From a virus, in the IMG/VR virus record IMGVR_UViG_3300030737_000014, positions 1-64,000 of that record: a DNA stretch of 64,000 nt; one strand, given 5' to 3'. The notes under the pieces are model-generated. The model did not search any database. It saw nothing but the letters and a program-made list of their open reading frames with translations, and had not been told where the DNA came from. This document shows positions 1-64,000 of this stretch, in pieces (within the stretch, counting starts at the first letter, position 1; each line of letters begins with the position of its first letter). A program made the translations under genes and the position numbers.

Positions 1-294
1 CTGGTAGGCATCGTCCGGAACGGGTTGGTTATCCCCGCCGGTATCCATGACCCTGACGGCAGCCGCATATCCGCGGCACAAGCCGGCGCCCTGGGTGGCG
101 ATGTCCTCGACGGTCCCCTTGATGCATGCCCGGTCGAAGATCTCGACCTGTTCGTGGAGCATCCGAGCCAAGGCCGGGTCCACCCTTCTCAACGCCAGAT
201 CCGTCCATCGCCGTTCGAACGTTAGGGCCGCATCGGCCACAACCGCAGTCCACCTGTTTAACTCTGTGGTTGCATCCTTTTGCGGGCCCCTCAT
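1..294 (-). CDS. Probable small terminase subunit, N-terminal part (runs off left edge)
   Basis: An open frame of 98 codons starts at ATG 294 and reaches position 1 without a stop. The protein is helical and charged, with a stretch FERRWTDLALRRVDPAL followed by LHEQVEIFDRACIKGT and GLCRGYAAAVRVMD. If the window is a circle, it continues in frame into the frame at 64000..63695 directly ahead of the large terminase, giving about 199 residues, a plausible small-terminase size (DNA recognition for packaging). It lies downstream of the primase-helicase on the same strand. The terminase role is inferred from position, not from a recognised motif; the coding nature of the frame is clear. Confidence 0.6.
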   Translation of the reverse strand, partial: MRGPQKDATTELNRWTAVVADAALTFERRWTDLALRRVDPALARMLHEQVEIFDRACIKGTVEDIATQGAGLCRGYAAAVRVMDTGGDNQPVPDDAYQ

Positions 295-475
295 GACAGG
301 GTTCCGTGTTCGCCGACGCAGTGGTGCTGATGCCCCACCTGTGCGCGCGATGACAGTGCGCGCCCTATTACGCTATTACTCTCTCTATAAAGACCACTTT
401 CTCTTACCATTTTACCTTCTTCTCTCTCTTTAGGGATTCTACGGCTAAATAAGGATTCAAGTGTCATGACAGTCA

Positions 476-3292
476 TCAGAAGACAGGAATGCTAAGGTCT
501 TCAACGACTTGACTGACGATGACACCTTCCGATGACACTTGTTTTGTAAGTGTCATTTGGGGGGGTAGTGTCATGCGCGGTGCGCGACGGTCCGCAGCGG
601 TGCGCACGGCCTCCGAGACCCCCCGCAACTGCCGATGTTGCATGCCTTTGATGACCCCTTTTTGGAGCCATTCCGTCGAGATCTGGGTGTTCACCTGTCC
701 CTTCGGATCGGTTGTATTTGCCGTCTTGCCCTCGAGGATCCGGCTCTCATAGCCGGCCTTGTGATGGGCCAATCCGGTCTCGTTCAGCACGATCCCGCAG
801 TAGTAGCGGCGCCGTGCATCCCGCAGTTCCGTTGAGCTGACAGCGATCATCGGGTCCGCCATAGCGGTCAGACTCTTCCCGATCGAATCGTTGCTAGGCA
901 CGCCACGATTCTCGCCTTTGTTCTGCAGCCACCAATCTGCGAACGCCAAGCTGAAGTCTGGGCTCGAGATCTTTCGATCCATGTCATAGGTGATGCAATC
1001 CTCCATGAAGCCGGCGACCAGGTTGGAATCCTTCCGGATCTCCTCAGTGGCCTCGATCATCTCGTCTGTCATGGCAATGAATCCCCTTTTCAATGCGCGC
1101 GCAGCCCCTTCTAGTGCCCATGTGAGCAGCCCTGGCATCTCATTCGCCAGAACCAGCGACGACGGCTTGCCTACGCCCAGACGGTCCGCCTCCTTCGCCG
1201 TCCCGACTAGCTCGTCGGGAAAGAATTCCCGCTTGCACAGGATCACGATCAGCCGATTGACAATGGCCTTCGTGGCTTCTTTGAACTGCGGCGGATGATT
1301 GGTGCCCCAGAAGATCGGCGACGTAATACGGACCGACAGCATGGGCCCGTTCTTGACGTTGACGCTGATCGGCTCACCGGTGACGATGGCCTTGACCGCC
1401 GAACTAAAGTGCCACTTCCGTTGGTCGAAGGCTTCATGCAAAACCCATGGCCGCCGCTTCAGGAATCCCATCATGCCGTGCGGGCCTTCGAGTGACTCGA
1501 TCGGCGTGGCATTCTGTTCACTGCCAAAGAACCCGCCGAGCACCTCGAGCAGACCGGATTTACCGAAGTTGGAGCCGCCCTGGAAGATCAGAGCCTTGGA
1601 CAACTCCCGCGGCTTATTGTCGACCAAGCCGGCGCCGAGCACCTCCTGGATAACGCCAATGATCTGAGCTCGCTCATCCGGATGACGATCCGAGAAGCAA
1701 TCCTCCAGCATCTGCAGCCACCATGGGCACTTCGCTTCAGGGTCGTATTTGGTCTCGATCCGCCATGTGACATAGTGCTCCGGAACGATCTCCGTCACTT
1801 CCATGGTGCGCGGATCGATCAGGCCGTTGCGGGTGGGGATGAGGCCATGGCTATCCCAGTCAACGCTCTCTCTACGCAAATGCTTCTGACGCAGGATCCA
1901 GTTGCGCGTTTCATTGACCAGCTTCAGGTTGGCTGAAATACCAAACTGATCGGCCGCGGCTTGGACTTCCGTATTTATCCAGGCGCCGATGTCCTCCGCA
2001 ATCGTCCAGATGCCGTCTGCGTACATCCAGTTTTGCTTCGGAAGAAACAGTAGTCTCCGACCACTCTCATGAAGGACTCCAAGAATGGCATCGCCGATCC
2101 GCTCGAACTGGGTTTTCTCTCCGTTTGTGTCCTTTGGTTTCTTTGGTTTCGGTTCGCCCTTGGCTGCGGCTTTGGCTTGCTCGACCGTTTCTACCCTACC
2201 TGGCGCTGCCGCGGTGGCCTTCTTCGTCGGCACCTCCGAAGCCTGTTCTTTCGCTCGAGTCTCCGCGATAGGCGTGTACTTCTTGAGCCATGTGTCGCAC
2301 ATGCCTCGGATCGTCTTCTCTTCCTTCTGCCAGTTCCATCGCTTGCCGTAATCGCCGGCCGCCGCCTTGGTAGCTGCCAAAACCAGGCTGACCGTTTCCT
2401 CTATGGTCCGCCCGGCATTGAGCATGCTGCCGGTCACAGCCAATTGCGTGGTATGGACTGCAGCGTCGCCGCCCATCATGTAGCCCATGGCATCGAGCCG
2501 CTTCTCGACGTCGACCGACGGCTTCCATCCGCCGCCGTTCGCGATGGCATAGTCCAGATACGGATTGCTCTCGCCGGACATCTCAGACACGGTCCGGCCG
2601 CGCTCGCGTTCCTTGCGCAAGATCACCGGGGAAGTTTCAGCTAACCATTCCTCGAGATCCTCGAGGTGGTAGAGTTTTAGTTGAGTTTTTCCGGTGATAT
2701 CGAACAAATCTACTGGGTGGGAAACTATAACTTCCTTATTCTCACCGCGTTTCGTGTTGTGTGTGCCCGGCAACCTCAACAGCCTTGCAATCTCACAGAC
2801 CGAATGATCGCCGCCGACGAGATCCGCCAATAGCTTGAGATCCGCTTCGATACGGTCCATCTCGCCGAGCGCACCGGCCGGATTGGTGATGACCTCAGTC
2901 AGCATCCAGATGCCGTGAACGCCGTTGCCACTCCTGACCATGATGGACGGCGGATACTTCAACGTCTTGAGCTTACGTTCTACATCCTCAAGACTATCCT
3001 CAATGTCCTTCAGGTCGATGTCCGCGAATAGAAACGCGATCTCGTCGACCTGGATCTTGTTGCGTGCCTTTGATCCTGGCTTCAGCGTGCCGGCAGAATA
3101 AAACAGGCCGCGGTCGGGCCCGTCCCATTTCGCAATGAACGCCTCGATGTCCTTTACTTCGCGCGTGTCCAGCTTCCGGAACGGATGGACGCCATCGCGC
3201 TCGTTACCAAGACTGCAGAAGTGGACAGGGGAGGAAGTGCTCGGACCGAATACTGCCTTGATGAAGTCGATTGCTATTTTTGTCATGGGCAT
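476..3292 (-). CDS. Primase-helicase: RepB/AEP-type primase domain fused to D5-N/SF3 helicase
   Basis: A 938-residue replication protein. The N-terminal ~230 residues carry the archaeo-eukaryotic primase pattern: FADID (Asp91, Asp93), SGNGVHGIW (His126) and RLPGTHNTKRGEN. A Lys/Ala-rich linker (about 345-390) follows, then a D5-N-like region and an SF3 helicase: Walker A GGSNFGKS (572-579), Walker B WVLHE (616-620), sensor-1 Asn in FWGTNHPP (about 665) and a candidate arginine finger NRLIVI (680). It should unwind the origin and prime (perhaps also extend) phage DNA. No separate DNA polymerase gene is visible in the window. ATG codons at residues 1 and 3 are both possible starts. Confidence 0.88.
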   Translation of the reverse strand: MPMTKIAIDFIKAVFGPSTSSPVHFCSLGNERDGVHPFRKLDTREVKDIEAFIAKWDGPDRGLFYSAGTLKPGSKARNKIQVDEIAFLFADIDLKDIEDSLEDVERKLKTLKYPPSIMVRSGNGVHGIWMLTEVITNPAGALGEMDRIEADLKLLADLVGGDHSVCEIARLLRLPGTHNTKRGENKEVIVSHPVDLFDITGKTQLKLYHLEDLEEWLAETSPVILRKERERGRTVSEMSGESNPYLDYAIANGGGWKPSVDVEKRLDAMGYMMGGDAAVHTTQLAVTGSMLNAGRTIEETVSLVLAATKAAAGDYGKRWNWQKEEKTIRGMCDTWLKKYTPIAETRAKEQASEVPTKKATAAAPGRVETVEQAKAAAKGEPKPKKPKDTNGEKTQFERIGDAILGVLHESGRRLLFLPKQNWMYADGIWTIAEDIGAWINTEVQAAADQFGISANLKLVNETRNWILRQKHLRRESVDWDSHGLIPTRNGLIDPRTMEVTEIVPEHYVTWRIETKYDPEAKCPWWLQMLEDCFSDRHPDERAQIIGVIQEVLGAGLVDNKPRELSKALIFQGGSNFGKSGLLEVLGGFFGSEQNATPIESLEGPHGMMGFLKRRPWVLHEAFDQRKWHFSSAVKAIVTGEPISVNVKNGPMLSVRITSPIFWGTNHPPQFKEATKAIVNRLIVILCKREFFPDELVGTAKEADRLGVGKPSSLVLANEMPGLLTWALEGAARALKRGFIAMTDEMIEATEEIRKDSNLVAGFMEDCITYDMDRKISSPDFSLAFADWWLQNKGENRGVPSNDSIGKSLTAMADPMIAVSSTELRDARRRYYCGIVLNETGLAHHKAGYESRILEGKTANTTDPKGQVNTQISTEWLQKGVIKGMQHRQLRGVSEAVRTAADRRAPRMTLPPQMTLTKQVSSEGVIVSQVVEDLSIPVF

Positions 3293-3358
3293 CCGGGTGT
3301 GATGGGTGTATTCAGAAAGGGCCCGCCCAGGGCGTGATGGCCCCAGGCGGGTAGTTTG

Positions 3359-3400
3359 GTTTCAACAGTTAGCTCCTGCAAAGATCTCGACTGTTGAAAC
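3359..3400. repeat. 11-bp inverted repeat in the intergenic gap upstream of the primase-helicase
   Basis: GTTTCAACAGT (3359-3369) and ACTGTTGAAAC (3390-3400) are perfect inverted copies around a 20-nt loop. A second weaker stem (CCCGCC/GGCGGG) lies at about 3320-3352. Neither is followed by a T tract on the minus strand, so an operator or mRNA leader structure for the helicase gene is more likely than a terminator. Confidence 0.5.
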
Positions 3401-3420
3401 TGGAGGGTAGAGGACTGTTC

Positions 3421-4155
3421 TTAGAAGCGCGGTCGCTCGGTGGTGGAGGAAGCTTCGGCTCCTCCACCATTCTTCGCATCGGCCATGCCTTGGATCTGGC
3501 GGGCCGCTTCCTTGGTGGTGTCCGCGGACTCGCTGGGCTCGACACCATCGAACTCGGCTTGATCCACCCAGCCAATGATCTTGAACTCAGGCACCTTGAT
3601 CTTGCCGTAGGCCGGATCCTTGTGCTTGTAGCTGTCGACCGCCAGCGTGATGATCGGAAGCTTGCCGGGATTCATCCGACGCTTCTGGCCGAACGAAGTG
3701 ACAAGCTTGGTGATCGCACCGCGACCGCCGGCCGAGTTGGTGACGAACGTGTAGAGTTCGTCATCCGTGGTGTCCTTCAGCACGAGGTATTGAGTCTCCT
3801 GCCAGACGTCCATCGGCTTGCCGTCCTTGTCGGTCGGCCATTCGGACTTGTCGTCGAAACCCAGCGTGTCGCGCTTCTGCGGACGATGGCCCTCAACAAT
3901 GAGTCCCATGATGGTCTCGGCCGGCTTCTGATCTTCCCAGCGGATCCAGCCGACCAAGATGTTCGGCATGCTGGCAATGTATTTGCCGCCCGCCTCGATC
4001 TCATTGTCGCCGACCGAGTAGTCGCCCTTAGAGAACTTGAGCATCTTGCCAACGATGTTGGAAGAGTTCTCGCGCCCATAGGCCGAATACGGATCGTAGT
4101 TGTCGTCCTGAGTAGCCACAGCTCCGCCGTGACCTGAAGTGGTCATATCGTTCAT
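3421..4155 (-). CDS. Hypothetical early protein; possible single-strand DNA-binding role
   Basis: 244 residues, no recognised family. The middle is beta-rich and basic; the C-terminal tail is low-complexity and Gly/Glu/Ser-rich (AKNGGGAEASSTTERPRF). It sits between a nucleotide hydrolase and the primase-helicase, where many phages encode a single-strand-binding or recombination-mediator protein. That is position-based inference only: the typical short acidic SSB tail tip is not obvious. The start may be Met1 or Met4 (4146). Confidence 0.55.
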   Translation of the reverse strand: MNDMTTSGHGGAVATQDDNYDPYSAYGRENSSNIVGKMLKFSKGDYSVGDNEIEAGGKYIASMPNILVGWIRWEDQKPAETIMGLIVEGHRPQKRDTLGFDDKSEWPTDKDGKPMDVWQETQYLVLKDTTDDELYTFVTNSAGGRGAITKLVTSFGQKRRMNPGKLPIITLAVDSYKHKDPAYGKIKVPEFKIIGWVDQAEFDGVEPSESADTTKEAARQIQGMADAKNGGGAEASSTTERPRF

Positions 4156-4267
4156 TCTGCTATTTGCTTTCTTTTGTTTTCGCCGAGAGAAAAGCCTGTT
4201 CGGCGCGTATCCCAGCCGGGATGGCTGGAATTAGTTTTGCATAATGGCGGCTACCTTTTGCTGCCAG

Positions 4268-4645
4268 TCATGCAGTGTTCTTGCGAGAACGCGAGATACC
4301 ATCCTGTGCGATTGCGTCGTGCTGGGTGAAACCGTTGGGATATCGCTTGCGAAGCTTGACGACGTTGGCCTCGATCACGTCTTCCAGGCCGACCTTCATC
4401 ATGATCATCAGCATCATAAAGTAATGGAACGTATCGCCCATCTCCTCGATGACTTCGTCGCGGTTGATCTCGCGGCCATAGACCCAGTGCTTCTTCATGT
4501 GGTCGAGCACTTCGGCGCTTTCCCCAGCCAAACCGACGGCGGCATGAAGAAATCCGTCGGGACCTGAATTTTTTTCCTGAAACAGATGGTCGACGAAGGC
4601 TCTGAAGTCCACCAGCATGGAATTCATCTCGTTCTCAATCGGCAT
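4268..4645 (-). CDS. MazG-like nucleotide pyrophosphohydrolase
   Basis: 125 residues with the all-alpha NTP-pyrophosphatase pattern: GLAGESAEVLDHMKK supplies the first acidic helix (ExxE type) and DEVIEEMGDTFHYFMML the second (ExxD type), the metal-binding residues of the MazG/dUTPase-2 superfamily. It probably hydrolyses non-canonical or excess NTPs/dNTPs. The start at 4645 is chosen over the longer frame because AAAAGGAGGTGCG, a near-perfect ribosome site, lies just upstream. The first codons overlap the end of the nuclease gene by 11 nt. Confidence 0.8.
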   Translation of the reverse strand: MPIENEMNSMLVDFRAFVDHLFQEKNSGPDGFLHAAVGLAGESAEVLDHMKKHWVYGREINRDEVIEEMGDTFHYFMMLMIMMKVGLEDVIEANVVKLRKRYPNGFTQHDAIAQDGISRSRKNTA

Positions 4646-5711
4646 TCGCACCTCCTTTTGCTGTGGATACGGTGAAGCGATCAGTCTGATCTCCCACTTC
4701 GACAAATTGTTCGATATCGATTCCAGCCGCCTTGGCCGCGGCTTGGATTGCTTTGTTGTTGTATGTTTTTTTGCCCTTGACGCTCGACCACGACACCACG
4801 CCAGGAACTTTCCGGATGTTCTTTTCCCTCAATCGATCCTTGAGGGCCTGCTTGAGCGTGCGGAGTTTGGTTTCGTCCTTACCTACGGTCGCCTCTAACG
4901 CCGCGATCTCTCGCGCCATATCGGCAAACTCTGCAGCTAACTGGGGATCGACGTCCTTCTCAGGGTGCGTCGGGACAGAAATCCGAACCACGCCGCACGC
5001 CCCGGTGAAGGGGCAATACTCACAATCCTTGCCGCCAGAGAGATAGCCCTCGGGCTCCAGATCCTTGGCACTTGTTGCCGTCATGACCTGGGTGGCGCGA
5101 ATTTTCGCAACCGCGTAAATCGCAGGATCGAACTTGATGGGGAATTCGGTAATCTGATCCCAGAAGCTTGCGTCCGTGTAGGACAGCAGCGAGTAACCTG
5201 GTTTGTAAGGAGTCAGCTCGCGGACTATGCCCATCTGAACGTGAGTCTGAAAGATGTTTATTGGCTTTGCTTCAATTAAATTTGCCCTGGGGTCGATCGT
5301 CTTGGATTCTGCCATGATGCAGTCGCCCTCGATGTCGGCAACTCCATTGTCCTTGAGGAAGTCCCGCGGCAAATCAATCAGCATGCCGTCCGGTGTTGCA
5401 CTCAGGAAACCGGTCACAAACGACTGCTGATCTGGGCCAGACAGCAGCAGCTTGTCGCCGTACTTGGCCTTCATCGCTGGTGCCCAGAAGTGATTCTCCA
5501 TCAGGGTGCCGCGCAGTTTGGCGCCCCAACCGTCCACGTAGTCGGAATCACGTACGACACCGAAACGAGGGTCGTTCTCGTTCTTGGTGTAATAGGTCTT
5601 CCGTATACAGCCGCCGACCTCGGACGCCCCGACGGTCTGGGTGCGATCATGGGCCCACTCGCGATCGAGAGTAGCGGCGTAGGCGTTCATGGCATCCTTG
5701 ACGACGCTCAT
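4635..5711 (-). CDS. Cas4/RecB-type PD-(D/E)XK nuclease with probable Fe-S cluster cysteines
   Basis: 358 residues. The nuclease core is visible as SATPDGMLIDLP (catalytic Asp) and CIMAESKTIDPR (E-x-K motif). One cysteine near the N-terminus (VGGCIRKTYY) and a C-terminal trio (DCEYCPFTGACG) match the one-plus-three arrangement that binds a 4Fe-4S cluster in Cas4, AddB and Dna2-type nucleases. A coiled-coil-like segment follows (about 270-310). Expected role: single-strand exonuclease or end resection in phage recombination. There is no cas1/cas2 or CRISPR array nearby. Confidence 0.82.
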   Translation of the reverse strand: MSVVKDAMNAYAATLDREWAHDRTQTVGASEVGGCIRKTYYTKNENDPRFGVVRDSDYVDGWGAKLRGTLMENHFWAPAMKAKYGDKLLLSGPDQQSFVTGFLSATPDGMLIDLPRDFLKDNGVADIEGDCIMAESKTIDPRANLIEAKPINIFQTHVQMGIVRELTPYKPGYSLLSYTDASFWDQITEFPIKFDPAIYAVAKIRATQVMTATSAKDLEPEGYLSGGKDCEYCPFTGACGVVRISVPTHPEKDVDPQLAAEFADMAREIAALEATVGKDETKLRTLKQALKDRLREKNIRKVPGVVSWSSVKGKKTYNNKAIQAAAKAAGIDIEQFVEVGDQTDRFTVSTAKGGANAD

Positions 5712-5914
5712 GACAAAGCCTTCGTGATTCTTGCGAGGAGATCCCGTGTGTTAGAACCATGCTGTCCAGAGTAGTCTTCCGCCACATACTCCAGTGCATC
5801 TATCACCTCTCGACGAGTCAAAGTCTCATCGAGCCGCTCTTCGTACGCGGCTGCGCGCCTGACTCGTTCATCAAAGTCCTGCTGTTCTGGTGTGCGTGTG
5901 TCTTTCTTGCTCAT
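5708..5914 (-). CDS. Hypothetical 68-aa charged protein
   Basis: Short, highly charged helical protein (starts MSKKDTRTPEQQDFDERVRR). It overlaps the nuclease gene downstream by ATGA and the end of the gene upstream by ATGA, so it is translationally coupled on both sides. No family recognised. Confidence 0.6.
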   Translation of the reverse strand: MSKKDTRTPEQQDFDERVRRAAAYEERLDETLTRREVIDALEYVAEDYSGQHGSNTRDLLARITKALS

Positions 5915-6420
5915 AGGTTTCCAACTCCTGTTAAAATCTTCCTGATCACCAGGTACGCATTAGGTGGTTCGCCCATCAGGGAGTCGTCGAACGGAGCCAG
6001 ACCTGCCTCCTCCCGAAGTTTGATGATGGTGTTGTCAATCAATCGCAGCGCGTCGTTCTTGGCTCGCTGATCGGTCTCGGACAGCCACACGGAATCCTTG
6101 ACGGCATCGATGAGGATGCCGGCATCGTTCAGTGTCATCTGGTCGAGGAACTTGCACAGCTTCTGGAAGTGCTCCGCGTGCGGGCCCTCCAACAGCTTCT
6201 TGCGTTCCAACACGAGCCCCTTCTGATAGAGGTTCATTTGGAGGTGCTTCTCGCGTTCGGCCCGCTCTTGAGGCGTACCGATATCAATGGTGTGCTCGGT
6301 CTTGGAACGCTCGATCAGTCTGGCTTCACGACGTGCAGCCGACTTCTCAATCGATTCGATCTGAGCCTTCGATGGTCCGTAGTCCAGGTAAGGATCTACG
6401 TCGCCTGTGGGCAGGCTCAG
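5911..6420 (-). CDS. Hypothetical early protein, apparent CTG start (169 aa)
   Basis: The conventional ATG is at 6237, but it has no ribosome site, and the frame is open and protein-like for 61 more codons upstream (GDVDPYLDYGPSKAQIES...). Between the upstream in-frame stop and 6237 there is no ATG, GTG or TTG. A CTG at 6420-6418 overlaps the stop of the VRR-NUC gene as CTGA, with GGAG seven bases upstream of it. I therefore place the start there. The product is alpha-helical and charged, with no recognised function. Another rare start, or the ATG at 6237 giving 108 aa, remains possible. Confidence 0.6.
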   Translation of the reverse strand: MSLPTGDVDPYLDYGPSKAQIESIEKSAARREARLIERSKTEHTIDIGTPQERAEREKHLQMNLYQKGLVLERKKLLEGPHAEHFQKLCKFLDQMTLNDAGILIDAVKDSVWLSETDQRAKNDALRLIDNTIIKLREEAGLAPFDDSLMGEPPNAYLVIRKILTGVGNL

Positions 6421-6890
6421 AAATGCGCTCCAGCCGGATGAGTGTTCGCATACACGCGATACTCATTCTCCTCATCGAGTTCCTGGCCTTCGTGGACCAT
6501 GAACTCTTCTCTCAAGGCATCCCATCCGGTGAGGATGATCAGTGCCTCTTTGACACTTTTGGCCATCGCCCAGAAATGATCCAAAGCCAGAACCTTGTCG
6601 CGGAATCGTTCCTGCTCCGGAAGTAATCGCCCCTTCGCATTCTTCATCTCGAGCCAGCCGATGCGGCCATGATCGAGTGTAACGAACAGATCCGGAGTGC
6701 CGGCCTTCACGCCTTCCGCCTTCAGCTTGATGGCCACGCTCTTCTTCCTCAGGCCACCATTCGGAATCGCCCGACATTCCAACTCGGGCCGCAGACCGTA
6801 TTCGAGATAGTTCATCAGGTTGACTTGTATGGTGTGTTCGGACGGTCCCTTTTCTTTAGGGGCCGTCCGCCGTTTCTTGATCAACTTCAT
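6417..6890 (-). CDS. VRR-NUC domain nuclease (PD-(D/E)XK, Holliday-junction-resolvase-like)
   Basis: 157 residues. VRR-NUC signature in order: IPNGGLRKK, AGTPDLFVTLDHG (catalytic Asp), GWLEMKNAKGRLLPEQERF (E-x-K plus conserved Gln). Stand-alone phage VRR-NUC proteins are structure-specific nucleases and can resolve branched DNA. It lies in a run of overlapping genes with the Cas4-like nuclease 0.7 kb downstream, which fits recombination-dependent replication. Confidence 0.82.
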   Translation of the reverse strand: MKLIKKRRTAPKEKGPSEHTIQVNLMNYLEYGLRPELECRAIPNGGLRKKSVAIKLKAEGVKAGTPDLFVTLDHGRIGWLEMKNAKGRLLPEQERFRDKVLALDHFWAMAKSVKEALIILTGWDALREEFMVHEGQELDEENEYRVYANTHPAGAHF

Positions 6891-7099
6891 CGAGTCACCT
6901 CAGGATGGCGGTAGTAATATCCAGCCGCCGCAGCGCCGGCTCGGATCAGCCACTCCTCGGCATTTGCGGCCCAGTTGCCGGCTTCGCCATAATCGTCAGC
7001 AGTCTGTATCTTGCTGATCGCACGCCTAGCCGCCGCGGTCGCCATCAACGCATAGAGTGCGTTGATTCTTGACGATACAGCCTTGGATGTTGCCTTCAC
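6887..7099 (-). CDS. Hypothetical 70-aa protein
   Basis: Ala-rich helical small protein, ATGA-coupled to the VRR-NUC gene and overlapping the end of the gene upstream. No family recognised. Confidence 0.55.
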   Translation of the reverse strand: MKATSKAVSSRINALYALMATAAARRAISKIQTADDYGEAGNWAANAEEWLIRAGAAAAGYYYRHPEVTR

Positions 7100-7317
7100 G
7101 ATCCGAATCTCCGCTGATATTCGTCCATCAGATCTTCGACCTGACTAAATTCTTCGTTGACATCGTGAACGTTATCGTAGCGAACGCCCTGAAATTCAGG
7201 ACGAGCACCGTGAGCACCGTGCTTCAGTACGGCCTTGATTACCTCAGAACATTCCTCTGCAATTTTCATGCAGAGGTCGCCTTCGGTCAGTAGGGTGATC
7301 TGGTTGCGGTTCAACAT
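7096..7317 (-). CDS. Small MazG/HisE-like NTP pyrophosphohydrolase
   Basis: 73 residues. LCMKIAEECSEVIKAVLKHG carries the E-E-x-x-E helix typical of the all-alpha NTP-PPase fold, and VNEEFSQVEDLMDEY supplies the second acidic helix. The start at 7317 (MLNRNQ) is preferred over an upstream ATG because GGAGG lies five bases upstream. With the gene at 4.3 kb and those at 9.0-9.9 kb it forms a nucleotide-pool set. Confidence 0.65.
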   Translation of the reverse strand: MLNRNQITLLTEGDLCMKIAEECSEVIKAVLKHGAHGARPEFQGVRYDNVHDVNEEFSQVEDLMDEYQRRFGS

Positions 7318-7571
7318 GGAATCCTCCACTTGATCGCAGGACGACCGCTGTCTGTTACGCCTTGCTCTCCACTGTTTTCGACTTTACCTTTTTCAACAAG
7401 GTGCCGAAGATTGCCGGAGACCGCTTGATGCGATCTACCGATATCTTTTTCGATATCGTTGCAGGTCTTTGGAGCGACGCGGAGTGAAGCCACGATTAGC
7501 TCGTCAAGTGTGGGAGAATGCTTTGCGAAGAACTCGTATGCATCCCGTGATGTCTCCTGGTAATTTTCCAT
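7311..7571 (-). CDS. Winged-helix DNA-binding protein coupled to the ParA-like gene
   Basis: 86 residues. LDELIVASLRVAPKTCNDIE followed by KDIGRSHQAVSGNLRHLVEK and a short wing (GRPAIKWRIP) read as a winged helix-turn-helix. The start at 7571 (MENYQ) shares TGATG with the stop of the ParA-like gene, so the two are co-translated. It may be the DNA-binding adaptor of that ATPase or a transcription regulator; the sequence does not decide. Confidence 0.65.
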   Translation of the reverse strand: MENYQETSRDAYEFFAKHSPTLDELIVASLRVAPKTCNDIEKDIGRSHQAVSGNLRHLVEKGKVENSGEQGVTDSGRPAIKWRIPC

Positions 7572-8329
7572 CACGGCTTCACCGTCGTCTTCTGAGCCAC
7601 CCCAACCAACTCGGTCAGCTTGACCCGATCGAACTCGGCCCAAATGCTCGCCAGCCAGTGACGAACCTGGCCGCGTAACACGAAGGAAAAATTCGCCAGT
7701 TCGTCCTTTGCGTTCTTGTTGGCGACGAACTTCAGGAACGGGATCGACTCGACCTCGACCTTTTCGAACGCCATCTCGTCGAGTTTCGGGATGGTGAGTT
7801 CGACGGAATCCTTGATCTTGTTGAAGTAGGAAGCGAACGTCGCCTCATCCCATTCGAAAAAGGTGGTGTTGTTGACGTGGTTCTTGACCAAGAAATACTT
7901 GGCACCTTCCATGAAGGAAGCCGTGAGCGCGATCTCATCCAACGAAGCAATCGAGCTTCCCAGGATATGAAACACGGCCAAAGTGATCTGGCCAGACTTG
8001 GCCATATCCAAAAAGCCGATGTCCCTCAACGACGCCAGCGACGGAGAGAGCAAGCCGGCTCGCACGTCGATGAGCGTTACCGAGGGGTTCTCGGCACTCA
8101 GGGTATCGAACACCCGCATCTGACCCGGCGTCGTAGTGAGATCCACTATCTCGGTGATGTCGGAGTGAAAGCGTTTGAGCGTGCCGCGGGGGGATTCGGT
8201 ATCGAACGCCCTCGTCGGGGCGTCGTTGGCTCTGAAGTAGTCTAGCAGGGCACGAGAGGTCGTGGTTTTACCCACGCCTCCCTTGTCCGCACCGACGACG
8301 ATCACGACCGGTTTGGATAGTGTGATCAT
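7571..8329 (-). CDS. ParA/MinD-family ATPase
   Basis: 252 residues with the deviant Walker A ADKGGVGKTTTSRAL (signature Lys16 and Lys21), then FDTESPRGTLKRF and VTLIDVRAGLLSP as switch I/II-like segments. The family positions DNA or proteins by nucleoid-dependent ATP cycling. No ParB gene or centromere-like iteron array was found; the only candidate partner is the coupled winged-helix gene. Roles could be segregation of an episomal prophage or another DNA-localisation function. Confidence 0.75.
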   Translation of the reverse strand: MITLSKPVVIVVGADKGGVGKTTTSRALLDYFRANDAPTRAFDTESPRGTLKRFHSDITEIVDLTTTPGQMRVFDTLSAENPSVTLIDVRAGLLSPSLASLRDIGFLDMAKSGQITLAVFHILGSSIASLDEIALTASFMEGAKYFLVKNHVNNTTFFEWDEATFASYFNKIKDSVELTIPKLDEMAFEKVEVESIPFLKFVANKNAKDELANFSFVLRGQVRHWLASIWAEFDRVKLTELVGVAQKTTVKP

Positions 8330-8535
8330 GATTTCATCCCTCCTGACAGCATGTATTTTTGAAGCATCTCCCCAAACCCCTCGTATATTTTGGGGGGATC
8401 GTCGTGTTGAAGCAACACGTCACCGACAGAGATGGCGAGCGCCGTAAATACGAGCGCCCCCTCAACGTCATCGCAGGCGCTGCGGATAATGCGAACGAGG
8501 TGCTTGGTCGTCCTGGTGTCCTCTGCTGTTGCCAT
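8326..8535 (-). CDS. Hypothetical 69-aa protein
   Basis: Begins MATAEDTRTTKHLVRIIRSA; ATGA overlap with the ParA-like gene. No family recognised. An alternative frame at 8334..8540 is less likely because it breaks this coupling. Confidence 0.5.
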   Translation of the reverse strand: MATAEDTRTTKHLVRIIRSACDDVEGALVFTALAISVGDVLLQHDDPPKIYEGFGEMLQKYMLSGGMKS

Positions 8536-8536
8536 A

Positions 8537-8779
8537 TCACCAGCCCTCCAACTCCGCCGCGGCCTTGGTGAGGCGAGCGATCACGTCTAGATACGTGAAG
8601 ACGGCAACGCCTGGCTGCATCGTATTGAGAACCTCAACCAGGAACTCGGTGACGCCGCAGACGATCTCTGCGTTGCCATAGCCTTCGCAAGTATCCGAGA
8701 TGTCGTCCTGGATACATGCGACCTCGTTCTGGAATTCTTCGAAGGTCTGGGTCGAGGCATTGGGAACGTGCATATTCAT
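8537..8779 (-). CDS. Hypothetical 80-aa acidic protein
   Basis: Acidic helical protein starting MNMHVPNASTQTFEEF with three cysteines in the first half. One base separates its stop from the next gene's start. Function unknown. Confidence 0.55.
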   Translation of the reverse strand: MNMHVPNASTQTFEEFQNEVACIQDDISDTCEGYGNAEIVCGVTEFLVEVLNTMQPGVAVFTYLDVIARLTKAAAELEGW

Positions 8780-8800
8780 GTTGATCTTCCTGTTCTGTGT

Positions 8801-9007
8801 TTAAACGTTGTGTTTCAGTACCGCGCTCTTCAGATCCTGCACGACCCGAGAAAGCATCTCGGAGCGTGTATCAATTGGCCATTCCTTCAGACTGTGCGCG
8901 AGCATCGCCGTCAGAGCGATCATGCAGGACCCTCGAGTCCGACCGTAAAGGCCCTGCAGGATGTAGTTGGTGAGGTCGACGGCGTCGGATTCTTCCTTAG
9001 TGCTCAT
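8801..9007 (-). CDS. Hypothetical 68-aa protein
   Basis: Starts MSTKEESDAVDLTNYI; the start at 9007 overlaps the stop of the dATP/dGTP diphosphohydrolase gene by ATGA, so the longer frame from 9025 is rejected. Similar in size and character to the two genes downstream. Function unknown. Confidence 0.55.
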   Translation of the reverse strand: MSTKEESDAVDLTNYILQGLYGRTRGSCMIALTAMLAHSLKEWPIDTRSEMLSRVVQDLKSAVLKHNV

Positions 9008-9573
9008 CGTATCTCTTCTCCCCATGGCCCATCCGCCTCGGTGTATGGTTTTACGGGGTTGGGATATTTGAGGAGGAGCTTCACCACCTTCTCATTCAAT
9101 TTCTCGAGCCAGCCTTTCGGAGGACGTGGCGGCCGATCGTCGACCCATGTGCCGTTGATCATGGCGTCACGCAGAACCACCAGACTGGCGATGGCCTTAG
9201 TAACGTGAGAGATATCGCTCTCCGGGTCGTCGTCTTCGCCTTCCCACCATGACGGCATGTGGCGAGCCATCACCGCGTCGTAGTAGACGGACGCTCTTAC
9301 TCCGATGACGCGGTAGTTATGCCGGCCGTACTTTAAGGCACCTTCCAACATCGCCACGCCAAGTTCTGCCAGGACCGGCGCCGAGATGGTACTGAACGGC
9401 ACCTTCTTGATGCCGAGAGCGTCCTTGGGGTTGGAAGGCTTAGTGGCTGATGGCAGATATTCGATTCCTGCCAGTGGCGTGGGATCGAGCTGACCACAGA
9501 AATCCTGCCGGCAACTCGCGCATTCATCATTCATGGGAACGTCATGAATGCATGTGGCAAACACGCTGCTCAT
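9004..9573 (-). CDS. dATP/dGTP diphosphohydrolase-like protein (DUF5664 type)
   Basis: 189 residues. After a Cys-rich head (CIHDVPMNDECASCRQDFC, possibly metal-binding) comes the family pattern: NPKDALGIKK, AELGVAMLEGALKYGRHNYR, ASVYYDAVMARH, WWEGEDDDPESDISH, LRDAMINGTWVDDRP. This family, related to the all-alpha dNTP hydrolases, is widespread in phages. The start at 9573 is set by an ATGA overlap with the gene upstream. It likely adjusts purine dNTP pools; the exact substrate is not deducible. Confidence 0.75.
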   Translation of the reverse strand: MSSVFATCIHDVPMNDECASCRQDFCGQLDPTPLAGIEYLPSATKPSNPKDALGIKKVPFSTISAPVLAELGVAMLEGALKYGRHNYRVIGVRASVYYDAVMARHMPSWWEGEDDDPESDISHVTKAIASLVVLRDAMINGTWVDDRPPRPPKGWLEKLNEKVVKLLLKYPNPVKPYTEADGPWGEEIR

Positions 9574-9941
9574 AGGTAAATGAACTCGCGCTTCAGAAAC
9601 TTCGCCAAGGCGAACTCCGGACCGCTGGCGCCGCTGCTGAACTCCCAACCAGGAAGAAAAGCGATCGTGGTGCAGCGACCATTCTCGTCGCCAAGCGCGA
9701 TGAACTTGAGATCCTGATAGATGGCCACTGCGAGATCGAACTGATGTTCGGCCACGGCCATGTCCACGTTACCGGTCGGGTTGTTCAGTGAGATATCCTT
9801 GCCGTGTCGACGAATGTCATTCTCCGCCGGGCAGAACACGGCATGCCCTTCGGAGCGAAAACTCTCGCGCGCCTTGTGGAACGCCGGGAAGTTGAAGTAA
9901 GGAACCCCCCGCATCGGTCCTGCCAGATAGATATTCTTCAT
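9570..9941 (-). CDS. DUF4406-type nucleoside 2-deoxyribosyltransferase-like protein
   Basis: 123 residues starting KNIYLAGPMRGVPYFNFPAF, then ARESFRSEGHAVFCPAENDI. IYLAGPMRG is the phosphate-binding loop of the nucleoside 2-deoxyribosyltransferase/LOG-like Rossmann fold. Stand-alone DUF4406 proteins are common in phages and probably act on nucleosides or nucleotides. The start at 9941 is two bases after the methyltransferase stop; the longer frame from 10052 would lie inside that gene. Confidence 0.7.
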   Translation of the reverse strand: MKNIYLAGPMRGVPYFNFPAFHKARESFRSEGHAVFCPAENDIRRHGKDISLNNPTGNVDMAVAEHQFDLAVAIYQDLKFIALGDENGRCTTIAFLPGWEFSSGASGPEFALAKFLKREFIYL

Positions 9942-9943
9942 AG

Positions 9944-10651
9944 TTACGCCGCCTCTCTCTGTGATGTCGCTTCGGCGAGTCTCGCCTTTGCAACAGTGAA
10001 ATAGTTCTGGTCGATCTCGATCCCGATGAAGTCGCGCCCGGTGTTTGCGCATGCGACTCCGGTCGTGCCGCTGCCCATGAACGGATCCAGCACGAGCCAG
10101 CCAGGCTCAGTCGAGTTGAGGACGTAGTGCTCCATCAGCTCGACAGGCTTTTCTGTCGGATGAGATTTGTTGCGAGGGTTGGTCGCCTCAAACGTTTGTT
10201 TGCTTCGAGGATCATTGATGGCGCGCGCCGGCGGCTTATAGAGATAGACCACCAGTTCGGTGTTCTTCATGTACCAGCGGCTCGGAGTCCGCGTGTTTTT
10301 GATCCAGAACAGCAGGCCGTGGCGCTTGAACCCCGCTGCGTCGCCGGCTTCTAGAAGCGAGGCAAGCGTCAGGTTGTTCGTCATCACGTAGGCATCACGT
10401 CCAGGCTTCAGCACGCGGTAGAGTTCAGGCATGTATTCCGACGGAGTGATGTCGTTATGCTTGAAGAGCCTGCCGTCGTTTTTGGTGAGGATTCCTCGAG
10501 GCCTGCCTCTGGCGTTCCCCTTGAAGGGTGACTCATTCGATCCGCCCGCAATCACCCTGAACGGAGGATCCGTGAGAACCAGGTCGACGCTAGAGTCCTT
10601 CACGCCCTTGATGACGTCGAGGAAATCGCCATTGAGAAGGAGATTCTTCAT
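9944..10651 (-). CDS. DNA adenine (N6) or N4-cytosine methyltransferase, beta class
   Basis: 235 residues. Catalytic motif IV TDPPF (27-31) comes before the AdoMet motif I DPFMGSGTTGVA (189-200), the order of the beta class that includes CcrM. HPTEKP precedes motif I as usual. It is shorter than CcrM and lacks a C-terminal extension, so target GANTC cannot be assumed. There is no restriction gene beside it; roles may be protection from host restriction or regulation. A GcrA-like gene lies upstream in the same operon. Confidence 0.88.
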   Translation of the reverse strand: MKNLLLNGDFLDVIKGVKDSSVDLVLTDPPFRVIAGGSNESPFKGNARGRPRGILTKNDGRLFKHNDITPSEYMPELYRVLKPGRDAYVMTNNLTLASLLEAGDAAGFKRHGLLFWIKNTRTPSRWYMKNTELVVYLYKPPARAINDPRSKQTFEATNPRNKSHPTEKPVELMEHYVLNSTEPGWLVLDPFMGSGTTGVACANTGRDFIGIEIDQNYFTVAKARLAEATSQREAA

Positions 10652-10875
10652 CCAAGCCTCCAGCCCTGGGAATTCCCAGGAAAGAGACCGTCCTCGAACG
10701 CAATCAGGTCGATGCGTGCGAGGATCTTCTTGGCGTCCGAGTCCGATAGCCGGCCACCAGGCACGATGAAGTATGAGGCGCCTTCCGGCGTCATCATCTT
10801 CATCATGCGGGTGTTGGGTTGACGGAGTAGATCCGAAGCCTTCCTCAGGCTAAGGCAACCTGCCGCCTTGGTCAG
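10648..10875 (-). CDS. Hypothetical protein with apparent CTG start (75 aa)
   Basis: The frame ends TGA at 10650-10648, overlapping the methyltransferase ATG. It is open and protein-like (TKAAGCLSLRKASDLLRQPN, then MMKMMTPEGASYFIVPGGRL) up to a CTG at 10875-10873 that overlaps the GcrA-like gene's stop as CTGA; GGTG lies seven bases upstream. No ATG, GTG or TTG lies between the upstream in-frame stop and the ATG of MMKMM, which has no ribosome site. If that ATG is used, the product is only about 51 aa. Function unknown. Confidence 0.55.
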   Translation of the reverse strand: MTKAAGCLSLRKASDLLRQPNTRMMKMMTPEGASYFIVPGGRLSDSDAKKILARIDLIAFEDGLFPGNSQGWRLG

Positions 10876-11468
10876 ACAGAGACACCATCAACGATGGCCA
10901 TAGCTTCTCGGGAGGCCGAGTGGTTACGGTCTCCACTCCCCCAAGCTATAGGCCCGACAGGGGGCTTGCCGATTCTACGATGCGTCAAGGCGTGATGCCC
11001 TGGGCAGTAGCTGCTGTCTTCTTGCTTCGGATTGTCGCAATAGACCATGTAAGACGTGTCTTCGCCGACCGGATAGGCGCAGCCGTGGAAGAAGTTCATC
11101 TTGTGGAATGGCGTGCTGCGAACTCGGACTGCAGCTTTCCGAGGTGTGAATGGCGCACTCGGAATCTCGCCATGTTGCTTTGGGGTGATTCCGGCCGCGG
11201 CTCGGACTCGTCTTTTGGAGTCTCTCTTGGCAATCCGCTTGGCCTCTTCCCTCTGTGCCAGGATCTCCGGCGTAATCTCAGGTCTAAATCCACGCGGGTT
11301 CTTGGCCAGGCCTGCTCGCTTGATTAATCCTCCGATGGCGCTCCGGGTGGCGCCGACAGCGTTGCCGGCCTCCTCATACGTGGCGCCAGCGGCTACCAGG
11401 CGAATAGCCTCGGCCCGAGTTTCTTCCGTCCACGGCGATGTGGTTGCATTACGATGTGTGGCTGACAT
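10872..11468 (-). CDS. GcrA-family cell-cycle regulator homologue
   Basis: 198 residues. N-terminal helix-turn-helix SPWTEETRAEAIRLVAAGAT, YEEAGNAVGATRSAIGGLIK, RAGLAKN resembles the DNA-binding domain of GcrA. The C-terminus has the family's Cys-rich box: GCAYPVGED, CDNPKQEDSSYCPGHH. In Caulobacter GcrA binds sigma70 and activates promoters that carry m6A in GANTC made by CcrM. The start at 11468 (MSATHRN) follows the previous stop by one base. It likely reprogrammes host or phage sigma70 transcription. Confidence 0.75.
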   Translation of the reverse strand: MSATHRNATTSPWTEETRAEAIRLVAAGATYEEAGNAVGATRSAIGGLIKRAGLAKNPRGFRPEITPEILAQREEAKRIAKRDSKRRVRAAAGITPKQHGEIPSAPFTPRKAAVRVRSTPFHKMNFFHGCAYPVGEDTSYMVYCDNPKQEDSSYCPGHHALTHRRIGKPPVGPIAWGSGDRNHSASREAMAIVDGVSV

Positions 11469-11469
11469 G

Positions 11470-11700
11470 TTAGGCGACCACACTTAATGCGCGAGGATTA
11501 TTGTCTGCAGTCGGGATCGTATCATCCGATCGAAGACTCGCGAGGAGCAAATCCACCTCTAGCTTGAGCTGTCGGATGGAGGCGATCTGAGAGTGGCCAG
11601 ACTTGTCCAATCGAATCTTGGCGATCATGGTCCGCGCGCCGGCAATCTCTTTTCCGATCCGCACAGTGTAGTTGCCGCAAGTGTTGCAGTTAGTGATCAT
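11470..11700 (-). CDS. Hypothetical 76-aa protein with CxxC
   Basis: Starts MITNCNTCGNYTVRIGKEI; only one CxxC pair, then a predicted helix (RQLKLEVDLLLASL). Seven bases separate it from the recombinase gene upstream. Function unknown. Confidence 0.55.
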   Translation of the reverse strand: MITNCNTCGNYTVRIGKEIAGARTMIAKIRLDKSGHSQIASIRQLKLEVDLLLASLRSDDTIPTADNNPRALSVVA

Positions 11701-11707
11701 GTGTCCC

Positions 11708-12289
11708 CTATTTCCCCAGAACTCGTTGAACTGTGCTGACGCCCACCTTGAGCGTCTTGGCGATCTTGATCTTGCCGTATCCCTCGGCCCGTAAGCGCCT
11801 GATGTCGGCGTCGGTCGTCATGTCGGAAAACTTCCGACCGATATGCTTGCCATCTTTTTTTGCCCTAGCCTGCCCGGCCATGACCCGCTCGCGGATCATG
11901 CCGCGCTCGAACTCAGCGATGACGCCGAGCATCTGAAACATCATCCGACCGGCGACTGTCGAGGTATCCAGGCCCTGCTGATGCAGAAAAAGATCCACAC
12001 CTTTGTCATGCAATGCCTGAAGGATACCGAGAAGGTCGACCAACGATCTCCCCAGGCGATCGACTGACCACGTTGCCACCATGTCGAACTCTTTCGAGTT
12101 GACGGCCTTCAACAGCGCGTCCAAACCTGGGCGCTTGTCCCTGCCCTTCGATCCTGAGATCCCTTCGTCCTGGAAAATCTTGACGATCTTCCATCCCGAG
12201 CGAGCGGAGACCTCCGTCAGTGCGAGCATCTGGTTGTCGGTCGTCTGCTCGCCCGTCGATACGCGGAGATAGAGTGCGACCCGTTTCAT
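11708..12289 (-). CDS. Serine recombinase (resolvase/invertase family)
   Basis: 193 residues. Catalytic serine in ALYLRVSTGEQTTDNQ (Ser11), then DEGISGSKGRDKRPGLDAL, WSVDRLGRSLVDLL and GVIAEFERGMIRERVMAGQA, followed by a C-terminal helix-turn-helix (IKIAKTLKVGVSTVQRVL). The start at 12289 has GAGGG upstream; the long frame from 12376 reads into the leader. It is the first gene of the leftward operon. The phage also has a tyrosine integrase, so this enzyme may resolve multimers or invert or regulate DNA rather than integrate. Confidence 0.9.
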   Translation of the reverse strand: MKRVALYLRVSTGEQTTDNQMLALTEVSARSGWKIVKIFQDEGISGSKGRDKRPGLDALLKAVNSKEFDMVATWSVDRLGRSLVDLLGILQALHDKGVDLFLHQQGLDTSTVAGRMMFQMLGVIAEFERGMIRERVMAGQARAKKDGKHIGRKFSDMTTDADIRRLRAEGYGKIKIAKTLKVGVSTVQRVLGK

Positions 12290-12403
12290 GATGAAGCCCT
12301 CAAATTGAGGGACCGGGGTTTCTCTCGGGTTGCGTTCCAACGGATCGCGACGAATGCGACGTTCAGGAGAAGCCAACCTGTGATGATGTAGATGATTGTC
12401 ATT

Positions 12404-12496
12404 GCCTACCTACCTACTGATTCGGCGTGTGGGCAAATAGGTAGGCGAATCGGTAGGCAGTGTCAAACCCTATTTGACTACCACCTACCTGCCTGC
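12404..12496. promoter_or_regulatory. Operator cluster of TAGG/CCTA repeats between the divergent operons
   Basis: Four copies or near-copies of the same element: GCCTACCTACCTAC (12404-12417), TAGGTAGGC (12438-12446), GGTAGGC (12452-12458) and CCACCTACCTGCCTGC (12481-12496), in both orientations. They lie inside or beside both promoters. The same motif recurs at 13647-13694 and 31306-31327. Probably bound by the repressor encoded at 12547. Confidence 0.75.
12438..12466 (-). promoter_or_regulatory. Leftward sigma70-type promoter for the recombinase/replication operon
   Basis: On the minus strand TTGACA (12466-12461), 17-bp spacer, TACCTA (12443-12438). The -35 is perfect and the -10 weak. A TAGGTAGG operator overlaps the -10, so repressor binding would block initiation. 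Confidence 0.6.
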
Positions 12497-12502
12497 TATA
12501 AA
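12474..12502 (+). promoter_or_regulatory. Rightward promoter of the repressor gene
   Basis: TTGACT (12474-12479), 17-bp spacer, TATAAA (12497-12502): close to consensus. The spacer is almost wholly the operator CCACCTACCTGCCTGC, which suggests autorepression. The repressor ATG follows 44 bases later, after AAAAAAGGATG. Confidence 0.75.
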
Positions 12503-12546
12503 TTTTTCCGTAAGGCAGGAATATTTTAAAAAAGGATGTTTGCGCA

Positions 12547-13416
12547 ATGAACGGCGACAAGATTTTTGATCGTTGTGATGAGCTGGGACTGTCTTGGAAG
12601 GCATTATCCCTGGCCCTCAAAGACGAGAACGGTGTCCCGAGGTCTCACAACTACATACAGAAGTTCTTCAGGGAGGGCGTCGGTGGCCATGAGGGGTTCG
12701 ACGAACGTGACAGCAAGACGCTGTCCCACATCCTTGGCCTACCTCTGTCGGTAGTGTCCGGTCCGGATACTAATCCACCGAATCGCAACAAGCTGCGTGA
12801 CAGAGCCAAATTCAACAAAGGGCGAGAGCTTCACACATTCGATTCTTCGACGGGGACGTTTAAGCCTGTCAATCCAGTCAAGAAGTTGACTCAAATTAAA
12901 TCGAAAACCAGCAAATCATTAACCCAAAAAAATTTAGTCCTCATTCAAAACAAACCTTCGTCTGATCCTCGACATAATTCACTTGACGATGTCTACCTAC
13001 CGGCCCAGATCTACGGCGCGGCTGATTTGCCGGTCTACGGGACCGAGCAGGACCGCAGTGGAGGCGCTCTGATCGTGAATAAGGCTGCAGTTAAAGCGGA
13101 ACAAAGACCACCGCACTTAATGAATTCTCGCAATGGGTACGGAATAATTGTTAGGGGGAACGATTCTGCTCCGAGAATAGAAAACGGGGAGACGGTCTAC
13201 TTCAATCCTGATAAAGCTCCAGCAGACGGAGATACTTGTATCTTCCACAGTGGGGTTGACTGCGACTCGCTCGCCGTTATACGCAAGCTTCAGCGTTTCA
13301 GCGAAGAGACGTGGTTTGTCAGCCGGTTCTTACCAGACAGCGAAGTCATTGAACTAAAGCGAGAGGAATGGCCCGTGTGCCACGTTTGGGCCGGGTCTGA
13401 GCCGGCTAGATACTAA
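12547..13416 (+). CDS. Phage repressor, LexA/CI (S24) fold, catalytic dyad apparently lost
   Basis: 289 residues. The N-terminal ~70 residues are a helical DNA-binding domain (DELGLSWKALSLALKDENGV, RSHNYIQKFF, TLSHILGL). A Lys/Ser/Asn-rich linker (about 75-145) leads to an S24-like domain: LPVYGTEQDRSGGALIV, IIVRGNDSAPRIENGETVYF, AVIRKLQRF. In the family the nucleophile sits in G-D-S-M-x-P and the general base in I-K-R-L; here they read G-N-D-S-A-P and I-R-K-L, so Ser aligns with Asp206 and Lys with Arg246. RecA-triggered self-cleavage is therefore doubtful. Flanked by operators on both sides. Confidence 0.85.
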   Translation: MNGDKIFDRCDELGLSWKALSLALKDENGVPRSHNYIQKFFREGVGGHEGFDERDSKTLSHILGLPLSVVSGPDTNPPNRNKLRDRAKFNKGRELHTFDSSTGTFKPVNPVKKLTQIKSKTSKSLTQKNLVLIQNKPSSDPRHNSLDDVYLPAQIYGAADLPVYGTEQDRSGGALIVNKAAVKAEQRPPHLMNSRNGYGIIVRGNDSAPRIENGETVYFNPDKAPADGDTCIFHSGVDCDSLAVIRKLQRFSEETWFVSRFLPDSEVIELKREEWPVCHVWAGSEPARY

Positions 13417-13443
13417 ACAACCGTTGGATTTTTTTCGACTGGG

Positions 13444-13476
13444 CCCCCGACCTGTTCACGCAGGCCGGGGGTTTCG
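13444..13476 (+). terminator. Terminator after the repressor gene
   Basis: CCCCCGACCTG, 6-nt loop, CAGGCCGGGGG (one A-C mismatch in 11 pairs), followed by a short TTT. It lies 28 bases after the repressor stop. Confidence 0.7.
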
Positions 13477-13736
13477 TCGTTTCGGCACCATGCTACGGGC
13501 ACAGTCCTGCCACGAACTACGGTTCAACCGTCTAAAGGTTTCCTCCGCAGCGCAATATTCCTAAAGCAAACAAGATCGTGATCAACAGTCATGTTCGTCG
13601 CATACCGTAGTTTTACGGTGATTCCAACTTTCCCAAATTATTTTTGCCTGCCTACCTATTTGGTGTTGCCGAATCAAAAGTAGGTAGGTAGGTATCTCTT
13701 CGTCGGGAAGAACTCGACGAGGGGAAACAGCATCAC
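13477..13736. promoter_or_regulatory. Non-coding control region with palindromes and a second operator pair
   Basis: No convincing gene. Two short palindromes, ACGGTTCAACCGT (13519-13531) and ACCGTA-GTTT-TACGGT (13604-13619), then CCTGCCTACCTA (13647-13658) facing TAGGTAGGTAGGTA (13681-13694). A possible weak promoter is TTGCCG (13666) with 17 bp to TAGGTA (13689). It precedes the long rightward operon and probably holds its repressed promoter. Confidence 0.6.
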
Positions 13737-13940
13737 ATGGCTAAAGACCAACAGAGCATTCACCCGCGCGTCGTTGCCGGGAAGACGGTCCAACCAATCA
13801 TCAATACCTGTGCGAACTCTTCGCTCCAGCGGCGAATGACTAAGCAGCTCGCCGGAATCGAGAAGCATCTCGAGAGCAATCCGCGAGATGGTTTGAGCCA
13901 GACTCGCGTCTCCACCATCCGCTCGATTTTGAAGGGTTGA
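13737..13940 (+). CDS. Hypothetical 67-aa basic protein, first gene of the rightward operon
   Basis: Starts MAKDQQSIHPRVVAGKTVQP; basic and helical (LQRRMTKQLAGIEKHLE). First gene after the operator pair, a place where phages often keep early regulators, but there is no recognisable domain. Confidence 0.55.
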   Translation: MAKDQQSIHPRVVAGKTVQPIINTCANSSLQRRMTKQLAGIEKHLESNPRDGLSQTRVSTIRSILKG

Positions 13941-13946
13941 TGGGTG

Positions 13947-14087
13947 ATGGAGCAGTCTCACCCTCAATACGGCGCCGGCTACTGCTGGGCCAACTTCTGC
14001 AAGATGGTCTTCTACGGCCACGCCTCTTGGCCTTCCTACTCCTACTGGATTGTGCCCGGCACGATCACCAATGAGGAGAATTTCTGA
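13947..14087 (+). CDS. Hypothetical 46-aa aromatic-rich protein
   Basis: A small frame rich in Tyr, Trp and Phe (MEQSHPQYGAGYCWANFCKM...). It ends in TGATG shared with the next gene, and a GTG one codon before its ATG is an alternative start. Two cysteines four apart. Function unknown. Confidence 0.55.
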   Translation: MEQSHPQYGAGYCWANFCKMVFYGHASWPSYSYWIVPGTITNEENF

Positions 14088-14653
14088 TGCACGGGATCAT
14101 CTCACCTAACGAACAACTTCTCACAGTTGCAGCGAATTTCATTTTAGCGGGCGGTCAGCGCGCTCAATGGGTTGGCGCGTTTGATCGCGCCGTAGAAATG
14201 TCGGGGAAGGGCCAAGACATCGATGCCGACTGCGGCCAGGTTGAATCTGCCCAACCCCGACACACAAATGAAGGTGAGGAGGCCAAGTTTAAGGTGCCGC
14301 AAGGCCAATCGATAGGTGCCTCCTCACCTTCACACCGTCTTGTCACCTTCATCGCTCGCGAACCGACTGCACAGCAACGATCAATCGGCGCCGATAATGC
14401 GAAGAAGATCGCTCTCACCGTCATGGACACCATGAAAATCGACGGTCTGTCTATTGGCGACTGGACGATCACTAATGCCCTTCGTGCCGGCAAGAATATG
14501 ACTCACGAAGGTCTCGTGCTGCTCGGGGCAGCACGTAGGGCAAAGCTGAAATACGCCAACCTGCCAGGCAACACGCTACTTCGTCACGCTCTCAAACCGG
14601 CCGACATGCAGAATATTGTTCGTCGCGCCATGGAGAAGACCAATGTCTTCTGA
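14087..14653 (+). CDS. Hypothetical 188-aa protein
   Basis: Starts MHGIISPNEQLLTVAANFIL. The middle (45-90) is polar and low-complexity; the C-terminal half (VMDTMKIDGLSIGDWTITNA, then HEGLVLLGAARRAKL) resembles a helical DNA-binding segment but fits no family I can name. It overlaps the following gene by 11 nt. Confidence 0.6.
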   Translation: MHGIISPNEQLLTVAANFILAGGQRAQWVGAFDRAVEMSGKGQDIDADCGQVESAQPRHTNEGEEAKFKVPQGQSIGASSPSHRLVTFIAREPTAQQRSIGADNAKKIALTVMDTMKIDGLSIGDWTITNALRAGKNMTHEGLVLLGAARRAKLKYANLPGNTLLRHALKPADMQNIVRRAMEKTNVF

Positions 14654-15839
14654 GATCATCGACAGCATTCGTGACTGGCATCGCAAGCGTTGCTTCGCCA
14701 TGGAAAACCGCAAGCGTGCGGATCTCTCGCTCGGGTCAAGTCTCCGTTCGTGGCTCGGCTGGCGCAAGGATCTTCCGGACGAGGATCGTAAGCGGATAGC
14801 GACCCAGGCTGATCAGTTGATTGATTGCGGTGAGAAACTCGCCAAGGGCAAGCCGCACGATCTGTCCGACACCGAAGAATTCCAGAACTACGGTCCTATC
14901 ATCCTGGTCGCCATCAACGCGCGCAAACTGACGGATGATTTCGAGAAGATTGCGCATAAGGAAATGGAGCGTTTGGCCAAACTGCTTCCGGTCTGGTCTT
15001 CCTTTGGTGAATCCATCCGTGGGTTCGGCGCCGTGTCCCTGGCTGTCATCGTCGGTGAAGCTGGCGATCTCAACCACTACTCGTCGCATTCCAAGTTGTG
15101 GAAGCGTATGGGCCTCGCTGTGATGGACGGCGTGCGCCAGGGCGGCTTGAAGAAGACGTCAGGCAAGGATCTCTGGATCGAACACGGCTACAGCCCGATC
15201 CGTCGATCTCGGATGTGGAATATCGGCGATACGCTGATGAAGGGAAACCAGACGGGTCCGTATCGCACGGCCTATCTGGCTCGGAAAGACTACGAGCGCG
15301 AACGCGCCGTTGCCAACGGTCTGACCGTGGCGCCGGCCGCGAAGATCCCCGCGAAGACTCGAGAGCTATTTATCTCGGACGGACAGATTCATCTTCGTTC
15401 GCAGAGATACATGGAAAAACGTTTGCTGAAGCATCTTTGGCAAGCGTGGAGACGGGCCGTCCCCGGCATGCCTGAACTGGCTATGTATCCGCTGCCCGTC
15501 TCCCATCGTTACATCGATACGCCTACGGGCGCGGTGTCGGCCCTTCGCGGCTTGCCGAAAGGCCGTATTAGACGTGCCGACACCAAAAATTCAGATGCGG
15601 CGAAAGTCGCGGAGGTGGCCATTCACATTGTGCCGAAAGGCCGGACTGGTTCTGCCACCTCCAAAAACACGAATGCGGCGAAAGTCGCGGAGGTGGCCAC
15701 GTCTCGACTGCCGAAAGGCCAAATGACGGATGCCACCTCCAAAAACACGAACGGGCGCAAGCCCAGGGGAGGCCAAAGCATCCATGCTCACAAGGCCGTT
15801 GGCCAGTTGCTTCCCCACCCATTGGAGACTGTCTCATGA
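14643..15839 (+). CDS. IS110/IS116 transposase-domain (helix-hairpin-helix) protein with C-terminal tandem repeat
   Basis: 398 residues from ATG 14643 (GGAG seven bases upstream). Residues about 115-165 (LPVWSSFGESIRGFGAVSLA, VIVGEAGDLNHYSSHSKLWK, RMGLAV) match the C-terminal Transposase_20 domain of IS110/IS116-type recombinases. The N-terminal RuvC-like DEDD domain of true IS110 transposases is not seen, and no IS ends flank the gene, so it is a domesticated relative rather than an active element. Residues 304-381 are 2.5 copies of a 26-residue basic repeat (LPKGR..ATSKNTNAAKVAE). It overlaps the ProQ-like gene by ATGA. Confidence 0.65.
   Translation: MSSEIIDSIRDWHRKRCFAMENRKRADLSLGSSLRSWLGWRKDLPDEDRKRIATQADQLIDCGEKLAKGKPHDLSDTEEFQNYGPIILVAINARKLTDDFEKIAHKEMERLAKLLPVWSSFGESIRGFGAVSLAVIVGEAGDLNHYSSHSKLWKRMGLAVMDGVRQGGLKKTSGKDLWIEHGYSPIRRSRMWNIGDTLMKGNQTGPYRTAYLARKDYERERAVANGLTVAPAAKIPAKTRELFISDGQIHLRSQRYMEKRLLKHLWQAWRRAVPGMPELAMYPLPVSHRYIDTPTGAVSALRGLPKGRIRRADTKNSDAAKVAEVAIHIVPKGRTGSATSKNTNAAKVAEVATSRLPKGQMTDATSKNTNGRKPRGGQSIHAHKAVGQLLPHPLETVS
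15552..15757 (+). repeat. 78-bp tandem repeat (about 2.6 copies) inside a coding gene
   Basis: TGCCGAAAGG begins at 15553, 15631 and 15709, an exact 78-bp period (26 codons). Long identical blocks such as GCGGCGAAAGTCGCGGAGGT and CCACCTCCAAAAACACGAA are shared between neighbouring copies. It encodes a Lys/Ala-rich tail that may bind nucleic acid. Confidence 0.9.
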
Positions 15840-16234
15840 ACATGCAATTCAATCCGAACCTCCCGCACGACTTCGTCCCCTCACCTACTCCCAACTCCGC
15901 TGTTGCGCGTCGCAAGGTTCTGCATCGCGCCAACATGGACATGCGGATGAAGCTGAACGGGCTTTTCCCGATGGCGTTCCGCGGCTTCGGTCAAGCCAAG
16001 TTTCCTCTGATGGTTGGGATCTACGAGGAAGTGATCAAGGCTCATCCGCATCTCAATCGTCAGCGGACCCGAGCCGCGATCGGCAACTACGTCGGCGGGC
16101 GGACCTATCTGCGCGCCATGATCGAAGGGAACGTTCGCGTCGATCTGCACGGAGACCCGGCCGGGCTGGTGACTGCATCCGATGCGAAGTTCGCTGCCAT
16201 TCGTCTGGCTCGATTGGATGCATCCTATGGATGA
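15836..16234 (+). CDS. ProQ/FinO-domain RNA chaperone
   Basis: 132 residues. Residues 36-127 follow the ProQ/FinO pattern: KLNGLFPMAFRGFGQAKFPL, MVGIYEEVIKAHPHLNRQRT, AIGNYVGGRTYLRAMIEGNV, RVDLHGDPAGLVTASDAKFA. Proteins of this family bind hairpin-tailed small RNAs and mRNA 3' ends. It is ATGA-coupled to the IS110-domain gene. Two structured RNA-like elements lie 2.4 kb downstream in the same direction, possible ligands. Size is close to a minimal FinO domain. Confidence 0.8.
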   Translation: MNMQFNPNLPHDFVPSPTPNSAVARRKVLHRANMDMRMKLNGLFPMAFRGFGQAKFPLMVGIYEEVIKAHPHLNRQRTRAAIGNYVGGRTYLRAMIEGNVRVDLHGDPAGLVTASDAKFAAIRLARLDASYG

Positions 16235-16418
16235 AGTCATTGAACTCGAAGACTCCATCACCGCTGCGCTGATATCGGGCGCCGTTCCCAACAACCTGGC
16301 CGCTGACGTTCATCTAATCCTGGCCAACGCATGGAACGGTCCGGGGAAACGCCTCAACCGGCTGCGTGAGATCGCATCCGCCATCAAGCAGGCAAATGAG
16401 ATGGAAGTCATCTCATGA
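16227..16418 (+). CDS. Hypothetical 63-aa acidic protein
   Basis: Starts MDEVIELEDSITAALISGAV; the ATG at 16227 overlaps the end of the ProQ-like gene (ATGGATGA). Helical; AWNGPGKRLNRLREIASAI follows. Function unknown. Confidence 0.55.
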   Translation: MDEVIELEDSITAALISGAVPNNLAADVHLILANAWNGPGKRLNRLREIASAIKQANEMEVIS

Positions 16419-16483
16419 GCGACTTCACTCTTTCTCTTCTCATTGCGTTCATCGGTGCCTTCGTCATCGCCTGTTTAATCTAG
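16415..16483 (+). CDS. 22-aa single-pass membrane peptide
   Basis: MSDFTLSLLIAFIGAFVIAC plus LI: one hydrophobic helix. The start overlaps the previous stop as ATGA. Such tiny membrane peptides recur in this genome (19125, 27786, 30159, 30735, 31342). Function unknown. Confidence 0.5.
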   Translation: MSDFTLSLLIAFIGAFVIACLI

Positions 16484-16493
16484 GGGAAAACCA

Positions 16494-16856
16494 ATGCTTT
16501 TCGGAAAACTCAATCCAGAGTTAAAATCCAAATGGCTCACCGCCCTTCGCTCCGGTGAATACGAACAGGCGCGAGGAGATCTCAGCAGAGGCAAAGGCTT
16601 CTGTTGCCTCGGCGTCCTGTGCCAGGTCGCTGGACTCGAGCTGGAGAAACAATCGTATGGCGTCACCCACGACGCCTCCAATGCTGTCGTGGTTGACGGG
16701 GTGGTCGTTGGCTACAAGCCCATCGAAGACCTTCTCGGTGGAGGGGAGGTCGGCTCTGATGCCGTGAGCGAGCTTTATTCGCGAAACGACGGCTTGCGTG
16801 AACACCACAAGCACTCCTTCGCCAAGATCGCCGACTACATCGAGGAGAAACTCTGA
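16494..16856 (+). CDS. Phage protein of the W-x2-ALRSG...CCLGVL family, copy 1
   Basis: 120 residues. KWLTALRSGEYEQARGDLSR then KGFCCLGVLCQVAGLELE, ending FAKIADYIEEKL. Paralogous to the next gene, which shares both motifs and the same C-terminus. The family is common in phages of Gram-negatives; no function is established. Conserved Cys-Cys may bind metal. Confidence 0.65.
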   Translation: MLFGKLNPELKSKWLTALRSGEYEQARGDLSRGKGFCCLGVLCQVAGLELEKQSYGVTHDASNAVVVDGVVVGYKPIEDLLGGGEVGSDAVSELYSRNDGLREHHKHSFAKIADYIEEKL

Positions 16857-17221
16857 TGGCCATGGATCCACAGAAGAAAACCGAATGGGTCGCCGCGCTC
16901 CGTTCCGGCAAGTACGAACAGTGCACCAGCCATCTGCACACAAAGAACGGCGGCGGCTACTGCTGCCTCGGCGTCCTCGCTGACATCCAGCCCGGAGTCC
17001 ATTGGGCCGGGGGTAACGGATACGATGGGCGGATGGTCCCGATGATTGGCGACATTCACCTGAGTTATGGCGGTCTGGACGAGAGCACACTGAGCGGTCG
17101 CTTGAGCGCCACTTTCTCGATCGAGATGGGGATCCTGCGAGAGAGCGCCGAACTCATGGCCATGAACGATAAAGGCAAGTCCTTCGCCGAAATCGCAACC
17201 TACATCGAGGAGAAACTCTGA
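16856..17221 (+). CDS. W-x2-ALRSG...CCLGVL family, copy 2 (tandem paralogue)
   Basis: 121 residues. EWVAALRSGKYEQCTSHLHT and GGGYCCLGVLADIQPG, ending FAEIATYIEEKL, parallel copy 1. One base overlaps the previous stop. Divergence in the middle (HWAGGNGYDGRM) suggests old duplication and separate roles. Start may be Met1 or Met3. Confidence 0.65.
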   Translation: MAMDPQKKTEWVAALRSGKYEQCTSHLHTKNGGGYCCLGVLADIQPGVHWAGGNGYDGRMVPMIGDIHLSYGGLDESTLSGRLSATFSIEMGILRESAELMAMNDKGKSFAEIATYIEEKL

Positions 17222-17655
17222 TGCACGCTGATCGTCTCATAAAATTGGCCGAGCTGCTGGAAGCCGACGCTATCAATCCGAAGGGGATCAAGTTCGATCT
17301 CGGCGTCTGGGGAGAGGCAGAGACCGGTTCTGCCGTTAGCCTCTCTTGCGGTACTCACGCATGCGCAATGGGTCTGGCTGTGCTGTCCGGAGCCTTCGAC
17401 GAGTTTGGGTTGTTTAATCGAGGGCGCAGCGGTGACGATACGAGTCTAATCATCCCGGCTATCATGGGAAAGGACTTCATGGTCACCGGATACCAAGCCG
17501 CAGGAAAGCTGTTTGAAATTCTTCACAGCGAGGCTTGTCACCTCTTCTCGCCGGACTCGTACGACCTCACCAAAGGTGCCGATGCGGAGCTGGACGTCGC
17601 AACCAGGATCCGCGAGTTCGTTGCTGATCGTCAGCCGGAGGAGGTTGCGGGGTGA
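17221..17655 (+). CDS. Hypothetical protein with CGTHACAMG motif
   Basis: 144 residues, starting MHADRLIKLAELLEAD. Contains GVWGEAETGSAVSLSCGTHA then CAMGLAVLSGAF. The same W...CGT-x-AC-x-G pattern occurs in the gene at 19914, so the two appear distantly related. The Cys pair may be catalytic or structural. Function unknown. Confidence 0.6.
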   Translation: MHADRLIKLAELLEADAINPKGIKFDLGVWGEAETGSAVSLSCGTHACAMGLAVLSGAFDEFGLFNRGRSGDDTSLIIPAIMGKDFMVTGYQAAGKLFEILHSEACHLFSPDSYDLTKGADAELDVATRIREFVADRQPEEVAG

Positions 17656-17759
17656 TGTACTGGGTGAAGTGGCCCCATGGCGGCTGGATCCTTTGGACAA
17701 TCCGGTGCGGGTGGGTTCATCGAACGGATGACGAAAAGTTCAGGATGATGAACCCATGA
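17655..17759 (+). CDS. Hypothetical 34-aa Trp-rich peptide
   Basis: MYWVKWPHGGWILWTIRCGW and 14 more residues; start TGATG with the previous stop, end ATGA with the next start. Coupling on both sides supports translation. Confidence 0.45.
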   Translation: MYWVKWPHGGWILWTIRCGWVHRTDDEKFRMMNP

Positions 17760-18031
17760 ATCAATCCGGCATCCTGAACCGGGATCTCAAGACGTCCTTC
17801 GCTCCCCCCAACGGCCACATGCCCTGCATCCTGTCAGATGGCTGCGCGCACATGGGCAAAGGTCGGTGTGAAGCTCTCGAACAATGCGGAGCAGACTACG
17901 CGCTCAACAAGGCCAGATCTCCTGACGGATACGAAGTCGAGATCCACGACAACAAGACTGCCGACGCTCTGTTACGCGCCGGCTTGATCACCAAGCACTA
18001 CGTCGCAACCATGCTCATCCGAGCGATCTAA
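17756..18031 (+). CDS. Hypothetical 91-aa Cys-containing protein
   Basis: Starts MNQSGILNRDLKTSFAPPNG; four Cys (MPCILSDGCAHMGKGRCEAL, EQCG) could bind a metal. No known family. Confidence 0.55.
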   Translation: MNQSGILNRDLKTSFAPPNGHMPCILSDGCAHMGKGRCEALEQCGADYALNKARSPDGYEVEIHDNKTADALLRAGLITKHYVATMLIRAI

Positions 18032-18053
18032 CCAACCAGGAGTAACCACCACC

Positions 18054-18494
18054 ATGAACTACTCTACTGCAGTTTTCGTCCTCAACGACAACGTTCGGGC
18101 CATCCGAGCGGCTTACGAGAAACCGGAAAACGCGCCTACTGGAAGCCCCGACGCTAACGGTGGATTCGTCTTCAAGACGCTCGACCACACCATTAAGAAG
18201 GATGATTTGGTCGTCGTTCCGACCAAAACTCGATTCGGTTTTACAATCTGCAAGGTCACCGAGATTGATGTTGCCGTCGACACCGACTCTCCGACGCAGC
18301 TCCAGTGGGTCGCCGGTGTGTTCGACAAGGCTGACCACGAGAACACCCTGGCGATGGAAGCCCAGATGATCGCCAAGATGCAGGACATCGAGAAGAACAA
18401 GAAGCGTCGCGAACTGCGTGCGGCGATGACTGCAGACGCCGAGGAAGCCAAGGTTCTGTTGGCCTCTCCAATGGCAATGGCGCCTGCGGCGTAA
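18054..18494 (+). CDS. Hypothetical 146-aa protein
   Basis: Good ribosome site (AGGAG) upstream. N-terminal beta-rich part (DDLVVVPTKTRFGFTICKVT) and a C-terminal charged coiled coil (AMEAQMIAKMQDIEKNKKRR). Function unknown. It is followed by the structured non-coding stretch. Confidence 0.6.
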   Translation: MNYSTAVFVLNDNVRAIRAAYEKPENAPTGSPDANGGFVFKTLDHTIKKDDLVVVPTKTRFGFTICKVTEIDVAVDTDSPTQLQWVAGVFDKADHENTLAMEAQMIAKMQDIEKNKKRRELRAAMTADAEEAKVLLASPMAMAPAA

Positions 18495-18524
18495 GAGGAA
18501 CGGAGGCGCGGTCTAGCACAGGAG

Positions 18525-18579
18525 CCCTGGCTTCGACGAAGCGTAGTCGAAGATATCGTGTCAGACGCAGACACAGGGG
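18525..18579 (+). ncRNA. Candidate three-way-junction RNA leader element
   Basis: CCCT (18525-18528) pairs with AGGG (18575-18578), enclosing CTTCGAC/GTCGAAG (18531-18537, 18546-18552) and GTGTC/GACAC (18558-18562, 18570-18574). No open frame of note. Upstream CACAGGAGC resembles part of the elements that follow, so it may be a degenerate first copy. Confidence 0.4.
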
Positions 18580-18601
18580 TATGTAGCGCGCGTCTCTGTA
18601 T

Positions 18602-18728
18602 CGAATAGCCGTAACCTGGTGCTCAAGACCCACAGGAGCGGCTTCGTACGGCCATGCGGCCGAGTTCGCATGGGTATGCGAACTATCCCGAGGGGCGATG
18701 ACCATGGGTAAGAGCGAAGGTCATCGCC
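18602..18728 (+). ncRNA. Structured RNA-like element, copy 1
   Basis: Begins CGAATAGCCGTAACCTGGTG. Helix A: AGCCG (18607-18611) with CGGCT (18639-18643), inner CCTG/CAGG. Helix B: GTTCGCAT-GGGT-ATGCGAAC (18664-18683). Helix C: GGCGATGACC (18694-18703) with GGTCATCGCC (18719-18728), ten perfect pairs. Copy 2 keeps helices A and C with compensatory changes in C. No known RNA family recognised. A 16-codon frame (MGKSEGHRPDG...) starts in the loop of helix C after GAGGGG. Confidence 0.6.
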
Positions 18729-18747
18729 CTGACGGATGTCTAATTCA

Positions 18748-18905
18748 CGAATAGCCGTAACCTGGTGCTTTCGACCCCACAGGAGCGGCTAAGTATAGTT
18801 CAGCTCACATGCGTTCGCTGAACAATACTTATCTTGCCTACAGCAAGAAGGTCTAAGGGGTGGTGGCCATGGGGTTTTAAAATAAAGAGGGCGAAGGCCG
18901 CCACC
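18748..18905 (+). ncRNA. Structured RNA-like element, copy 2
   Basis: Repeats CGAATAGCCGTAACCTGGTG then CCACAGGAGCGGCT, forming helix A (18753-18757 with 18786-18790). The middle differs but still folds: AAGTAT/ATACTT around GTTCAGC/GCTGAAC (18791-18830) and CTTGC/GCAAG. Helix C is GGTGGTGGCC (18859-18868) with GGCCGCCACC (18896-18905). Relative to copy 1, three pairs of helix C change on both sides and one becomes G-U. It lies 29 bases upstream of a TTG-started helix-turn-helix gene, so a cis-acting leader is possible. Confidence 0.6.
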
Positions 18906-18934
18906 CTGATGATCTGTTTTATTGGAGAGAGAAG

Positions 18935-19138
18935 TTGAAGAAGCGATACCTAAATCCAGAAGACATCAAGGAAGTCGTGACGCTCCGTCTAGCCGGCGTC
19001 GAGGTGTCGGTGATCTCCGAGCGGTTCGGGTACTTCGATAACCGTACCATTGAGAAGGTGCTGCAACGCGAAGGCATCAAGGTTGGGCGACAGTATTCCG
19101 GGCGAACGGACAGGGTTCAATACAATGCTCAACTCTAA
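18935..19138 (+). CDS. Small helix-turn-helix protein (TTG start)
   Basis: 67 residues starting from TTG 18935 after GGAGAGAGAAG. NPEDIKEVVTLRLAGVEVSV then ISERFGYFDNRTIEKVLQRE reads like the helix-turn-helix of resolvase/transposase DNA-binding domains. Directly downstream of the structured RNA elements, which may control it. Could be a small regulator. Confidence 0.6.
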   Translation: MKKRYLNPEDIKEVVTLRLAGVEVSVISERFGYFDNRTIEKVLQREGIKVGRQYSGRTDRVQYNAQL

Positions 19139-19202
19139 ATGGTTCTGGCCCATCTTCTTCTTCGCGATGGGAGTCGTCTGGATGCAGTTGGTGTTGCATT
19201 GA
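19125..19202 (+). CDS. 25-aa single-pass membrane peptide
   Basis: MLNSKWFWPIFFFAMGVVWM plus QLVLH: a short basic head and one hydrophobic segment. Overlaps the end of the helix-turn-helix gene by 14 nt and ends one base before the next ATG. Confidence 0.4.
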   Translation: MLNSKWFWPIFFFAMGVVWMQLVLH

Positions 19203-19203
19203 A

Positions 19204-19392
19204 ATGCCCGACCCACCAACGAAAAATGAATCTGAACTCGGATGGCTGGAAGCGATGCCCAAAGTGCTTCGCGGCGGTGATGGGTCAGGATTTGAGGATA
19301 GCCACGCTAGGGGTGAAGACAACCTTCGTCGTCTGCTCGGAGACGCTATCTACAACGCCGGCTATGCGTCTTCCGGTGACGTGGAGATCTGA
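19204..19392 (+). CDS. Hypothetical 62-aa acidic protein
   Basis: Starts MPDPPTKNESELGWLEAMPK, ends NAGYASSGDVEI. An overlapping frame (19139..19438) with CP-x2-CF is the alternative; I prefer this one for its natural acidic composition and its start two bases after the previous stop. Confidence 0.4.
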   Translation: MPDPPTKNESELGWLEAMPKVLRGGDGSGFEDSHARGEDNLRRLLGDAIYNAGYASSGDVEI

Positions 19393-19440
19393 AACTAAAA
19401 CCGTCCCGGTCGGTCACCGGGTTGAAACAGGAGTCTAAAA

Positions 19441-19827
19441 ATGAAACGTACGCTCTTCGCTCTAGCTACTCTCGCCGCTATGGCTCTTCCCGCATCCGCC
19501 GCCGATCACGTCAAGATCAAGACTCGCCTTGACCACTTGGTCGGTACGCAATGGGTCGTTGTCGTCAACTACACGCCATCCGAGATCACGTCGATCACAT
19601 GCGACACCTGGACGATGCTCGGCATCGGTTCTTACAAGCAGCAGAACGACTTCACGATACCTGCGGGGCCGTCGATCGCGATCATGGATGCCAACAAGTT
19701 CGACGGCTACTGCAAGACTGCAGGATCGATTGTCGCGCACACCGATGACGGTGATGTTGTCGGTGTCCTCGATCGTGGCGCCGGTAACTGGGATGCGTCG
19801 ACCAAACTGACGTTCGACGTAAAGTAA
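19441..19827 (+). CDS. Exported periplasmic protein
   Basis: 128 residues with a clear Sec signal peptide (MKRTLFALATLAAMALPASA, predicted cut after ASA). The mature ~107 residues are beta-rich with two Cys (ITCDTW and GYCKTAG) that could form a disulfide. Ribosome site AACAGGAG. An exported protein in a prophage-expressed region could act in superinfection exclusion or host conversion; that is inference. A hairpin (CCGGT/ACCGG, about 19412-19426) precedes it and a GC-rich stem follows the stop. Confidence 0.7.
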   Translation: MKRTLFALATLAAMALPASAADHVKIKTRLDHLVGTQWVVVVNYTPSEITSITCDTWTMLGIGSYKQQNDFTIPAGPSIAIMDANKFDGYCKTAGSIVAHTDDGDVVGVLDRGAGNWDASTKLTFDVK

Positions 19828-19913
19828 CCCCCGAGGGGTGGGGGCGACCGGTCTTACAGCTCGGTGAGCGACCAGTCGCCCCGCATTCCTCCCAACCAAT
19901 TCCAGAGGACCAC

Positions 19914-20504
19914 ATGCTCTCAGACGATATCCACGACAAGCTTGATCAACTTCGCCTGAAGCATTGGTCGACCTATATCGCATTCGCCATCTGGGGAACG
20001 GCGGGCTACGGCTTTACGCCATCCATCGGATCTTTCGTAACGCACTTCGGCATCATGCCACCGTTGCTGGCGTTGCTCGTCTGGCGATCCCGGCACCAAA
20101 CAACTGGAGGACGCATGATCGAATTCAAGACTGAAGAGCAACTGCGGATCACCGAGGAGCGGCACGCTGCCCTCGTCAAGACGCTCGACCTGATGGAGGC
20201 CGGGAAGATCATTCATATCGATAGCGAAAATCTGAACCATATGACCGGAGAAAGCGAAACCTACACCGGTCACTTCAATATGGCCGTCTGGAACGCCACG
20301 CAGGATTGTGGAACAGCAGCCTGCATCGGCGGGACAGCCGAGCTGGTCGGTAACGTGAAGTTCAGCGGACCGGACATCCCGTCCGACCTCGAAGATCTTT
20401 TCTACGATTACTCCGGCGATCCGACTGTAGCCCAGGGAGCCGCGGCCCTTCGCAACTACCTGACGCACGGGTTAGCGTCCTGGGATCTGGTGATGGGACA
20501 ATGA
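19914..20504 (+). CDS. Membrane-anchored protein with CGTAAC motif (possible internal start)
   Basis: 196 residues. N-terminal hydrophobic stretches (STYIAFAIWGTAGYGF; IMPPLLALLVW) precede a soluble domain with FNMAVWNATQDCGTAACIGG, related to the gene at 17221. A strong ribosome site (TGGAGGACGC) precedes an in-frame ATG at 20115, so a soluble 129-residue form (MIEFKTEEQ...) may be made as well as the long one, or the short form may be the true gene. Confidence 0.55.
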   Translation: MLSDDIHDKLDQLRLKHWSTYIAFAIWGTAGYGFTPSIGSFVTHFGIMPPLLALLVWRSRHQTTGGRMIEFKTEEQLRITEERHAALVKTLDLMEAGKIIHIDSENLNHMTGESETYTGHFNMAVWNATQDCGTAACIGGTAELVGNVKFSGPDIPSDLEDLFYDYSGDPTVAQGAAALRNYLTHGLASWDLVMGQ

Positions 20505-20806
20505 GAGCATCTCTGATCGAGCGCCTGGAATACATCCTTTGGATCATGAAGACGTCCAATCCGCACATGTGCGTTTGGAAGAGCGACATCGAGACATTGG
20601 AGGCGGCGATCAAGGCACTGCGTCCCGGTGTCCCATGGCCATCCCAAATTCTCGTCAAGCGTGAAGACTTCACCGAGAAGGATCACTTCGTTCTGGAGGC
20701 GGCCGAGCAACTCGGTTTCGTCAACACGGATTGCGACAGCGAGTTCTATGCGTGCAGTGATCAGTCTGTCGTGACGCTGGCTCGTCGGATCAGGAGTGCA
20801 TCATGA
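20501..20806 (+). CDS. Hypothetical 101-aa protein
   Basis: Starts MRASLIERLEYILWIMKTSN; ATGA overlaps at both ends. Mixed helical protein with four Cys. Function unknown. Confidence 0.55.
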   Translation: MRASLIERLEYILWIMKTSNPHMCVWKSDIETLEAAIKALRPGVPWPSQILVKREDFTEKDHFVLEAAEQLGFVNTDCDSEFYACSDQSVVTLARRIRSAS

Positions 20807-21006
20807 ATCCCATCATGTACGCGACCCTCTATCAGCTCTCCCAGATGTCTCCGGAGTCATTTGAGGGAGATGTCGATGCCGAGATCGTCCTGACCGAAGT
20901 CCGTCAACTCGCGCGAGATTCCATAGCCCGCGCCGAACAGATGGACAGCGGAGAGATATTCCTGCGGACTGAGATCGAGAAGCTGTTGGAGAGGACGAAG
21001 GTATGA
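20803..21006 (+). CDS. Hypothetical 67-aa acidic protein
   Basis: Starts MNPIMYATLYQLSQMSPESF; acidic amphipathic helix. ATGA overlaps at both ends. Function unknown. Confidence 0.55.
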   Translation: MNPIMYATLYQLSQMSPESFEGDVDAEIVLTEVRQLARDSIARAEQMDSGEIFLRTEIEKLLERTKV

Positions 21007-21425
21007 CCAACGAACCACAAGCCATCGAAGCCTACGAAACCCTGCTCGCCCGTGCCCGTAAGATAATCGGGTCGGCTCCATACTTCTCGTCGGCTCACGA
21101 TGATTTCGCTCAGCTCAAGATCGATGGCGGAGAGGCTGTTCTCTCCTGGCCGGAGGTTCACAGCGGCTATTACGATTCCACCTCTATCGAGGAGCAGAGC
21201 ATCTCATTTCCGGCGGATCTGTTGTCCATGTCGGACGACGACCTGATGATTTGGCAGGCAGAGAAGCGGCGTATCTACGAAGAGGCTAAACTCGCCAACC
21301 GACAAAGATCGATTCAGCAGCAGCGTAACCAAGAGATGGCGCAGTTGGCTGCCCTGAAAAGGAAGTATGAATCATCATGCTTATCCGGTTGCCGCACACA
21401 AATGACGAAAGCCACTAGATGTTGA
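21003..21425 (+). CDS. Hypothetical 140-aa protein
   Basis: Starts MTNEPQAIEAYETLLARARK; the centre is acidic and beta-rich, the C-terminal third a coiled coil (EKRRIYEEAKLANRQRSIQQ). The last codons overlap the first of the methyltransferase gene. Function unknown. Confidence 0.55.
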   Translation: MTNEPQAIEAYETLLARARKIIGSAPYFSSAHDDFAQLKIDGGEAVLSWPEVHSGYYDSTSIEEQSISFPADLLSMSDDDLMIWQAEKRRIYEEAKLANRQRSIQQQRNQEMAQLAALKRKYESSCLSGCRTQMTKATRC

Positions 21426-22114
21426 TGCGAACAAAACCAAGGGCTCTCGACCTGTGTTGCAAGGCTGGCGGCGTATCCGTCGGCTTGCATCGTGCGGGCT
21501 TCGACGTGATTGGCGTCGATATCGAACCGCAGCCGCGCTACCCGTTTGAGTTCCATCAAGCCGACGCACTGACCTATCCGCTGGACGGTTTCGACTTCGT
21601 TTGGGCCAGCCCTCACTGTCAGGGCTACACGGCTCTCAGGCACGCGCCGGGGGCCAAGGGTAAGCCGCAACAAATCCAGCAATTCCGCGCCCGGATGCCG
21701 AAAGACGCGCTGTGGGCGATCGAAAATGTCGAGGCGGCTGCATGGGATATGGAAAATCCGATCCTGCTTTGCGGGTCGATGTTTGGCCTTGGCGCGCAAA
21801 ACTGCGAATTGCAACGCCACCGGCTGATTATGTCCAATTTCCCCATCCCTCAACTGGCGCACCTTCATTCTCGGCACCCCGTAATTGGGGTCTACGGCGG
21901 CCACGCGAGGCGTAGAGCGGCGTCCGCTGGCGGCCGGGGGACGCGCGACGTTTGGCGCGGAGGCCACAAGGCGGCGGCTTCCGAGGCTATGGGCATTGAT
22001 TGGATGACGCTCGGCGAATTGAGCGAGGCAATCCCGCCAGCCTATGCCGAATACATTGGTCGCGCGGCTTTGGCTCATATCAAGGAGACACAAGATGCAG
22101 GGGTGTGTGCGTGA
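21419..22114 (+). CDS. C5-cytosine DNA methyltransferase-like protein 1
   Basis: 231 residues. Motif I LDLCCKAGGVSVGLHRAGF, motif IV ASPHCQGY (Cys67 kept but the usual Pro before it is His), motif VI ENVE, motif VIII QRHRL, motif X EAIPPAYAEYIG. The region between VIII and X is short, so a separate target-recognition domain seems missing. Paralogue of the gene at 23911. Likely modifies phage DNA against restriction, though the changed catalytic loop makes activity less sure. Confidence 0.82.
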   Translation: MLMRTKPRALDLCCKAGGVSVGLHRAGFDVIGVDIEPQPRYPFEFHQADALTYPLDGFDFVWASPHCQGYTALRHAPGAKGKPQQIQQFRARMPKDALWAIENVEAAAWDMENPILLCGSMFGLGAQNCELQRHRLIMSNFPIPQLAHLHSRHPVIGVYGGHARRRAASAGGRGTRDVWRGGHKAAASEAMGIDWMTLGELSEAIPPAYAEYIGRAALAHIKETQDAGVCA

Positions 22115-22134
22115 ACCGGATAAGCATGTGAATC

Positions 22135-22497
22135 ATGACCAACGAACAACAAGCCATCATCGACGGCATGGTCATGACATGGATCGGAAATCCGTATCCC
22201 GGCGGGCACGATTATGGTCCAGCCTTCCGTGTCGACTGTGAGCGCCTGGTCGAGGCCGGCAAGATCGTCGTCGCCATCGGCGCCGCCGTGACAGTGCTCC
22301 AGACTAGCCCAGAGTTGTGCGACATGCTGCACGAAATGATCGAGAACCTCAAGCAACACGTTCATGTGCTTGAGGTTGCGAACACTGTCGGCATCAGGGA
22401 ATTCGCTGCAGTCCGTGCGGAGAATGATCGGCTTAATCTCCGCATCAAAGAGCTGGAGGCAGCGTGTATCTGTCTCAGAGATATGTACCCCTCATGA
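22135..22497 (+). CDS. Hypothetical 120-aa protein
   Basis: Starts MTNEQQAIIDGMVMTWIGNP; C-terminal leucine-rich coiled coil (REFAAVRAENDRLNLRIKEL). Starts 20 bases after the methyltransferase. Function unknown. Confidence 0.55.
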   Translation: MTNEQQAIIDGMVMTWIGNPYPGGHDYGPAFRVDCERLVEAGKIVVAIGAAVTVLQTSPELCDMLHEMIENLKQHVHVLEVANTVGIREFAAVRAENDRLNLRIKELEAACICLRDMYPS

Positions 22498-22724
22498 AAG
22501 TCTCCACGGACGACGGAAAGTACACCGTGATCCAGGACTCGACCGGAGGCATGCGCGCGCTACGGTACGGCGAGGAGTGGCGAGACTGCACCGGCGACGG
22601 GATGATTCTGACGCTTGCTCAGGATCTGCAGGATGCCCGCGCGGAGATCCAGAGGCTCAAGGATAAGATCGATGACGATCATCAATACATCTCCGGTCTA
22701 ACCGCCGGAACGTTTGGATACTAA
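22494..22724 (+). CDS. Hypothetical 76-aa protein
   Basis: Start at 22494 (MKVSTDDGKYTVIQDSTGGM) set by the ATGA overlap. Beta-rich head and a coiled-coil tail (DARAEIQRLKDKIDDDH). Function unknown. Confidence 0.55.
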   Translation: MKVSTDDGKYTVIQDSTGGMRALRYGEEWRDCTGDGMILTLAQDLQDARAEIQRLKDKIDDDHQYISGLTAGTFGY

Positions 22725-23338
22725 TGTCGATGTATTACGATGCAGCGACGAGAGGTCCTCGACTCTACTGCGAAGTCTGCGAGGGCCGCGGAGAAATTGC
22801 CGTGAGGGTGCATGAACGTGGCGATAGAATGACCTTGGGCTTCGGTCCAACCTTCGTAGTGCCGTCGATGGTGCGGGAATCATCCCGCTCATACCCGTGT
22901 CCGGAGTGCAGGCCAGGTCACAGCCGGCTTGAGGTCGTGCGGAATCAGAGCGTAATGGACATAAGCTACGCCAAGGATCCTCGTTACGTTGAAGGCATTC
23001 AGAATCATCTGGTGATGAACCTTGCCAATGCCATGAAGAACTCTGGTCAGATCCAGTTCGATTCAAGGCCGGGGCCGCACGGACTCGGTCAAGCTATGAT
23101 TGCCACTGTCGGCATCGTCCCGAAGAAGGCCGTCGAACCGGTAGCCAAAATGCTAGAGCAGATGGAAGCAAAGATGACTTGCATGTGCGGGGATTATGTC
23201 AATCACCACTCGATGGGATCCGGCCACAGTCCGGTGTCGATGTATGATCATGCGTTGTCAGAAACAGAGATGAGGCTGAGCGAGGCCAAGGTCCGCATCG
23301 CCCAGCTCGAGTCCAGATTGGAGCAGGTGTTTCCATGA
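22724..23338 (+). CDS. Hypothetical protein with zinc-ribbon-like cysteine pairs
   Basis: 204 residues. YCEVCEGRGEIAVRV and YPCPECRPGHSRLE form two CxxC pairs typical of a DnaJ-like zinc ribbon. A third cluster (CMCGDYVNHHSMGSGHS) and a C-terminal coiled coil (SEAKVRIAQLESRLEQVF) follow. Starts with TAATG at the previous stop. May bind nucleic acid or protein partners. Confidence 0.6.
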   Translation: MSMYYDAATRGPRLYCEVCEGRGEIAVRVHERGDRMTLGFGPTFVVPSMVRESSRSYPCPECRPGHSRLEVVRNQSVMDISYAKDPRYVEGIQNHLVMNLANAMKNSGQIQFDSRPGPHGLGQAMIATVGIVPKKAVEPVAKMLEQMEAKMTCMCGDYVNHHSMGSGHSPVSMYDHALSETEMRLSEAKVRIAQLESRLEQVFP

Positions 23339-23574
23339 ACACCTCATTCGACAACGCCAAACTCAACGCCAAGCCGGACTGCCCGAAGTGTCACGGCACA
23401 GGATCATTCATGTACGACCACGACCACAGCACCATCTGCAATCTCTGCTGCACGCACAACATGGGATGGTGGAAGCTGGAGAAGCACTACGGATCCAACA
23501 ACGGCAAGTGGTGTTGTCTTGCGGGCTGCGGTGCTGTGTCGGTGAAGCGCTCGGAGGTTGATCATGAAGTCTGA
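23335..23574 (+). CDS. Small zinc-ribbon protein
   Basis: 79 residues. DCPKCHGTGSFMYDHDHSTI then CNLCC, a CxxCxGxG/CxxC pair as in DnaJ zinc centres, with further Cys (WCCLAGCG). ATGA-coupled to the gene before. Function unknown. Confidence 0.6.
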   Translation: MNTSFDNAKLNAKPDCPKCHGTGSFMYDHDHSTICNLCCTHNMGWWKLEKHYGSNNGKWCCLAGCGAVSVKRSEVDHEV

Positions 23575-23914
23575 TGGGTTTCCCTACGTGGACGTGGACG
23601 TCACGCGACAATTCGTGCCGCCGGCAATGACCAGTAACGCCACTCTGAAGTTCGATGGTCTGCCCTATCAACTCGAGAACAAGCTTCGCGAACACAACGG
23701 TACCGGCCAGACGATAGATATCCTTGGCACCAAGTTCATGATCGTTGCCACCAACGTGGACTACGGACGCCACAACTTCGACAGGCCGTCGGTCGAAGTC
23801 CGGCTGGCGGAGGTCTTCGCTTCGCCAGAGCCTGCCTTCATGTGCGAGAGCGAAGACTTCGGTTGTGGCAAGTGCCGATCCCAGTGCGAGCCGTGTCGGA
23901 GGGCGCGGTCATGA
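23564..23914 (+). CDS. Hypothetical 116-aa protein with Cys cluster
   Basis: Starts MKSDGFPYVDVDVTRQFVPP; beta-rich body, C-terminal FGCGKCRSQCEPCRRARS. Start overlaps the previous end by 11 nt; end overlaps the methyltransferase start by ATGA. Function unknown. Confidence 0.55.
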   Translation: MKSDGFPYVDVDVTRQFVPPAMTSNATLKFDGLPYQLENKLREHNGTGQTIDILGTKFMIVATNVDYGRHNFDRPSVEVRLAEVFASPEPAFMCESEDFGCGKCRSQCEPCRRARS

Positions 23915-24609
23915 CGGAGGCTCAGTTTTATCCTGGAAGCGCCAGGCCCCTCGCGCTCGACTTGTTTTGTTGCGCAGGCGGCGTCGCCGAAGGCCTGTCT
24001 CGCGCTGGCTATCAGGTGGTTGGCGTGGATATCAAAAACCAGCCCCGCTACCCTTTTCCCTTCATCCAGGCAGATGCGACTTCGCTTGAGTTTGCCCGGT
24101 TTGATCTGGTCTGGGCGAGTCCTCCCTGTCAGCGCTTTTCAGACCTCGCCAAGCGAAACGGGAATGCCGAGGACTGGCCGGACCTAATCGAGCCCATGCG
24201 GGCCAAGCTGATCGCGTCTGGCTGCCTCTATACGATCGAAAACGTCGAGGGCGCTCCGCTCAAGCCGACTGTGGTCTTGTGCGGAACGATGTTCCCCGGC
24301 TTGCGCGTCCTGCGGCATCGGATGTTCGAGGCCAATTTCCCGATCGAGCAGCCGCCGCACGGCAAACACCCGAAGGTCCACACCTTTGACAAGCGCAAAT
24401 CTCATTTCGGCAAGACGGACGAGAACGTTGATTTTGTCCAGGTGACGGGCGGCGGCAACTGCACCTTGGCCGCGGCAAGCAGCGCCATGGGTATCGACTG
24501 GATGTCCAAGGCTGAGATCAACGAAGCGATTCCGCCAGCTTATTCCGAATACATTGGGCGCGCTGCCTTGACCGTGTCTCGCATCCAACTTCGCGAGGCA
24601 GCAGAATGA
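23911..24609 (+). CDS. C5-cytosine DNA methyltransferase-like protein 2
   Basis: 232 residues from ATG 23911. Motif I LALDLFCCAGGVAEGLSRAG, motif IV WASPPCQRFSDLA (Cys73, intact PCQ), ENVEG, VLRHRMFEANF, EAIPPAYSEYIGRAAL. It has all catalytic motifs but little room for a target-recognition domain. Shares order and C-terminus (IPPAY-x-EYIGRAAL) with the copy at 21419, so a duplication is likely. No restriction enzyme gene is nearby. Confidence 0.87.
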   Translation: MTEAQFYPGSARPLALDLFCCAGGVAEGLSRAGYQVVGVDIKNQPRYPFPFIQADATSLEFARFDLVWASPPCQRFSDLAKRNGNAEDWPDLIEPMRAKLIASGCLYTIENVEGAPLKPTVVLCGTMFPGLRVLRHRMFEANFPIEQPPHGKHPKVHTFDKRKSHFGKTDENVDFVQVTGGGNCTLAAASSAMGIDWMSKAEINEAIPPAYSEYIGRAALTVSRIQLREAAE

Positions 24610-24950
24610 CGTGCGAACGCCAAGGGAGCGATAAAGGTGAATGGCTTTGCCACCGATGCGAAAGCATGTGGTACGGCGAATTGGCAAAAACCGACTGGTT
24701 ACCAAGCACCTGCCCGAATTACAAAGGGTGTAGCGATCCTGCCCAACAAACGCCGGAGCCATTGCGCGAAGCGCTTGAGTTCTACGCCGACCCTACGCGG
24801 TATTCGGGACCGAACCAACGTTTTGAGGGAGACCCAGACAAGTATCAGCCGGAAGGGCTTTACTACCGCCTTGATGCAACCCGCGACGGCGGGAGCATAG
24901 CTCGCAGGGCACTGGCGCTCTCATCGGCTCACTGCGGGAGCGGCAAATGA
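24606..24950 (+). CDS. Hypothetical 114-aa protein with zinc-ribbon-like head
   Basis: WLCHRCESMWYGELAKTDW, then STCPNYKGC: two Cys pairs. ATGA overlap with the methyltransferase stop and with the next gene. Function unknown. Confidence 0.55.
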   Translation: MTCERQGSDKGEWLCHRCESMWYGELAKTDWLPSTCPNYKGCSDPAQQTPEPLREALEFYADPTRYSGPNQRFEGDPDKYQPEGLYYRLDATRDGGSIARRALALSSAHCGSGK

Positions 24951-25345
24951 AGGTTCGGGAAAGGAACGAAACTCACATCACCTTCGATGCGGAGGAAGGC
25001 GACCAGCTTGTCGTATCCTATGACAATCGAGGCGAGCCATACCGCGAAGGGATCTCGCTGGCCCTACACGAGCCGGATAAGCCTTGGCGGTCGTGCGTGT
25101 TTCTGAGCAAGCACGAGGCGCAGGGCTTGGCGACGATGATCGACAAGCTTTTTCCTCGCAAGTCATCCCCGATTTCCTCCACACCTCGCCAGACCGATCC
25201 CGACTGGAAGCAGGATCAGGCTGAGACATCACGGCTGCCTCCGGCAGGTCGCGGATGCATTTGCCAGGAGCAGCACCGACGCGGGTATTGCACGGAGCCG
25301 GGTTGCCCATACTCGATTTCCTCCACACACCCGTCGACCTCATGA
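24947..25345 (+). CDS. Hypothetical 132-aa protein
   Basis: Beta-rich N-terminal part (ETHITFDAEEGDQLVVSYDN) and a C-terminal Cys cluster (RGCICQEQHRRGYCTEPGCP). Function unknown. Confidence 0.5.
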   Translation: MKVRERNETHITFDAEEGDQLVVSYDNRGEPYREGISLALHEPDKPWRSCVFLSKHEAQGLATMIDKLFPRKSSPISSTPRQTDPDWKQDQAETSRLPPAGRGCICQEQHRRGYCTEPGCPYSISSTHPSTS

Positions 25346-25530
25346 CCCGCCCAGCAACATTCACCCAGGCCCAGGTCCGGAAGGCTATCAAGGGGGCCGA
25401 GAGCGCCGGGCTGCGCGTCGGATCCATCACAGTCAAGCCGGACGGTTCTATAGTTATTGAGAATGGGGATGTTGATAGTCGTCCGACAAAGCGGCACAGT
25501 AAAGCCTTGGCGGGGTGGGAGGATGTCTGA
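25342..25530 (+). CDS. Small protein upstream of integrase
   Basis: 62 residues: MTRPATFTQAQVRKAIKGAE, then GLRVGSITVKPDGSIVIENG. A helix plus a beta hairpin. It overlaps the integrase start (TGATG). Small proteins in this position may act as excisionase, but it lacks a clear winged-helix signature, so the role is a guess. Confidence 0.6.
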   Translation: MTRPATFTQAQVRKAIKGAESAGLRVGSITVKPDGSIVIENGDVDSRPTKRHSKALAGWEDV

Positions 25531-26570
25531 TGGCCCAGATCAAGTTGAAATACATCAACGAGTATCGCGACCGGCACGGAAATCTCCATCGCTACTTCCG
25601 GCGCAAGGGCGGCAAAAACCTGCCACTGTCTGGGAAGCCCGGCTCCACTGAGTTCATGGAGCAGTACAATGCATATCTATCCGATCAGCCGGCTCCGATA
25701 AAGCAACAGGTCAACGGATCGTTCGCCAAACTGGTGGACGATTTCTATGCCTCGCCCTGGTTCACCAAGAACATCAAGGCGTCGTCCCAGCGCACCTACC
25801 GAACGGTTCTCAACAAGTTGTCCTCGGACCACGGACACCGCGGTGTCGACATGATGACGCCGGAAGCCGTCCAGAGAATCATCGAGAAAATAGCCGGAGA
25901 GCATCCAGCTATGGCGAACCTGACGAAGGCGGTGCTGCGTCGGCTGATGACGTTCGCCGTCAAGCATCGGGTGGTCGCTTCAAACCCGGCGTCGAGGATG
26001 GAATCGTTTGAGATGGGGGAGCATCATTGCTGGACCGAGAAGGAGCTTGCCCAGTTCGAGCAGAAATGGCCGCTGGGGACACGTCAGCGCCTAGCCTACG
26101 AAGCCCTGCTCTGCACCGTCCAACGCATCGGTGACGTCGCCGCCATGAGCAGGACCGACATTACAGACGGTACGATCCGCGTCGTCCAGGAGAAGACCGG
26201 GACCGAGCTCCATATCCCGATCCTGCCGCAGCTCGAGGCCGCCATGAAGGCGTACCCGGCCAGGGGTCTGGCCATCGTCGGCGCCGAGCGTACCGGATCC
26301 CCGATGACGGTCGGATCCCTGTCTCTGGTCATGAGCGAGGCGATCGAGGCGGCCGGCCTACCAGACCGCTGTGTGTCCCATGGGTTGAGGAAAGCTTCGA
26401 TGCGGCGGATGGCCGAGTTGGGATTTTCAACGCACCAGATCGCGTCCTGGTCGGGCCACAAGACCCTGCGCGAGATCGAGCACTATACCAAGGCCGCCGA
26501 GCAGAAGAAGATGGCCTTGGGCGGGGTGGCCGGTAGGTCGAAAAAGAGAACAGAAGTTCCTAACCTTTGA
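25530..26570 (+). CDS. int: Tyrosine integrase
   Basis: 346 residues. Catalytic set: Arg199 (CTVQRIGDV), Lys222 (QEKTGTELHI), His284 and Arg287 (SHGLRKAS), His310 (WSGHKTLREIEHY) and Tyr319. The N-terminal basic part (RDRHGNLHRYFRRKGGK) and a SAM-like core-binding domain (about 63-160) precede it. The start at 25530 is set by TGATG overlap with a ribosome site GGGAGGATG upstream. It integrates and, with a helper, excises the phage. The stop codon lies inside the hairpin and repeat described next. Confidence 0.93.
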   Translation: MAQIKLKYINEYRDRHGNLHRYFRRKGGKNLPLSGKPGSTEFMEQYNAYLSDQPAPIKQQVNGSFAKLVDDFYASPWFTKNIKASSQRTYRTVLNKLSSDHGHRGVDMMTPEAVQRIIEKIAGEHPAMANLTKAVLRRLMTFAVKHRVVASNPASRMESFEMGEHHCWTEKELAQFEQKWPLGTRQRLAYEALLCTVQRIGDVAAMSRTDITDGTIRVVQEKTGTELHIPILPQLEAAMKAYPARGLAIVGAERTGSPMTVGSLSLVMSEAIEAAGLPDRCVSHGLRKASMRRMAELGFSTHQIASWSGHKTLREIEHYTKAAEQKKMALGGVAGRSKKRTEVPNL

Positions 26571-26586
26571 AAGGTTAGGAACTTTC
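26554..26586 (+). terminator. Hairpin at the end of the integrase gene
   Basis: AAGTTCCTAACCTTT and AAAGGTTAGGAACTT are perfect inverted copies around a single G (about 14 usable pairs), followed by TTTCGTCT. It includes the integrase stop codon. It can act as a terminator, and its arms are also two of the GTTCCTAACC repeats. Confidence 0.65.
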
Positions 26587-26745
26587 GTCTCTAAAATCAC
26601 AGCAAAATCAATTACTTAAAATCTCGTTAGTTAATTTAACGTTACCTTATAACGTTGATATCATTGATCTTTTTGTTCCTAACCTGACCCAAAAGACCCA
26701 AAACGCCCACTGAAATCACTTGGCTATTTCGAATAGTTCCTAACC
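26556..26745. other. Probable attP region with GTTCCTAACC repeats
   Basis: GTTCCTAACC occurs at 26556-26565, 26675-26684 and 26736-26745 and inverted at 26573-26582, immediately after the integrase gene in AT-rich DNA. This matches arm-type integrase sites around an attachment core. A TTAACGTTACCTTATAACGTT stretch (about 26635-26656) may hold the core or a bending site. The host attB is not in the window, so the core cannot be fixed. Confidence 0.6.
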
Positions 26746-26759
26746 TAAAAGAGGTCTGC

Positions 26760-27046
26760 CTGACGGGTCATTGCTACGATACTATTTTGCTGATAAAAAA
26801 TTCCAACCGCCTAGCTGGGTTGTGGCAAAAAACTCTCAGCAGTCAGAGGGAGGCTCTTACCTCAGCAGCCACCGATGGGTAATACCTCTTTGTGGATGTC
26901 CGATCGTCCGGGTAGCATCTGTGGAGACGGTTTATGAACGGCCTACGTCTTGTCCTGATCTGACCGAGCCCCCTGCGATAGTGTGGGGATTTTCTCTCAA
27001 GCCATCAGGAACAACCCGACGTTGCCCATCGAGTAGCCGGAAGTGT
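26760..27046. other. Non-coding stretch beyond attP
   Basis: No gene that I can support on either strand. The long plus-strand frame here has unnatural composition and overlaps a minus-strand gene. A 9-codon ATG frame (MNGLRLVLI) at about 26935 is not convincing. No tRNA cloverleaf was seen. The stretch separates the two converging operons. Confidence 0.5.
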
Positions 27047-27292
27047 CTAACCAGAAATTGGGGCAGCCTTAGTCCCGATCCACGTCCCGCAGAACGCCCC
27101 CGCCATCGCCGGGATGATCATCCAGTGATTGTCGACGTAGTTGATCGTGGAGAATGATCCGAGCGCGATGATTGCGGCTGCTAACCCGCCGGCACGCCAC
27201 CGATGCCCGCCGTTGAGATATAGGGTGTACCGCGCCCAGACGACGTCTAGGGCGAACAGGGTGAAGAAGACGATCGCGGCTTGGAGGATCAT
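27047..27292 (-). CDS. Small integral membrane protein
   Basis: 81 residues with three hydrophobic segments (QAAIVFFTLFALDVVWA; AAAIIALGSFSTINYV; MIIPAMAGAFCGTWIG). Last gene of the late leftward operon. Could belong to the lysis or host-conversion set; no family recognised. Confidence 0.6.
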   Translation of the reverse strand: MILQAAIVFFTLFALDVVWARYTLYLNGGHRWRAGGLAAAIIALGSFSTINYVDNHWMIIPAMAGAFCGTWIGTKAAPISG

Positions 27293-27352
27293 GACCTCTC
27301 CCTCATGATCTGCTTGATCCGATCCATCGAGACCGGCGCATAGTGATGTCTC

Positions 27353-27631
27353 TCATTTCTTCCCCCTCTTCGTCGACAGCGTCAGCTCCCGCCGCGAAAC
27401 GATCATGCCAACAGGAATCGTCATTGTATTGCCGACGACCTCTTCATGGAGATCCTCGTTCGATACGGACGCCGCGACCGACACAGCCTTGTCCGTTTCC
27501 TTCACCAGCCAGCCGCGGGTGATCACCTGTTCCGGCGCGGCGATGTCCTTGATCGAGGTCCAGCTCTCGCTGTTGGATGATGCGTCGTCCCACACGATCT
27601 CGACGAACGGGTATGGAGGTTTGTAGGTCAT
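27353..27631 (-). CDS. Hypothetical phage protein (92 aa)
   Basis: FVEIVWDDASSNSESWTSIK then EQVITRGWLVKETDKAVSVA, NTMTIPVGMIVSRRELTL. Looks like a beta-barrel-like small protein and has a strong 'TRGWLVKET' core that I associate with conserved phage hypotheticals. ATGA overlap with the next gene. Function unknown. Confidence 0.6.
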   Translation of the reverse strand: MTYKPPYPFVEIVWDDASSNSESWTSIKDIAAPEQVITRGWLVKETDKAVSVAASVSNEDLHEEVVGNTMTIPVGMIVSRRELTLSTKRGKK

Positions 27632-27789
27632 GACGGCTCCGGAATGGTGAAGGTTAACGTGTACTCGGTCGGCGGCTGGAAGATCAGGTTGAGGTAGACC
27701 GTCTTGGTTACCGGATCGACGAAGTGAGTCTCTACGCCAACGAACTCGTACCCCTCATCGATCAAGCCGTAGATTTCCTCGTCGGTCAC
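27628..27789 (-). CDS. Hypothetical 53-aa protein (GTG start)
   Basis: MTDEEIYGLIDEGYEFVGVE then beta-rich VYLNLIFQPPTEYTLTFTI. The GTG at 27789 forms a GTGA overlap with the gene upstream and has GGAGG five bases before it; the longer frame upstream is non-coding in character. Confidence 0.6.
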   Translation of the reverse strand: MTDEEIYGLIDEGYEFVGVETHFVDPVTKTVYLNLIFQPPTEYTLTFTIPEPS

Positions 27790-27854
27790 AGCGACCTCCA
27801 GTTGGCTATTGCATAGATCCCGATGACGACCAGGCAGAAGATGAGGGCGCTCAT
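27786..27854 (-). CDS. 22-aa membrane peptide
   Basis: MSALIFCLVVIGIYAIANWR plus SL. Overlaps neighbours as ATGA (start) and GTGA (end), and its last codons hold the next gene's ribosome site. Confidence 0.5.
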   Translation of the reverse strand: MSALIFCLVVIGIYAIANWRSL

Positions 27855-28135
27855 GCTGCCATCGCTTCCATCTCGATCGTGCCAGTGCCGGCCTGACCAC
27901 CAGGGATCATGTTCGGATCCGTGGCCGAGTTCAGGATCCGGATGCCGTTCGACCAGAGCCCCTGAAGGTCTGACAAGCTTTCGCCGTCGGGGTGCGCCTT
28001 GAACAGATGGATGGCCTTGGTGATCTGGTCAGCCGCAGCAAGCATCCGACCCTTCACCTTGGTGTCCCGCTCGATCATCGCAGCGTTGCGAAGCTGTAGC
28101 GTCAGGCTCTTGCCCGTATCGTAATCCATCTTCAT
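27851..28135 (-). CDS. Hypothetical 94-aa protein
   Basis: Start at 28135 (MKMDYDTGKSLTLQLRNAAM) by ATGA overlap with the HNH gene. Helical body (KGRMLAAADQITKAIHLFKA). Function unknown. Confidence 0.55.
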   Translation of the reverse strand: MKMDYDTGKSLTLQLRNAAMIERDTKVKGRMLAAADQITKAIHLFKAHPDGESLSDLQGLWSNGIRILNSATDPNMIPGGQAGTGTIEMEAMAA

Positions 28136-28548
28136 GCTCTTAGCTCCCTGTGGTGGCGCCATCTGTCTAGGTTGTTCTGTGATCGTGTGCCCCAATAGAG
28201 GTGATTGGGATTGACACACGCCTCGTGACCATTGCCGCAACTGTGACAACCCTCATGCGACAGCGAGGGCTTTTTTCCTTTGACGCACTGAAGGATGAAG
28301 ACGTGAACATCCATCGGTTCGCTATCGATGTTGATGCGTCCGTAACCGTGTGCCTTCCCGTATGGGAACGTTAGGCATTCGTTGCCGTCATAAGGTATCG
28401 CCACTTCATCGACCCAGCGACGAGCCTCGCCCTTGTCGATACCACCGGCAGAGGCGTCACCGTGCCTCCACCATCTCTTGTAGTGTGGATTGCAGTATCC
28501 TCGCGCGTAATGCTTGCGCTCGCATCCATCTATGGCGCAGATTTTCAT
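28132..28548 (-). CDS. HNH endonuclease
   Basis: 138 residues. N-terminal zinc-like module (CAIDGCERKHYARGYCNPHY) and the HNH core: VHVFILQCVKGKKPSLSHEG, CHSCGNGHEACVNPNHLYWG, TRSQNN. The arrangement fits phage HNH_3 homing-type nucleases. It overlaps both neighbours, so it is now an operon member. It could assist DNA packaging or be a homing nuclease. Confidence 0.82.
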   Translation of the reverse strand: MKICAIDGCERKHYARGYCNPHYKRWWRHGDASAGGIDKGEARRWVDEVAIPYDGNECLTFPYGKAHGYGRINIDSEPMDVHVFILQCVKGKKPSLSHEGCHSCGNGHEACVNPNHLYWGTRSQNNLDRWRHHRELRA

Positions 28549-29783
28549 TGATCCGACCCCATAATCATCTCAGGCGTCATGGTGTTGCGGAACACTTCAC
28601 CGAAGTGCCTCGAATAGGTGATGACCTTCGCTGAGCGACCGGTTGGCCATCCGCCGTTGGACTCGTGCGCATCCGGTGCCGCCAGCGTCTCGTGCTGCTC
28701 GACCTTCATCAGGTTCTTGGTCAGTAACGCATCCGAGTGACGATGACCGAGATGGGCATACGAGAACTTCGTTCGCCCGTAGATTTCACGGAACCGGCTG
28801 GCGAACACGTCATCGACTTGTCCTGGTCCGCGCTTGTGTCCGTGATGATAGAACAACGATGTCAAGCCGAACTCGTAGGCGTAGTAGGAGCTGGGCGAGC
28901 GATCGACCGTGAGCCGCGGCTCGTTGTCAAAGAACGCGGCAAACATTTCTCTGAGCCATGCCTCGCCCGACGGATCGTGATTGGCGTCAGCCATGATCCA
29001 GTGGACGCGCTCATACTTGTCGAGCATCATCTTGCCCATCCGGCGCAAGACCCGAATGATGACGCGGATCATCTTCTGGAGTCGGCTGTCGGAGTCGAGG
29101 ACGTGCGCGTGCGTCGGGGTGACGCTGATCTGTGCGTCGTAATGCAGGAGGTCACCTAGTTGGGCCAGGATGCCCGTCGAGGCGTCCGGAGACAGTCTGA
29201 TGGCCATTGAGAACCAGTCGAGATACATCTGCTCGGCGATCTTCAGATCATAGTCCGATCCCGTCTCCTCGCCCCACGACAGCTTGCCGAAGTGCGCGTC
29301 GGTCATGGTGTACTGGTTTGCAAGATCCTCACGACGATGCATCTCGATTAGAGGAGAAGGTTCCATCCTTGGAATCTCTTCCTTGAGCGCATCGACAACG
29401 GCCCGCATCGCCAGATGTCTGGCCTTCGCCTCTGGGGTCTCGATCGTCCACTGCAGCTTGATGTTATTGTCGCCGTCGGCAAGCGTGGACCGTCGGGCAA
29501 TATCGAAGCCCGGCATCAGCTCGAGCTGGGGCCCGACCTCAGGCACCTGACGGACGGAAGTTCGAACAACGTCGCCGTTCTTGTCGGTGGTCGTGTTGGT
29601 GGACGCGATCTGGAATCCAGGAAGGACATAGTCCGTTCCCATCAAACCGGCGAGTGCTGCCTTCTTGAGTTGGTACTGAATGCCGCCACGGGAAAGGCCG
29701 AGGTGTGCTGCCGCCATGGTCTGGTCTTCGTCACAGGCATAGTAGGCATCGACGGCCCGTTGAAGTGTCTCGATCGCAATCAT
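28545..29783 (-). CDS. Calcineurin-like metallophosphoesterase with N-terminal helix-turn-helix
   Basis: 412 residues. N-terminal AAAHLGLSRGGIQYQLKKAA looks like a DNA-binding helix-turn-helix. The metal-site motifs follow: TMTDAHFGKLSW (D-x-H), ILAQLGDLLHYDA (GD), IMADANHDPSGE (NHD), FYHHGHKRG and YAHLGHRHSD (H...GHxH). The family includes phosphodiesterases and Mre11-like nucleases; the substrate here is unknown. Related proteins are frequent in phage late regions near HNH genes. Confidence 0.8.
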   Translation of the reverse strand: MIAIETLQRAVDAYYACDEDQTMAAAHLGLSRGGIQYQLKKAALAGLMGTDYVLPGFQIASTNTTTDKNGDVVRTSVRQVPEVGPQLELMPGFDIARRSTLADGDNNIKLQWTIETPEAKARHLAMRAVVDALKEEIPRMEPSPLIEMHRREDLANQYTMTDAHFGKLSWGEETGSDYDLKIAEQMYLDWFSMAIRLSPDASTGILAQLGDLLHYDAQISVTPTHAHVLDSDSRLQKMIRVIIRVLRRMGKMMLDKYERVHWIMADANHDPSGEAWLREMFAAFFDNEPRLTVDRSPSSYYAYEFGLTSLFYHHGHKRGPGQVDDVFASRFREIYGRTKFSYAHLGHRHSDALLTKNLMKVEQHETLAAPDAHESNGGWPTGRSAKVITYSRHFGEVFRNTMTPEMIMGSDQ

Positions 29784-29956
29784 CGTGTAATGCTCCTGGT
29801 ATCGCTCAGCTTCAGACCAGCATTGGCCCGCTCATAGTCCGGTTCGAATTCGGTGATGGTCTTCATCTTCACCGCTATCCACCACTCATGGCAGACCGCA
29901 CACTCGACGCGGTAGCCACCCTGGTGGAAGCGGAGGACTTCGTGGACGCAACTCAA
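29780..29956 (-). CDS. Hypothetical 58-aa protein (TTG start)
   Basis: LSCVHEVLRFHQGGYRVECA then VCHEWWIAVKMK: Cys and His spaced like a small zinc ribbon. The start TTG at 29956 gives a TTGA overlap with the upstream stop, with GAGG seven bases before; the longer ATG frame (from 30055) is non-coding in character. Confidence 0.55.
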   Translation of the reverse strand: MSCVHEVLRFHQGGYRVECAVCHEWWIAVKMKTITEFEPDYERANAGLKLSDTRSITR

Positions 29957-30162
29957 ACCGGCACCTCTTCGATCACCAGCCGACGAGAGCTGTGAACGTA
30001 GGTGTCTGGCAGATGCTGGCCCTGGACGAGAATAGTGCGGCTGGCTTCTTTCCATTCGTCTGTCATCTTCTTGGCGACGGGGTCCCAGGCGAGATCCTCA
30101 ACGATTACGACGATGGGCCAGTGCGAATTCTCTTGGCATTGAACGTGAACTTTGGTGGTCAT
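29953..30162 (-). CDS. Hypothetical 69-aa protein
   Basis: Start at 30162 (MTTKVHVQCQENSHWPIVVI) by ATGA overlap. DEWKEASRTILVQGQHLPDT follows. Beta-rich small protein, function unknown. Confidence 0.55.
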   Translation of the reverse strand: MTTKVHVQCQENSHWPIVVIVEDLAWDPVAKKMTDEWKEASRTILVQGQHLPDTYVHSSRRLVIEEVPV

Positions 30163-30236
30163 GATTTGGGTCCTGTGGAGATGTAGAAAATGAAGAAGAG
30201 GAACATGAGGAAGATGACGTCGTTGGAATCCATCAT
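30159..30236 (-). CDS. 25-aa membrane peptide
   Basis: MMDSNDVIFLMFLFFIFYIS plus TGPKS: a single hydrophobic helix. ATGA overlaps at both ends. Confidence 0.5.
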   Translation of the reverse strand: MMDSNDVIFLMFLFFIFYISTGPKS

Positions 30237-30490
30237 GCTGCAGCACCTTTGCCGGCCGTGTAGAGACGGACCGGAACTTGCCAACCGATCACAGACAGCA
30301 TTACGAACCCTCCGTTGTTCAGGATGTACAAGTCCTGCGCTGTCGGCTTCCATGCGCTGACGCATTCATTGTTGCCGTAAGAATCTTTGCGGTAGATGAT
30401 CGGTAACGTGCCGCACGAACCATTCTCTTCGGTCCATCCAAGCGGCGCGCCAGGATTGTGGGTCGCGCCTTTAATAGTTGCTACGTCCAT
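30233..30490 (-). CDS. Hypothetical 85-aa protein
   Basis: MDVATIKGATHNPGAPLGWT then SCGTLPIIYRKDSYGNNECV, NNGGFVMLSVIGWQVPV. Start ATG 30490 shares TGATG with the upstream stop; a GTG one codon earlier is also possible. Two Cys. Function unknown. Confidence 0.55.
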   Translation of the reverse strand: MDVATIKGATHNPGAPLGWTEENGSCGTLPIIYRKDSYGNNECVSAWKPTAQDLYILNNGGFVMLSVIGWQVPVRLYTAGKGAAA

Positions 30491-30738
30491 CACTTCACCC
30501 CATGCTTCTTGAAGCAGGCTTCCGCTTGCTTGATCATGTCTTCGGTTGCACCCTGGGAACGTGCCCAGGCCTTGATGTCGTCGGTGGTCATGCCCTGCTG
30601 ACGAGCTGTCGCAACCGCTGCACGAATGTCCGCGCAGTAGTCTGAGACTTCGGCGGCGTGAGCGAAGAGCGTAGCCATCATGAGGATGACGAAGGCGAAG
30701 AAGGCGCCGACGAGAGCGACGTGGAAGTGCTTGATCAT
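30490..30738 (-). CDS. Exported or membrane-anchored small protein
   Basis: 82 residues. N-terminal hydrophobic segment [20 protein letters not shown] ending in AHA/AE, a likely signal peptide, then a charged helical domain with two Cys (SDYCADIRAAVATARQQGMT, QAEACFKKHGVK). Start at 30738 by ATGA overlap. Could be an outer lysis or spanin-like protein; not established. Confidence 0.55.
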   Translation of the reverse strand: MIKHFHVALVGAFFAFVILMMATLFAHAAEVSDYCADIRAAVATARQQGMTTDDIKAWARSQGATEDMIKQAEACFKKHGVK

Positions 30739-30824
30739 GGCGTCAACACGGCCCCAAGGAAGATGATGATCGGGCCGATGATGATGAAGCCGATGACGAA
30801 GCCGGCGATGAGGTACTTCATCAT
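30735..30824 (-). CDS. 29-aa membrane peptide
   Basis: [20 protein letters not shown] plus IFLGAVLTP; very hydrophobic. ATGA overlaps at both ends, between the RlpA-like gene and the exported protein. Confidence 0.5.
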
Positions 30825-31177
30825 CGGACCTCCACCGGCGCCGTGCCGCCCATTCCGATCGCGTTGGCTGCAGCGCGCGACAGATCGATGCAACGTCCAC
30901 GATGGAACGGACCGCGGTCGTTGATGCGGACGACGACGCTCTTGCCGTTGTTCAGGTTGGTGACCGTTAGGTGGGCACCGAATGGATGATGCTTGTGGGC
31001 GGCGGTCAGCGCCCTCGGGTTCATGATCTCGCCGGAGGCTGTGCGCTTGCCGCCATAGCCATCGCCGGTCCCGTACTGGGATGCCTCACATCGCTCGGTA
31101 GCGAAGACCGGCTCGGACGCGGCAGAGCACGACGCCAAGGCAATAAAGCCCAGCGCCGCAATGAGATTGCGGGACAT
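30821..31177 (-). CDS. RlpA-like lipoprotein (double-psi beta-barrel)
   Basis: 118 residues from ATG 31177 (AGGTG upstream). Lipobox LASC at the end of [17 protein letters not shown]. The RlpA core follows: [70 protein letters not shown]; the catalytic-site Asp (NDRGPF) is present. RlpA cleaves naked glycan strands. It may assist lysis or remodel septal wall. It has its own promoter and a leader terminator. Confidence 0.85.
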
Positions 31178-31218
31178 TGGTTCACCTGTTTGTTTATGGA
31201 AGGGTTGGAATCTGGACA

Positions 31219-31242
31219 AAGAAAAACCCGCCAGCGGGTTCA
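31219..31242 (-). terminator. Leader terminator between the RlpA promoter and gene
   Basis: On the minus strand AACCCGC-TG-GCGGGTT followed by TTTCTTT (practically 5 pairs, loop CTGG). An upstream CCCGCC (about 31252-31257) can pair with GGCGGG instead, a possible alternative fold. It would stop transcripts from the promoter at 31276-31304 before the RlpA start, unless read through. Confidence 0.6.
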
Positions 31243-31275
31243 TCCGGTGGCGGGGCGTGGTAATCGACTGTGTCG

Positions 31276-31304
31276 TTAGTAGGGTAGTTGACCCTTCGTG
31301 TCAA
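31276..31304 (-). promoter_or_regulatory. Leftward promoter of the RlpA/lysis operon
   Basis: Minus strand TTGACA (31304-31299), 17-bp spacer, TACTAA (31281-31276): strong -35, fair -10. The TAGG repeat array abuts the -35 element. Confidence 0.75.
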
Positions 31305-31327
31305 GTAGGTAGGTAGGTAGGTAGGTA
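31305..31327. promoter_or_regulatory. TAGG repeat operator, third site
   Basis: GTAGGTAGGTAGGTAGGTAG plus GTA: five TAGG units, the longest run in the window, sharing sequence with the operators at 12.4 and 13.65 kb. It lies just upstream of the promoter on the minus strand. Confidence 0.75.
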
Positions 31328-31341
31328 TCAAATCGGTCCTA

Positions 31342-31449
31342 TTATCTCATCAGGACCGCAAAGGCATGATCGCATGCCATGAAGGTGATCGGGGCGACCG
31401 TGAGGAACACAGTCGTCCAGATCGCCAGGATACTGAGACCTTTTCTCAT
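31342..31449 (-). CDS. 35-aa membrane peptide
   Basis: Starts MRKGLSILAIWTTVFLTVAP; one hydrophobic helix with a basic head. ATGA overlap with the upstream gene fixes the start at 31449. Confidence 0.5.
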   Translation of the reverse strand: MRKGLSILAIWTTVFLTVAPITFMACDHAFAVLMR

Positions 31450-31643
31450 TTGACCACTCCCGTTAGGAGGAACGACTTGATGGCGGCAGCCGCGGCAGCC
31501 AATGCGCCGGCAACCATCACGGCCTTCACTGCTGCCCCAAGCAACCAATGTCCTCGGTCGTATTCCGACAGCATCCGCCTGATCCTACGACGCTCCAACT
31601 GATCGAGGTCTTCGTCACTGAACTCTTCAAGGTTCGTCGTCAT
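31446..31643 (-). CDS. Small membrane protein with charged head
   Basis: 65 residues. Acidic/basic N-terminus (MTTNLEEFSDEDLDQLERRR) and one C-terminal helix (LLGAAVKAVMVAGALAAAAA). Possibly part of the holin set; uncertain. Confidence 0.55.
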   Translation of the reverse strand: MTTNLEEFSDEDLDQLERRRIRRMLSEYDRGHWLLGAAVKAVMVAGALAAAAAAIKSFLLTGVVK

Positions 31644-31657
31644 ATGTATTTTCCCAT

Positions 31658-31690
31658 AAAAAAATGGCCGCGCCGGTTAAGGCGCGACCA
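31658..31690 (-). terminator. Late terminator
   Basis: Minus strand TGGTCGCGCC-ttaacc-GGCGCGGCCA (10 pairs, one G-U) then a run of seven T. Follows the Ala-rich gene at 31708. Confidence 0.85.
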
Positions 31691-31707
31691 GTTTGAAGTG
31701 ACGTTTC

Positions 31708-32121
31708 TTATGCGGCAGCAGCAACCGGAGCGGCGGTCGGAGCCGAAGCAGCCGCAGCCGCGGCACTGGCCGCAGCAGACTGAGCAGTCTTGACGGCGAC
31801 GTAGCCCGACACGACCGAAGCCGCGGTGGACTTGCCGGCGTTCGAAGCGGCAGCGAAGGCGTTCAGCGCAGTCACCGCCGTGTTCGCAGCCGTGATGGCG
31901 ATAGCCACGTCCGGATTGGACGCAACGCCGACGGCCTCGACGATGCCCAGGACCGCCTGGAGATCGGCAACGATCGTGGGAGTCTCAGAGGCGACCCACT
32001 TGGCGACGGCATTGATGTCGGCCTCCAGGACGGCGATGCCGGCCTTGAACTTGACGACGATCGCCTGGACATCGGCTTCAGTGGTCGTCCAAACGTTTTC
32101 GAGAGTGGTCAGCAAAGTCAT
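31708..32121 (-). CDS. Ala-rich helical protein in the lysis block
   Basis: 137 residues: TTTEADVQAIVVKFKAGIAV, VEAVGVASNPDVAIAITAAN, and an Ala/Ser/Pro-rich tail (AAASAPTAAPVAAAA). Mostly helix and hydrophobic in the last half but no sharp membrane span. No family recognised. Confidence 0.55.
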   Translation of the reverse strand: MTLLTTLENVWTTTEADVQAIVVKFKAGIAVLEADINAVAKWVASETPTIVADLQAVLGIVEAVGVASNPDVAIAITAANTAVTALNAFAAASNAGKSTAASVVSGYVAVKTAQSAAASAAAAAASAPTAAPVAAAA

Positions 32122-32135
32122 GGTTCTTCTTTCTT

Positions 32136-32387
32136 TCAGAGTGAAGCTAGGAGTTCGGTGATGTTCTTGAGTTGGGCCGGATCTTCGACCAGCGTGTTCG
32201 CCACGTTTAGAACACGAGTCGCCGACTGGATGACCGTCTTCAGGTCGATCGTGTGATAATCCAGCTTGCCGGTCTTGGAGGATGCATACAGGTGATAGAG
32301 CGTCTCCACGTCGCTCAGAAGCTGGGCCGGATTCTCCGAGTGAACGGCAGCTCCGGCCAGGCTAAAGCCTGCCAGGATGTCGATCAT
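32136..32387 (-). CDS. Hypothetical 83-aa helical protein
   Basis: Starts MIDILAGFSLAGAAVHSENP, then TLYHLYASSKTGKLDYHTID. Overlaps the holin candidate by ATGA. Helical; function unknown. Confidence 0.55.
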   Translation of the reverse strand: MIDILAGFSLAGAAVHSENPAQLLSDVETLYHLYASSKTGKLDYHTIDLKTVIQSATRVLNVANTLVEDPAQLKNITELLASL

Positions 32388-32575
32388 GAAGTTTTCTTCA
32401 CACCGGCAAGCAGACCGGCCACCAGCGTGCCGACATTGCCGATGACCACGAGGACGGCCTGGGAGGTCGTCGGGTCATCGAAGAAATGGGCCAGCGCCGG
32501 CTTACCGAACACGCCAGACAGAACAGCCGCGATCGAGAGAACGGCAGTCACCGTTCCGGGGGTAACGTATTTCAT
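32384..32575 (-). CDS. Holin candidate
   Basis: 63 residues with two hydrophobic segments (TAVLSIAAVLSGVFG and AVLVVIGNVGTLVAGLLAG), short charged ends (KKTS) and a small loop. Size, topology and location next to the endolysin and RlpA-like genes suit a class II holin. No sequence family matched by eye. Confidence 0.5.
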   Translation of the reverse strand: MKYVTPGTVTAVLSIAAVLSGVFGKPALAHFFDDPTTSQAVLVVIGNVGTLVAGLLAGVKKTS

Positions 32576-32593
32576 TGTAGATCTCCTGTGGGG

Positions 32594-33124
32594 TTATCGA
32601 AAATTGATTTTGGATTCGGTGTTGAAGACACGATCCCACAGCGAAGTCGTCACGCCGAAGTTGACGTCGCGCCTGTGATGCAACATGTGTCGAAGCTTGA
32701 GCGGGTAGAGGAAATGCCCAGGCTCGATCTTTGCGTAGTGGAATGCCGTGTGAGCGATGGAGTAGATGACGTAGCCGACCGAGAACCCGACCGACATGGC
32801 GCCGGATGCGAACCCGAACAGCAGCCAGAAGAATCCGTAGATCGACAACACCACCAATGGATGCAGAGCGATGTGGTCGTTCTGCTTGTCGTGATGCAGT
32901 GCGTGGGCCTCCCTGAACAAAGGAACGTTGTGCGCGATCACCCGATGCGAGAAGTATTCGTAAAAGGTCCAGAGCAGAATTCCGATCGCGAAGAACGCCG
33001 GCCACAGGATGGTGGCGTGCATCAACGAGATGACCAGCAGTGCTAGCGTGATCGGCGGAGTGATGAAGAAGTCGGCGTAATACTCTCGTGGTGTACGCCG
33101 GAAGAGATCGAGCCAAGCTTCCAT
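32594..33124 (-). CDS. Fatty acid hydroxylase/sterol desaturase superfamily membrane enzyme
   Basis: 176 residues, four hydrophobic stretches. Histidine clusters of the di-iron family: HRVIAH (60-65, HX4H), HALHHD (74-78, HX2HH), HTAFH (125-129) and HMLHH (146-150, HX2HH) then NFG (155-157). They face the cytoplasm in a usual hydroxylase. Possible substrates are host membrane lipids such as fatty acids, hopanoids or ornithine lipids. It overlaps the endolysin by 1 nt and lies in the lysis block. A metabolic gene on a phage; function by family only. Confidence 0.78.
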   Translation of the reverse strand: MEAWLDLFRRTPREYYADFFITPPITLALLVISLMHATILWPAFFAIGILLWTFYEYFSHRVIAHNVPLFREAHALHHDKQNDHIALHPLVVLSIYGFFWLLFGFASGAMSVGFSVGYVIYSIAHTAFHYAKIEPGHFLYPLKLRHMLHHRRDVNFGVTTSLWDRVFNTESKINFR

Positions 33125-33630
33125 CAGTGCAGCCTCGCCGCTTGCACATGCATCGCGTCGATCGACCCAGACGACCAGTCGCCGCCCCAGATCCAGCCCT
33201 CTGCTTTGAACTTGGTCACCAACATGGATGCGTCGGTGAACAGATGCTTCATCGCATGCTGCTCATTCTCTTCAGCGTCCCAGTCAATCGCGGCGCCGAA
33301 GCCGTGCATCGATCGGTTCGACATCCCTCGCATTGAGCGCTGGTTGTAGGAGCCAGAGTAGTGGTCGTAATGCAGCGCGGTGATCTCGGCCTGACTCTTG
33401 CCGACCGCATCCCAGACCTGTCCCAGGACAGCGGACAGGCTGTCGGCGCACTTCTTGTGGATCCGGATCGCGGCCACGGGCTGCTTGAGCTTGCCGTCGA
33501 TAAAGAACAGTGGCCAGGGACACGGCACATTGACCAGGTTCGCTTTCTCCCAGGCTGCCCATTGCGCCGGGCTATCCCCAGGGTTGCCATAGAATGCATT
33601 GCAGTCCCTCTGGAGTGGCCAGATAGGCAT
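33124..33630 (-). CDS. Endolysin, peptidase M15 (D-Ala-D-Ala carboxypeptidase/L-Ala-D-Glu endopeptidase-like)
   Basis: 168 residues from ATG 33630 (AAAAGGAAACATC before it). Zinc-site motifs: SMHGFGAAIDWD (His109, Asp116) and WGGDWSSGSIDAMHVQ (His161; Asp158 as probable base). No signal peptide. Cuts peptidoglycan cross-links or stem peptides at lysis. The longer frame upstream covers a 19-bp repeat array and is untranslated. Confidence 0.87.
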   Translation of the reverse strand: MPIWPLQRDCNAFYGNPGDSPAQWAAWEKANLVNVPCPWPLFFIDGKLKQPVAAIRIHKKCADSLSAVLGQVWDAVGKSQAEITALHYDHYSGSYNQRSMRGMSNRSMHGFGAAIDWDAEENEQHAMKHLFTDASMLVTKFKAEGWIWGGDWSSGSIDAMHVQAARLH

Positions 33631-33647
33631 GATGTTTCCTTTTGATG

Positions 33648-33701
33648 TAAGAGCACTGATAACTTGTAAGAACACTGATAAGTTGTAAGTGCTCTGATAT
33701 G
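33648..33701. repeat. Three 19-bp direct repeats before the endolysin start
   Basis: TAAGAGCACTGATAACTTG (33648), TAAGAACACTGATAAGTTG (33667), TAAGTGCTCTGATATG (33686): two full copies and one partial. The outer copies also carry AGAGCACT and AGTGCTCT as inverted halves. They end about 20 bases ahead of the ATG on the minus strand. A regulatory or protein-binding array is likely. Confidence 0.65.
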
Positions 33702-33807
33702 TTTCGGATAAGTCGACGGGCCGCATCGCCAGGGTCATCCGACCGAAGCCAGCGCCCTACAGGGAGACCTCGTAGGAGGATCTCCCCGGCGAGCGGCACC
33801 GTCATTC

Positions 33808-34086
33808 CTATGAGAAGAGCCCCAGTCTGTCGCGCAACCGGCCGAACAAGGTCGGAGGCTTGACAGGCTTGACAGGATCTGGCGCCGGCTTGATAGGGCC
33901 GAACTCGCCAGAGATGGCGCGGCAGTAAAGCTCGCGGCTATGATCTTCCGCGTCGCTTATCGATGCTGTGAACGGGATGGGACCGAGATGCTGAAGCTCC
34001 TTGAACACGACCGTCATGTTCACGCAGGAGTAATCCTTGTGCAGGGGGTAGTAGAGATCCTGCACAAGGAGGACTGTTCGCTTCAT
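33808..34086 (-). CDS. Hypothetical 92-aa protein after the fibre gene
   Basis: Starts MKRTVLLVQDLYYPLHKDYS; Cys/Asn head and a Pro/Lys tail (KPAPDPVKPVKPPTLFGR). TAATG overlap with the fibre gene. By position it could be a fibre chaperone, but it lacks a known signature. Confidence 0.5.
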   Translation of the reverse strand: MKRTVLLVQDLYYPLHKDYSCVNMTVVFKELQHLGPIPFTASISDAEDHSRELYCRAISGEFGPIKPAPDPVKPVKPPTLFGRLRDRLGLFS

Positions 34087-35729
34087 TAGGCGATCCGCTG
34101 CATGAGAAGAACGTTGCCGGCTCCGGGGTTTACCGCCGCGAATGCCGTGGAATTGATCGCCGCTCCCGACGCAACGACGTTCGACATGATCTGCCAGGTG
34201 CCGGGCCATACGTTGGCACCGCTGATGCTCAAGGCGTTACTGGCCGGGCCGTGGTATCCGGAAGTTCCTCCGCCAGTGACCAAGAATATCGAGGGAGGAA
34301 AGGAGTCGGCGACTGCGATCGCGTAGGAGCCGATTGCTCCTGGCGTGTTGGAAGGAGAACCTGCCGGACCTTGAATACCCTGCGGTCCCGGTACACCTTG
34401 CACGCCCTGTGGGCCTTGCGGTCCAGTGGCACCGCCCCCGCCGCCCCCGCCGCCGAGGCTCGCGATGATCTGATATTCCGTGCCGTCATAGACCAGAAGC
34501 AGGATCTCGCCGGCCACGAAACCGTTCGTCGAACTCAGAGCGCTAAGGTTTCCGAGCGTGACGTTCTTAGCACCGAGACCATTGACGTTGATCGTGGTAG
34601 CGGCGCTGATGTTATTCGCCAGCTTCACCGAGATGAAGAGACCGGCTACTTGCTGACCACTGGTGATCGCTGGCGAGTAGACTGCCGTGATCGCATTGGC
34701 GACGCCCGAGGTATCCGCAATGTACGGAATGCTCAACGTAGAGAAGTTGTTCGTCGTCGAGCCGGCGCTGATGCCGACGTAGTTCACCATCTGGAAGTTG
34801 GCGCCGTCGTAGACGACCTCGAGCACCTGGCCGGAGACGATGTCGCCAGAGTTCAGCGCAGCTCCGCCAGCTCGCTTCAGACCAACGGTGCCGAGACCAT
34901 TGACGTTGATGGTTGACCCAGAGCTGCCCGAGTTGGCATTGACCGCCTTGAACTTGACCGCCATGCCGGCCTGATAGGCCACGAGCGGCTGAATGAACGG
35001 AGGAACCGTGACGACGTAGGCATTGGCAGCACCCGTGTCGGTGCCCCAAACCCAGTCACCCTTTTGCACATGGCTCGGCACCGACGGCAGCGTCGGGAAG
35101 AACGGCGCCGTGGAGACCTGAACGATTCCACCTGACGTGATCTGGGTCTGACCGTTTACGACGGTGATCGTGTAGAGCGGCGTGAACCCAGGGTCCGCCG
35201 ACGGCGTGATCTGCGTTCCGGACGACGCGGGCGTGCCGGCCTTGAGTGCGATGACGCACTGGCAAGATCGAACAGTGAAGTTTGAAGTGCCAGCATTTGC
35301 CGGGCCAGAGAACGGTGCGGAAGGATTGGCCGAGTTGTAATAACTCAGGACCAATGACCCCGTGTCGATATCGTCAAGGATCGCCTCGACCAGGTAGACC
35401 TGGCTGAATCCTGACGTCGTCGGCGGCGTGATCGTCAACGACACCGGGCTCTGCAACAGGCCCTGCTTCATGATGTTGTTGGCGTCGGTTCCGAGATCTC
35501 CGTACGCAACCTGATCTGTCGGATCCATCTCGAAGATGGACCCGACGTTCACGATCACCTGAAGCGATGCCGTGGGCGACGTTGGGATGCAACCGAGTCC
35601 GGCGACGAGCGTGCCGCTACCGAGTACGGCAAGGTTATGATATGCCTCCCCGACCATGTTGAACTTGTTGGTCGACAGGACGTCTGTGTCTTGCGGTAGC
35701 GCGCCGGGATAGACGATAACTCGATCCAT
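34086..35729 (-). CDS. Tail fibre with collagen-like stretch and duplicated beta domain
   Basis: 547 residues. N-terminal beta region; then two related ~85-residue blocks, each with TINVNGLG and EVVYDGANFQM / LLVYDGTEYQII; then a Gly-rich and collagen-like GXY run (GPQGPQGVQGVPGPQGIQG, about 440-465); the C-terminal ~85 residues may bind receptor. Preceded by a terminator and followed by the 92-aa gene. Role: host adhesion. Confidence 0.8.
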   Translation of the reverse strand: MDRVIVYPGALPQDTDVLSTNKFNMVGEAYHNLAVLGSGTLVAGLGCIPTSPTASLQVIVNVGSIFEMDPTDQVAYGDLGTDANNIMKQGLLQSPVSLTITPPTTSGFSQVYLVEAILDDIDTGSLVLSYYNSANPSAPFSGPANAGTSNFTVRSCQCVIALKAGTPASSGTQITPSADPGFTPLYTITVVNGQTQITSGGIVQVSTAPFFPTLPSVPSHVQKGDWVWGTDTGAANAYVVTVPPFIQPLVAYQAGMAVKFKAVNANSGSSGSTINVNGLGTVGLKRAGGAALNSGDIVSGQVLEVVYDGANFQMVNYVGISAGSTTNNFSTLSIPYIADTSGVANAITAVYSPAITSGQQVAGLFISVKLANNISAATTINVNGLGAKNVTLGNLSALSSTNGFVAGEILLLVYDGTEYQIIASLGGGGGGGGATGPQGPQGVQGVPGPQGIQGPAGSPSNTPGAIGSYAIAVADSFPPSIFLVTGGGTSGYHGPASNALSISGANVWPGTWQIMSNVVASGAAINSTAFAAVNPGAGNVLLMQRIA

Positions 35730-35750
35730 CGTTGAACCTTTTTTTTGGCA

Positions 35751-35785
35751 AAGAAAAACCCCGCATCGACGAGCGTCGGCGGGGT
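35751..35785 (-). terminator. Late terminator between the baseplate and fibre genes
   Basis: Minus strand ACCCCGCCGACG-ct-CGTCGATGCGGGGT (one bulge), then TTTTCTTT. A further T-rich run (35739-35746) lies behind it. Confidence 0.8.
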
Positions 35786-35810
35786 GAAGAAGACTGGGAG
35801 TGTTGAGTTC

Positions 35811-36500
35811 TTAGTTGATTGCGACCCAAGCAGTTACGCCGGTCGGCTTCGTCTTATTGATCATGTCGTAGATCACTGGATCGGTGACGCCCGTCAGCGT
35901 GGTGTAGGATCCCGCATATTCGATCGTGCCGACGCCGTATCCGGCAGCGTCACCGTCATAGCCATCAACGTTAGGAACACCGCTACTCGTTCGACGGGTG
36001 ACTTGTATGAAGACCTGACCCGGTAGCCCCATGTTGCCATAGCCGCCACGTCCGACGCCGTATCCCATCGAACCGTAGTTCGGGCTGTTGGCGACCTGGG
36101 CCGGCCCGCTATACGCCCCGGTGTCGTAGGTGTTCCATGGTTCGAATACCGCTGGCGCCGTACCCGTCAGCGTGGTGACGGCATTGATCATGCCTGCGCG
36201 CGTCACACGCTCTTGAAGAATGGTCGCACGGATAACAGCCCTGAATGCAGAGTCGGGTGCAGCGCCACGCTTGATGAAGTTGCCGAGATAGTCGTACGCA
36301 AAGATGTCTAGCCAGATGCCGTAGGCGGTGGATAGACGACCCTGCGCTCGAGTGTAACCGATGAGGTTGTAGATCCATGATCCACCATCAGAGATACCGC
36401 CCATGATGGCGTCTCTGAATGTCGCGGCGAACATGAACCATCCGCGTGGGATTAGTTTGCGGACGCGAGATAGGATATCCCCAGAGCTTCCGGTCGTCAT
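35811..36500 (-). CDS. Baseplate/tail-end protein (gpI-like position)
   Basis: 229 residues. DILSRVRKLIPRGWFMFAAT, WLDIFAYDYLGNFIKRGAAP and a Gly/Tyr-rich middle (YGSMGYGVGRGGYGNMGLPG). Directly downstream of the baseplate J gene, ATGA-coupled, where P2 and Mu-like phages encode the gpI/gp48-type connector to the fibre. Family assignment is by position. Confidence 0.6.
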   Translation of the reverse strand: MTTGSSGDILSRVRKLIPRGWFMFAATFRDAIMGGISDGGSWIYNLIGYTRAQGRLSTAYGIWLDIFAYDYLGNFIKRGAAPDSAFRAVIRATILQERVTRAGMINAVTTLTGTAPAVFEPWNTYDTGAYSGPAQVANSPNYGSMGYGVGRGGYGNMGLPGQVFIQVTRRTSSGVPNVDGYDGDAAGYGVGTIEYAGSYTTLTGVTDPVIYDMINKTKPTGVTAWVAIN

Positions 36501-37711
36501 GAGATGGTCATCACTCCGGCCTTGATGGTGAATGCCTTGATCTGTGCGTTACCGTCCGTCGTCAATCTGAAGGCGTTGATCGACGCTGGATCGCCAGTTG
36601 CTCCGTTGAGGAAGACGGCAGCGACATCTGTCACACCTGGGATCGCATAGGCCCATGGTAAGAGCTGAGACCACGGCAGTGACACGCCGAGGCCAAGGCT
36701 GTTGATATTGGTGGCTACGGCAGCGGCGACCTGGGCGACGACGGTTGGATGATCATACCCTGTTGCCGTGGTGATCTGCATCGATACGTTTGCGGTAATG
36801 ATGGACGGAAGGAACACACCGCACATGATGCTAAGTGGGCGCACTGCCTGCGCGGCATTCGTAACCGTCAGCATGAAATCTGGCGACGGGTTGCCGGATC
36901 CATCGTCTGCGACAACGAAGAAATATCCGGGATGATACGAGCCGTCGTAGTTATATCCCTCGGTCAGCGTCCACTGGACGTTGACTTCGACACCGGTGAT
37001 CGAGGAATTCAAACCATAGTAATCTCCACGGGAGAGCCCGAGGATATAGGATGCGAAGCGTGACTTGAGAGCGGAGTCCTGCTCGAAGTTCGTACCATTC
37101 GTGAACGCGGCCACGTTGCTGACTGTATCAATACCAGTGATGGGCGAAGTCATCGTGGCAATGGCGCCAGAAGCAACGTTGCCGGCAGCTCCGGCGACGG
37201 CGGCCTGGACCGGCACGACAATGGACGCCACCGACGAAGGTAGCGTGTAGCCGGGTCCAACAGCCGTTACCGAGTAGGTCGCGAATGTGGTGTTCGCGAT
37301 CACAGCAAAATTTTGCGCGCCGTCACCGGTCTGGATCGTGGCGCCGACGGGGATGAAGCAAGAGGTCGGGCCGGCAGTGAATCGGGAGAAGGTCACCTGG
37401 CCGGTTGCGAACTCTGCTCCGAGTCTCGGACTTCCACCTGGTAAAACGGCCGTCTGACTGCCGGGGATGATCGGCATGAAATCAGCGGTGAAGGTATCGA
37501 CGTCGGTGCCGCTCGAGGTAGACAGGCGCGTAGCCTTCAAGACCTGCAACAGCATTGCCTGGAACCACAGGAAGAGTCCCGCGAACCCTTCCACGATTGC
37601 GCGCAGCGTCGAGCCTTGGGAGAAATTGATGAGCTTGCTGGCTCGTCCTTGAATGCCCGATATCGTGTTAGAGACGATCGTGTCGAAGCTTTGGGTAGGT
37701 AGCGTGGCCAT
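36497..37711 (-). CDS. Baseplate J-like protein
   Basis: 404 residues. Fits the Baseplate_J pattern: N-terminal helical part with QGSTLRAIVEGFAGLFLWFQ and TDVDTFTADFMPIIPGS, then beta domain (GQVTFSR, IPVGATIQTGDG, YTLPSSVASIVVPVQAAVAG), and FASYILGLSRGDYYGLNSSI. Forms the wedge of contractile-tail baseplates. Confidence 0.87.
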   Translation of the reverse strand: MATLPTQSFDTIVSNTISGIQGRASKLINFSQGSTLRAIVEGFAGLFLWFQAMLLQVLKATRLSTSSGTDVDTFTADFMPIIPGSQTAVLPGGSPRLGAEFATGQVTFSRFTAGPTSCFIPVGATIQTGDGAQNFAVIANTTFATYSVTAVGPGYTLPSSVASIVVPVQAAVAGAAGNVASGAIATMTSPITGIDTVSNVAAFTNGTNFEQDSALKSRFASYILGLSRGDYYGLNSSITGVEVNVQWTLTEGYNYDGSYHPGYFFVVADDGSGNPSPDFMLTVTNAAQAVRPLSIMCGVFLPSIITANVSMQITTATGYDHPTVVAQVAAAVATNINSLGLGVSLPWSQLLPWAYAIPGVTDVAAVFLNGATGDPASINAFRLTTDGNAQIKAFTIKAGVMTIS

Positions 37712-37725
37712 TTATTCCCCGCCCT

Positions 37726-38094
37726 TTAAGACGTGATAGTGAAACTGACGGAGACGCCTGTAGCGGCATCCCAGTATTGGATGCTGATGGTGACCAGGTC
37801 TGGCTGATTGGGTGATGCTGCGACGCTGATCTGAGCCGGCGGCGACGGAGCAACTGATGCTTCGAGCGCGAGCTGAGAAGAACAGACGGCCAGGATATCG
37901 GAGACCGACAAGACCGATCCGATCTTCTGCGGCAGGCCGGCGCCGTAATCCGGATGCCAGACGTAACCGTTCACCGCGGTGAACAGTCGGCGCTCGAGGC
38001 GTTGACGAACTTCGTCATCCCCATCGACAACCAATAGGTCTCCCGTGGCGTCGACTTCGAAGTCGGCACCCCATTCCAAAGAAACGTCAGCCAT
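37726..38094 (-). CDS. Baseplate gp25-like/gpW-type wedge protein
   Basis: 122 residues: DFEVDATGDLLVVDGDDEVR, QRLERRLFTAVNGYVWHPDY, GAGLPQKIGSVLS. The sequence and position directly before baseplate J match the lysozyme-fold gp25 wedge family of contractile tails. Confidence 0.75.
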   Translation of the reverse strand: MADVSLEWGADFEVDATGDLLVVDGDDEVRQRLERRLFTAVNGYVWHPDYGAGLPQKIGSVLSVSDILAVCSSQLALEASVAPSPPAQISVAASPNQPDLVTISIQYWDAATGVSVSFTITS

Positions 38095-38095
38095 G

Positions 38096-39064
38096 TCACC
38101 AACCGGTTGTTGCGTCGTAGGCGATGACCGACGAGATTGTTGTGAGAGCGTTGACCGCTGCGGTCTTGACGCCGAGCGCCAGCGTGGTTGCGTTGATCTG
38201 CTCCTGCGCAGCCAAGAGCACCGCGAACAGGTCAGCCACCGTGAATGCCTGGAAGCTCGTGGCTCCGATCGGACTCAAGGTCACGCCGCTCAAGGCGGTT
38301 GGACCTGTGTACGACGCTGCTACACCAGAGATGCCAGCGATGCCTCCGACGCCGCCCCCGAAACCCGCACCCGCTACTGTGGTGTACGGACTCGTCAGGC
38401 CCTCGCCAAGAGCGTCTTCACCTGCTTGAACGATCGTGTTACCGGCCGCGGCGTTCGCGTTGATTATGCCGGCCAGAGCGTTGACGTCGCCAGCCGCTAC
38501 GTTCAACTCGTTGTTGACACCAGCTACGACATTGTTGTTGACACCAGCTACGACATTGCCGTTGACCCCACCGACGACGTTGCTGTTGATGGAGCTGACC
38601 AAGGCAGCAATGGCAGCCGCCACGTCGGCGTTCACGGCTGCCAGCGCCGACATCACGTTGTTGTTGTTCTGGACGCTGGCAGGATCGGTCGGATTGACGT
38701 TGAAGATAAATGTTCCGAGAGATGTGGCTACCGATACGGGGGCCTCGCTCTGGATCAGGAAGATGCTCTTGAGCAGGCTAAGTTTGACGGCCTGTGCTTG
38801 CGCGAGCGTAAGAGGCAACGCCTCCGCGGATGCTCCTGTCATCCACTGATTGATGTAAGTCTGGTATGGCGACGGGTCGGCGAACTCCTCCGGCAAGGGG
38901 ATACGATCATTAAAGATGATCTTTCCGATCCCCGTGCCGCCGTCCCACTCCACGAAATTGACGTTGGATGCGAGCGAGTTTGCTGTAATGGGTTGGGTCA
39001 AACCGAACAGACGGACTGTCGATTTGACCCTATCGAGTTGAAACGCGAGAGGGGTAGTGGTCAT
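38096..39064 (-). CDS. Tail protein with octapeptide repeats
   Basis: 322 residues. A VNGNVVAGVNNNVVAGVNNE run (about 165-190) corresponds to a 24-bp DNA repeat. Ala/Gly/Val-rich; FVEWDGGTGIGKIIFNDRIP and YQTYINQWMTG precede. It sits between gpV and gp25 genes. No family recognised; a baseplate component is likely. Confidence 0.55.
   Translation of the reverse strand: MTTTPLAFQLDRVKSTVRLFGLTQPITANSLASNVNFVEWDGGTGIGKIIFNDRIPLPEEFADPSPYQTYINQWMTGASAEALPLTLAQAQAVKLSLLKSIFLIQSEAPVSVATSLGTFIFNVNPTDPASVQNNNNVMSALAAVNADVAAAIAALVSSINSNVVGGVNGNVVAGVNNNVVAGVNNELNVAAGDVNALAGIINANAAAGNTIVQAGEDALGEGLTSPYTTVAGAGFGGGVGGIAGISGVAASYTGPTALSGVTLSPIGATSFQAFTVADLFAVLLAAQEQINATTLALGVKTAAVNALTTISSVIAYDATTGW
38510..38581. 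repeat. 24-bp tandem repeat in the tail gene
   Basis: GTTGTTGACACCAGCTACGA plus CATT twice in perfect succession (38510-38533, 38534-38557) and once degenerate (38558-38581). Encodes NVVAGVNN-type octapeptides on the minus strand. Confidence 0.85.
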
Positions 39065-39813
39065 GCTGGCACCGAGAAGGGTGGGATTGCTGGAGGTGCA
39101 GACGGCGGGCTGACCGAGTCGTCAGATACGCTGCCGCCACCCTGCGCAGCTACAAGCGAGCCGGCATCGACACCGAGGATGTTGCCCGCGGCAAATTCAG
39201 CATTTCCGCCGGCACTGATGCCAGCGTCCTTGCCTGCGACGACGGTGAAGTTGCCGCCAGCCGTGAAGTGAATGTCCTTGGACGCCTTGACCGCAAAGCT
39301 GTTGCAAACCAACGTCGCATTGCCGGCGCCATCGAAGGTGATTGTCGCGCCGTTGCCGTCGGTCCACATGATGGAGCCGTCGTTCTTCAGGTAGATCTGC
39401 TGGCCGGTACCACCCTGCCCACCAGACGCGGACTCTGGGCCGCCGCCAGACTTCTGGAATGAAGTCCAGATGACCGTCTCACCTGACTGAACCTCGGGAG
39501 GTTTCTGATCATCGGAGTGAACGCGCTGAACGATCTTGCCGGACTCGAAGTCACCTTCTTGGAAGCGGACAACGACCTGGTCGCCGGTCGCCTTGCCATC
39601 GCCTGGTGTCAGTCCGGTAGCGATACCAAAACCGTTACCGATGTGCCCCGTCTCGATCGGAAGCCAACCCGACTCCTGGCCTTCTGGTTGGAGCGTGACC
39701 TTGGCGAGATGCAGCTTCGGATCGTAGCTCGTGACCATGGCGTGGCGTTCAGAGTATCGCGACGCCCACCAGCGTTCGATCACGCCAAGGATCTTGTTGT
39801 CGTAATCGCTCAT
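39061..39813 (-). CDS. Baseplate spike protein gpV/Gp45-like
   Basis: 250 residues. OB-fold head (HAMVTSYDPKLHLAKVTLQP, SGWLPIETGHIGNGFGIATG, GDQVVVRFQEGDFESGKIVQ) and a beta-helical, Gly/Ala-rich spike (QIYLKNDGSIMWTDGNGATI, VKASKDIHFTAGGNFTVVAG). This is the puncturing spike hub under the tube. ATGA-coupled to the hub gene. Confidence 0.85.
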   Translation of the reverse strand: MSDYDNKILGVIERWWASRYSERHAMVTSYDPKLHLAKVTLQPEGQESGWLPIETGHIGNGFGIATGLTPGDGKATGDQVVVRFQEGDFESGKIVQRVHSDDQKPPEVQSGETVIWTSFQKSGGGPESASGGQGGTGQQIYLKNDGSIMWTDGNGATITFDGAGNATLVCNSFAVKASKDIHFTAGGNFTVVAGKDAGISAGGNAEFAAGNILGVDAGSLVAAQGGGSVSDDSVSPPSAPPAIPPFSVPA

Positions 39814-40835
39814 GATGCCGTTCTGCCGGTCTTTGCCGAGCGCGCCGTGATGTGTGTAAGATGACCCGACATCCCGAAGTCGTGCTGCACTGTGTCGATC
39901 TCGAAGCTCTGATCGAAGAAGTCAGTTCCGGATAGCGAAAGGCTCATACCAGCTTGCACTGTCGGGTCGCCTACGACGGTTGCCGTCACAGTGAATTCAT
40001 GTCGAGCCAGCTCATTCGCTCGCGACTTGGCGTGCTGCGTGACGTGATCCATCTCGCTGTTCGGGATGTTGTAGGTGTATGGCTTCGGTCCACCTGGACC
40101 AGGAACGTTGGTCGTGTACGAGAACACTTCCTTCTTCTTCGGGTGCCAAGACTTCACGGTCGCCGTGATTCCCTTGCCAGCCTGGATGTTTCTCCGAACG
40201 ACTAACTGCACGCAGTCAGATGAGATCGGCTGCACATCCTGATTGACCATGATCGAATAGGAACCGACCGACGTGCCGATCGGCGCATAGTTGAAGTTAC
40301 CATTCGGATCGACCCACCACTTGTTGCCGTCGAACTGCGCAAGCTTGTGGATGGCATAGGCGAGAGTCACGTTGTCAGTTAGGTGAACGTAGTCTTGCTG
40401 CAATTGCTTGCCGGCCATCAACGAGGAGGCCGTTACGTTGCCGCTCAACCCGACGCGCCCCGCGAGGGTAGTCACGATGTCGCTTGGCTTTTGGTTGAGA
40501 AACTTCTCTGACGTCTTAGTGTCGTGAAGCTTGGCCGACTTGTCTCGACCTGAGAATTGAATGATGCGTTGGATGAAGTCGTAGCTTACGGAGTCGAGTT
40601 CTCCGGTGACTAGGGTTGCGGTCTGACCGCGCGTCGTGCAGGAGATGCTCGCCTGGTTGTCTCCGAGATTGGAGAGCGCTTCGGATGCACCAGGATACGA
40701 CATCGGGATCGCGCCAGAGAACGACGAGCTGTGGCGCTTGGCTTGTTGTGAAACAGATCCGTGCTCGATCGGGAGCGACGACCCATTGACTATCAGCTCC
40801 GCGTGATGCGGACCCCATCCAGATGTGATAGCCAT
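39810..40835 (-). CDS. Baseplate hub, gpD/Gp44-like
   Basis: 341 residues. Matches the late-control D / Mu gp44 type: IQFSGRDKSAKLHDTKTSEK, FLNQKPSDIVTTLAGRVGLS, YVHLTDNVTLAYAIHKLAQF, NSEMDHVTQHAKSRANELAR. Lies between the LysM-like and spike genes as in P2/Mu-like baseplates. Confidence 0.78.
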   Translation of the reverse strand: MAITSGWGPHHAELIVNGSSLPIEHGSVSQQAKRHSSSFSGAIPMSYPGASEALSNLGDNQASISCTTRGQTATLVTGELDSVSYDFIQRIIQFSGRDKSAKLHDTKTSEKFLNQKPSDIVTTLAGRVGLSGNVTASSLMAGKQLQQDYVHLTDNVTLAYAIHKLAQFDGNKWWVDPNGNFNYAPIGTSVGSYSIMVNQDVQPISSDCVQLVVRRNIQAGKGITATVKSWHPKKKEVFSYTTNVPGPGGPKPYTYNIPNSEMDHVTQHAKSRANELARHEFTVTATVVGDPTVQAGMSLSLSGTDFFDQSFEIDTVQHDFGMSGHLTHITARSAKTGRTAS

Positions 40836-40836
40836 C

Positions 40837-41058
40837 TTAGAAGCCGAGTATCCCGGTCTGAACTCCGCTCGGAAGAATGGGGGGGATCAGGATCGTTTCC
40901 TGGGCAATGATCCACGGATCGGTCATGCCATTGAGCTGCGCGATAGCAACCCACTGCAGAGGATCGCCCGTCTCCATCATCGCGATACGAAACAGATTCG
41001 TAGATGAGACTCGCAACACCTTCGCTGGGATCGTGGCGGCAATGAATTCTGCTGCCAT
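40837..41058 (-). CDS. LysM/gpX-like tail protein
   Basis: 73 residues from ATG 41058 (TAATG overlap). TNLFRIAMMETGDPLQWVAI then AQLNGMTDPWIIAQETILIP is a LysM-like pattern seen in tail protein X, which links hub and tube. The longer frame upstream is a shadow. Confidence 0.7.
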   Translation of the reverse strand: MAAEFIAATIPAKVLRVSSTNLFRIAMMETGDPLQWVAIAQLNGMTDPWIIAQETILIPPILPSGVQTGILGF

Positions 41059-41369
41059 TATAGTTGATCCAGGTTGGATGCGACTCGGCCGACGACGCCG
41101 CGCGAGAACGACAGGTTGTTTTGATCTACGGCAGCGCAGACGACGGCATCGAAACCGGAGACAATGCTTTTGGGATCCACAGGAGCTACCCACGTATCGA
41201 GTGTGTTGGTGGCTGTCAGGGCAGTCTGAATGTCGTTGACGAGGTTGCCGGCGTTGAGCTGCATCGCCTTAATTGTTGCGAATGGAGCGTTGTTGATAGG
41301 TGTCGCGGCAGCCACCTGGGCCTGAAGGAACGCCAGCTCTGACGTGATGTTGGATGGAATTGTCATCAT
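41058..41369 (-). CDS. Hypothetical tail protein (103 aa)
   Basis: Starts MMTIPSNITSELAFLQAQVA; Ala/Asn-rich helix then FDAVVCAAVDQNNLSFSRGV. TAATG overlap upstream fixes the start near 41369 (Met1 or Met2). Probably a small baseplate or tail part. Confidence 0.55.
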   Translation of the reverse strand: MMTIPSNITSELAFLQAQVAAATPINNAPFATIKAMQLNAGNLVNDIQTALTATNTLDTWVAPVDPKSIVSGFDAVVCAAVDQNNLSFSRGVVGRVASNLDQL

Positions 41370-41809
41370 TAACCCAGTGAGCTGACGGCGGAAGAGAGAT
41401 CGGATGCGATCATCGAGTCGATTGACGATGCGATGCCGCCAAGGATACCGAGAGCGGGGTTCTGATAGACGGTGCAGGAGATCGAATACTCCACCCATAC
41501 AGGCATGCGTCTTACGTGATAGATGAAGTTGTCGATGATCACGGATCGAAATTGTCCGCCCCATGTCAACGGAATTACCTGGCCCGCGGCACGCATGCCG
41601 TCGAGCGCCAATGCGTTTGAATAGGAATTGTTGCCAAAGAACTCTCCCGACCAAACCACGTTGGCTTCGTCTGGGCCCAGCGTATCGATGACGCGGCTGC
41701 CACCAGGAAGTTTGTGGACGACCATCGCCTGGTTTCCGCCGCCCATCATCTTGTTTGGTGTGGAGAATCCGTCGAAGGAAATCCCGCCGAGCGTTAGAAT
41801 GTCGGCCAT
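41369..41809 (-). CDS. Tail protein next to the tape measure
   Basis: 146 residues. LGGISFDGFSTPNKMMGGGN, HKLPGGSRVIDTLGPDEANV, VVWSGEFFGNNSYSNALALD, YHVRRMPVWVEYSISCTVYQ. This pattern fits conserved phage tail proteins with a LysM-like or DUF2460-type location (after TMP). Probable distal tail/hub component. Confidence 0.6.
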   Translation of the reverse strand: MADILTLGGISFDGFSTPNKMMGGGNQAMVVHKLPGGSRVIDTLGPDEANVVWSGEFFGNNSYSNALALDGMRAAGQVIPLTWGGQFRSVIIDNFIYHVRRMPVWVEYSISCTVYQNPALGILGGIASSIDSMIASDLSSAVSSLG

Positions 41810-41844
41810 TGCAATCCTAACCTAGTGACAGTATGTTGTTGATG

Positions 41845-41910
41845 GTTTGGGGACAGGTCCATTACTTATCTGCCAGAAATGGCCAAACATTCGGTGCCCT
41901 GTCCCCAAAC
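41845..41910. repeat. Long inverted repeat bracketing the tape-measure end
   Basis: GTTTGGGGACAGG (41845-41857) and CCTGTCCCCAAAC (41898-41910) are perfect 13-bp inverted copies, with an inner CCATT/AATGG pair (41859 and 41876). The right arm includes the tape-measure stop. No T tract follows, so it may be an RNA stem controlling 3' processing or reading between tape measure and the following tail genes. Confidence 0.6.
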
Positions 41911-43826
41911 TACTTGTCTGAGTGCTGGGCGACACCACCCTGATGCTCGCTGAGTCCATCGAAGGCTGGTGCTTGACCGTCGAAGGAGTTTGCGCCGATG
42001 TTCATTAGGACTCGTCCAAGGACTGAGCCATCGATCGCAAAACTGATTGCAAGAGGAGTTGGCGGCGGTGGTGCTCTCCTGGATGGGTCGTTCTTGTCTC
42101 CAGGCTCTGGCGCACGCTTCAGGAGGTTGCGTAGTTCTTCAGCTACCTCAGGAGTGTGTTTGGAAGACAGGTTGCCATTCATGTATTGCTCGGCTACGCC
42201 GCCGACGCCGCCTATGACTCCGCCAGCTACAGCACCTGCCAGCGTGCCTACACCTGGGATGACAGATCCACCGAGCGCTCCGATACCAGCGCCCTCTAAA
42301 ACTCTCGCACCAATCGTGGCGCCGACGGGCCCTTTACCTTCAGCCCCCGGAACAAGATTGCGTAGTCCTTCGATGACGCTCTTAAAATTACCCAGAGCTA
42401 TATTGACTGCCGGGAGTGTCGACTTGGCCAAGTCCATCATAGTGATGTTGAAGTCGGCGATGGCCGTTCTGGCATCCTGAACCGTAGATCCCTCGAGATA
42501 CTTCTGGGAGAATGTGGAGTATCTGTTGGCGAACTCCGGAGAGTCCTTTTCACGCTTGAGATTTTGTACCTGTTCGCGCACAGCCGGATCCGCCAGCATA
42601 GCAAAGCCGCCACCCCCCTGTGCGCCGAACAACGCACGCTCATAGGCCGCACGCTTCTCGACAGGGATGGACGCGGCTTTCCCGCCAGCGATGTCCAACA
42701 TCTTGAACAGGTCAGGCTTATTGTCTGTGAACCAGGTCGGTTTGTGTTGTTTGTCTACAAGACCGAACGCCTTCAGCGCCTCTTCGTGCTTCTTGAATGC
42801 GATCTTCGACATCATCGAAGTACCCGGCATAGAACGGATCGCCATCTCGCGGAGCCACGTACCGGACTTGGTATTCGTTGCGCCGGCGCGCGTCAGTGCT
42901 GTGCCGAGCAGCAGGGTATCCATCGGGTCGATTTCAAGACCAGACTGTAGGAGTGGTACTGCGTACGATGCAGCTCGCTCCATCGATCCGAGAGAAGACG
43001 GGTTAGCTGTCGACAGGAAGGCGAACGCCGGAGCCAGCTTCTTGATAGCTTCCGGAGAATACTGCTTGGTCATATGCGCTAGACCGATCAGAGCCCGCAT
43101 CGACTCTTCTGGACTCTCTCCCTTCAGTCGCGACTCTATCGTTGCCGCGCGCAGCATCTCCGGCAGCACGTCAAGACCGCCGCCAGGAGTACCCTGAAAC
43201 ATCCTGATTTCTTGCTTGGCTGACTCCGAAATGTCTTTCAGGCCGTATCCGGACTCGAGCATGGAGTCCTGAAGTATCTTGCGGAATTTACCGCGGTTCT
43301 CTTCGTTCTGCTCTTTGCCGGAATGATAGATGAGCTGGAAGACGGCGTCCTCCATCTCTGCTGCTTCATAGATGCCGTAGCCCAAGGCACCAGCTCCAGC
43401 CATAGCCGCTCCGCCGGTACGGATGTGCCCGCCACCAGGGATCGGAGCGCCTGGACCAGAGATATGAGAACCACCACCGAGCCAACCTGGACGACCGCGG
43501 CGACCGCGGGCAGCAGCGCCACCGGCCCCGACCGCACCAGCTCCACCTCCACCGGCAGCCGAAGCCCTAGTAGCTCCTCCGATAGCCGTGCGTGCAAGTC
43601 TGGCATTGGTGGCCACGTCACCCCAAGCCTTCGCTAATGCTCCTGTCTCTGCCGTGGCGCTACCGAGGCTAACCGCAGAGAACGACTTGCCAATGAGGGC
43701 AAGACTTTCGCTCGCCTTAGCTACTGCTCTGTTGAGCGCACGTACCTGCTTCAGGATCTCAGCGAGAGCCGGCGAGGCTTCGTTGATGATCTTGAATACG
43801 GCTCCGACTTCGAATGTGGTGATCAT
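41910..43826 (-). CDS. Tape measure protein
   Basis: 638 residues. N-terminal helical heptads (ASPALAEILKQVRALNRAVA, ASESLALIGKSFSAVSLGSA), a Gly-rich linker (AAARGRRGRPGWLGGGSHIS), hydrophobic stretches (AGAGALGYGIYEAAE; IPGVGTLAGAVAGGVIGGVG) and long coiled coils, usual for tape measures. It controls tail length, lies right after the chaperone genes, and ends in the inverted repeat. Confidence 0.85.
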   Translation of the reverse strand: MITTFEVGAVFKIINEASPALAEILKQVRALNRAVAKASESLALIGKSFSAVSLGSATAETGALAKAWGDVATNARLARTAIGGATRASAAGGGGAGAVGAGGAAARGRRGRPGWLGGGSHISGPGAPIPGGGHIRTGGAAMAGAGALGYGIYEAAEMEDAVFQLIYHSGKEQNEENRGKFRKILQDSMLESGYGLKDISESAKQEIRMFQGTPGGGLDVLPEMLRAATIESRLKGESPEESMRALIGLAHMTKQYSPEAIKKLAPAFAFLSTANPSSLGSMERAASYAVPLLQSGLEIDPMDTLLLGTALTRAGATNTKSGTWLREMAIRSMPGTSMMSKIAFKKHEEALKAFGLVDKQHKPTWFTDNKPDLFKMLDIAGGKAASIPVEKRAAYERALFGAQGGGGFAMLADPAVREQVQNLKREKDSPEFANRYSTFSQKYLEGSTVQDARTAIADFNITMMDLAKSTLPAVNIALGNFKSVIEGLRNLVPGAEGKGPVGATIGARVLEGAGIGALGGSVIPGVGTLAGAVAGGVIGGVGGVAEQYMNGNLSSKHTPEVAEELRNLLKRAPEPGDKNDPSRRAPPPPTPLAISFAIDGSVLGRVLMNIGANSFDGQAPAFDGLSEHQGGVAQHSDK

Positions 43827-44266
43827 GGCTTGCCCATCAGTAGCGACACAGCCAGTTCACCGAACATCTTCTCGGCGTAAGGAAGTGCCTCTGTCATTGC
43901 GATTTCGCACACTGGTCGCGGTGGAATGCTGTGCGTTCCATTAACGGTGCCGACCTCTTGCCAGAGTGCTTTTAGCTCCGGAGATCCGACGATGAGCGAG
44001 AGTGCTGGGACATCGACTTCCTTCTTGTAGGAGTCCGCCATCTCTCCGGTCCGCTTCAGCGGCGACGGCACGGGAAAGCCCTTACTTGTCTTGTCGTCGA
44101 TTGTAGCTTCGGCGAGTTGTTCCCATCCTGTCTGGTAATGGCCGGGTATCTCGTGCGCCCTGATCTCGGTGATGGTGCCTACTTTTTCCAATCCCATCCC
44201 AAGCCTCGGCACCACCGTCTTCAGTGATGCCGCCAAGGTGGCTTCGAGTTGAGCTAGAGACATCAT
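43823..44266 (-). CDS. Tail protein between chaperone and tape measure
   Basis: 147 residues from ATG 44266, sharing ATGA with the frameshift product's stop. SLAQLEATLAASLKTVVPRL, HYQTGWEQLAEATIDDKTSK, GFPVPSPLKRTGEMADSYKK, VNGTHSIPPRPVCEIAMTEA. The IPPRP motif and the size resemble HK97-gp10-like/Gp22-type tail completion proteins. Confidence 0.6.
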   Translation of the reverse strand: MMSLAQLEATLAASLKTVVPRLGMGLEKVGTITEIRAHEIPGHYQTGWEQLAEATIDDKTSKGFPVPSPLKRTGEMADSYKKEVDVPALSLIVGSPELKALWQEVGTVNGTHSIPPRPVCEIAMTEALPYAEKMFGELAVSLLMGKP

Positions 44267-44789
44267 CTTCTTGGGAACCACTTCATGTTGCCCCAGTCGT
44301 ACTCACCGCCGTTATTTTCTCCGTCCGCTATTATCCAAGCGAGAACGAAGTCATCATCGGCGGCGAAGGCAGCATCGAAGGGAATGTTTCCGCTACAGGC
44401 AGCGACCCGCAATTTGAACGCGGGCCGCTTACTTAGTTTTTTGATGCGTCGACCGAGCTGTCTTGTTCGCCTAGTTTCTTGAGTGCTTCACCGACGGCAG
44501 CGATGCCATCGAAGTCTAGTTGCTGGATCAGAAATTCGATCTCGGCCTCAGATGAAGGAGGGGCAACGTGGGTCGCGTCGATCTTCTTGACCGACGAAAC
44601 GAGGACGGCGAGATCCATACTGGCCGGGTTGCTCGAGTTCACACCCATAGCTTTGGTCAAGCGATAAAACTGCAAAGCGTTGAGCCTGTTAACCGTAATC
44701 AACCGCCCTCGAGAATCAGTGGCTGATGCCGTGTCAAGCATTTTTGTTAGCGTTTCGGTTGCAGTCTCGGTAGAATTCGCTTTGGTCAT
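44263..44789 (-). CDS. Tail assembly chaperone, -1 frameshift fusion (gpGT-like)
   Basis: If ribosomes slip by -1 at A-AAA-AAC (44442-44436) just before the TAA of the short chaperone, the frame continues LSKRPAFKLRVAACSGNIPF, DAAFAADDDFVLAWIIADGE, then YDWGNMKWFPRR, ending TGA 44265-44263: about 175 residues. The extension has no usable ATG, GTG or TTG start of its own, so the frameshift is its best route. This is the lambda gpG/gpGT arrangement upstream of a tape measure. Confidence 0.75.
44433..44789 (-). CDS. Tail assembly chaperone, short form (gpG-like)
   Basis: 118 residues, helical, ending ALKKLGEQDSSVDASKN at a TAA. ATETLTKMLDTASATDSRGR and VNRLNALQFYRLTKAMGVNS resemble short tail chaperones of this position. 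It probably helps wrap the tape measure and is the major product; the frameshift form is minor. Confidence 0.7.
   Translation of the reverse strand: MTKANSTETATETLTKMLDTASATDSRGRLITVNRLNALQFYRLTKAMGVNSSNPASMDLAVLVSSVKKIDATHVAPPSSEAEIEFLIQQLDFDGIAAVGEALKKLGEQDSSVDASKN
44436..44442 (-). other. -1 frameshift slippery heptamer A-AAA-AAC
   Basis: The minus strand reads TCA AAA AAC TAA, an X-XXY-YYZ heptamer (A AAA AAC) in the zero frame, with a stop right after it. Slippage gives AAA AAA then CTA AGT AAG, which is the frame of the downstream extension. Confidence 0.8.
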
Positions 44790-44833
44790 GACGGTCCTAT
44801 GCTGTACGGGTGAGTGAACGGAGGAACTGAAAA

Positions 44834-45151
44834 ATGGCAGTAACGGTGAGCACCCCGGCTGGAGACGGAAGCTTCGTCACGCGGAAGTTGAAGTTGTGGG
44901 AGCGCATATCCTCGGCGGGGCGCGTCGTGTGCGTTGCCACTGCCGTTGTTTTCTGGTGCGTCTGGATGTATTTTGTTGAGCAGCCGTGGTGGAATTGGAG
45001 CGAGCGATGGCTCGAATTCCTGCTCGGCTTCTTCGTCTATTGGCTGGTGATGAGGACAGTTCTGCTCGGGTTATTCCCGCGCAAATTCCCTACGGCGCCA
45101 TCGTCGCCGGATCAAACGCCGTTGCCGCCGTCGGGCTCGCATTATCTCTAG
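44834..45151 (+). CDS. Plus-strand membrane protein inside the tail operon (moron candidate)
   Basis: 105 residues. GGAGGA lies eight bases before ATG. Basic head (TRKLKLWERISSAGRVV), two hydrophobic spans (VATAVVFWCVWMYFV; WLEFLLGFFVYWLVMRTVLL), Pro-rich tail. It is opposite to all neighbours and overlaps the 3' end of the transglycosylase gene by 62 nt. Oppositely transcribed single genes in tail operons are often prophage-expressed conversion genes. No promoter is certain. Function unknown. Confidence 0.65.
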   Translation: MAVTVSTPAGDGSFVTRKLKLWERISSAGRVVCVATAVVFWCVWMYFVEQPWWNWSERWLEFLLGFFVYWLVMRTVLLGLFPRKFPTAPSSPDQTPLPPSGSHYL

Positions 45152-45890
45152 CCGCGAAGCCAGCCTTGCGCCGCGCAAGCTCTCTGCCCCAACCCGCCTC
45201 AAAGCTCTCATGCGTCTGTTGACCGTGCATCCCAGGATACGGATTGCCTGAGATATTCGTCATGGCGTGATTGGTATAGAAACCCAGACCCTGCTGGTGC
45301 ATCATGTACAGTTCGGTGTCGGTCGGATCTCTACCGAAATGAGATTTGAACTGCGCGCGGTTAGCATCGAACATCCGAGCAGCACCCATCGCGTTGTCGT
45401 GCGCCGAGTAGATGTTACCGCCATCTCCGAACCGATCCCATTCATTGTGACCGACCTGGTAGAGACCCTTGTACTGGGTCGAGCGATTGGCGTTGCTCGA
45501 CGGGTTCATCGAACTCTCGATCGAGGCAATCCCGCGCATGGTGTTGACGTCAAGGTTGTGAGCCTTGGAAGCATCAACGATCGCCTGGTCGGTCTCTGCA
45601 GTCCCTTGACGGAACGTAGAGCTTGGACCGCTCGACGGTGCGTACTCTTTGCCGGGCGCGTGATGATGACCGTATCGAATGCTGTTGTGCTTGTGATCTT
45701 CCGGAGTTGGATCCGGATGATGAACTCCACCACCGTGATGACCACCGAGGTGACTGCTCTCGCCCTGCCCTGCTCTACCTTCCGGCGTGTAGCCATCGAG
45801 ATCTGGAGTGAACTGGTCGACGTCGTCACCACGATCCATGGTAATGACGCCGACCTTCATTCCGCTACAGGTGATGACTCCGATTTGCAT
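45090..45890 (-). CDS. Virion lytic transglycosylase-like protein
   Basis: 266 residues. His/Gly-rich N-terminal part (LGGHHGGGVHHPDPTPEDHK) then a lysozyme-like SLT domain: TDQAIVDASKAHNLDVNTMR, GIASIESSMNPSSNANRSTQ (catalytic Glu125), YKGLYQVGHNEWDRFGDGGN, ELYMMHQQGLGFYTNHAM. Probably an entry enzyme on the tail that opens peptidoglycan. Confidence 0.78.
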   Translation of the reverse strand: MQIGVITCSGMKVGVITMDRGDDVDQFTPDLDGYTPEGRAGQGESSHLGGHHGGGVHHPDPTPEDHKHNSIRYGHHHAPGKEYAPSSGPSSTFRQGTAETDQAIVDASKAHNLDVNTMRGIASIESSMNPSSNANRSTQYKGLYQVGHNEWDRFGDGGNIYSAHDNAMGAARMFDANRAQFKSHFGRDPTDTELYMMHQQGLGFYTNHAMTNISGNPYPGMHGQQTHESFEAGWGRELARRKAGFAARDNASPTAATAFDPATMAP

Positions 45891-46327
45891 TACGCAATCG
45901 TTACCTTATCCGACGCCATAGCCTCGAGCGAGAGGCTGACAACCTTGTCGCGGCTGATGTCGCCGTGGCTGTTCAGAAACACCACGAGGTTGGTGTACTG
46001 ATATCGGCTGACGGTGCCGTCGGGGTTGTTGATCGTTTCGTTCAGGTAGCCAGGCGCCATGACGTTGCCGGCGTTGAAGTTCGTACTGAACGTCACCATC
46101 AGATCTTCGAGCACAGATCCGTTGCGCGTGATGGTGAAGTCGATCTTGTAGCCGTCGGGAACGTAGCCGAACCGAGGCAACTGATTGTACGGCGAAGATT
46201 TGATGTCGTGCTTGAGCGCGGTGATCTTGACGTCTTGAACGTCACCGAGAGTAATCAGACTCCCCGAGTTCGAGTCGTAGTAGGTGATCGAATAATCGAC
46301 GCCTACGTTCATTCCATTGACGGGCAT
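45890..46327 (-). CDS. Tail tube protein
   Basis: 145 residues. SITYYDSNSGSLITLGDVQD, TALKHDIKSSPYNQLPRFGY, VPDGYKIDFTITRNGSVLED. Beta-rich, directly after the sheath gene and separated by a terminator, the standard place and size for a contractile-tail tube protein. TAATG overlap with the next gene. Confidence 0.75.
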   Translation of the reverse strand: MPVNGMNVGVDYSITYYDSNSGSLITLGDVQDVKITALKHDIKSSPYNQLPRFGYVPDGYKIDFTITRNGSVLEDLMVTFSTNFNAGNVMAPGYLNETINNPDGTVSRYQYTNLVVFLNSHGDISRDKVVSLSLEAMASDKVTIA

Positions 46328-46340
46328 TTAGGCATCTCCA

Positions 46341-46370
46341 AAGAAAAAGCCCGCCGTGTTAGGGCGGGCT
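46341..46370 (-). terminator. Terminator between sheath and tube genes
   Basis: Minus strand AGCCCGCC-ctaacac-GGCGGGCT (8 perfect pairs) then TTTTCTTT. Probably sets the sheath:tube transcript ratio. Confidence 0.88.
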
Positions 46371-46395
46371 CTGAAAGGCTGATTGGGGTGAAGGA

Positions 46396-48690
46396 TTACG
46401 AGGTTGCGGTAGCCGTGTTCGCCGTGGCCGCGAACTGCGACGGCGTCGGCTGCGTGCTCTGAACGGTTACGGTGACATTGCCGCCGCCCTGGAATTTCAC
46501 CACGAAGTATCGGATGACGTTCAGGTAGCGAACCTGCCAATAGAGGAACAGGTAACCGAGAGCCTGCAGGCTCGGCGGGTTGTTATTGAGATCGCACTGG
46601 ACCACCCACGGCTTGTCGATGATGCCTTGGCCGTTGATGCCGATACCAACCTGCGAAGATGCAAGCTGTGCCGACAGCCCGTCGAACAGGGACTTGGCAT
46701 TGGAGCGAGTCTGATCGTTCGGCTGGATCGACTGCAACTGACCGACGAATGACCCTGCCGCCTTCGACTGAGAAGTACGGATCAGGAAGTTCGTCATGCG
46801 GGTGTACTCGATACCGTTCGCCGCGGTGTTCGAGCTGGCGTTGCGGCCGGTAGCGAACGAGTAGTAATAGCCACCGGGTGAAGAGTTCGGCGACAGGATC
46901 GTATCGATGCCGCCTGTGTTGATCAGAGACAGCTCAGTGTCGCTGTAAGTCTGACCAAGCGTCGCACGCTGCGTCGAGGAGATGCCCTGCAGCGGCTTGT
47001 TCAGCGGGGACTCCTGCGGGGACAGATTACCGATGATCCCGAGACCAATGGCCGAGGAATTGATCAGTCGCGTCTGACCGTTGTAGCTGTCGTACCACGA
47101 CGGATAGTCGCCGAGGATGAACCAGAACCACGGGCTGTCGACGCCGGCATTGATGCGGGTATTGAGACAGTTCTGGATCGTGTCACCTGACGGCGAAGCG
47201 AACACCGGAAGCATCGTCTCGCTCAAGCCGAAGGATACGATCGCCGCATAGTCCGCGATGGTCGAGAGATCGCAGAGAGTGAAGCCGTCGCAGTTCGAAT
47301 TGCGGAGAGCATACATGCCCTTGCGAGGCACGATGTCCTGACCCATCAAGGTGGCATCGGTGACGCCGGCAGCGCCATCCGTACCTCCAGAGAGAACCAG
47401 CGGAGACGACAGCGTCGGGATTGCGACACCGGTTCCTACCGATGCGATCACATAGGCGGACGGACCGTGATACGGCGTGCCGTTGTTGATCGCGTTGGTC
47501 AGGTTGGTCCAGAAGGTGTTGCCAGTGCCGACGCCGCCCGTGAAGGCTGCACCGGAAATCACCAAGGTCGTCGATGACTTGGCGAGGGTCAGCGAGTTGC
47601 CGGCCGCGCCAACCACCTGGTTGATGTTGGCGGTCAACGTAACGATGCTTCCCTGCACCGACTGGTTGACCTTGATCAGGTTGGAGTCGGTCGAAGCCGA
47701 CAAGAACGAGATCAGGTTAGCGATCGTGATTGCCTGGGTCGCACCGATCTGCACCTGATTGCCCGTCGGAGTCGCGGTCACGAAGGTGACGACGGTGCCG
47801 GCGATCGTCACGGTGTCGGAGTTCGCCGGGTTCCCGGTGAAGGAGACGGTGGCGGTCGCGGGAGTTGCGGCTGCAATGTTGTTGAACTGCTCCGGAACCA
47901 TGCCGGGGAATACGACGACAGCCATATAGGTGTTGGCCATCGTGCCGTTCTGGATCGAGAACTGGATCTTGTTGCCGAGGACGCCGCTGTACTTGCCAGA
48001 GATCGTCATACAAGCAGCGCCGCCAGCGGAGCCGCCGGTCAGCGTGGCGCCAGACAGCGTGATCGAGGTCGAAGACTTGGCGAGCGTCAGTGCGTTGCCG
48101 GCGGTGCCCGAGGTCACGGCCACCAGGTTCAGTACGAAGCCCTGCAGCGCGTAGGCGAACTTCACCAACTGGCTGTCGGCAGATGCCTGCAGCATCGTGA
48201 TCAGGTTCTGAAGGGTCAAGGCAAGGTTGTTGCCGATGTTGACCTGGAGAGCCGACGCACCGGAAGCAACGAACGTGACAATGCTTCCGTTGATCGTCAG
48301 GGTGTCGTTGACGGATGGATTGGTCGTGAAGGCCGCAGAACCAACCGCGAAGGCAGCGCCGGACTGGATCTGCGAGAACGCAGCGGTATCCGTGCCGTCC
48401 GAGACGCGAACGCCCAGGAAGCCGATCGCCCCGCCGACCTGGCTGGCTGCCGACAAATAGGACGAGATGTCGTACGGACGGATGACGGGCGGCCCGATGT
48501 TCAGCGCAGCATCCTGCGGCTTACTCATCGGGATCAGAGCATTCAGCGGGCCCCAGCTACCGACGCCGACCAGACCTTCGATATTCGTGGGCTGGCCGAG
48601 CAGCAACGGAGTCGGAAGTATAATGTCTCCGTAAACGCCGGGGACGGTTAGGGCCGCAAGATTTTGCTGGCCGTCGAGAAATACAGGCAT
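46396..48690 (-). CDS. Tail sheath protein with a duplicated inserted domain
   Basis: 764 residues, long for a sheath (usual about 380-500). N-terminus (LTVPGVYGDIILPTPLLLGQ, GLVGVGSWGPLNALIPMSKP) and C-terminus (LFLYWQVRYLNVIRYFVVKF) fit the sheath fold. Two ~103-residue blocks (119-220 and 282-386) are copies of one another: both have TVTI-x-G-x-x-VTFV, about 60 residues, then GNxLTLAKSST. These probably project from the tail surface. Confidence 0.87.
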   Translation of the reverse strand: MPVFLDGQQNLAALTVPGVYGDIILPTPLLLGQPTNIEGLVGVGSWGPLNALIPMSKPQDAALNIGPPVIRPYDISSYLSAASQVGGAIGFLGVRVSDGTDTAAFSQIQSGAAFAVGSAAFTTNPSVNDTLTINGSIVTFVASGASALQVNIGNNLALTLQNLITMLQASADSQLVKFAYALQGFVLNLVAVTSGTAGNALTLAKSSTSITLSGATLTGGSAGGAACMTISGKYSGVLGNKIQFSIQNGTMANTYMAVVVFPGMVPEQFNNIAAATPATATVSFTGNPANSDTVTIAGTVVTFVTATPTGNQVQIGATQAITIANLISFLSASTDSNLIKVNQSVQGSIVTLTANINQVVGAAGNSLTLAKSSTTLVISGAAFTGGVGTGNTFWTNLTNAINNGTPYHGPSAYVIASVGTGVAIPTLSSPLVLSGGTDGAAGVTDATLMGQDIVPRKGMYALRNSNCDGFTLCDLSTIADYAAIVSFGLSETMLPVFASPSGDTIQNCLNTRINAGVDSPWFWFILGDYPSWYDSYNGQTRLINSSAIGLGIIGNLSPQESPLNKPLQGISSTQRATLGQTYSDTELSLINTGGIDTILSPNSSPGGYYYSFATGRNASSNTAANGIEYTRMTNFLIRTSQSKAAGSFVGQLQSIQPNDQTRSNAKSLFDGLSAQLASSQVGIGINGQGIIDKPWVVQCDLNNNPPSLQALGYLFLYWQVRYLNVIRYFVVKFQGGGNVTVTVQSTQPTPSQFAATANTATATS

Positions 48691-48700
48691 TTACGTCTCC

Positions 48701-48729
48701 AATAAAAAAACCCGCCTCGAAGGGCGGGT
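48701..48729 (-). terminator. Terminator upstream of the sheath gene
   Basis: Minus strand ACCCGCC-cttcga-GGCGGGT then TTTTTTATT. It ends the transcript from the head and connector genes just before the sheath start. Confidence 0.88.
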
Positions 48730-48757
48730 CTGGAAAGGGTTGATTAGTGGAACTGGA

Positions 48758-48889
48758 TTAGAAGGAGGTGATCCGAACGAAGTGATGCTCGCGATCGAGC
48801 AGAAGCGTCGCCACTTCAGCAGCGTCGGTGATCATCGTGCCCTTCTCGTACTTTCCGAAAGGATGAACGCAAATGAGGAAGTAGTTCAT
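48758..48889 (-). CDS. Small 43-aa protein before the sheath
   Basis: MNYFLICVHPFGKYEKGTMI then TDAAEVATLLLDREHHFVRI. Natural composition, ATG start, 10 bases after the preceding gene's stop. Function unknown. Confidence 0.55.
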   Translation of the reverse strand: MNYFLICVHPFGKYEKGTMITDAAEVATLLLDREHHFVRITSF

Positions 48890-48899
48890 GTGATGTGCC

Positions 48900-49778
48900 T
48901 TATGTTAAAGCTGTGGCTATCGCGCTGCCGATGCCCTGCGCGGTGATTGGGTTATTAACGGTCGTGATGACGGCGCCGGGGAATGTTTCGACGGTGGCAT
49001 ATTCGACCATGTAGATCAGGTCGCGCCGGTAGACAGTCGCAGACGATTGGTCATCAGAAATGTTGGTGCGGCTGTAGATAACGAGAGCCTGAGATCCATC
49101 AGGCATCGTGACTTTGTTACTGTTCTTGATGGCGACATCGATCGCCTTTGATAGAGTCGAGCGCACCGCTTGCGTTGGCGCCCATACACTCACCATCACG
49201 GGATGACGTTGGCGATGAGTCACTTTGCCAAGAACGCCGTATCCGCCTTGGCGCACGATGAATGCGTGCGTGGTTGGAATGGTGATGGTGTTAGAAGTTG
49301 AAGATGCACTCGGATAGTTTGCTTGCGCTGCGCTGGCGAGAGTCGCCAAGATTGCTGCGGTGCTCGCTCCATTAGCCGAATAGGCGAATTGATCATCACA
49401 GACCAACGTCAGGTATTCTTGCGCGTTAGGCTGTCCAGTTACGGTAAGAGTGTTGCCGTTGGTGGATAGACTCATTCCGTAGTTCACCGGAGTGACCACG
49501 TATGTCTCGTCGAGGATTTGGTAGACGGCGATGCCAGTGCCCATCATTGGGAAGATGGACACGTTGGCTACGGGACCGCCTGGACGAGTGCCCGGAAGAC
49601 CAGTTGACAAGGACAACATCTTCCCGGCGAGATCGAGATCGAGCTGCGCCGCGTCAGGCCATCCTTCGTAGATCCTGCAGTCCATAGCCGCGACGGATGG
49701 AACAGATATCCCATCTGGATAGACTGCGGCAGTTGCCGTGGCTTGGAGATACGCAGTGACGTCCGAAATGTCCGCCAC
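48900..49778 (-). CDS. Virion protein, tail terminator-like position
   Basis: 292 residues. ADISDVTAYLQATATAAVYP, RIYEGWPDAAQLDLDLAGKM, YVVTPVNYGMSLSTNGNTLT, HRQRHPVMVSVWAPTQAVRS. Located between neck-type proteins and the sheath. Role as neck or tail terminator is by position. Confidence 0.55.
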   Translation of the reverse strand: MADISDVTAYLQATATAAVYPDGISVPSVAAMDCRIYEGWPDAAQLDLDLAGKMLSLSTGLPGTRPGGPVANVSIFPMMGTGIAVYQILDETYVVTPVNYGMSLSTNGNTLTVTGQPNAQEYLTLVCDDQFAYSANGASTAAILATLASAAQANYPSASSTSNTITIPTTHAFIVRQGGYGVLGKVTHRQRHPVMVSVWAPTQAVRSTLSKAIDVAIKNSNKVTMPDGSQALVIYSRTNISDDQSSATVYRRDLIYMVEYATVETFPGAVITTVNNPITAQGIGSAIATALT

Positions 49779-49779
49779 G

Positions 49780-50169
49780 TTATGCCTCCAACCGGATGCA
49801 GCTCAGCTTGTAGCCGGCCATGCTCCAATAGTTTTGCCCGACCTCATATCGATATCCCTCTTCATCCAAGATGATGTCTCGATCCTTGATCGAGTATTGT
49901 GCGATCTCGGTAGGAGGAATGAAGATGTACCAGGTCGGCGCGTAGAAGACGTCGGAAGGAAGGGCTTTGCCTTTCTTACGTCCGGTGTCGCCTGACTGAA
50001 TTGACGCAGCGATCCCCGTGAATAGGACTATTTCGCCCTGGGCATCGCTGGGGTTGGTTGATTGCTCTGCACCGGAATATCCGAGACCACCGATAGCAGT
50101 GTCTGCAGGTCCGGCCACTGATCTGAAACGGTGAACCTCCACCGTCCGAGGATAAAGAAGGTTCACCAT
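49780..50169 (-). CDS. Virion protein, neck/head completion candidate
   Basis: 129 residues from ATG 50169 (TAATG with the gene upstream). NLLYPRTVEVHRFRSVAGPA, IAASIQSGDTGRKKGKALPS, YAPTWYIFIPPTEIAQYSIK, DRDIILDEEGYRYEVGQNYW. The DRDII-x-DEEG-x-RYEV pattern resembles head-tail stopper proteins. Confidence 0.55.
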   Translation of the reverse strand: MVNLLYPRTVEVHRFRSVAGPADTAIGGLGYSGAEQSTNPSDAQGEIVLFTGIAASIQSGDTGRKKGKALPSDVFYAPTWYIFIPPTEIAQYSIKDRDIILDEEGYRYEVGQNYWSMAGYKLSCIRLEA

Positions 50170-50447
50170 TACTTGGCCTGCAGAAGGATCTGCACGCTTT
50201 CGATCATGGTGTCGCCGGCCGCCGTGGTGATCTCGTTGGAAAGCGTATAGACCTGACCAAGAAGTCCGGCGGTTAGCCATACCTTGGTGATAGACGCGAT
50301 GAACGAGTTGGAAACGATGGACAGATTTGAGCCGGTTGGGATGGTCCAAGCGGATGACACGATGGTGTCGCCAGCGAGACGCGCGGTCCAATCGAGATCA
50401 TAGTCCAGCGTCTCCGCCGGATCTTTAGGCGGCCACAGCAACGACAT
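50169..50447 (-). CDS. Phage virion protein (92 aa, beta-rich)
   Basis: WPPKDPAETLDYDLDWTARL then AGDTIVSSAWTIPTGSNLSI and LSNEITTAAGDTMIESVQIL. The KDPAE-LDYDLDWT opening and Ig-like body occur in conserved small virion proteins of siphoviruses and myoviruses. Exact role unknown. Confidence 0.6.
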   Translation of the reverse strand: MSLLWPPKDPAETLDYDLDWTARLAGDTIVSSAWTIPTGSNLSIVSNSFIASITKVWLTAGLLGQVYTLSNEITTAAGDTMIESVQILLQAK

Positions 50448-50455
50448 AGATCATC

Positions 50456-51646
50456 CTAATTGTTTGGGGGAGCTACTGCAGTCCTGTTCTCTGCCGCGAC
50501 TGATGCGCTCCTGAAATCGAGGAGAGCTGCGGCGATACGGGACGATCGTGCGAACACCTGGAGGGCTGCGCTCGACATGAACCCGAAGCTCGTCGACCCC
50601 GTCAGTGCGACGACGAAGACGACTCTGCCGATCAGTCCCTGCCCCGACGTGACGACTCGAGACACGCCGCTGAGCGCGACGTTGGCTGTTACCGAAGAGA
50701 CAGATCGAACTGCGATCGTGGAGGATCCGAACAGACCAGCTATCCGAGACATGCTCGAAGAGCTTATGGTTCTGATCTTCGTTGCACCTGATAGGTGTAC
50801 CGAAGAAATAATACCGGCGCCCGAGGCCAGGGCCACCTTCATGGCTCCGGAGAGCTTCTGAGTGAAGGATGGATTGGATTTGGCCTGCACTGACAACGTC
50901 AGCGTCCCCTGGAGCGGAACGGTAGCCTTGGGTAATGCTCGAGCCATAACCGCAACGAATGCGCGACCGATTAGCGCAACAGCACCTGGTGGAACGATCC
51001 GAGCCATGATGGCTGCCCGGCTCGCGCCAGATAGTCCGACGTGAGCAGACATAGCCGACAGCGTCTTGATGACCGAGGTCGTAGACCCGCTGAGACCAGT
51101 CTTGAGCGACGCGGATGATTTTCCTGTGCTGGCAACCTTTGAGTATCCAGCGAGAGAAGTTTTTGATACAGGCGAAGCGGATGCACGAATCTTGATGCCC
51201 ATCGCGCCGAGAAGGGCAATGACAGACGGTCCGCCATAGTTTGCGGTAGAATGTATCGCAGAAGAGATGCGACCAGCCAGCGACACGACACCATGAGATA
51301 GGGCTATGCCCTTGACCGCTACAGCCGTGCGCGCCGCCATCAACACCTTAGCGGTTAGGACGGCACTGCCTTTGACTTTCGCCTTGGTAGCACCGGACAG
51401 GCTGGTCAGTCCCGCGATCTGCGCTTTGCCGATCAGCATCAGTAAGGATCGGCCGGCGAGCGCTACCGTTCCACCACTGACGACCGTCTCTGTCTCAGTA
51501 AGAACTGACCATCCGGAGGCATAGGTGCGCGAGCCTGTCTCCGTCACGATCCGCGGCGTCGCGCCGCGAATGACGTAGCTGCGCGTGGTCGCCGACGCTA
51601 CAGTGGCGGCGGGGAGTTCTGCGGGTAAACCATAATACTGATGCAC
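50456..51646 (-). CDS. Virion protein built from about 15 short LSG-type repeats
   Basis: 396 residues. From about residue 55 to 370 the sequence cycles every 19-23 residues around V-x-L-(S/A)-G-x-S/T: TVALAGRSLLMLIGK, TSLSGATKAKVKGS, VSLAGRISSAIHST, TGLSGSTTSVIKTLS, VGLSGASRAAIMAR, VHLSGATKIRTISS, VALSGVSRVVTSG and others. Two-strand repeats of this length suggest a beta-solenoid or stacked beta-hairpin fibre. No family recognised. Probably an exposed head or neck fibre. Confidence 0.6.
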   Translation of the reverse strand: MHQYYGLPAELPAATVASATTRSYVIRGATPRIVTETGSRTYASGWSVLTETETVVSGGTVALAGRSLLMLIGKAQIAGLTSLSGATKAKVKGSAVLTAKVLMAARTAVAVKGIALSHGVVSLAGRISSAIHSTANYGGPSVIALLGAMGIKIRASASPVSKTSLAGYSKVASTGKSSASLKTGLSGSTTSVIKTLSAMSAHVGLSGASRAAIMARIVPPGAVALIGRAFVAVMARALPKATVPLQGTLTLSVQAKSNPSFTQKLSGAMKVALASGAGIISSVHLSGATKIRTISSSSMSRIAGLFGSSTIAVRSVSSVTANVALSGVSRVVTSGQGLIGRVVFVVALTGSTSFGFMSSAALQVFARSSRIAAALLDFRSASVAAENRTAVAPPNN

Positions 51647-51647
51647 A

Positions 51648-51977
51648 TTAAATTCTCAGCATCTTCCAAGCGAAGGTTCGGCCGGTACCTGCCACCTGCT
51701 TCAATGTGCATTTGATGCTCTGGTCGCTGGCGACCGGAGGCGCGATCTTGTGGTTGTTGATCTGGGCGTGCTGGTAAGTACCCTTCCACGCCTGGGTTAA
51801 GGTGCCGCCGCTCAATGCGATGGTGTAGACACGGACTTCGAGCAGGTCGCCAAGCGCGAGATTGCTGGTATCAACCTCAAGCACGAAGGTGCCGTTGTTA
51901 GTGTCAGTGGCCAGCGCCGTCTCGGTGCCGACCGTCAAGGCCGACGTCGTACCTGAATCACTGAGTGTCCATGTCAT
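51648..51977 (-). CDS. Virion protein (109 aa)
   Basis: MTWTLSDSGTTSALTVGTET, TFVLEVDTSNLALGDLLEVR, GTYQHAQINNHKIAPPVASD, QVAGTGRTFAWKMLRI. Looks like a single jelly-roll-like beta domain. It overlaps the neighbouring gene by ATGA. Confidence 0.55.
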   Translation of the reverse strand: MTWTLSDSGTTSALTVGTETALATDTNNGTFVLEVDTSNLALGDLLEVRVYTIALSGGTLTQAWKGTYQHAQINNHKIAPPVASDQSIKCTLKQVAGTGRTFAWKMLRI

Positions 51978-52807
51978 AGGTAGACTCCATACAGTGTCAG
52001 ATCGATTGGTCGCTGGTTGCCCGATCCGCTAGTTGCGTTTGTCTGGCAGCGCGCCGCGATGCGCGTTCCGGCAGGGATCTGGATGGGATGAAACGGAAAC
52101 TGGAACATCCAGTTGTTGCTATCGCTGTTATAGTTGAACAATTTAGGGATAATGATTTGCTCGCTGCCGGACGCACCGATGGCCACATCGACCAAGTAGG
52201 ACTGAACCTTGCTGTTGCCCTGCTGGGAATCAAAAGCCCCGAAGATACCAACGTAATCCCGCGTGGTGGCAGCGATCAGTTGCGAGTATGCGCCCATCGT
52301 GTCGACGGTCGTGCTCGGGGTGAGTGAAGTTCCTTCAGTGCTGGTAGCAGTGAAGCCGATTGCATCGACGCCAGAATATCCGTCTGGCATGGTGAACCCA
52401 GCATCGAACAGGTTAAGGGAGACAGTGGCGGTCTGTGAACCGCTGCTGTCCTGCATGCGAGCGGCGATGCGCGTGCCTGCCGGAATTGAAATTGGAAACG
52501 CCCAGACTACCAAGTTGTAACCAGCAAAGATCGTTTGCGTTACAAGATTGGGAACTAAAACTACTTCCGACCCCGACGCACCGACGGCGATGTCGATCGC
52601 AAAGTTTGGGCTGTTAGAGTTCTGGACGTAAATCCTGACCTCCATGAAAGCGGCGTCAGATGCTGTCGCCGCAATCAATTGCGTGTAGGCGCCCTTGGTG
52701 TTGGCGGTGGCGCTGGAGGTAACCACGGTACCGAACGACGTGGTCAGAACAGAGCCGACGTTCTGGCCGTTGCAAATGTCGTTATGGAGAGAAAAACCGC
52801 CCGGCAT
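51974..52807 (-). CDS. Virion protein with duplicated ~120-residue domain
   Basis: 277 residues from ATG 52807. Two halves align: GAYTQLIAATASDAAFMEVR, AIDIAVGASGSEVVLVPNLV, FPISIPAGTRIAARMQDSSG against GAYSQLIAATTRDYVGIFGA, LVDVAIGASGSEQIIIPKLF, FHPIQIPAGTRIAARCQTN. A duplicated beta domain; probably a trimeric or tail/head decoration. The long frame upstream reads non-coding. Confidence 0.6.
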   Translation of the reverse strand: MPGGFSLHNDICNGQNVGSVLTTSFGTVVTSSATANTKGAYTQLIAATASDAAFMEVRIYVQNSNSPNFAIDIAVGASGSEVVLVPNLVTQTIFAGYNLVVWAFPISIPAGTRIAARMQDSSGSQTATVSLNLFDAGFTMPDGYSGVDAIGFTATSTEGTSLTPSTTVDTMGAYSQLIAATTRDYVGIFGAFDSQQGNSKVQSYLVDVAIGASGSEQIIIPKLFNYNSDSNNWMFQFPFHPIQIPAGTRIAARCQTNATSGSGNQRPIDLTLYGVYL

Positions 52808-52809
52808 TT

Positions 52810-53247
52810 TTATGGTCCATCGATGCTGGCGGGAACGGCCATGATTGCGGTGAGTCGAGCTGACTGGATCAAATTGATCGAGGCGATATAGTTGGCGCCA
52901 TCGATCATCTGTGCATTCGTCAAGTCGACCTGTTGAGTGTGGTTCAGCGCGTACATGAACTGCTGCACCGTCGGGTCGGTCGACGCATTGATGGCCTGAA
53001 ACTCCGCCGCAGTGAACCGCATGATCCACATGCTCGTCAGGATCGGCTGCGGAGCAATAGGTGCCGTCACTGTTGCCGTGGTCTTGGTCGCGGCATTCCA
53101 CCCAACGGTGGGTCCGAGTGCCGGCAACCCAGAAACCGACACGAGCCCGTTGGCGGCCAGAACATCGCTGGACGCCACCGGGTCGGTATCGTCAGGGCAC
53201 CACGAAGAAAGAGCGCCCGTGGTGCTGTTGTAGACGTAGATCGCCAT
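52810..53247 (-). CDS. Virion protein (145 aa)
   Basis: MAIYVYNSTTGALSSWCPDD, VSGLPALGPTVGWNAATKTT, PILTSMWIMRFTAAEFQAIN, QFMYALNHTQQVDLTNAQMI. Likely structural, between the spike-like protein and the duplicated-domain protein. No family recognised. Confidence 0.5.
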   Translation of the reverse strand: MAIYVYNSTTGALSSWCPDDTDPVASSDVLAANGLVSVSGLPALGPTVGWNAATKTTATVTAPIAPQPILTSMWIMRFTAAEFQAINASTDPTVQQFMYALNHTQQVDLTNAQMIDGANYIASINLIQSARLTAIMAVPASIDGP

Positions 53248-53254
53248 CGCGGGC

Positions 53255-55024
53255 CTAACTTAGTGTGGGTGAAGGATCAAAGAGCGTCGTCACGGAGGTT
53301 GACCCGGTCTGCACGAAGGGTTGCACTTCGACTGGACCGGCAAGCGCCTGTTGCGGCGATGTCAGTGACGCCGTAATCTTGAAGCGCCACATCGCCTGGA
53401 ATACTGCCGTTCCATCCGTTACCGAGCCGCCGTCGACGGCACTGGCATAACCACCAGGAACCGAAGATGCAGTGGTGCCGGCAGTCGTACAGATGAAAAG
53501 TCGGCCGGAGTTGGTCGACACTGCCATGACCTGGCCGAGGGTGACGGCCGTCGAGTTGGCGCGCTGCGGCGCTTTGCTATCCCATGCGCTGGTGTCGGCC
53601 GTGAGCGCCGTACCCGTCGTCGCGGAGATCGCAGTGCGCGTGGACATGACACTGCCAAGGGGTGCCGCAGACGATCCTGGATAGGTGACGTTCATCCACA
53701 CGGAAGCGTTCGTCGGCATCGCCGAGGCGCCAGAGACGCCATACAACGTCACGTTCAGCGCCGAGGTGGTCTTGTTGTTCCACGACGCAAGAGGAAAGCA
53801 CTCGAACGGAAAATAGAATGACGTGACCTGGCTGTTGTTCGGGTTGGCGAACGTATTGACGGTGTGTCCAAAGGCACCAGTGTCATCAGCGGCACCGCCG
53901 GTGCGAACTAGTGTGCGGGAGGACAGCAGGTTGCCCGCGGCGCGGGTGACGCCGTGCACGTTGTCATCGTTGGCCGACGAGCACCGAATGAGATAGGACG
54001 AGACCAGCGGGCCCTGCTTGCCGTCATCACCCGCCACACTGAAGGGAATGGCGTTCGAGGCCAGCTTGCAATTCTCTAGGTACTGCGATCCGGCTCCGCC
54101 CGACTGGTTGATGATGTAGTTCGAGCCCCAGCCCGAGAGGTCCGAGTCGATCAGGTGAAACTCACCCGCTGCCGGGTTGTTCCAGAACCGGCTCGGGAAC
54201 GACGTGCCCGACGCCATCTGCGCATTGATGACTCTGCCGATGCCTCCGCCAAAGCTGTTGTGGCAGGTGGTGTCGCCGAAGCTGAACGTGCAGTTATTCC
54301 AGGTGTGGGAATACGAGAATGGACCGCCCATCTTGTTGGCATCGGAACCGGCCAGCATCCCGAAATAACAGTTGTCGTACAGCTCCATGCCGTTGGAGCT
54401 GGACTGCATCTGGTGGGCCGAGATGAACGAGATCCCCCACCAGTACATCTGGACGTTGTTGCTGGGGTCGTTGAACGCGATGGCATTGTTGCCGGACGCA
54501 GTCATTGTGACCGAGGCGCCGAGGTTGGTGTTCTGCGTGCCCGGCTGGGGAAACCAGTCTTTCGCGAGCGGCGGCACATCGCCAGTGCCTGTGTTGTCGA
54601 CGCAGATGACCTGGTTCAGCAACCAATTGCTGCCGGACATCTGGAACTTGATCTGGTTGGCTGACGACTCCGCGTGGTTCTTGGCGACGTAAATCGTGTC
54701 GCCCTCGGCAGCCCATCCGGACTGCATCGCGTTGTTGATCAGCTTGTGAGGAGCTGCCCACGCGCCGGGGGACTGAAAGGTCTGTTGACCGGTCACCTCG
54801 GTGAAAGTGGCGCCGCCAGACGTGGTCGTGCTGCCCGCGGTTAGATTCCACGTCGGTTCAGTACCTGCAGACGTACCCGCCGTCGTGCAACGAAAGACTC
54901 GCTCGTTGCCGACAGTGGGGGTGGCCAACTGGCGAATAAGATTGCCGACCGTGTAGGCGTGCGAAACTGTGAACGCCGCAACGTTGCCGTAGTCGACGGA
55001 CCCTACGTACCAGTTGTTGGCCAT
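53255..55024 (-). CDS. Spike-like protein with probable beta-helix and carbohydrate-binding-type ends
   Basis: 589 residues. N-terminal and C-terminal parts carry a similar small domain (ERVFRCTTAGTSAGTEPTWN, ...GGATFTEV and RLFICTTAGTTASSVPGGYA, ...DGTAVFQAMW). The middle (about 100-400) has parallel-helix-like runs (NNCTFSFGDTTCHNSFGGGI, YIINQSGGAGSQYLENCKLA). This suits a receptor-binding or head spike. Family level only; no catalytic site was seen. Confidence 0.55.
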   Translation of the reverse strand: MANNWYVGSVDYGNVAAFTVSHAYTVGNLIRQLATPTVGNERVFRCTTAGTSAGTEPTWNLTAGSTTTSGGATFTEVTGQQTFQSPGAWAAPHKLINNAMQSGWAAEGDTIYVAKNHAESSANQIKFQMSGSNWLLNQVICVDNTGTGDVPPLAKDWFPQPGTQNTNLGASVTMTASGNNAIAFNDPSNNVQMYWWGISFISAHQMQSSSNGMELYDNCYFGMLAGSDANKMGGPFSYSHTWNNCTFSFGDTTCHNSFGGGIGRVINAQMASGTSFPSRFWNNPAAGEFHLIDSDLSGWGSNYIINQSGGAGSQYLENCKLASNAIPFSVAGDDGKQGPLVSSYLIRCSSANDDNVHGVTRAAGNLLSSRTLVRTGGAADDTGAFGHTVNTFANPNNSQVTSFYFPFECFPLASWNNKTTSALNVTLYGVSGASAMPTNASVWMNVTYPGSSAAPLGSVMSTRTAISATTGTALTADTSAWDSKAPQRANSTAVTLGQVMAVSTNSGRLFICTTAGTTASSVPGGYASAVDGGSVTDGTAVFQAMWRFKITASLTSPQQALAGPVEVQPFVQTGSTSVTTLFDPSPTLS

Positions 55025-55030
55025 CCGCTA

Positions 55031-55918
55031 TTACGCTGCGCTGATGACGATAGTGCCGGACGCGAACGACGGCGTTACGCCAGCCGGGATCGACTGCTGC
55101 ACGATCTTTCGCAGCATGCCAGAGCCGGAGCTGGTTGTGACGCAAGCGGTCGCCGGGCCCGTAGTGGTGTCGACGTTGATGGCGTCGGTCGCGGGCGTGG
55201 CAACGAAGTTCACGGTGTAGCCCGTCCAGGTGCCCGTGGAGAGCGTCGGAAGAGTCCCGCCGTACTCCGCTGTGAACACGATCGGATCGTTGCTGGCAAA
55301 CCCGTTGGCCTTGACGGACACTAGGTTGCTCGCGGTCGGAACCTCGAACGGCAACCAGGGGAAGTTGCCCAGGAAATCCCAAGCCAGAAGATCGCCCGCG
55401 GTCAGAGCGTCGTAGAGACCCCAAGCGATGACCGTACCGAAGCCGGCGCCCGTGGCAGCCGCGTACGCTACAGCAGCGCCATTGGTCGTGGACGACGGTG
55501 CAGTGCCGCTGGCATTCGGGAACGCCGAGAACGTCAAGCTGTCGGTCGAGCCGGAAGACGCATGCAGAGCGTTGGCCGTGAGGACCAGCGCGGTTCCGAC
55601 GTACGTCGAGACAGTGCCGATCGCCTGCGAGTTGGTCGTATCGTAGACGGTCATGCCAGGCACAACCCAGCCAGGGTTGGTCGTCATGGTGACGTTCGCC
55701 GAGCCGGTCGTGAACGACGCAGTAGCCGCAACGGAGCCGGCAACCTGCGTACGAGCATACGCGGTACCGGACGTCGAGACTTCGGTGAAGCCGGTGCCGG
55801 CGTCAGTACCGACCGCCGTGAACAGCGCCATGAACACAGACGGCGTGACCGGCTGCGCAATCTGTCCCGTGATGTTGTTCAGCAGATTGTCTGCCGAATA
55901 GTTCGTGAGGCCGGTCAT
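55031..55918 (-). CDS. Virion protein (295 aa)
   Basis: N-terminus LTNYSADNLLNNITGQIAQP then VTPSVFMALFTAVGTDAGTG, FTEVSTSGTAYARTQV resembles conserved phage structural proteins of the DUF-type 'LlNhItG...ALFT...tEVs...YAR'. A beta-rich Thr/Ser/Ala body follows. Role uncertain, perhaps tail-fibre or head-decoration. Confidence 0.55.
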   Translation of the reverse strand: MTGLTNYSADNLLNNITGQIAQPVTPSVFMALFTAVGTDAGTGFTEVSTSGTAYARTQVAGSVAATASFTTGSANVTMTTNPGWVVPGMTVYDTTNSQAIGTVSTYVGTALVLTANALHASSGSTDSLTFSAFPNASGTAPSSTTNGAAVAYAAATGAGFGTVIAWGLYDALTAGDLLAWDFLGNFPWLPFEVPTASNLVSVKANGFASNDPIVFTAEYGGTLPTLSTGTWTGYTVNFVATPATDAINVDTTTGPATACVTTSSGSGMLRKIVQQSIPAGVTPSFASGTIVISAA

Positions 55919-55927
55919 TTCGATTCC

Positions 55928-56152
55928 TTACGACAGCGCGGAGATGGCGGTGTTGACCGTGGTGATGTTCGAAGACTCGGTGCCCGACGGCGTCAGCACA
56001 TCGTTGACAAGATAGGTGAGCTTGGTGATGCACTCAGCAATCGCGAGTTCGACCTCGAGCATGATGCCAGGGAGATCGCACGCAGCGATTTCAGCCTGGT
56101 TCTTGCCGCCAGTCGTGAAGGTGATAGCAGTGAGGTTTGCCTTGACGCCCAT
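55928..56152 (-). CDS. Hypothetical 74-aa virion-region protein
   Basis: MGVKANLTAITFTTGGKNQA, EIAACDLPGIMLEVELAIAE. Amphipathic helix after a beta hairpin. Function unknown. Confidence 0.5.
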   Translation of the reverse strand: MGVKANLTAITFTTGGKNQAEIAACDLPGIMLEVELAIAECITKLTYLVNDVLTPSGTESSNITTVNTAISALS

Positions 56153-56182
56153 GAGAGAAATTCCTTGATGTTGGGGATTGGA

Positions 56183-57088
56183 TTAGAATGTGGTCCGCGC
56201 GCGGAACGGGTCCAGCAACTTCTTGACGTCGTTGTCGAGAGTCGTTGCCGCGAACCGCATCATCGTGGTGTCGCCGGCTGTGATCCTCTGAAGACCGCCG
56301 CTTAGATTTGATGTCTGGATTAGACCTGATGCTATCTGTGCGGCTGCGCGTGCCACCGGATCAGGTACGGTCGGATATCCTGCGACGTACTTGATGCGAA
56401 CGTCGGAGTAATAGGAGAGCAGTTCACCAGCCGGCACCCAGATCTCACCGGTCGCATCCGACCAGGATGACGGCGGGATCGCGATCGGTATCCACGGCGG
56501 CGGACCGCCGAAGGACTGGATCGACGCCAACAGGTTCATGTCCTGATAGAGACCGCCGACCTGATCAGACCGGCGCCCGTAGGAGTACCGGCCAAGCATC
56601 GAGACGACGCTTACGAGCGGAAACTTGGCCACGCGAACGATTGAACGCTTACTTGGCGTGGTGCGATCTTCGCTGATGACACGACCGACGTCGGCCAGGG
56701 CGCCACTGGCGTGGCTGAACTGAACATTGCCGAGCGTGATCTGATTGGTTCCGTTGACAGCTACGATGACGCAAGCTTCTACGGCGGCCGGGTTAGCGAA
56801 GTCGAGGACAAGGACTTCACCGATGCTGTCGGCTCTGATATTTGCCGGAGTCACTGTCACGACGACATTGGTGCCAGGTGTGATGGCTGATCCAAGCTTG
56901 TATGTGAAGCTCGGCGTCATGGATGCCATGGCGCAAGGATTGCCGTTGCCGTCCTTGGTATAGATCAGACCTTCCGGTCGCTTGATCTCGGCATCGATTA
57001 GGGTCGATGCGAGTTGAGCGACTCCGGCCGGCAGAGTGGCAGGAAGGCCGAAGCCGTCGTTGACACCCTGTAGATAATTCGATCCCAT
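56183..57088 (-). CDS. Head-tail connector (gp6-like)
   Basis: 301 residues. C-terminal part VRIKYVAGYPTVPDPVARAA, AQIASGLIQTSNLSG and middle VSMLGRYSYGRRSDQVGGLY match the connector pattern of siphoviral/myoviral Gp6-like proteins (YVAGY plus VP). An inserted beta domain lies at about 70-130 (NVVVTVTPANIRADSIGEVL). Joins portal and tail. Confidence 0.6.
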   Translation of the reverse strand: MGSNYLQGVNDGFGLPATLPAGVAQLASTLIDAEIKRPEGLIYTKDGNGNPCAMASMTPSFTYKLGSAITPGTNVVVTVTPANIRADSIGEVLVLDFANPAAVEACVIVAVNGTNQITLGNVQFSHASGALADVGRVISEDRTTPSKRSIVRVAKFPLVSVVSMLGRYSYGRRSDQVGGLYQDMNLLASIQSFGGPPPWIPIAIPPSSWSDATGEIWVPAGELLSYYSDVRIKYVAGYPTVPDPVARAAAQIASGLIQTSNLSGGLQRITAGDTTMMRFAATTLDNDVKKLLDPFRARTTF

Positions 57089-57089
57089 A

Positions 57090-57494
57090 TCACGCCGCGT
57101 TCAGAAGAAGCGCAAATCCAGAGATGGTTGCAGTGGACCCGCCGGTGTTGGTGATGGTGACCTTGAACGACTGGAACGGGAGTCCATCGTTTGAGTTCAC
57201 AACGTTCGCGGTGGCGGCGACGAGCGTGGAAGAGATGGGCGCGCCCTGGGGAAGCGTACCAACCTTATCGACGTAACGCTGGATCGAAACTGCACCGGCC
57301 TGCGATGACAGAACAGCACAAGAGAGTGCCTTGAAGCCGTCACTCGCGATAACGTTCGACACGTAGCTACCGGCAGCAGCGATCGTCGTGGGCGGCGGAG
57401 TAGTTGCCGAGACACTCAGATCGCACTGCGCTACCGGGCCTGTGGCGACCGGCTCCCAGTATTGATCATTTATTTCGGATGAGACCTGAGGCAT
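57090..57494 (-). CDS. Virion protein (134 aa)
   Basis: QCDLSVSATTPPPTTIAAAG, SYVSNVIASDGFKALSCAVL, AVSIQRYVDKVGTLPQGAPI, SFKVTITNTGGSTATISGFA. Single beta-sandwich-like domain; probably a capsid decoration protein or neck part. Confidence 0.55.
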   Translation of the reverse strand: MPQVSSEINDQYWEPVATGPVAQCDLSVSATTPPPTTIAAAGSYVSNVIASDGFKALSCAVLSSQAGAVSIQRYVDKVGTLPQGAPISSTLVAATANVVNSNDGLPFQSFKVTITNTGGSTATISGFALLLNAA

Positions 57495-57503
57495 GTGGAT
57501 TCC

Positions 57504-57758
57504 TTATGCGGTCAGAAGCTCGGGCAAGATCAGCCGGGACTTCTTCGCCAACTGATGTTTCACGAGATACTTCCCGATGGAGTCGGGGACATCCGCTTTG
57601 CCGAAGACGAACTCGACGTTGAATTCCAGGGGCGCGTTCTTATCGTCCACCCAATCGGATGGCATCTCACCCTGGCCCTCGAGGTGCTTGGCCGGACAGA
57701 TGCTCATGATGAATGATTTTTGCTTCACGGCTTTGGCGCCGGTGGCGTAGACGTGCAT
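57504..57758 (-). CDS. Hypothetical 84-aa protein after the capsid
   Basis: MHVYATGAKAVKQKSFIMSI, then DDKNAPLEFNVEFVFGKADV, PDSIGKYLVKHQLAKKSRLI. Small alpha/beta protein; first gene after the capsid terminator. Function unknown. Confidence 0.55.
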   Translation of the reverse strand: MHVYATGAKAVKQKSFIMSICPAKHLEGQGEMPSDWVDDKNAPLEFNVEFVFGKADVPDSIGKYLVKHQLAKKSRLILPELLTA

Positions 57759-57784
57759 GGAAACTCCTGTTTAAAGACGGGTAA

Positions 57785-57815
57785 TAAAAAACCCCCGGTG
57801 ATTTCTCACCGAGGG
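57785..57815 (-). terminator. Terminator after the major capsid gene
   Basis: Minus strand CCCTCGGTGA-gaaa-TCACCGGGGG (10 pairs, one G-U) then TTTTTTATT. It would raise capsid transcript over later genes. Confidence 0.9.
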
Positions 57816-57881
57816 TGTGTTTAGACTCTGGAAGAGGCTTGTGAGGCTAATGTCCCCGAAGCGACAACTCTTCCCGAGTTA

Positions 57882-58892
57882 TTACGGACGCAGAACCTGG
57901 ACCAGGCGGTGCGCGTAAGTCGCGCCCTTCACGATCAGGTTGTCGAACACGATGCCGACGTACTGGCCCTGCAACCCGGACAGCAGACCGAGCTGGAACA
58001 GACGCGGGCTCATATTGCCGTCTCCGCCAGAGATGACGGCCATCTCGATGTCGGCCTCTGTCACGATGACAGCGTAGTAGCCCTTCAGCGCGGTCGGGAC
58101 CGCCGAGAAGCCATACGCCGAGACGCCCGCCGCAGAGATCGCCGCGGACAGGAACGGATCCACAACCAAGGGGATCGGGCCGGCCTGCGTCTGGATCGCG
58201 CGAACCATCACGCCGGCAGTCACTTCGACCTTGTCGAAGGTGATCTGCGACGCCTTGGCTTCACGATCGAGATAGTCACCGAGGATCGGATCGATGTAGA
58301 TCGCGGTCGGTCGGATTACGTAGGTGGTATTCGCAACCATCTGGGCGACCTGGCTCTTGATGCCGTCGATGATGGAGGCGCCGTTCACGACCTGACCCGT
58401 GGTGGTGATCTGGGTCAGAGCCGAGACGTACTGGGTCGTGGTGGGGATCGTCAGCGACGTATCGGTGCCGGTCCAAACGCCGGAAGCCGACGCCACGATG
58501 ACGGAGTTCAGGATGTCCTGAATGTCCTTGGCTTCGACTGCAGCGAACTGGCCCTGCTGACGGGTAACTTCGACGTCGAACAGCGACAGGTTCGTCTGGT
58601 TGACGATCGCCTTAACGTAGGCCGAACGCTCAACACGCGCCGGACCAGTTGCGGTCGGGGTGATGTTGCGCGGATCGGTGAACGCTGCGGTCGCAATCGC
58701 GGTCTGCTCGAAGTAACGATGGGGATGACCCGTCGCAAGCTTGCGGCTGACGCGCTGAAGGAAGATCGAGTTCCGACGAATGATGTCGTAGATCTCGGAT
58801 TCGTACTTGTTGATTTCGATGGCGCCGTTGCCGAGGAAATCGGCGGCGGCAGTGATCTGGTCAACGAACTTGGCGGGCTGAATGAAAGACAT
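57882..58892 (-). CDS. Major capsid protein (HK97-fold)
   Basis: 336 residues. N-terminal helices then YESEIYDIIRRNSIFLQRVS, GHPHRYFEQTAIATAAFTDP, and C-terminal VVDPFLSAAISAAGVSAYGF, TEADIEMAVISGGDGNMSPR, LFQLGLLSGLQGQYVGIVFD. Length and order after the protease-scaffold gene suit an HK97-type capsid; the strong terminator downstream fits its high expression. Confidence 0.85.
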   Translation of the reverse strand: MSFIQPAKFVDQITAAADFLGNGAIEINKYESEIYDIIRRNSIFLQRVSRKLATGHPHRYFEQTAIATAAFTDPRNITPTATGPARVERSAYVKAIVNQTNLSLFDVEVTRQQGQFAAVEAKDIQDILNSVIVASASGVWTGTDTSLTIPTTTQYVSALTQITTTGQVVNGASIIDGIKSQVAQMVANTTYVIRPTAIYIDPILGDYLDREAKASQITFDKVEVTAGVMVRAIQTQAGPIPLVVDPFLSAAISAAGVSAYGFSAVPTALKGYYAVIVTEADIEMAVISGGDGNMSPRLFQLGLLSGLQGQYVGIVFDNLIVKGATYAHRLVQVLRP

Positions 58893-58917
58893 TGTTCTTA
58901 TTCCTTTTTCGCGCTTC

Positions 58918-60153
58918 TTACAGAGCGCCCAAACGCGACAGCTCTTGCTTGAGCGTCATGCGTTGATCCATGTTGAGACCAGCCGCCTTGAGTGAGACGT
59001 CGAGTTCGGAGACCTTGAGCTTCGCGTCGCCCTCGGGCAGCGTGATAGACGCCCTGGCAAGCAAGCTGGTGATCATCGGGCTGACGGTTTTGCGATCGGG
59101 AGCGGCGGCAGCGGCGATAGCCTTCGCTTCAGCATCCTTGGCCTTCGTCTCCGCAGCGGCGAGCTGATCGACGAGCGGCTTGGTGGCGGCTTCGACGGCA
59201 GTCTTGACGGCTGTCTCGATCGCAAGGGTCTGCGCGGCAGCGATGCGCTGCACTTCAGCGGCCTGATCGAGTGCTTCCTTGACGGCAGCCTTGACGTCGA
59301 CCACGGCGGGCGCAACGACAGTGGCTGCACCGGCTTCGATCTTGGTGAGGCGATCGCCGAAAGGCTTGAGCGCGCCGTCCAGGATTACCTTCAGTTCTTC
59401 GGGGGTCATTTTTATTTCTCCTGCTTCGGCGGATGCCGCAAGCGATGTGGTTGTGTAGGCAGCCTTGTCCTTGCGGAGAATCGCTGCGCCGGTGAAAGAC
59501 AGATCGGTGATCGTGAGAATGTCGGCGCTCGGGTCTTCGATCGTCAGACGTTGCGCTTCAAAGCTGAAGCCCAGGACTTTCTTGAGATCTTTGATGAGTG
59601 CCGCCGTCTCTGGAAAATCGGCTGCGTAGATGAAGCCCTCGATCGCGATCGCGTTGCCAACGATGTTGGCTGACGTGATGATGCCAATCTTTTCCTGGGC
59701 ATCGTGACCGTCGAACGAAGGAGTGAAGTTGACCGCCATACCCATCAGAGAGGAAAGTGCCCTCTCCGCTGCTCCGGCAGTGACGATGATCCGACGCCCG
59801 TGCGCGCCACCAGGGGCGCCGTCGGACGGCTGATCAAGTCGCGTCAGGATGCCAGAGAACGGCATCTTGTTCGGGTGATCTGAATTGGAGATGTTGAGCG
59901 CCATTGCCTCAAGGCTGATGGCTTTCAACTTATGCCAGTCGCTGGTGTCGACATCTAGTTCGACAGCACGAGCGATGATTAGGTGACGAGCTTCGCGCTT
60001 CTCGTCGATTGAAAGCCCTTGCGTGTTCTCGACGTTGTACCAAGAGAGCTTGGTATTGTGAGCGTCGTTGATACGAAGCTTGCGCTTGCCAGGAACTGCG
60101 AACTGATCGTCTGCGAGGGCTGCGATGCCCTTCTTGTCTAGTTTTACGTTCAT
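58918..60153 (-). CDS. Prohead protease fused to scaffold
   Basis: 411 residues. The N-terminal ~230 residues carry MAVNFTPSFDGHDAQEKIGI (His), YAADFPETAALIKDLKKVLG and LGFSFEAQRLTIEDPSADIL (Ser): the His-Ser pair of phage maturation proteases. Residues about 250-360 are a Glu/Ala/Lys coiled coil (LDQAAEVQRIAAAQTLAIET) and the tail is a helical pair (LSRLGAL end), as in scaffolding domains. One gene thus provides scaffold and protease. Confidence 0.8.
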   Translation of the reverse strand: MNVKLDKKGIAALADDQFAVPGKRKLRINDAHNTKLSWYNVENTQGLSIDEKREARHLIIARAVELDVDTSDWHKLKAISLEAMALNISNSDHPNKMPFSGILTRLDQPSDGAPGGAHGRRIIVTAGAAERALSSLMGMAVNFTPSFDGHDAQEKIGIITSANIVGNAIAIEGFIYAADFPETAALIKDLKKVLGFSFEAQRLTIEDPSADILTITDLSFTGAAILRKDKAAYTTTSLAASAEAGEIKMTPEELKVILDGALKPFGDRLTKIEAGAATVVAPAVVDVKAAVKEALDQAAEVQRIAAAQTLAIETAVKTAVEAATKPLVDQLAAAETKAKDAEAKAIAAAAAPDRKTVSPMITSLLARASITLPEGDAKLKVSELDVSLKAAGLNMDQRMTLKQELSRLGAL

Positions 60154-60168
60154 GGTGGGCGAAGCCCC

Positions 60169-60486
60169 TTAGAGGTGGTAGGAAAGACCGATCAGGAATT
60201 CCTTGGTGTCGCCGTTTGACTTATCGATCGCGACTTTAAGGAACGGCTTGATCTCAGCCAGGCGCTGATGGATCGCGTGACGTTCGTCAGTGAAGCCATC
60301 GAGTTCAACAAGTGCGCCTGCCCATGCTTTGCGCTCGGGCTCATCCTCGTAGACGAATGGGTTCTCAAGGGACTCTGGGACCGCCAGCTTCTCAGCATCC
60401 CGACTGACGTTCTCTGCGTCAGCTTCCTTGCGAAGCTCTTCGGCTTCCAGCTCGGCCATCAATTCCTCTTCTGTCTGATCGGCCAT
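60169..60486 (-). CDS. Hypothetical acidic head-region protein (105 aa)
   Basis: MADQTEEELMAELEAEELRK: strongly acidic N-terminus, then YEDEPERKAWAGALVELDGF. Between portal and protease genes; could be a head assembly accessory. Overlaps the following gene by one base. Confidence 0.55.
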   Translation of the reverse strand: MADQTEEELMAELEAEELRKEADAENVSRDAEKLAVPESLENPFVYEDEPERKAWAGALVELDGFTDERHAIHQRLAEIKPFLKVAIDKSNGDTKEFLIGLSYHL

Positions 60487-60707
60487 TATGCAAGCTCCGC
60501 AAGCACGGAGACGAGAGCAGCATGATTAGCTGAGTCACCACCGCTCGACGGGTACACAGAGATGATCTGAGACATAACTACCTTGAGTTCGGCGACGTGC
60601 TGCTTTGCCAGAGACACCAGCGCGTTGACATCGATTGCCAGTGCCGACATCGCGGTCTTGGACGACGCGGTCGTTACGATCGCGTTGAGGTCCGTCATTA
60701 CAGTCAT
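60486..60707 (-). CDS. Hypothetical 73-aa protein
   Basis: Starts MTVMTDLNAIVTTASSKTAM; helical (LVSLAKQHVAELKVVMSQII). The Arg-rich longer frame upstream is a shadow of the next gene. Function unknown. Confidence 0.5.
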   Translation of the reverse strand: MTVMTDLNAIVTTASSKTAMSALAIDVNALVSLAKQHVAELKVVMSQIISVYPSSGGDSANHAALVSVLAELA

Positions 60708-60718
60708 ATTGTGATTCC

Positions 60719-61033
60719 TTACGCGGCGACGACGAGAACGTCGAAGGTGCCGGCGGGCAGCGTGGTCGCGGCGAGCAGCGGCGCCAGGTTGACCGTGAAG
60801 CCGAAGGTCGTCTTCGCGGAGATCCAGGCGATGCACGCCTGATAGTTCGTCACGATGACTTGGAACGTGGGCGGTAGCGCTTCGGCGAAGGTCACGACAG
60901 TCGAGACCGTCTGGCCGGCGCCGCCGCCAATCAGGTTTGCAACTGCGAGCTGCTGGCCGAAGACCATTCGATCGGTAAAGTCCGGGGTGCTGGAACCGTC
61001 GATAACAGCAGTGACCCGCTTATTGATAGCCAT
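60719..61033 (-). CDS. Hypothetical 104-aa beta-rich head protein
   Basis: MAINKRVTAVIDGSSTPDFT, VTFAEALPPTFQVIVTNYQA, CIAWISAKTTFGFTVNLAPL, PAGTFDVLVVAA. A beta-sandwich-like small protein, just after the portal; perhaps a decoration or adaptor. Confidence 0.55.
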   Translation of the reverse strand: MAINKRVTAVIDGSSTPDFTDRMVFGQQLAVANLIGGGAGQTVSTVVTFAEALPPTFQVIVTNYQACIAWISAKTTFGFTVNLAPLLAATTLPAGTFDVLVVAA

Positions 61034-61038
61034 GTGGC

Positions 61039-62394
61039 TTAATCCTTCTTGGATGTTTTGGGTTTGGTCTTAGTGGTCTTGCTGCCACTAGACAGATTCT
61101 TGTCGTCGACCTGTGCGGCGCCGCGCGCAGCCTGTATTGCGATGTCGACATCGGCCTTGAGCATGTCCGAGAATGGATTGGTGCTCGGCGGCTGGCCGCG
61201 CTTCTCTCGGTACTGGTTCGGTGTGATAGCGTTGTTCTCGTATTCTATGCCGAACACTTCAGCGAGGTTTAGCTCGTCGTCGGACTCGATGCCCTTGAAG
61301 CGAAACTCAAGCTGAGAGAAGCCGAGCTTGGCGTGAAGAGCTTCGCGAGTGATGTGCGAAGCCATCAAATGCGCGACGGGCTTAATAGCCTGCCGACGAT
61401 CGCGATCCTCGGACGTCTCGGAAGTGTTGCGATTGACGTCGCGCTCGAGGCCGAGGTTCTGCGGACTGATATCGAAAGCCGTTGCCAGCTCGCGGATCAG
61501 GAATTCCTGGTACTGGAGATAGAGCCCGTCGTCGCCTTCGGGGAACAGCTTCATCACCGACGGGCCGCGGGCCTTCTCGGCGCCGGCCATGCCTGTGATC
61601 GGCATAACACCCTGGCCTTCGACCTCGTTGCGCCAGTAGCTGCGGAACGCCCCAAGCGTTTCGGCCGTAGCGCCCTCGCCGAGATCGAGCAGGATAGACG
61701 GTCGAGAGTTGGTGGCGACGTTGCCGGCGAACTCGCCGACGCCCAGGATCCTCGAAATCGTATTGAACGCGATCTCGAGCGGGCCATGACCGAACGGCGT
61801 CGCGGTCGACGGGTTCGGCCGGATGTACATCAGCTCGTCGTTGCGCAGCGGGATCATTTCTGAGTTGGACCCCGTGAAGGATCCGTAGCCGACGACTTGG
61901 ACGTAACGGGCTTCGTTTAGCCCTCCGGACCAACCGGGATAGATTTGAATAGTGAGGCCGTCGACCGGCCACATCCAGAGCGGACGCAGAGGGTTTCCGC
62001 TGTCCTGCATCTCGATTGCGCCGGCGCCGAGGAGAATGTCTTCGGCTACCTGTTCGAATAGCGTTCGCGCACTATCATCACCGTTCGGATGATCGATGCA
62101 GTATGAAGCGACTTCGATCTGACGCTGCAGTTCACTGTTGGGATGCAGACCATCCGACGGTACGATCTCCCATTCCAGCATCGCGATCGGGTTCTTGATC
62201 GAATTGATGGCGCGACGCGCGTACGGATTGAGAGAGAACCACCGAAGATTCCGCGGCGTCGGTTTGTAGGCAAGCTTCTTGGCGCTTCCGATGTTGTTCT
62301 GTGGAATTAGATTCGGGAACGCTATGGTGTCGCGGTGCGGCTCCTGCTTACGCCGCCCTGGGCGACCGCCCTTGAAGATATCGAGCAGCGCCAT
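61039..62394 (-). CDS. Portal protein (HK97-type)
   Basis: 451 residues. Portal pattern: FSLNPYARRAINSIKNPIAM, EWEIVPSDG, ILLGAGAIEMQDSGNPLRPL, ELMYIRPNPSTATPFGHGPL, GLYLQYQEFLIRELATAFDI, SPQNLGL. A Lys/Thr/Ser tail (SSGSKTTKTKPKTSKKD) ends the gene. Start 7 bases after the terminase stop. Forms the dodecameric packaging gate. Confidence 0.9.
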   Translation of the reverse strand: MALLDIFKGGRPGRRKQEPHRDTIAFPNLIPQNNIGSAKKLAYKPTPRNLRWFSLNPYARRAINSIKNPIAMLEWEIVPSDGLHPNSELQRQIEVASYCIDHPNGDDSARTLFEQVAEDILLGAGAIEMQDSGNPLRPLWMWPVDGLTIQIYPGWSGGLNEARYVQVVGYGSFTGSNSEMIPLRNDELMYIRPNPSTATPFGHGPLEIAFNTISRILGVGEFAGNVATNSRPSILLDLGEGATAETLGAFRSYWRNEVEGQGVMPITGMAGAEKARGPSVMKLFPEGDDGLYLQYQEFLIRELATAFDISPQNLGLERDVNRNTSETSEDRDRRQAIKPVAHLMASHITREALHAKLGFSQLEFRFKGIESDDELNLAEVFGIEYENNAITPNQYREKRGQPPSTNPFSDMLKADVDIAIQAARGAAQVDDKNLSSGSKTTKTKPKTSKKD

Positions 62395-62400
62395 GGTGCC

Positions 62401-63738
62401 TCATGCGAAAAAGAATGTTGAGGCGGAATCGCTGAGCATCAGCTCAGTGAGCGCCCAGACCATCGCGTCCAATCGGTCAGGCGAGTAGCCTGCCGTCGAG
62501 CGGTCAAAATCCTGAGTGAAGGCGCACATCTGATCTTCGAGCTGAGAGAACCCCCCAACGTGATGGACGCGGCCCTGTTCATAGAGTGCGCTGATTGGTT
62601 CGGCCCGAATGGCCTTGCCGCGCGAGGCGTGAACGCCTTTGTATGCGACGTTAGAATTGACGGCGCGGATCGTGTTCTCGATCATATCGCCGCCGTTGTT
62701 GGTCTCGCCGATGATCCGGTCACCACCCAGAGCTGCGTACATCCGGCATGCTAGGGTGGCCCATTCGTTCGGCTGAAGAACTCCGGACGTGTCCTGGAGG
62801 ACGTATCCGTGTCCATCATATCCGAGACCGGCCGCGATGATTCCGGTTTCGTCGGCGTCTTCGCCGGACGTCATAGCGGGATCGATCGCGATTACGATCC
62901 TCCGGAGTGGAGGCACTTGATTAGCGTGGATACGCAATTCATCCAGCTTCTCTCGTGTCCACATGGCTCCGGGGACGTCGTCGAGCATCTCGGCGTAAAT
63001 CTCTTGCTTACCGAGACGAGTGCCTTCGTATTTGCGTTTGATGGTCTCGATGAATTGCTTCGCGAGATTGTTTGCGTTCTCCAAAGTGGATCCACGCGTG
63101 ATGACCGTGAACGGATCCTTGATGATGTCTTTCAACAAACCAATAGGTCTCGGCGTCGTTGACACCAACACCTGTGGATTGGATCCGAGACGAAGACCAA
63201 ACTGCAATTGATCCCAGCTATCCTGCGCGTACTGCCATTTCGCCAGCTCATCGCACCATGCCGCGGAATGTTGAGGACCGCGGAGCTGGTCCGGCTCTGA
63301 GCCGTTGTAGATCGAGGCAACACATCCATTCGGCCAGGTGAGCCTTCGCTTGGAAGGCTCGTATAACGGCATGAAATCTTTGGGGTGGACCTGCAATAGG
63401 CCCGAACCTTCGGTCGACAACTTCCCGTCGCCGATCATAACGTCGCGCGCGTCTTTGGCGGTTTCGGCGATGATCGCGATGTGCGAATGCTTTCCACCAG
63501 ACAGTGGCGTCGAGCCGCATGCTAGGGATCTCACCCACTCAGCGCCGGTGCGCGTCTTACCGAAACCGCGGCCGGCGAGAACTAACCACGTATTCCAGTC
63601 CATGCCATTAGGCAGCGTCTTTGGGGCGAACTGATTCTGCCGACCCCACATTTCCCAGGCGTAGGCAAAGTCGAGACGTTCTTCGTCCGACAGCTTAGCT
63701 AGGTAGTCCTCCCGGACTTCCTTCGGCCAGGTCGCCAT
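62401..63738 (-). CDS. terL: Large terminase subunit
   Basis: 445 residues from ATG 63738 (AGGGCGAGATA before it). Walker A LAGRGFGKTRTGAEW (about 54-67), Walker B SAAWCDELAKW (158-168), the RNase-H-like nuclease metal sites IVIAIDPAMTS (Asp286), IIGETNNGGDMI and PDRLDAMVWAL. Packaging motor and cutter. The longer Ser/Pro-rich frame upstream overlaps the small terminase in another frame. Confidence 0.93.
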   Translation of the reverse strand: MATWPKEVREDYLAKLSDEERLDFAYAWEMWGRQNQFAPKTLPNGMDWNTWLVLAGRGFGKTRTGAEWVRSLACGSTPLSGGKHSHIAIIAETAKDARDVMIGDGKLSTEGSGLLQVHPKDFMPLYEPSKRRLTWPNGCVASIYNGSEPDQLRGPQHSAAWCDELAKWQYAQDSWDQLQFGLRLGSNPQVLVSTTPRPIGLLKDIIKDPFTVITRGSTLENANNLAKQFIETIKRKYEGTRLGKQEIYAEMLDDVPGAMWTREKLDELRIHANQVPPLRRIVIAIDPAMTSGEDADETGIIAAGLGYDGHGYVLQDTSGVLQPNEWATLACRMYAALGGDRIIGETNNGGDMIENTIRAVNSNVAYKGVHASRGKAIRAEPISALYEQGRVHHVGGFSQLEDQMCAFTQDFDRSTAGYSPDRLDAMVWALTELMLSDSASTFFFA

Positions 63739-64000
63739 TATCTCGCCCTTCGACGAGTTGGCTGTCAGCTTTGATTTCAGCGAAGGCGGCGCCGGGGTCG
63801 ACGACGGAGAAGGTCCCGTCGATGACGGGGAGTCCTTCTTCCCCAGCAACGGGCCCAGCGAGTCGTCGTTCGATTTCGTCGAACTTGGCGGAGATTCGTT
63901 CGCCTGCACTGATGAGTTCAATTTTCACGTCCACGGTTGAATGAGTGTCGACCGGCTTGTCGAATTGACCGAGGACGTGCTTCGACAGGTGCATTGTCAT
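63695..64000 (-). CDS. Probable small terminase subunit, C-terminal part (enters from right edge)
   Basis: An open frame from the window edge (ATG ACA ATG at 64000 may be internal) to TGA 63695: VDVKIELISAGERISAKFDE, IERRLAGPVAGEEGLPVI, FSVVDPGAAFAEIKADSQ. It overlaps the terminase gene by 44 nt. In a circular reading the frame at 294..1 continues into it with no shift. The helix plus acidic tail suits a small terminase end. Confidence 0.55.
   Translation of the reverse strand: MTMHLSKHVLGQFDKPVDTHSTVDVKIELISAGERISAKFDEIERRLAGPVAGEEGLPVIDGTFSVVDPGAAFAEIKADSQLVEGRDNGDLAEGSPGGLPS

Follow-up and report, generated by a model that had tools for sequence, protein, structure and literature searches.

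A fatty-acid-hydroxylase-family gene behind the endolysin of a temperate phage: probable exchangeable cargo of the Scs7/FA2H type

Why a phage should carry a gene of the fatty acid hydroxylase family, and why that gene should lie directly behind an endolysin, is the question raised by one locus of the virus record IMGVR_UViG_3300030737_000014 (IMG/VR, 67,026 bases). The window analysed here is the stretch of 64,000 nucleotides at positions 1 to 64,000 of that record, and the gene in question is read on its minus strand from an ATG start to give a protein of 176 aa. On that strand a tail protein, an M15 endolysin, the hydroxylase, ORFs of 63, 83 and 137 aa and a hairpin follow one another in this order, as given below with window coordinates.

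34086..35729, minus strand: tail protein (phrog_4900 tail protein, E 6.9e-12; homologues in related phages)
33124..33738, minus strand: endolysin, M15 peptidase (PF13539, E 2.8e-10; phrog_17001 endolysin, E 9.5e-24)
32594..33124, minus strand: predicted FA_hydroxylase (PF04116) of the Scs7/FA2H type with ten ligand-position histidines (Pfam, Scs7 alignment, fold, phage relatives)
32384..32575, minus strand: holin candidate of 63 aa with two hydrophobic segments (hydropathy; 68% identical copy in G1104, a phage with the same backbone)
32136..32387, minus strand: 83-aa ORF with no assigned function (ORF list; weak PHROG match)
31708..32121, minus strand: 137-aa ORF with no assigned function (common to a Beijerinckia prophage, C199, and a viral contig, G005)
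31665..31690, minus strand: terminator-like hairpin of 10 pairs with 7 T, 3' of the 137-aa ORF

The hydroxylase directly adjoins both the endolysin, whose TGA overlaps its ATG as TGATG, and the 63-aa ORF, which begins 18 nt past the hydroxylase, is preceded by AGGAG and overlaps the 83-aa ORF by 4 nt. The 63-aa ORF gave no convincing family match and is regarded as a holin candidate from its size, its two hydrophobic segments and its position. The placement between an endolysin and a holin candidate described in the initial annotation was recovered, with the M15 peptidase upstream and the two-segment ORF downstream, and with "holin" kept as a candidate assignment. The hairpin at 31665-31690 was the strongest in a scan that overall returned 6 hairpins against 5.4 in shuffles, and it is likely the operon end. 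The late gene order is indicated by the tail protein that precedes the lysis genes. A scan with the sigma-70 consensus only found no promoter-like site in 30000-38000. Since an integrase (25515-26570) and a repressor-like gene are present, the phage is classed from its gene content as temperate. A transposase-like protein (14616-15839; phrog_4285, E 1.7e-19) occurs besides the integrase. A second cell-wall enzyme, an RlpA-like DPBB lytic transglycosylase (30821-31243; PF03330, E 1.1e-21), lies near the lysis genes, and an ORF resembling an HNH endonuclease by eye (28132-28548) overlaps a phrog_704 "DNA repair exonuclease" gene (28545-29783).

The hydroxylase matched the Pfam FA_hydroxylase model (PF04116) over its whole length (1-132 of 132; E 6.6e-19, 69.1 bits), with a full domain and a score above the curated cut-off of 31 bits, and its genuine membership of this superfamily, claimed in the initial annotation, was confirmed at the sequence level. 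NCBIfam, PADLOC and PHROGs offered no relevant family. The sole relevant solved relative was yeast Scs7 (phmmer, E 1.3e-7), and a profile built on six relatives raised this match to E 7.7e-13. On alignment to 4zr0, with Scs7 residues numbered by counting along the printed chain, H60/H65 of the query fall on Scs7 H244/H249, H74/H77/H78 on H268/H271/H272, H125/H129 on H326/H330 and H146/H149/H150 on H345/H348/H349. These ten Scs7 histidines are taken here to be the metal ligands of the Scs7 structure. All four histidine clusters are kept, as had been claimed, and the ten ligand-position histidines do not vary among the phage relatives or in a spirochaete protein with 29% identity. The di-metal site of the family is formed by four histidine motifs (PMC10002949). 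His88, within IALHP or IAVHP, is an extra histidine that 6/6 phage proteins have and that the Hyphomicrobiales relatives in the alignment lack.

An AlphaFold model of the hydroxylase built from six sequences was of moderate confidence (pLDDT 78, pTM 0.73). When this predicted structure was compared with the PDB by Foldseek, Scs7 alone was significant (E 1.5e-4, TM 0.70), and nothing was significant among viral structures, for which the top match was a putative holin (E 2.7). The protein begins at the hydroxylase domain, and neither a Cyt-b5 nor an Fer2 electron donor domain was found in it or elsewhere in the phage. On sequence and modelled structure, the ORF at 32594-33124 would encode a monooxygenase of the Scs7/FA2H type, integral to the membrane and with a di-metal centre ligated by histidines, as part of an overall explanation that is considered fairly probable. 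The "probably active" of the initial annotation keeps its "probably": it finds indirect support in ligands that are invariant across phages, in purifying selection in one pair of copies and in the predicted Scs7 fold.

Close relatives of the hydroxylase (50-57% identity) were found in three other viral contigs of IMG/VR, G003 (28.7 kb), G004 (101.8 kb) and G005 (119.7 kb), and in two prophages, C98 and C199, of one Beijerinckia genome, so that with the window six phage loci were compared. Two 100% identical contigs (L002, L003) were rejected as independent loci and left out, being the same phage with zero mismatch over 13-16.5 kb. The two phage-type copies of Beijerinckia sp. L45, recovered in a GTDB scan, are 87% identical to each other, and this was the only genome returned with phage-type copies among 385 genomes of the class. 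The six phage proteins formed one clade (support 98/92) apart from cellular relatives. The family tree that had been proposed for tracing the donor host thus resolved a phage clade of its own and contained no close cellular donor, the nearest cellular relatives recovered being about 30-40% identical. Between the two Beijerinckia prophage copies, dN was 0.099 and dS 0.716, and the resulting dN/dS of about 0.14 indicates purifying selection on the hydroxylase in this one pair. A chance ORF was rejected in view of the family match, the fold, the clade and purifying selection.

Cellular relatives are common in the order of Beijerinckia (41/297 genomes at E below 1e-12), where the sampled ones are flanked by ordinary chromosomal genes, and the matches on plasmids are cellular-type genes with 30-38% identity. 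Some carrier phages, at least, infect Hyphomicrobiales. For the phage of the window, the Beijerinckia prophages and the cellular relatives are what suggests a host in this order; its capsid had no match in the 297 genomes of the order or in phage records, and its portal matched distant Arthrobacter phages only (21-25%).

The hydroxylase lies in the lysis region in three of the six loci (window, G003 and C199), together with two unrelated endolysin types. In G003 its start and the stop of a GH19-like endolysin (phrog_181, E 2.5e-52) share ATGA, and small hydrophobic ORFs and a lipoprotein-like ORF follow; in C199 it stands behind a tail fibre gene, a GH19-like endolysin, a small hydrophobic ORF and, directly upstream of it, a homologue of the 137-aa gene. 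The remaining three loci have no adjoining recognisable endolysin: the hydroxylases of G004 and G005 are placed amid small genes of no assigned function, with a transglycosylase ~3.6 kb away in G004, and that of C98 is placed between integrase and terminase. The 137-aa family travels between phages, with members at window 31708-32121, L026:4325-4726 and L057:8289-8981. In G004, an ORF that is alpha/beta hydrolase-like by eye and has no Pfam match (L005:7158-7703), and then a small ORF (7707-7991), precede the hydroxylase, and this small ORF recurs in G005 (L006:6911-7132), ~0.9 kb upstream of the hydroxylase.

In an all-against-all comparison, the window and C98 had the hydroxylase as their sole common gene, and only an HNH gene accompanied it in the comparison with G003. 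The transglycosylase region was also common to the window and G004, the capsid and portal genes to the window and G005, and the tail-fibre and 137-aa genes to the window and C199. Because the hydroxylase is the near-sole common gene in several pairs and was not found in phage records or capsid relatives, these gene-content comparisons identify it as a rarely carried cargo gene that is passed between phages otherwise mostly unrelated to one another.

The statement in the initial annotation that phages rarely carry such genes agrees with the counts. No real relative of the hydroxylase was present in 50,697 phage records, in which a very loose cut-off returned unrelated RNA-ligase stretches only. 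PF04116 was found in 0/45 viral records with a related capsid, many of them fragments in which absence weighs little, and in 1/32 records with a related endolysin, many of which are likewise fragments. The single case, L101 (IMGVR_UViG_3300044809_000117, 1246-1785), is a distant PF04116 protein encoded two genes upstream of a GH19-like endolysin; the tree does not place it with certainty (AU test of membership in the phage clade, p 0.33), and it is possibly an independent acquisition. A scan for hydroxylases of this type returned L101 itself only. In the literature searched, no fatty-acid hydroxylase of a phage was described, and the closest cases came from algal and giant viruses.

Precisely where the hydroxylase stands in the window, a phage whose M15 endolysin is 56% identical carries an HNH endonuclease. 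At L097:4510-4917, the stop of a related M15 endolysin is overlapped by an HNH endonuclease gene that takes the place filled in the window by the hydroxylase. The same-backbone phage G1104 has tail genes 42-76% identical to those of the window, an unrelated amidase endolysin and, nearby, the 68% identical copy of the 63-aa ORF, and its record of 54.8 kb yielded no PF04116 match. Since an HNH gene occupies the same slot and G1104 is without the hydroxylase, the slot behind the endolysin appears to accept exchangeable cargo. The 63-aa ORF, by virtue of its copy in the G1104 lysis region, appears to be a conserved lysis-region gene. The hydroxylase is thus absent from backbone relatives (the capsid relatives and G1104), as is the case for phage morons.

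The explanation preferred here, and considered fairly probable as a whole, is that of an active late membrane hydroxylase that acts on acyl chains of host lipids and is encoded by an exchanged cargo gene. The hydroxylase would probably be expressed late and translated together with the endolysin, would insert into the host inner membrane and would use O2 and host electrons, on which the phage would depend because it has no Cyt-b5 or Fer2 domain. Acyl chains of a host envelope lipid would then be hydroxylated, at position 2 by analogy. PF04116 also includes enzymes for sterols, carotenoids and lipid head groups, and for this reason acyl hydroxylation is put forward as an analogy only. The slot behind the endolysin would be one landing place for the cargo gene. 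A rare, mobile and backbone-dispensable gene suits cargo that alters a cell, infected or lysogenic, no less well than a component of lysis; coupling to the endolysin in two unrelated phages may keep the lysis idea alive, and a lysis role is not required because three of the six loci have no adjoining recognisable endolysin.

A narrower version of this explanation, which differs in when the enzyme acts, is that the gene is a lysogenic-conversion or exclusion moron whose product modifies envelope lipids, with hopanoid, ornithine lipid or the acyl chains of lipid A as candidates, and thereby changes receptors or membrane properties in lysogens or infected cells, its position among lysis genes being a cargo hot spot only. 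The integrase and repressor-like genes of a temperate phage, the presence of the hydroxylase in two prophages of one Beijerinckia genome, its rare and patchy occurrence, the HNH cargo in the same slot and the three loci away from endolysins are all in keeping with it. However, the start fused to the endolysin stop and the lack of a promoter-like site in the region point to late rather than lysogenic expression, whereas morons (e.g. those of DLP4) are described as independently transcribed (PMC6469090). This version is possible, with a probability well below that of the preferred explanation.

Alternatively, the hydroxylase could be a working part of lysis, in which lipid hydroxylation at the late stage would make the membrane looser or stiffer and would assist, or set the timing of, the holin or spanin step. 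Overlaps with two unrelated endolysins, a place in the lysis region at three of the six loci and a holin candidate as the next gene would fit such a role, but the gene is missing from the 45 capsid relatives and, despite its copy of the 63-aa ORF, from G1104, and it is located elsewhere in G004, G005 and C98, so this alternative looks unlikely. That soil alphaproteobacterial phages recruited a lipid hydroxylase into lysis, with endolysin-coupled lipid oxidation just before lysis setting or helping membrane rupture, is quite unlikely; we know of no lipid-chemical step in phage lysis. A co-opted non-enzymatic membrane protein, holin- or spanin-like and with the fold merely kept, would suit a small membrane protein of the lysis region whose top viral fold match is a putative holin, albeit a non-significant one, but is very improbable given ten metal ligands invariant across phages with at most 57% identity, a fold match that is significant for Scs7 and not for the holin, and a separate holin candidate next to the hydroxylase.

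To our knowledge, phage genes that alter host lipids have rarely been found. A clade of phage hydroxylases that moves between unrelated genomes, and that in two cases is fused to unrelated endolysins, offers a testable case of phage lipid chemistry, which would serve either lysis or a change to the envelope of cells that are infected or lysogenic, and Beijerinckia sp. L45, with its two prophage copies, is a possible experimental entry.

Among known systems, Scs7/FA2H of yeast and human (PDB 4ZR0, 4ZR1) is a ceramide fatty acid 2-hydroxylase that 2-hydroxylates acyl chains of sphingolipids. The phage protein resembles it in the predicted fold of the hydroxylase domain, in the four histidine motifs with ten aligned ligands and in a C-terminal G-V-T-x-x-x-W-D-x-V-F motif. 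In contrast to Scs7/FA2H, to which it is about 26% identical, it has 176 aa, no cytochrome b5 domain and a shorter first loop linking histidine motifs one and two, and it is phage-borne. An N-terminal cytochrome b5 domain is present in FA2H of animals, fungi and protists and absent in plants (PMC10002949); plant members do not need one. Myxobacterial FA2H-like 2-hydroxylases, to the extent that they are described in PMC10002949, where they are cited, are functional bacterial enzymes of the FA2H type with histidine motifs; the likeness is one of description, and they are chromosomal whereas the present gene is phage-borne. The chromosomal proteins of Hyphomicrobiales annotated as sterol desaturase / fatty acid hydroxylase family share the N-terminal Y-x-x-D-F region and the ligands with the phage proteins and are alike in length, at about 190 aa, and they differ in an identity of only about 30-40% and in having IGTP where the phage proteins have IALHP. 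OlsE of rhizobia belongs to the same superfamily as the PF04116 hydroxylases. Hydroxylated ornithine lipids are known in rhizobia, where OlsE hydroxylates ornithine lipid (PMC3972451); this enzyme, likened to the phage protein by description, has a membrane lipid as its substrate and comes from the same bacterial order, and it is chromosomal and directed at the ornithine head group. Morons and lysogenic-conversion genes such as those described for DLP4 are likewise accessory in temperate phages and missing from backbone relatives, whereas the hydroxylase has no promoter-like site, has its start fused to the endolysin stop and recurs in unrelated phages.
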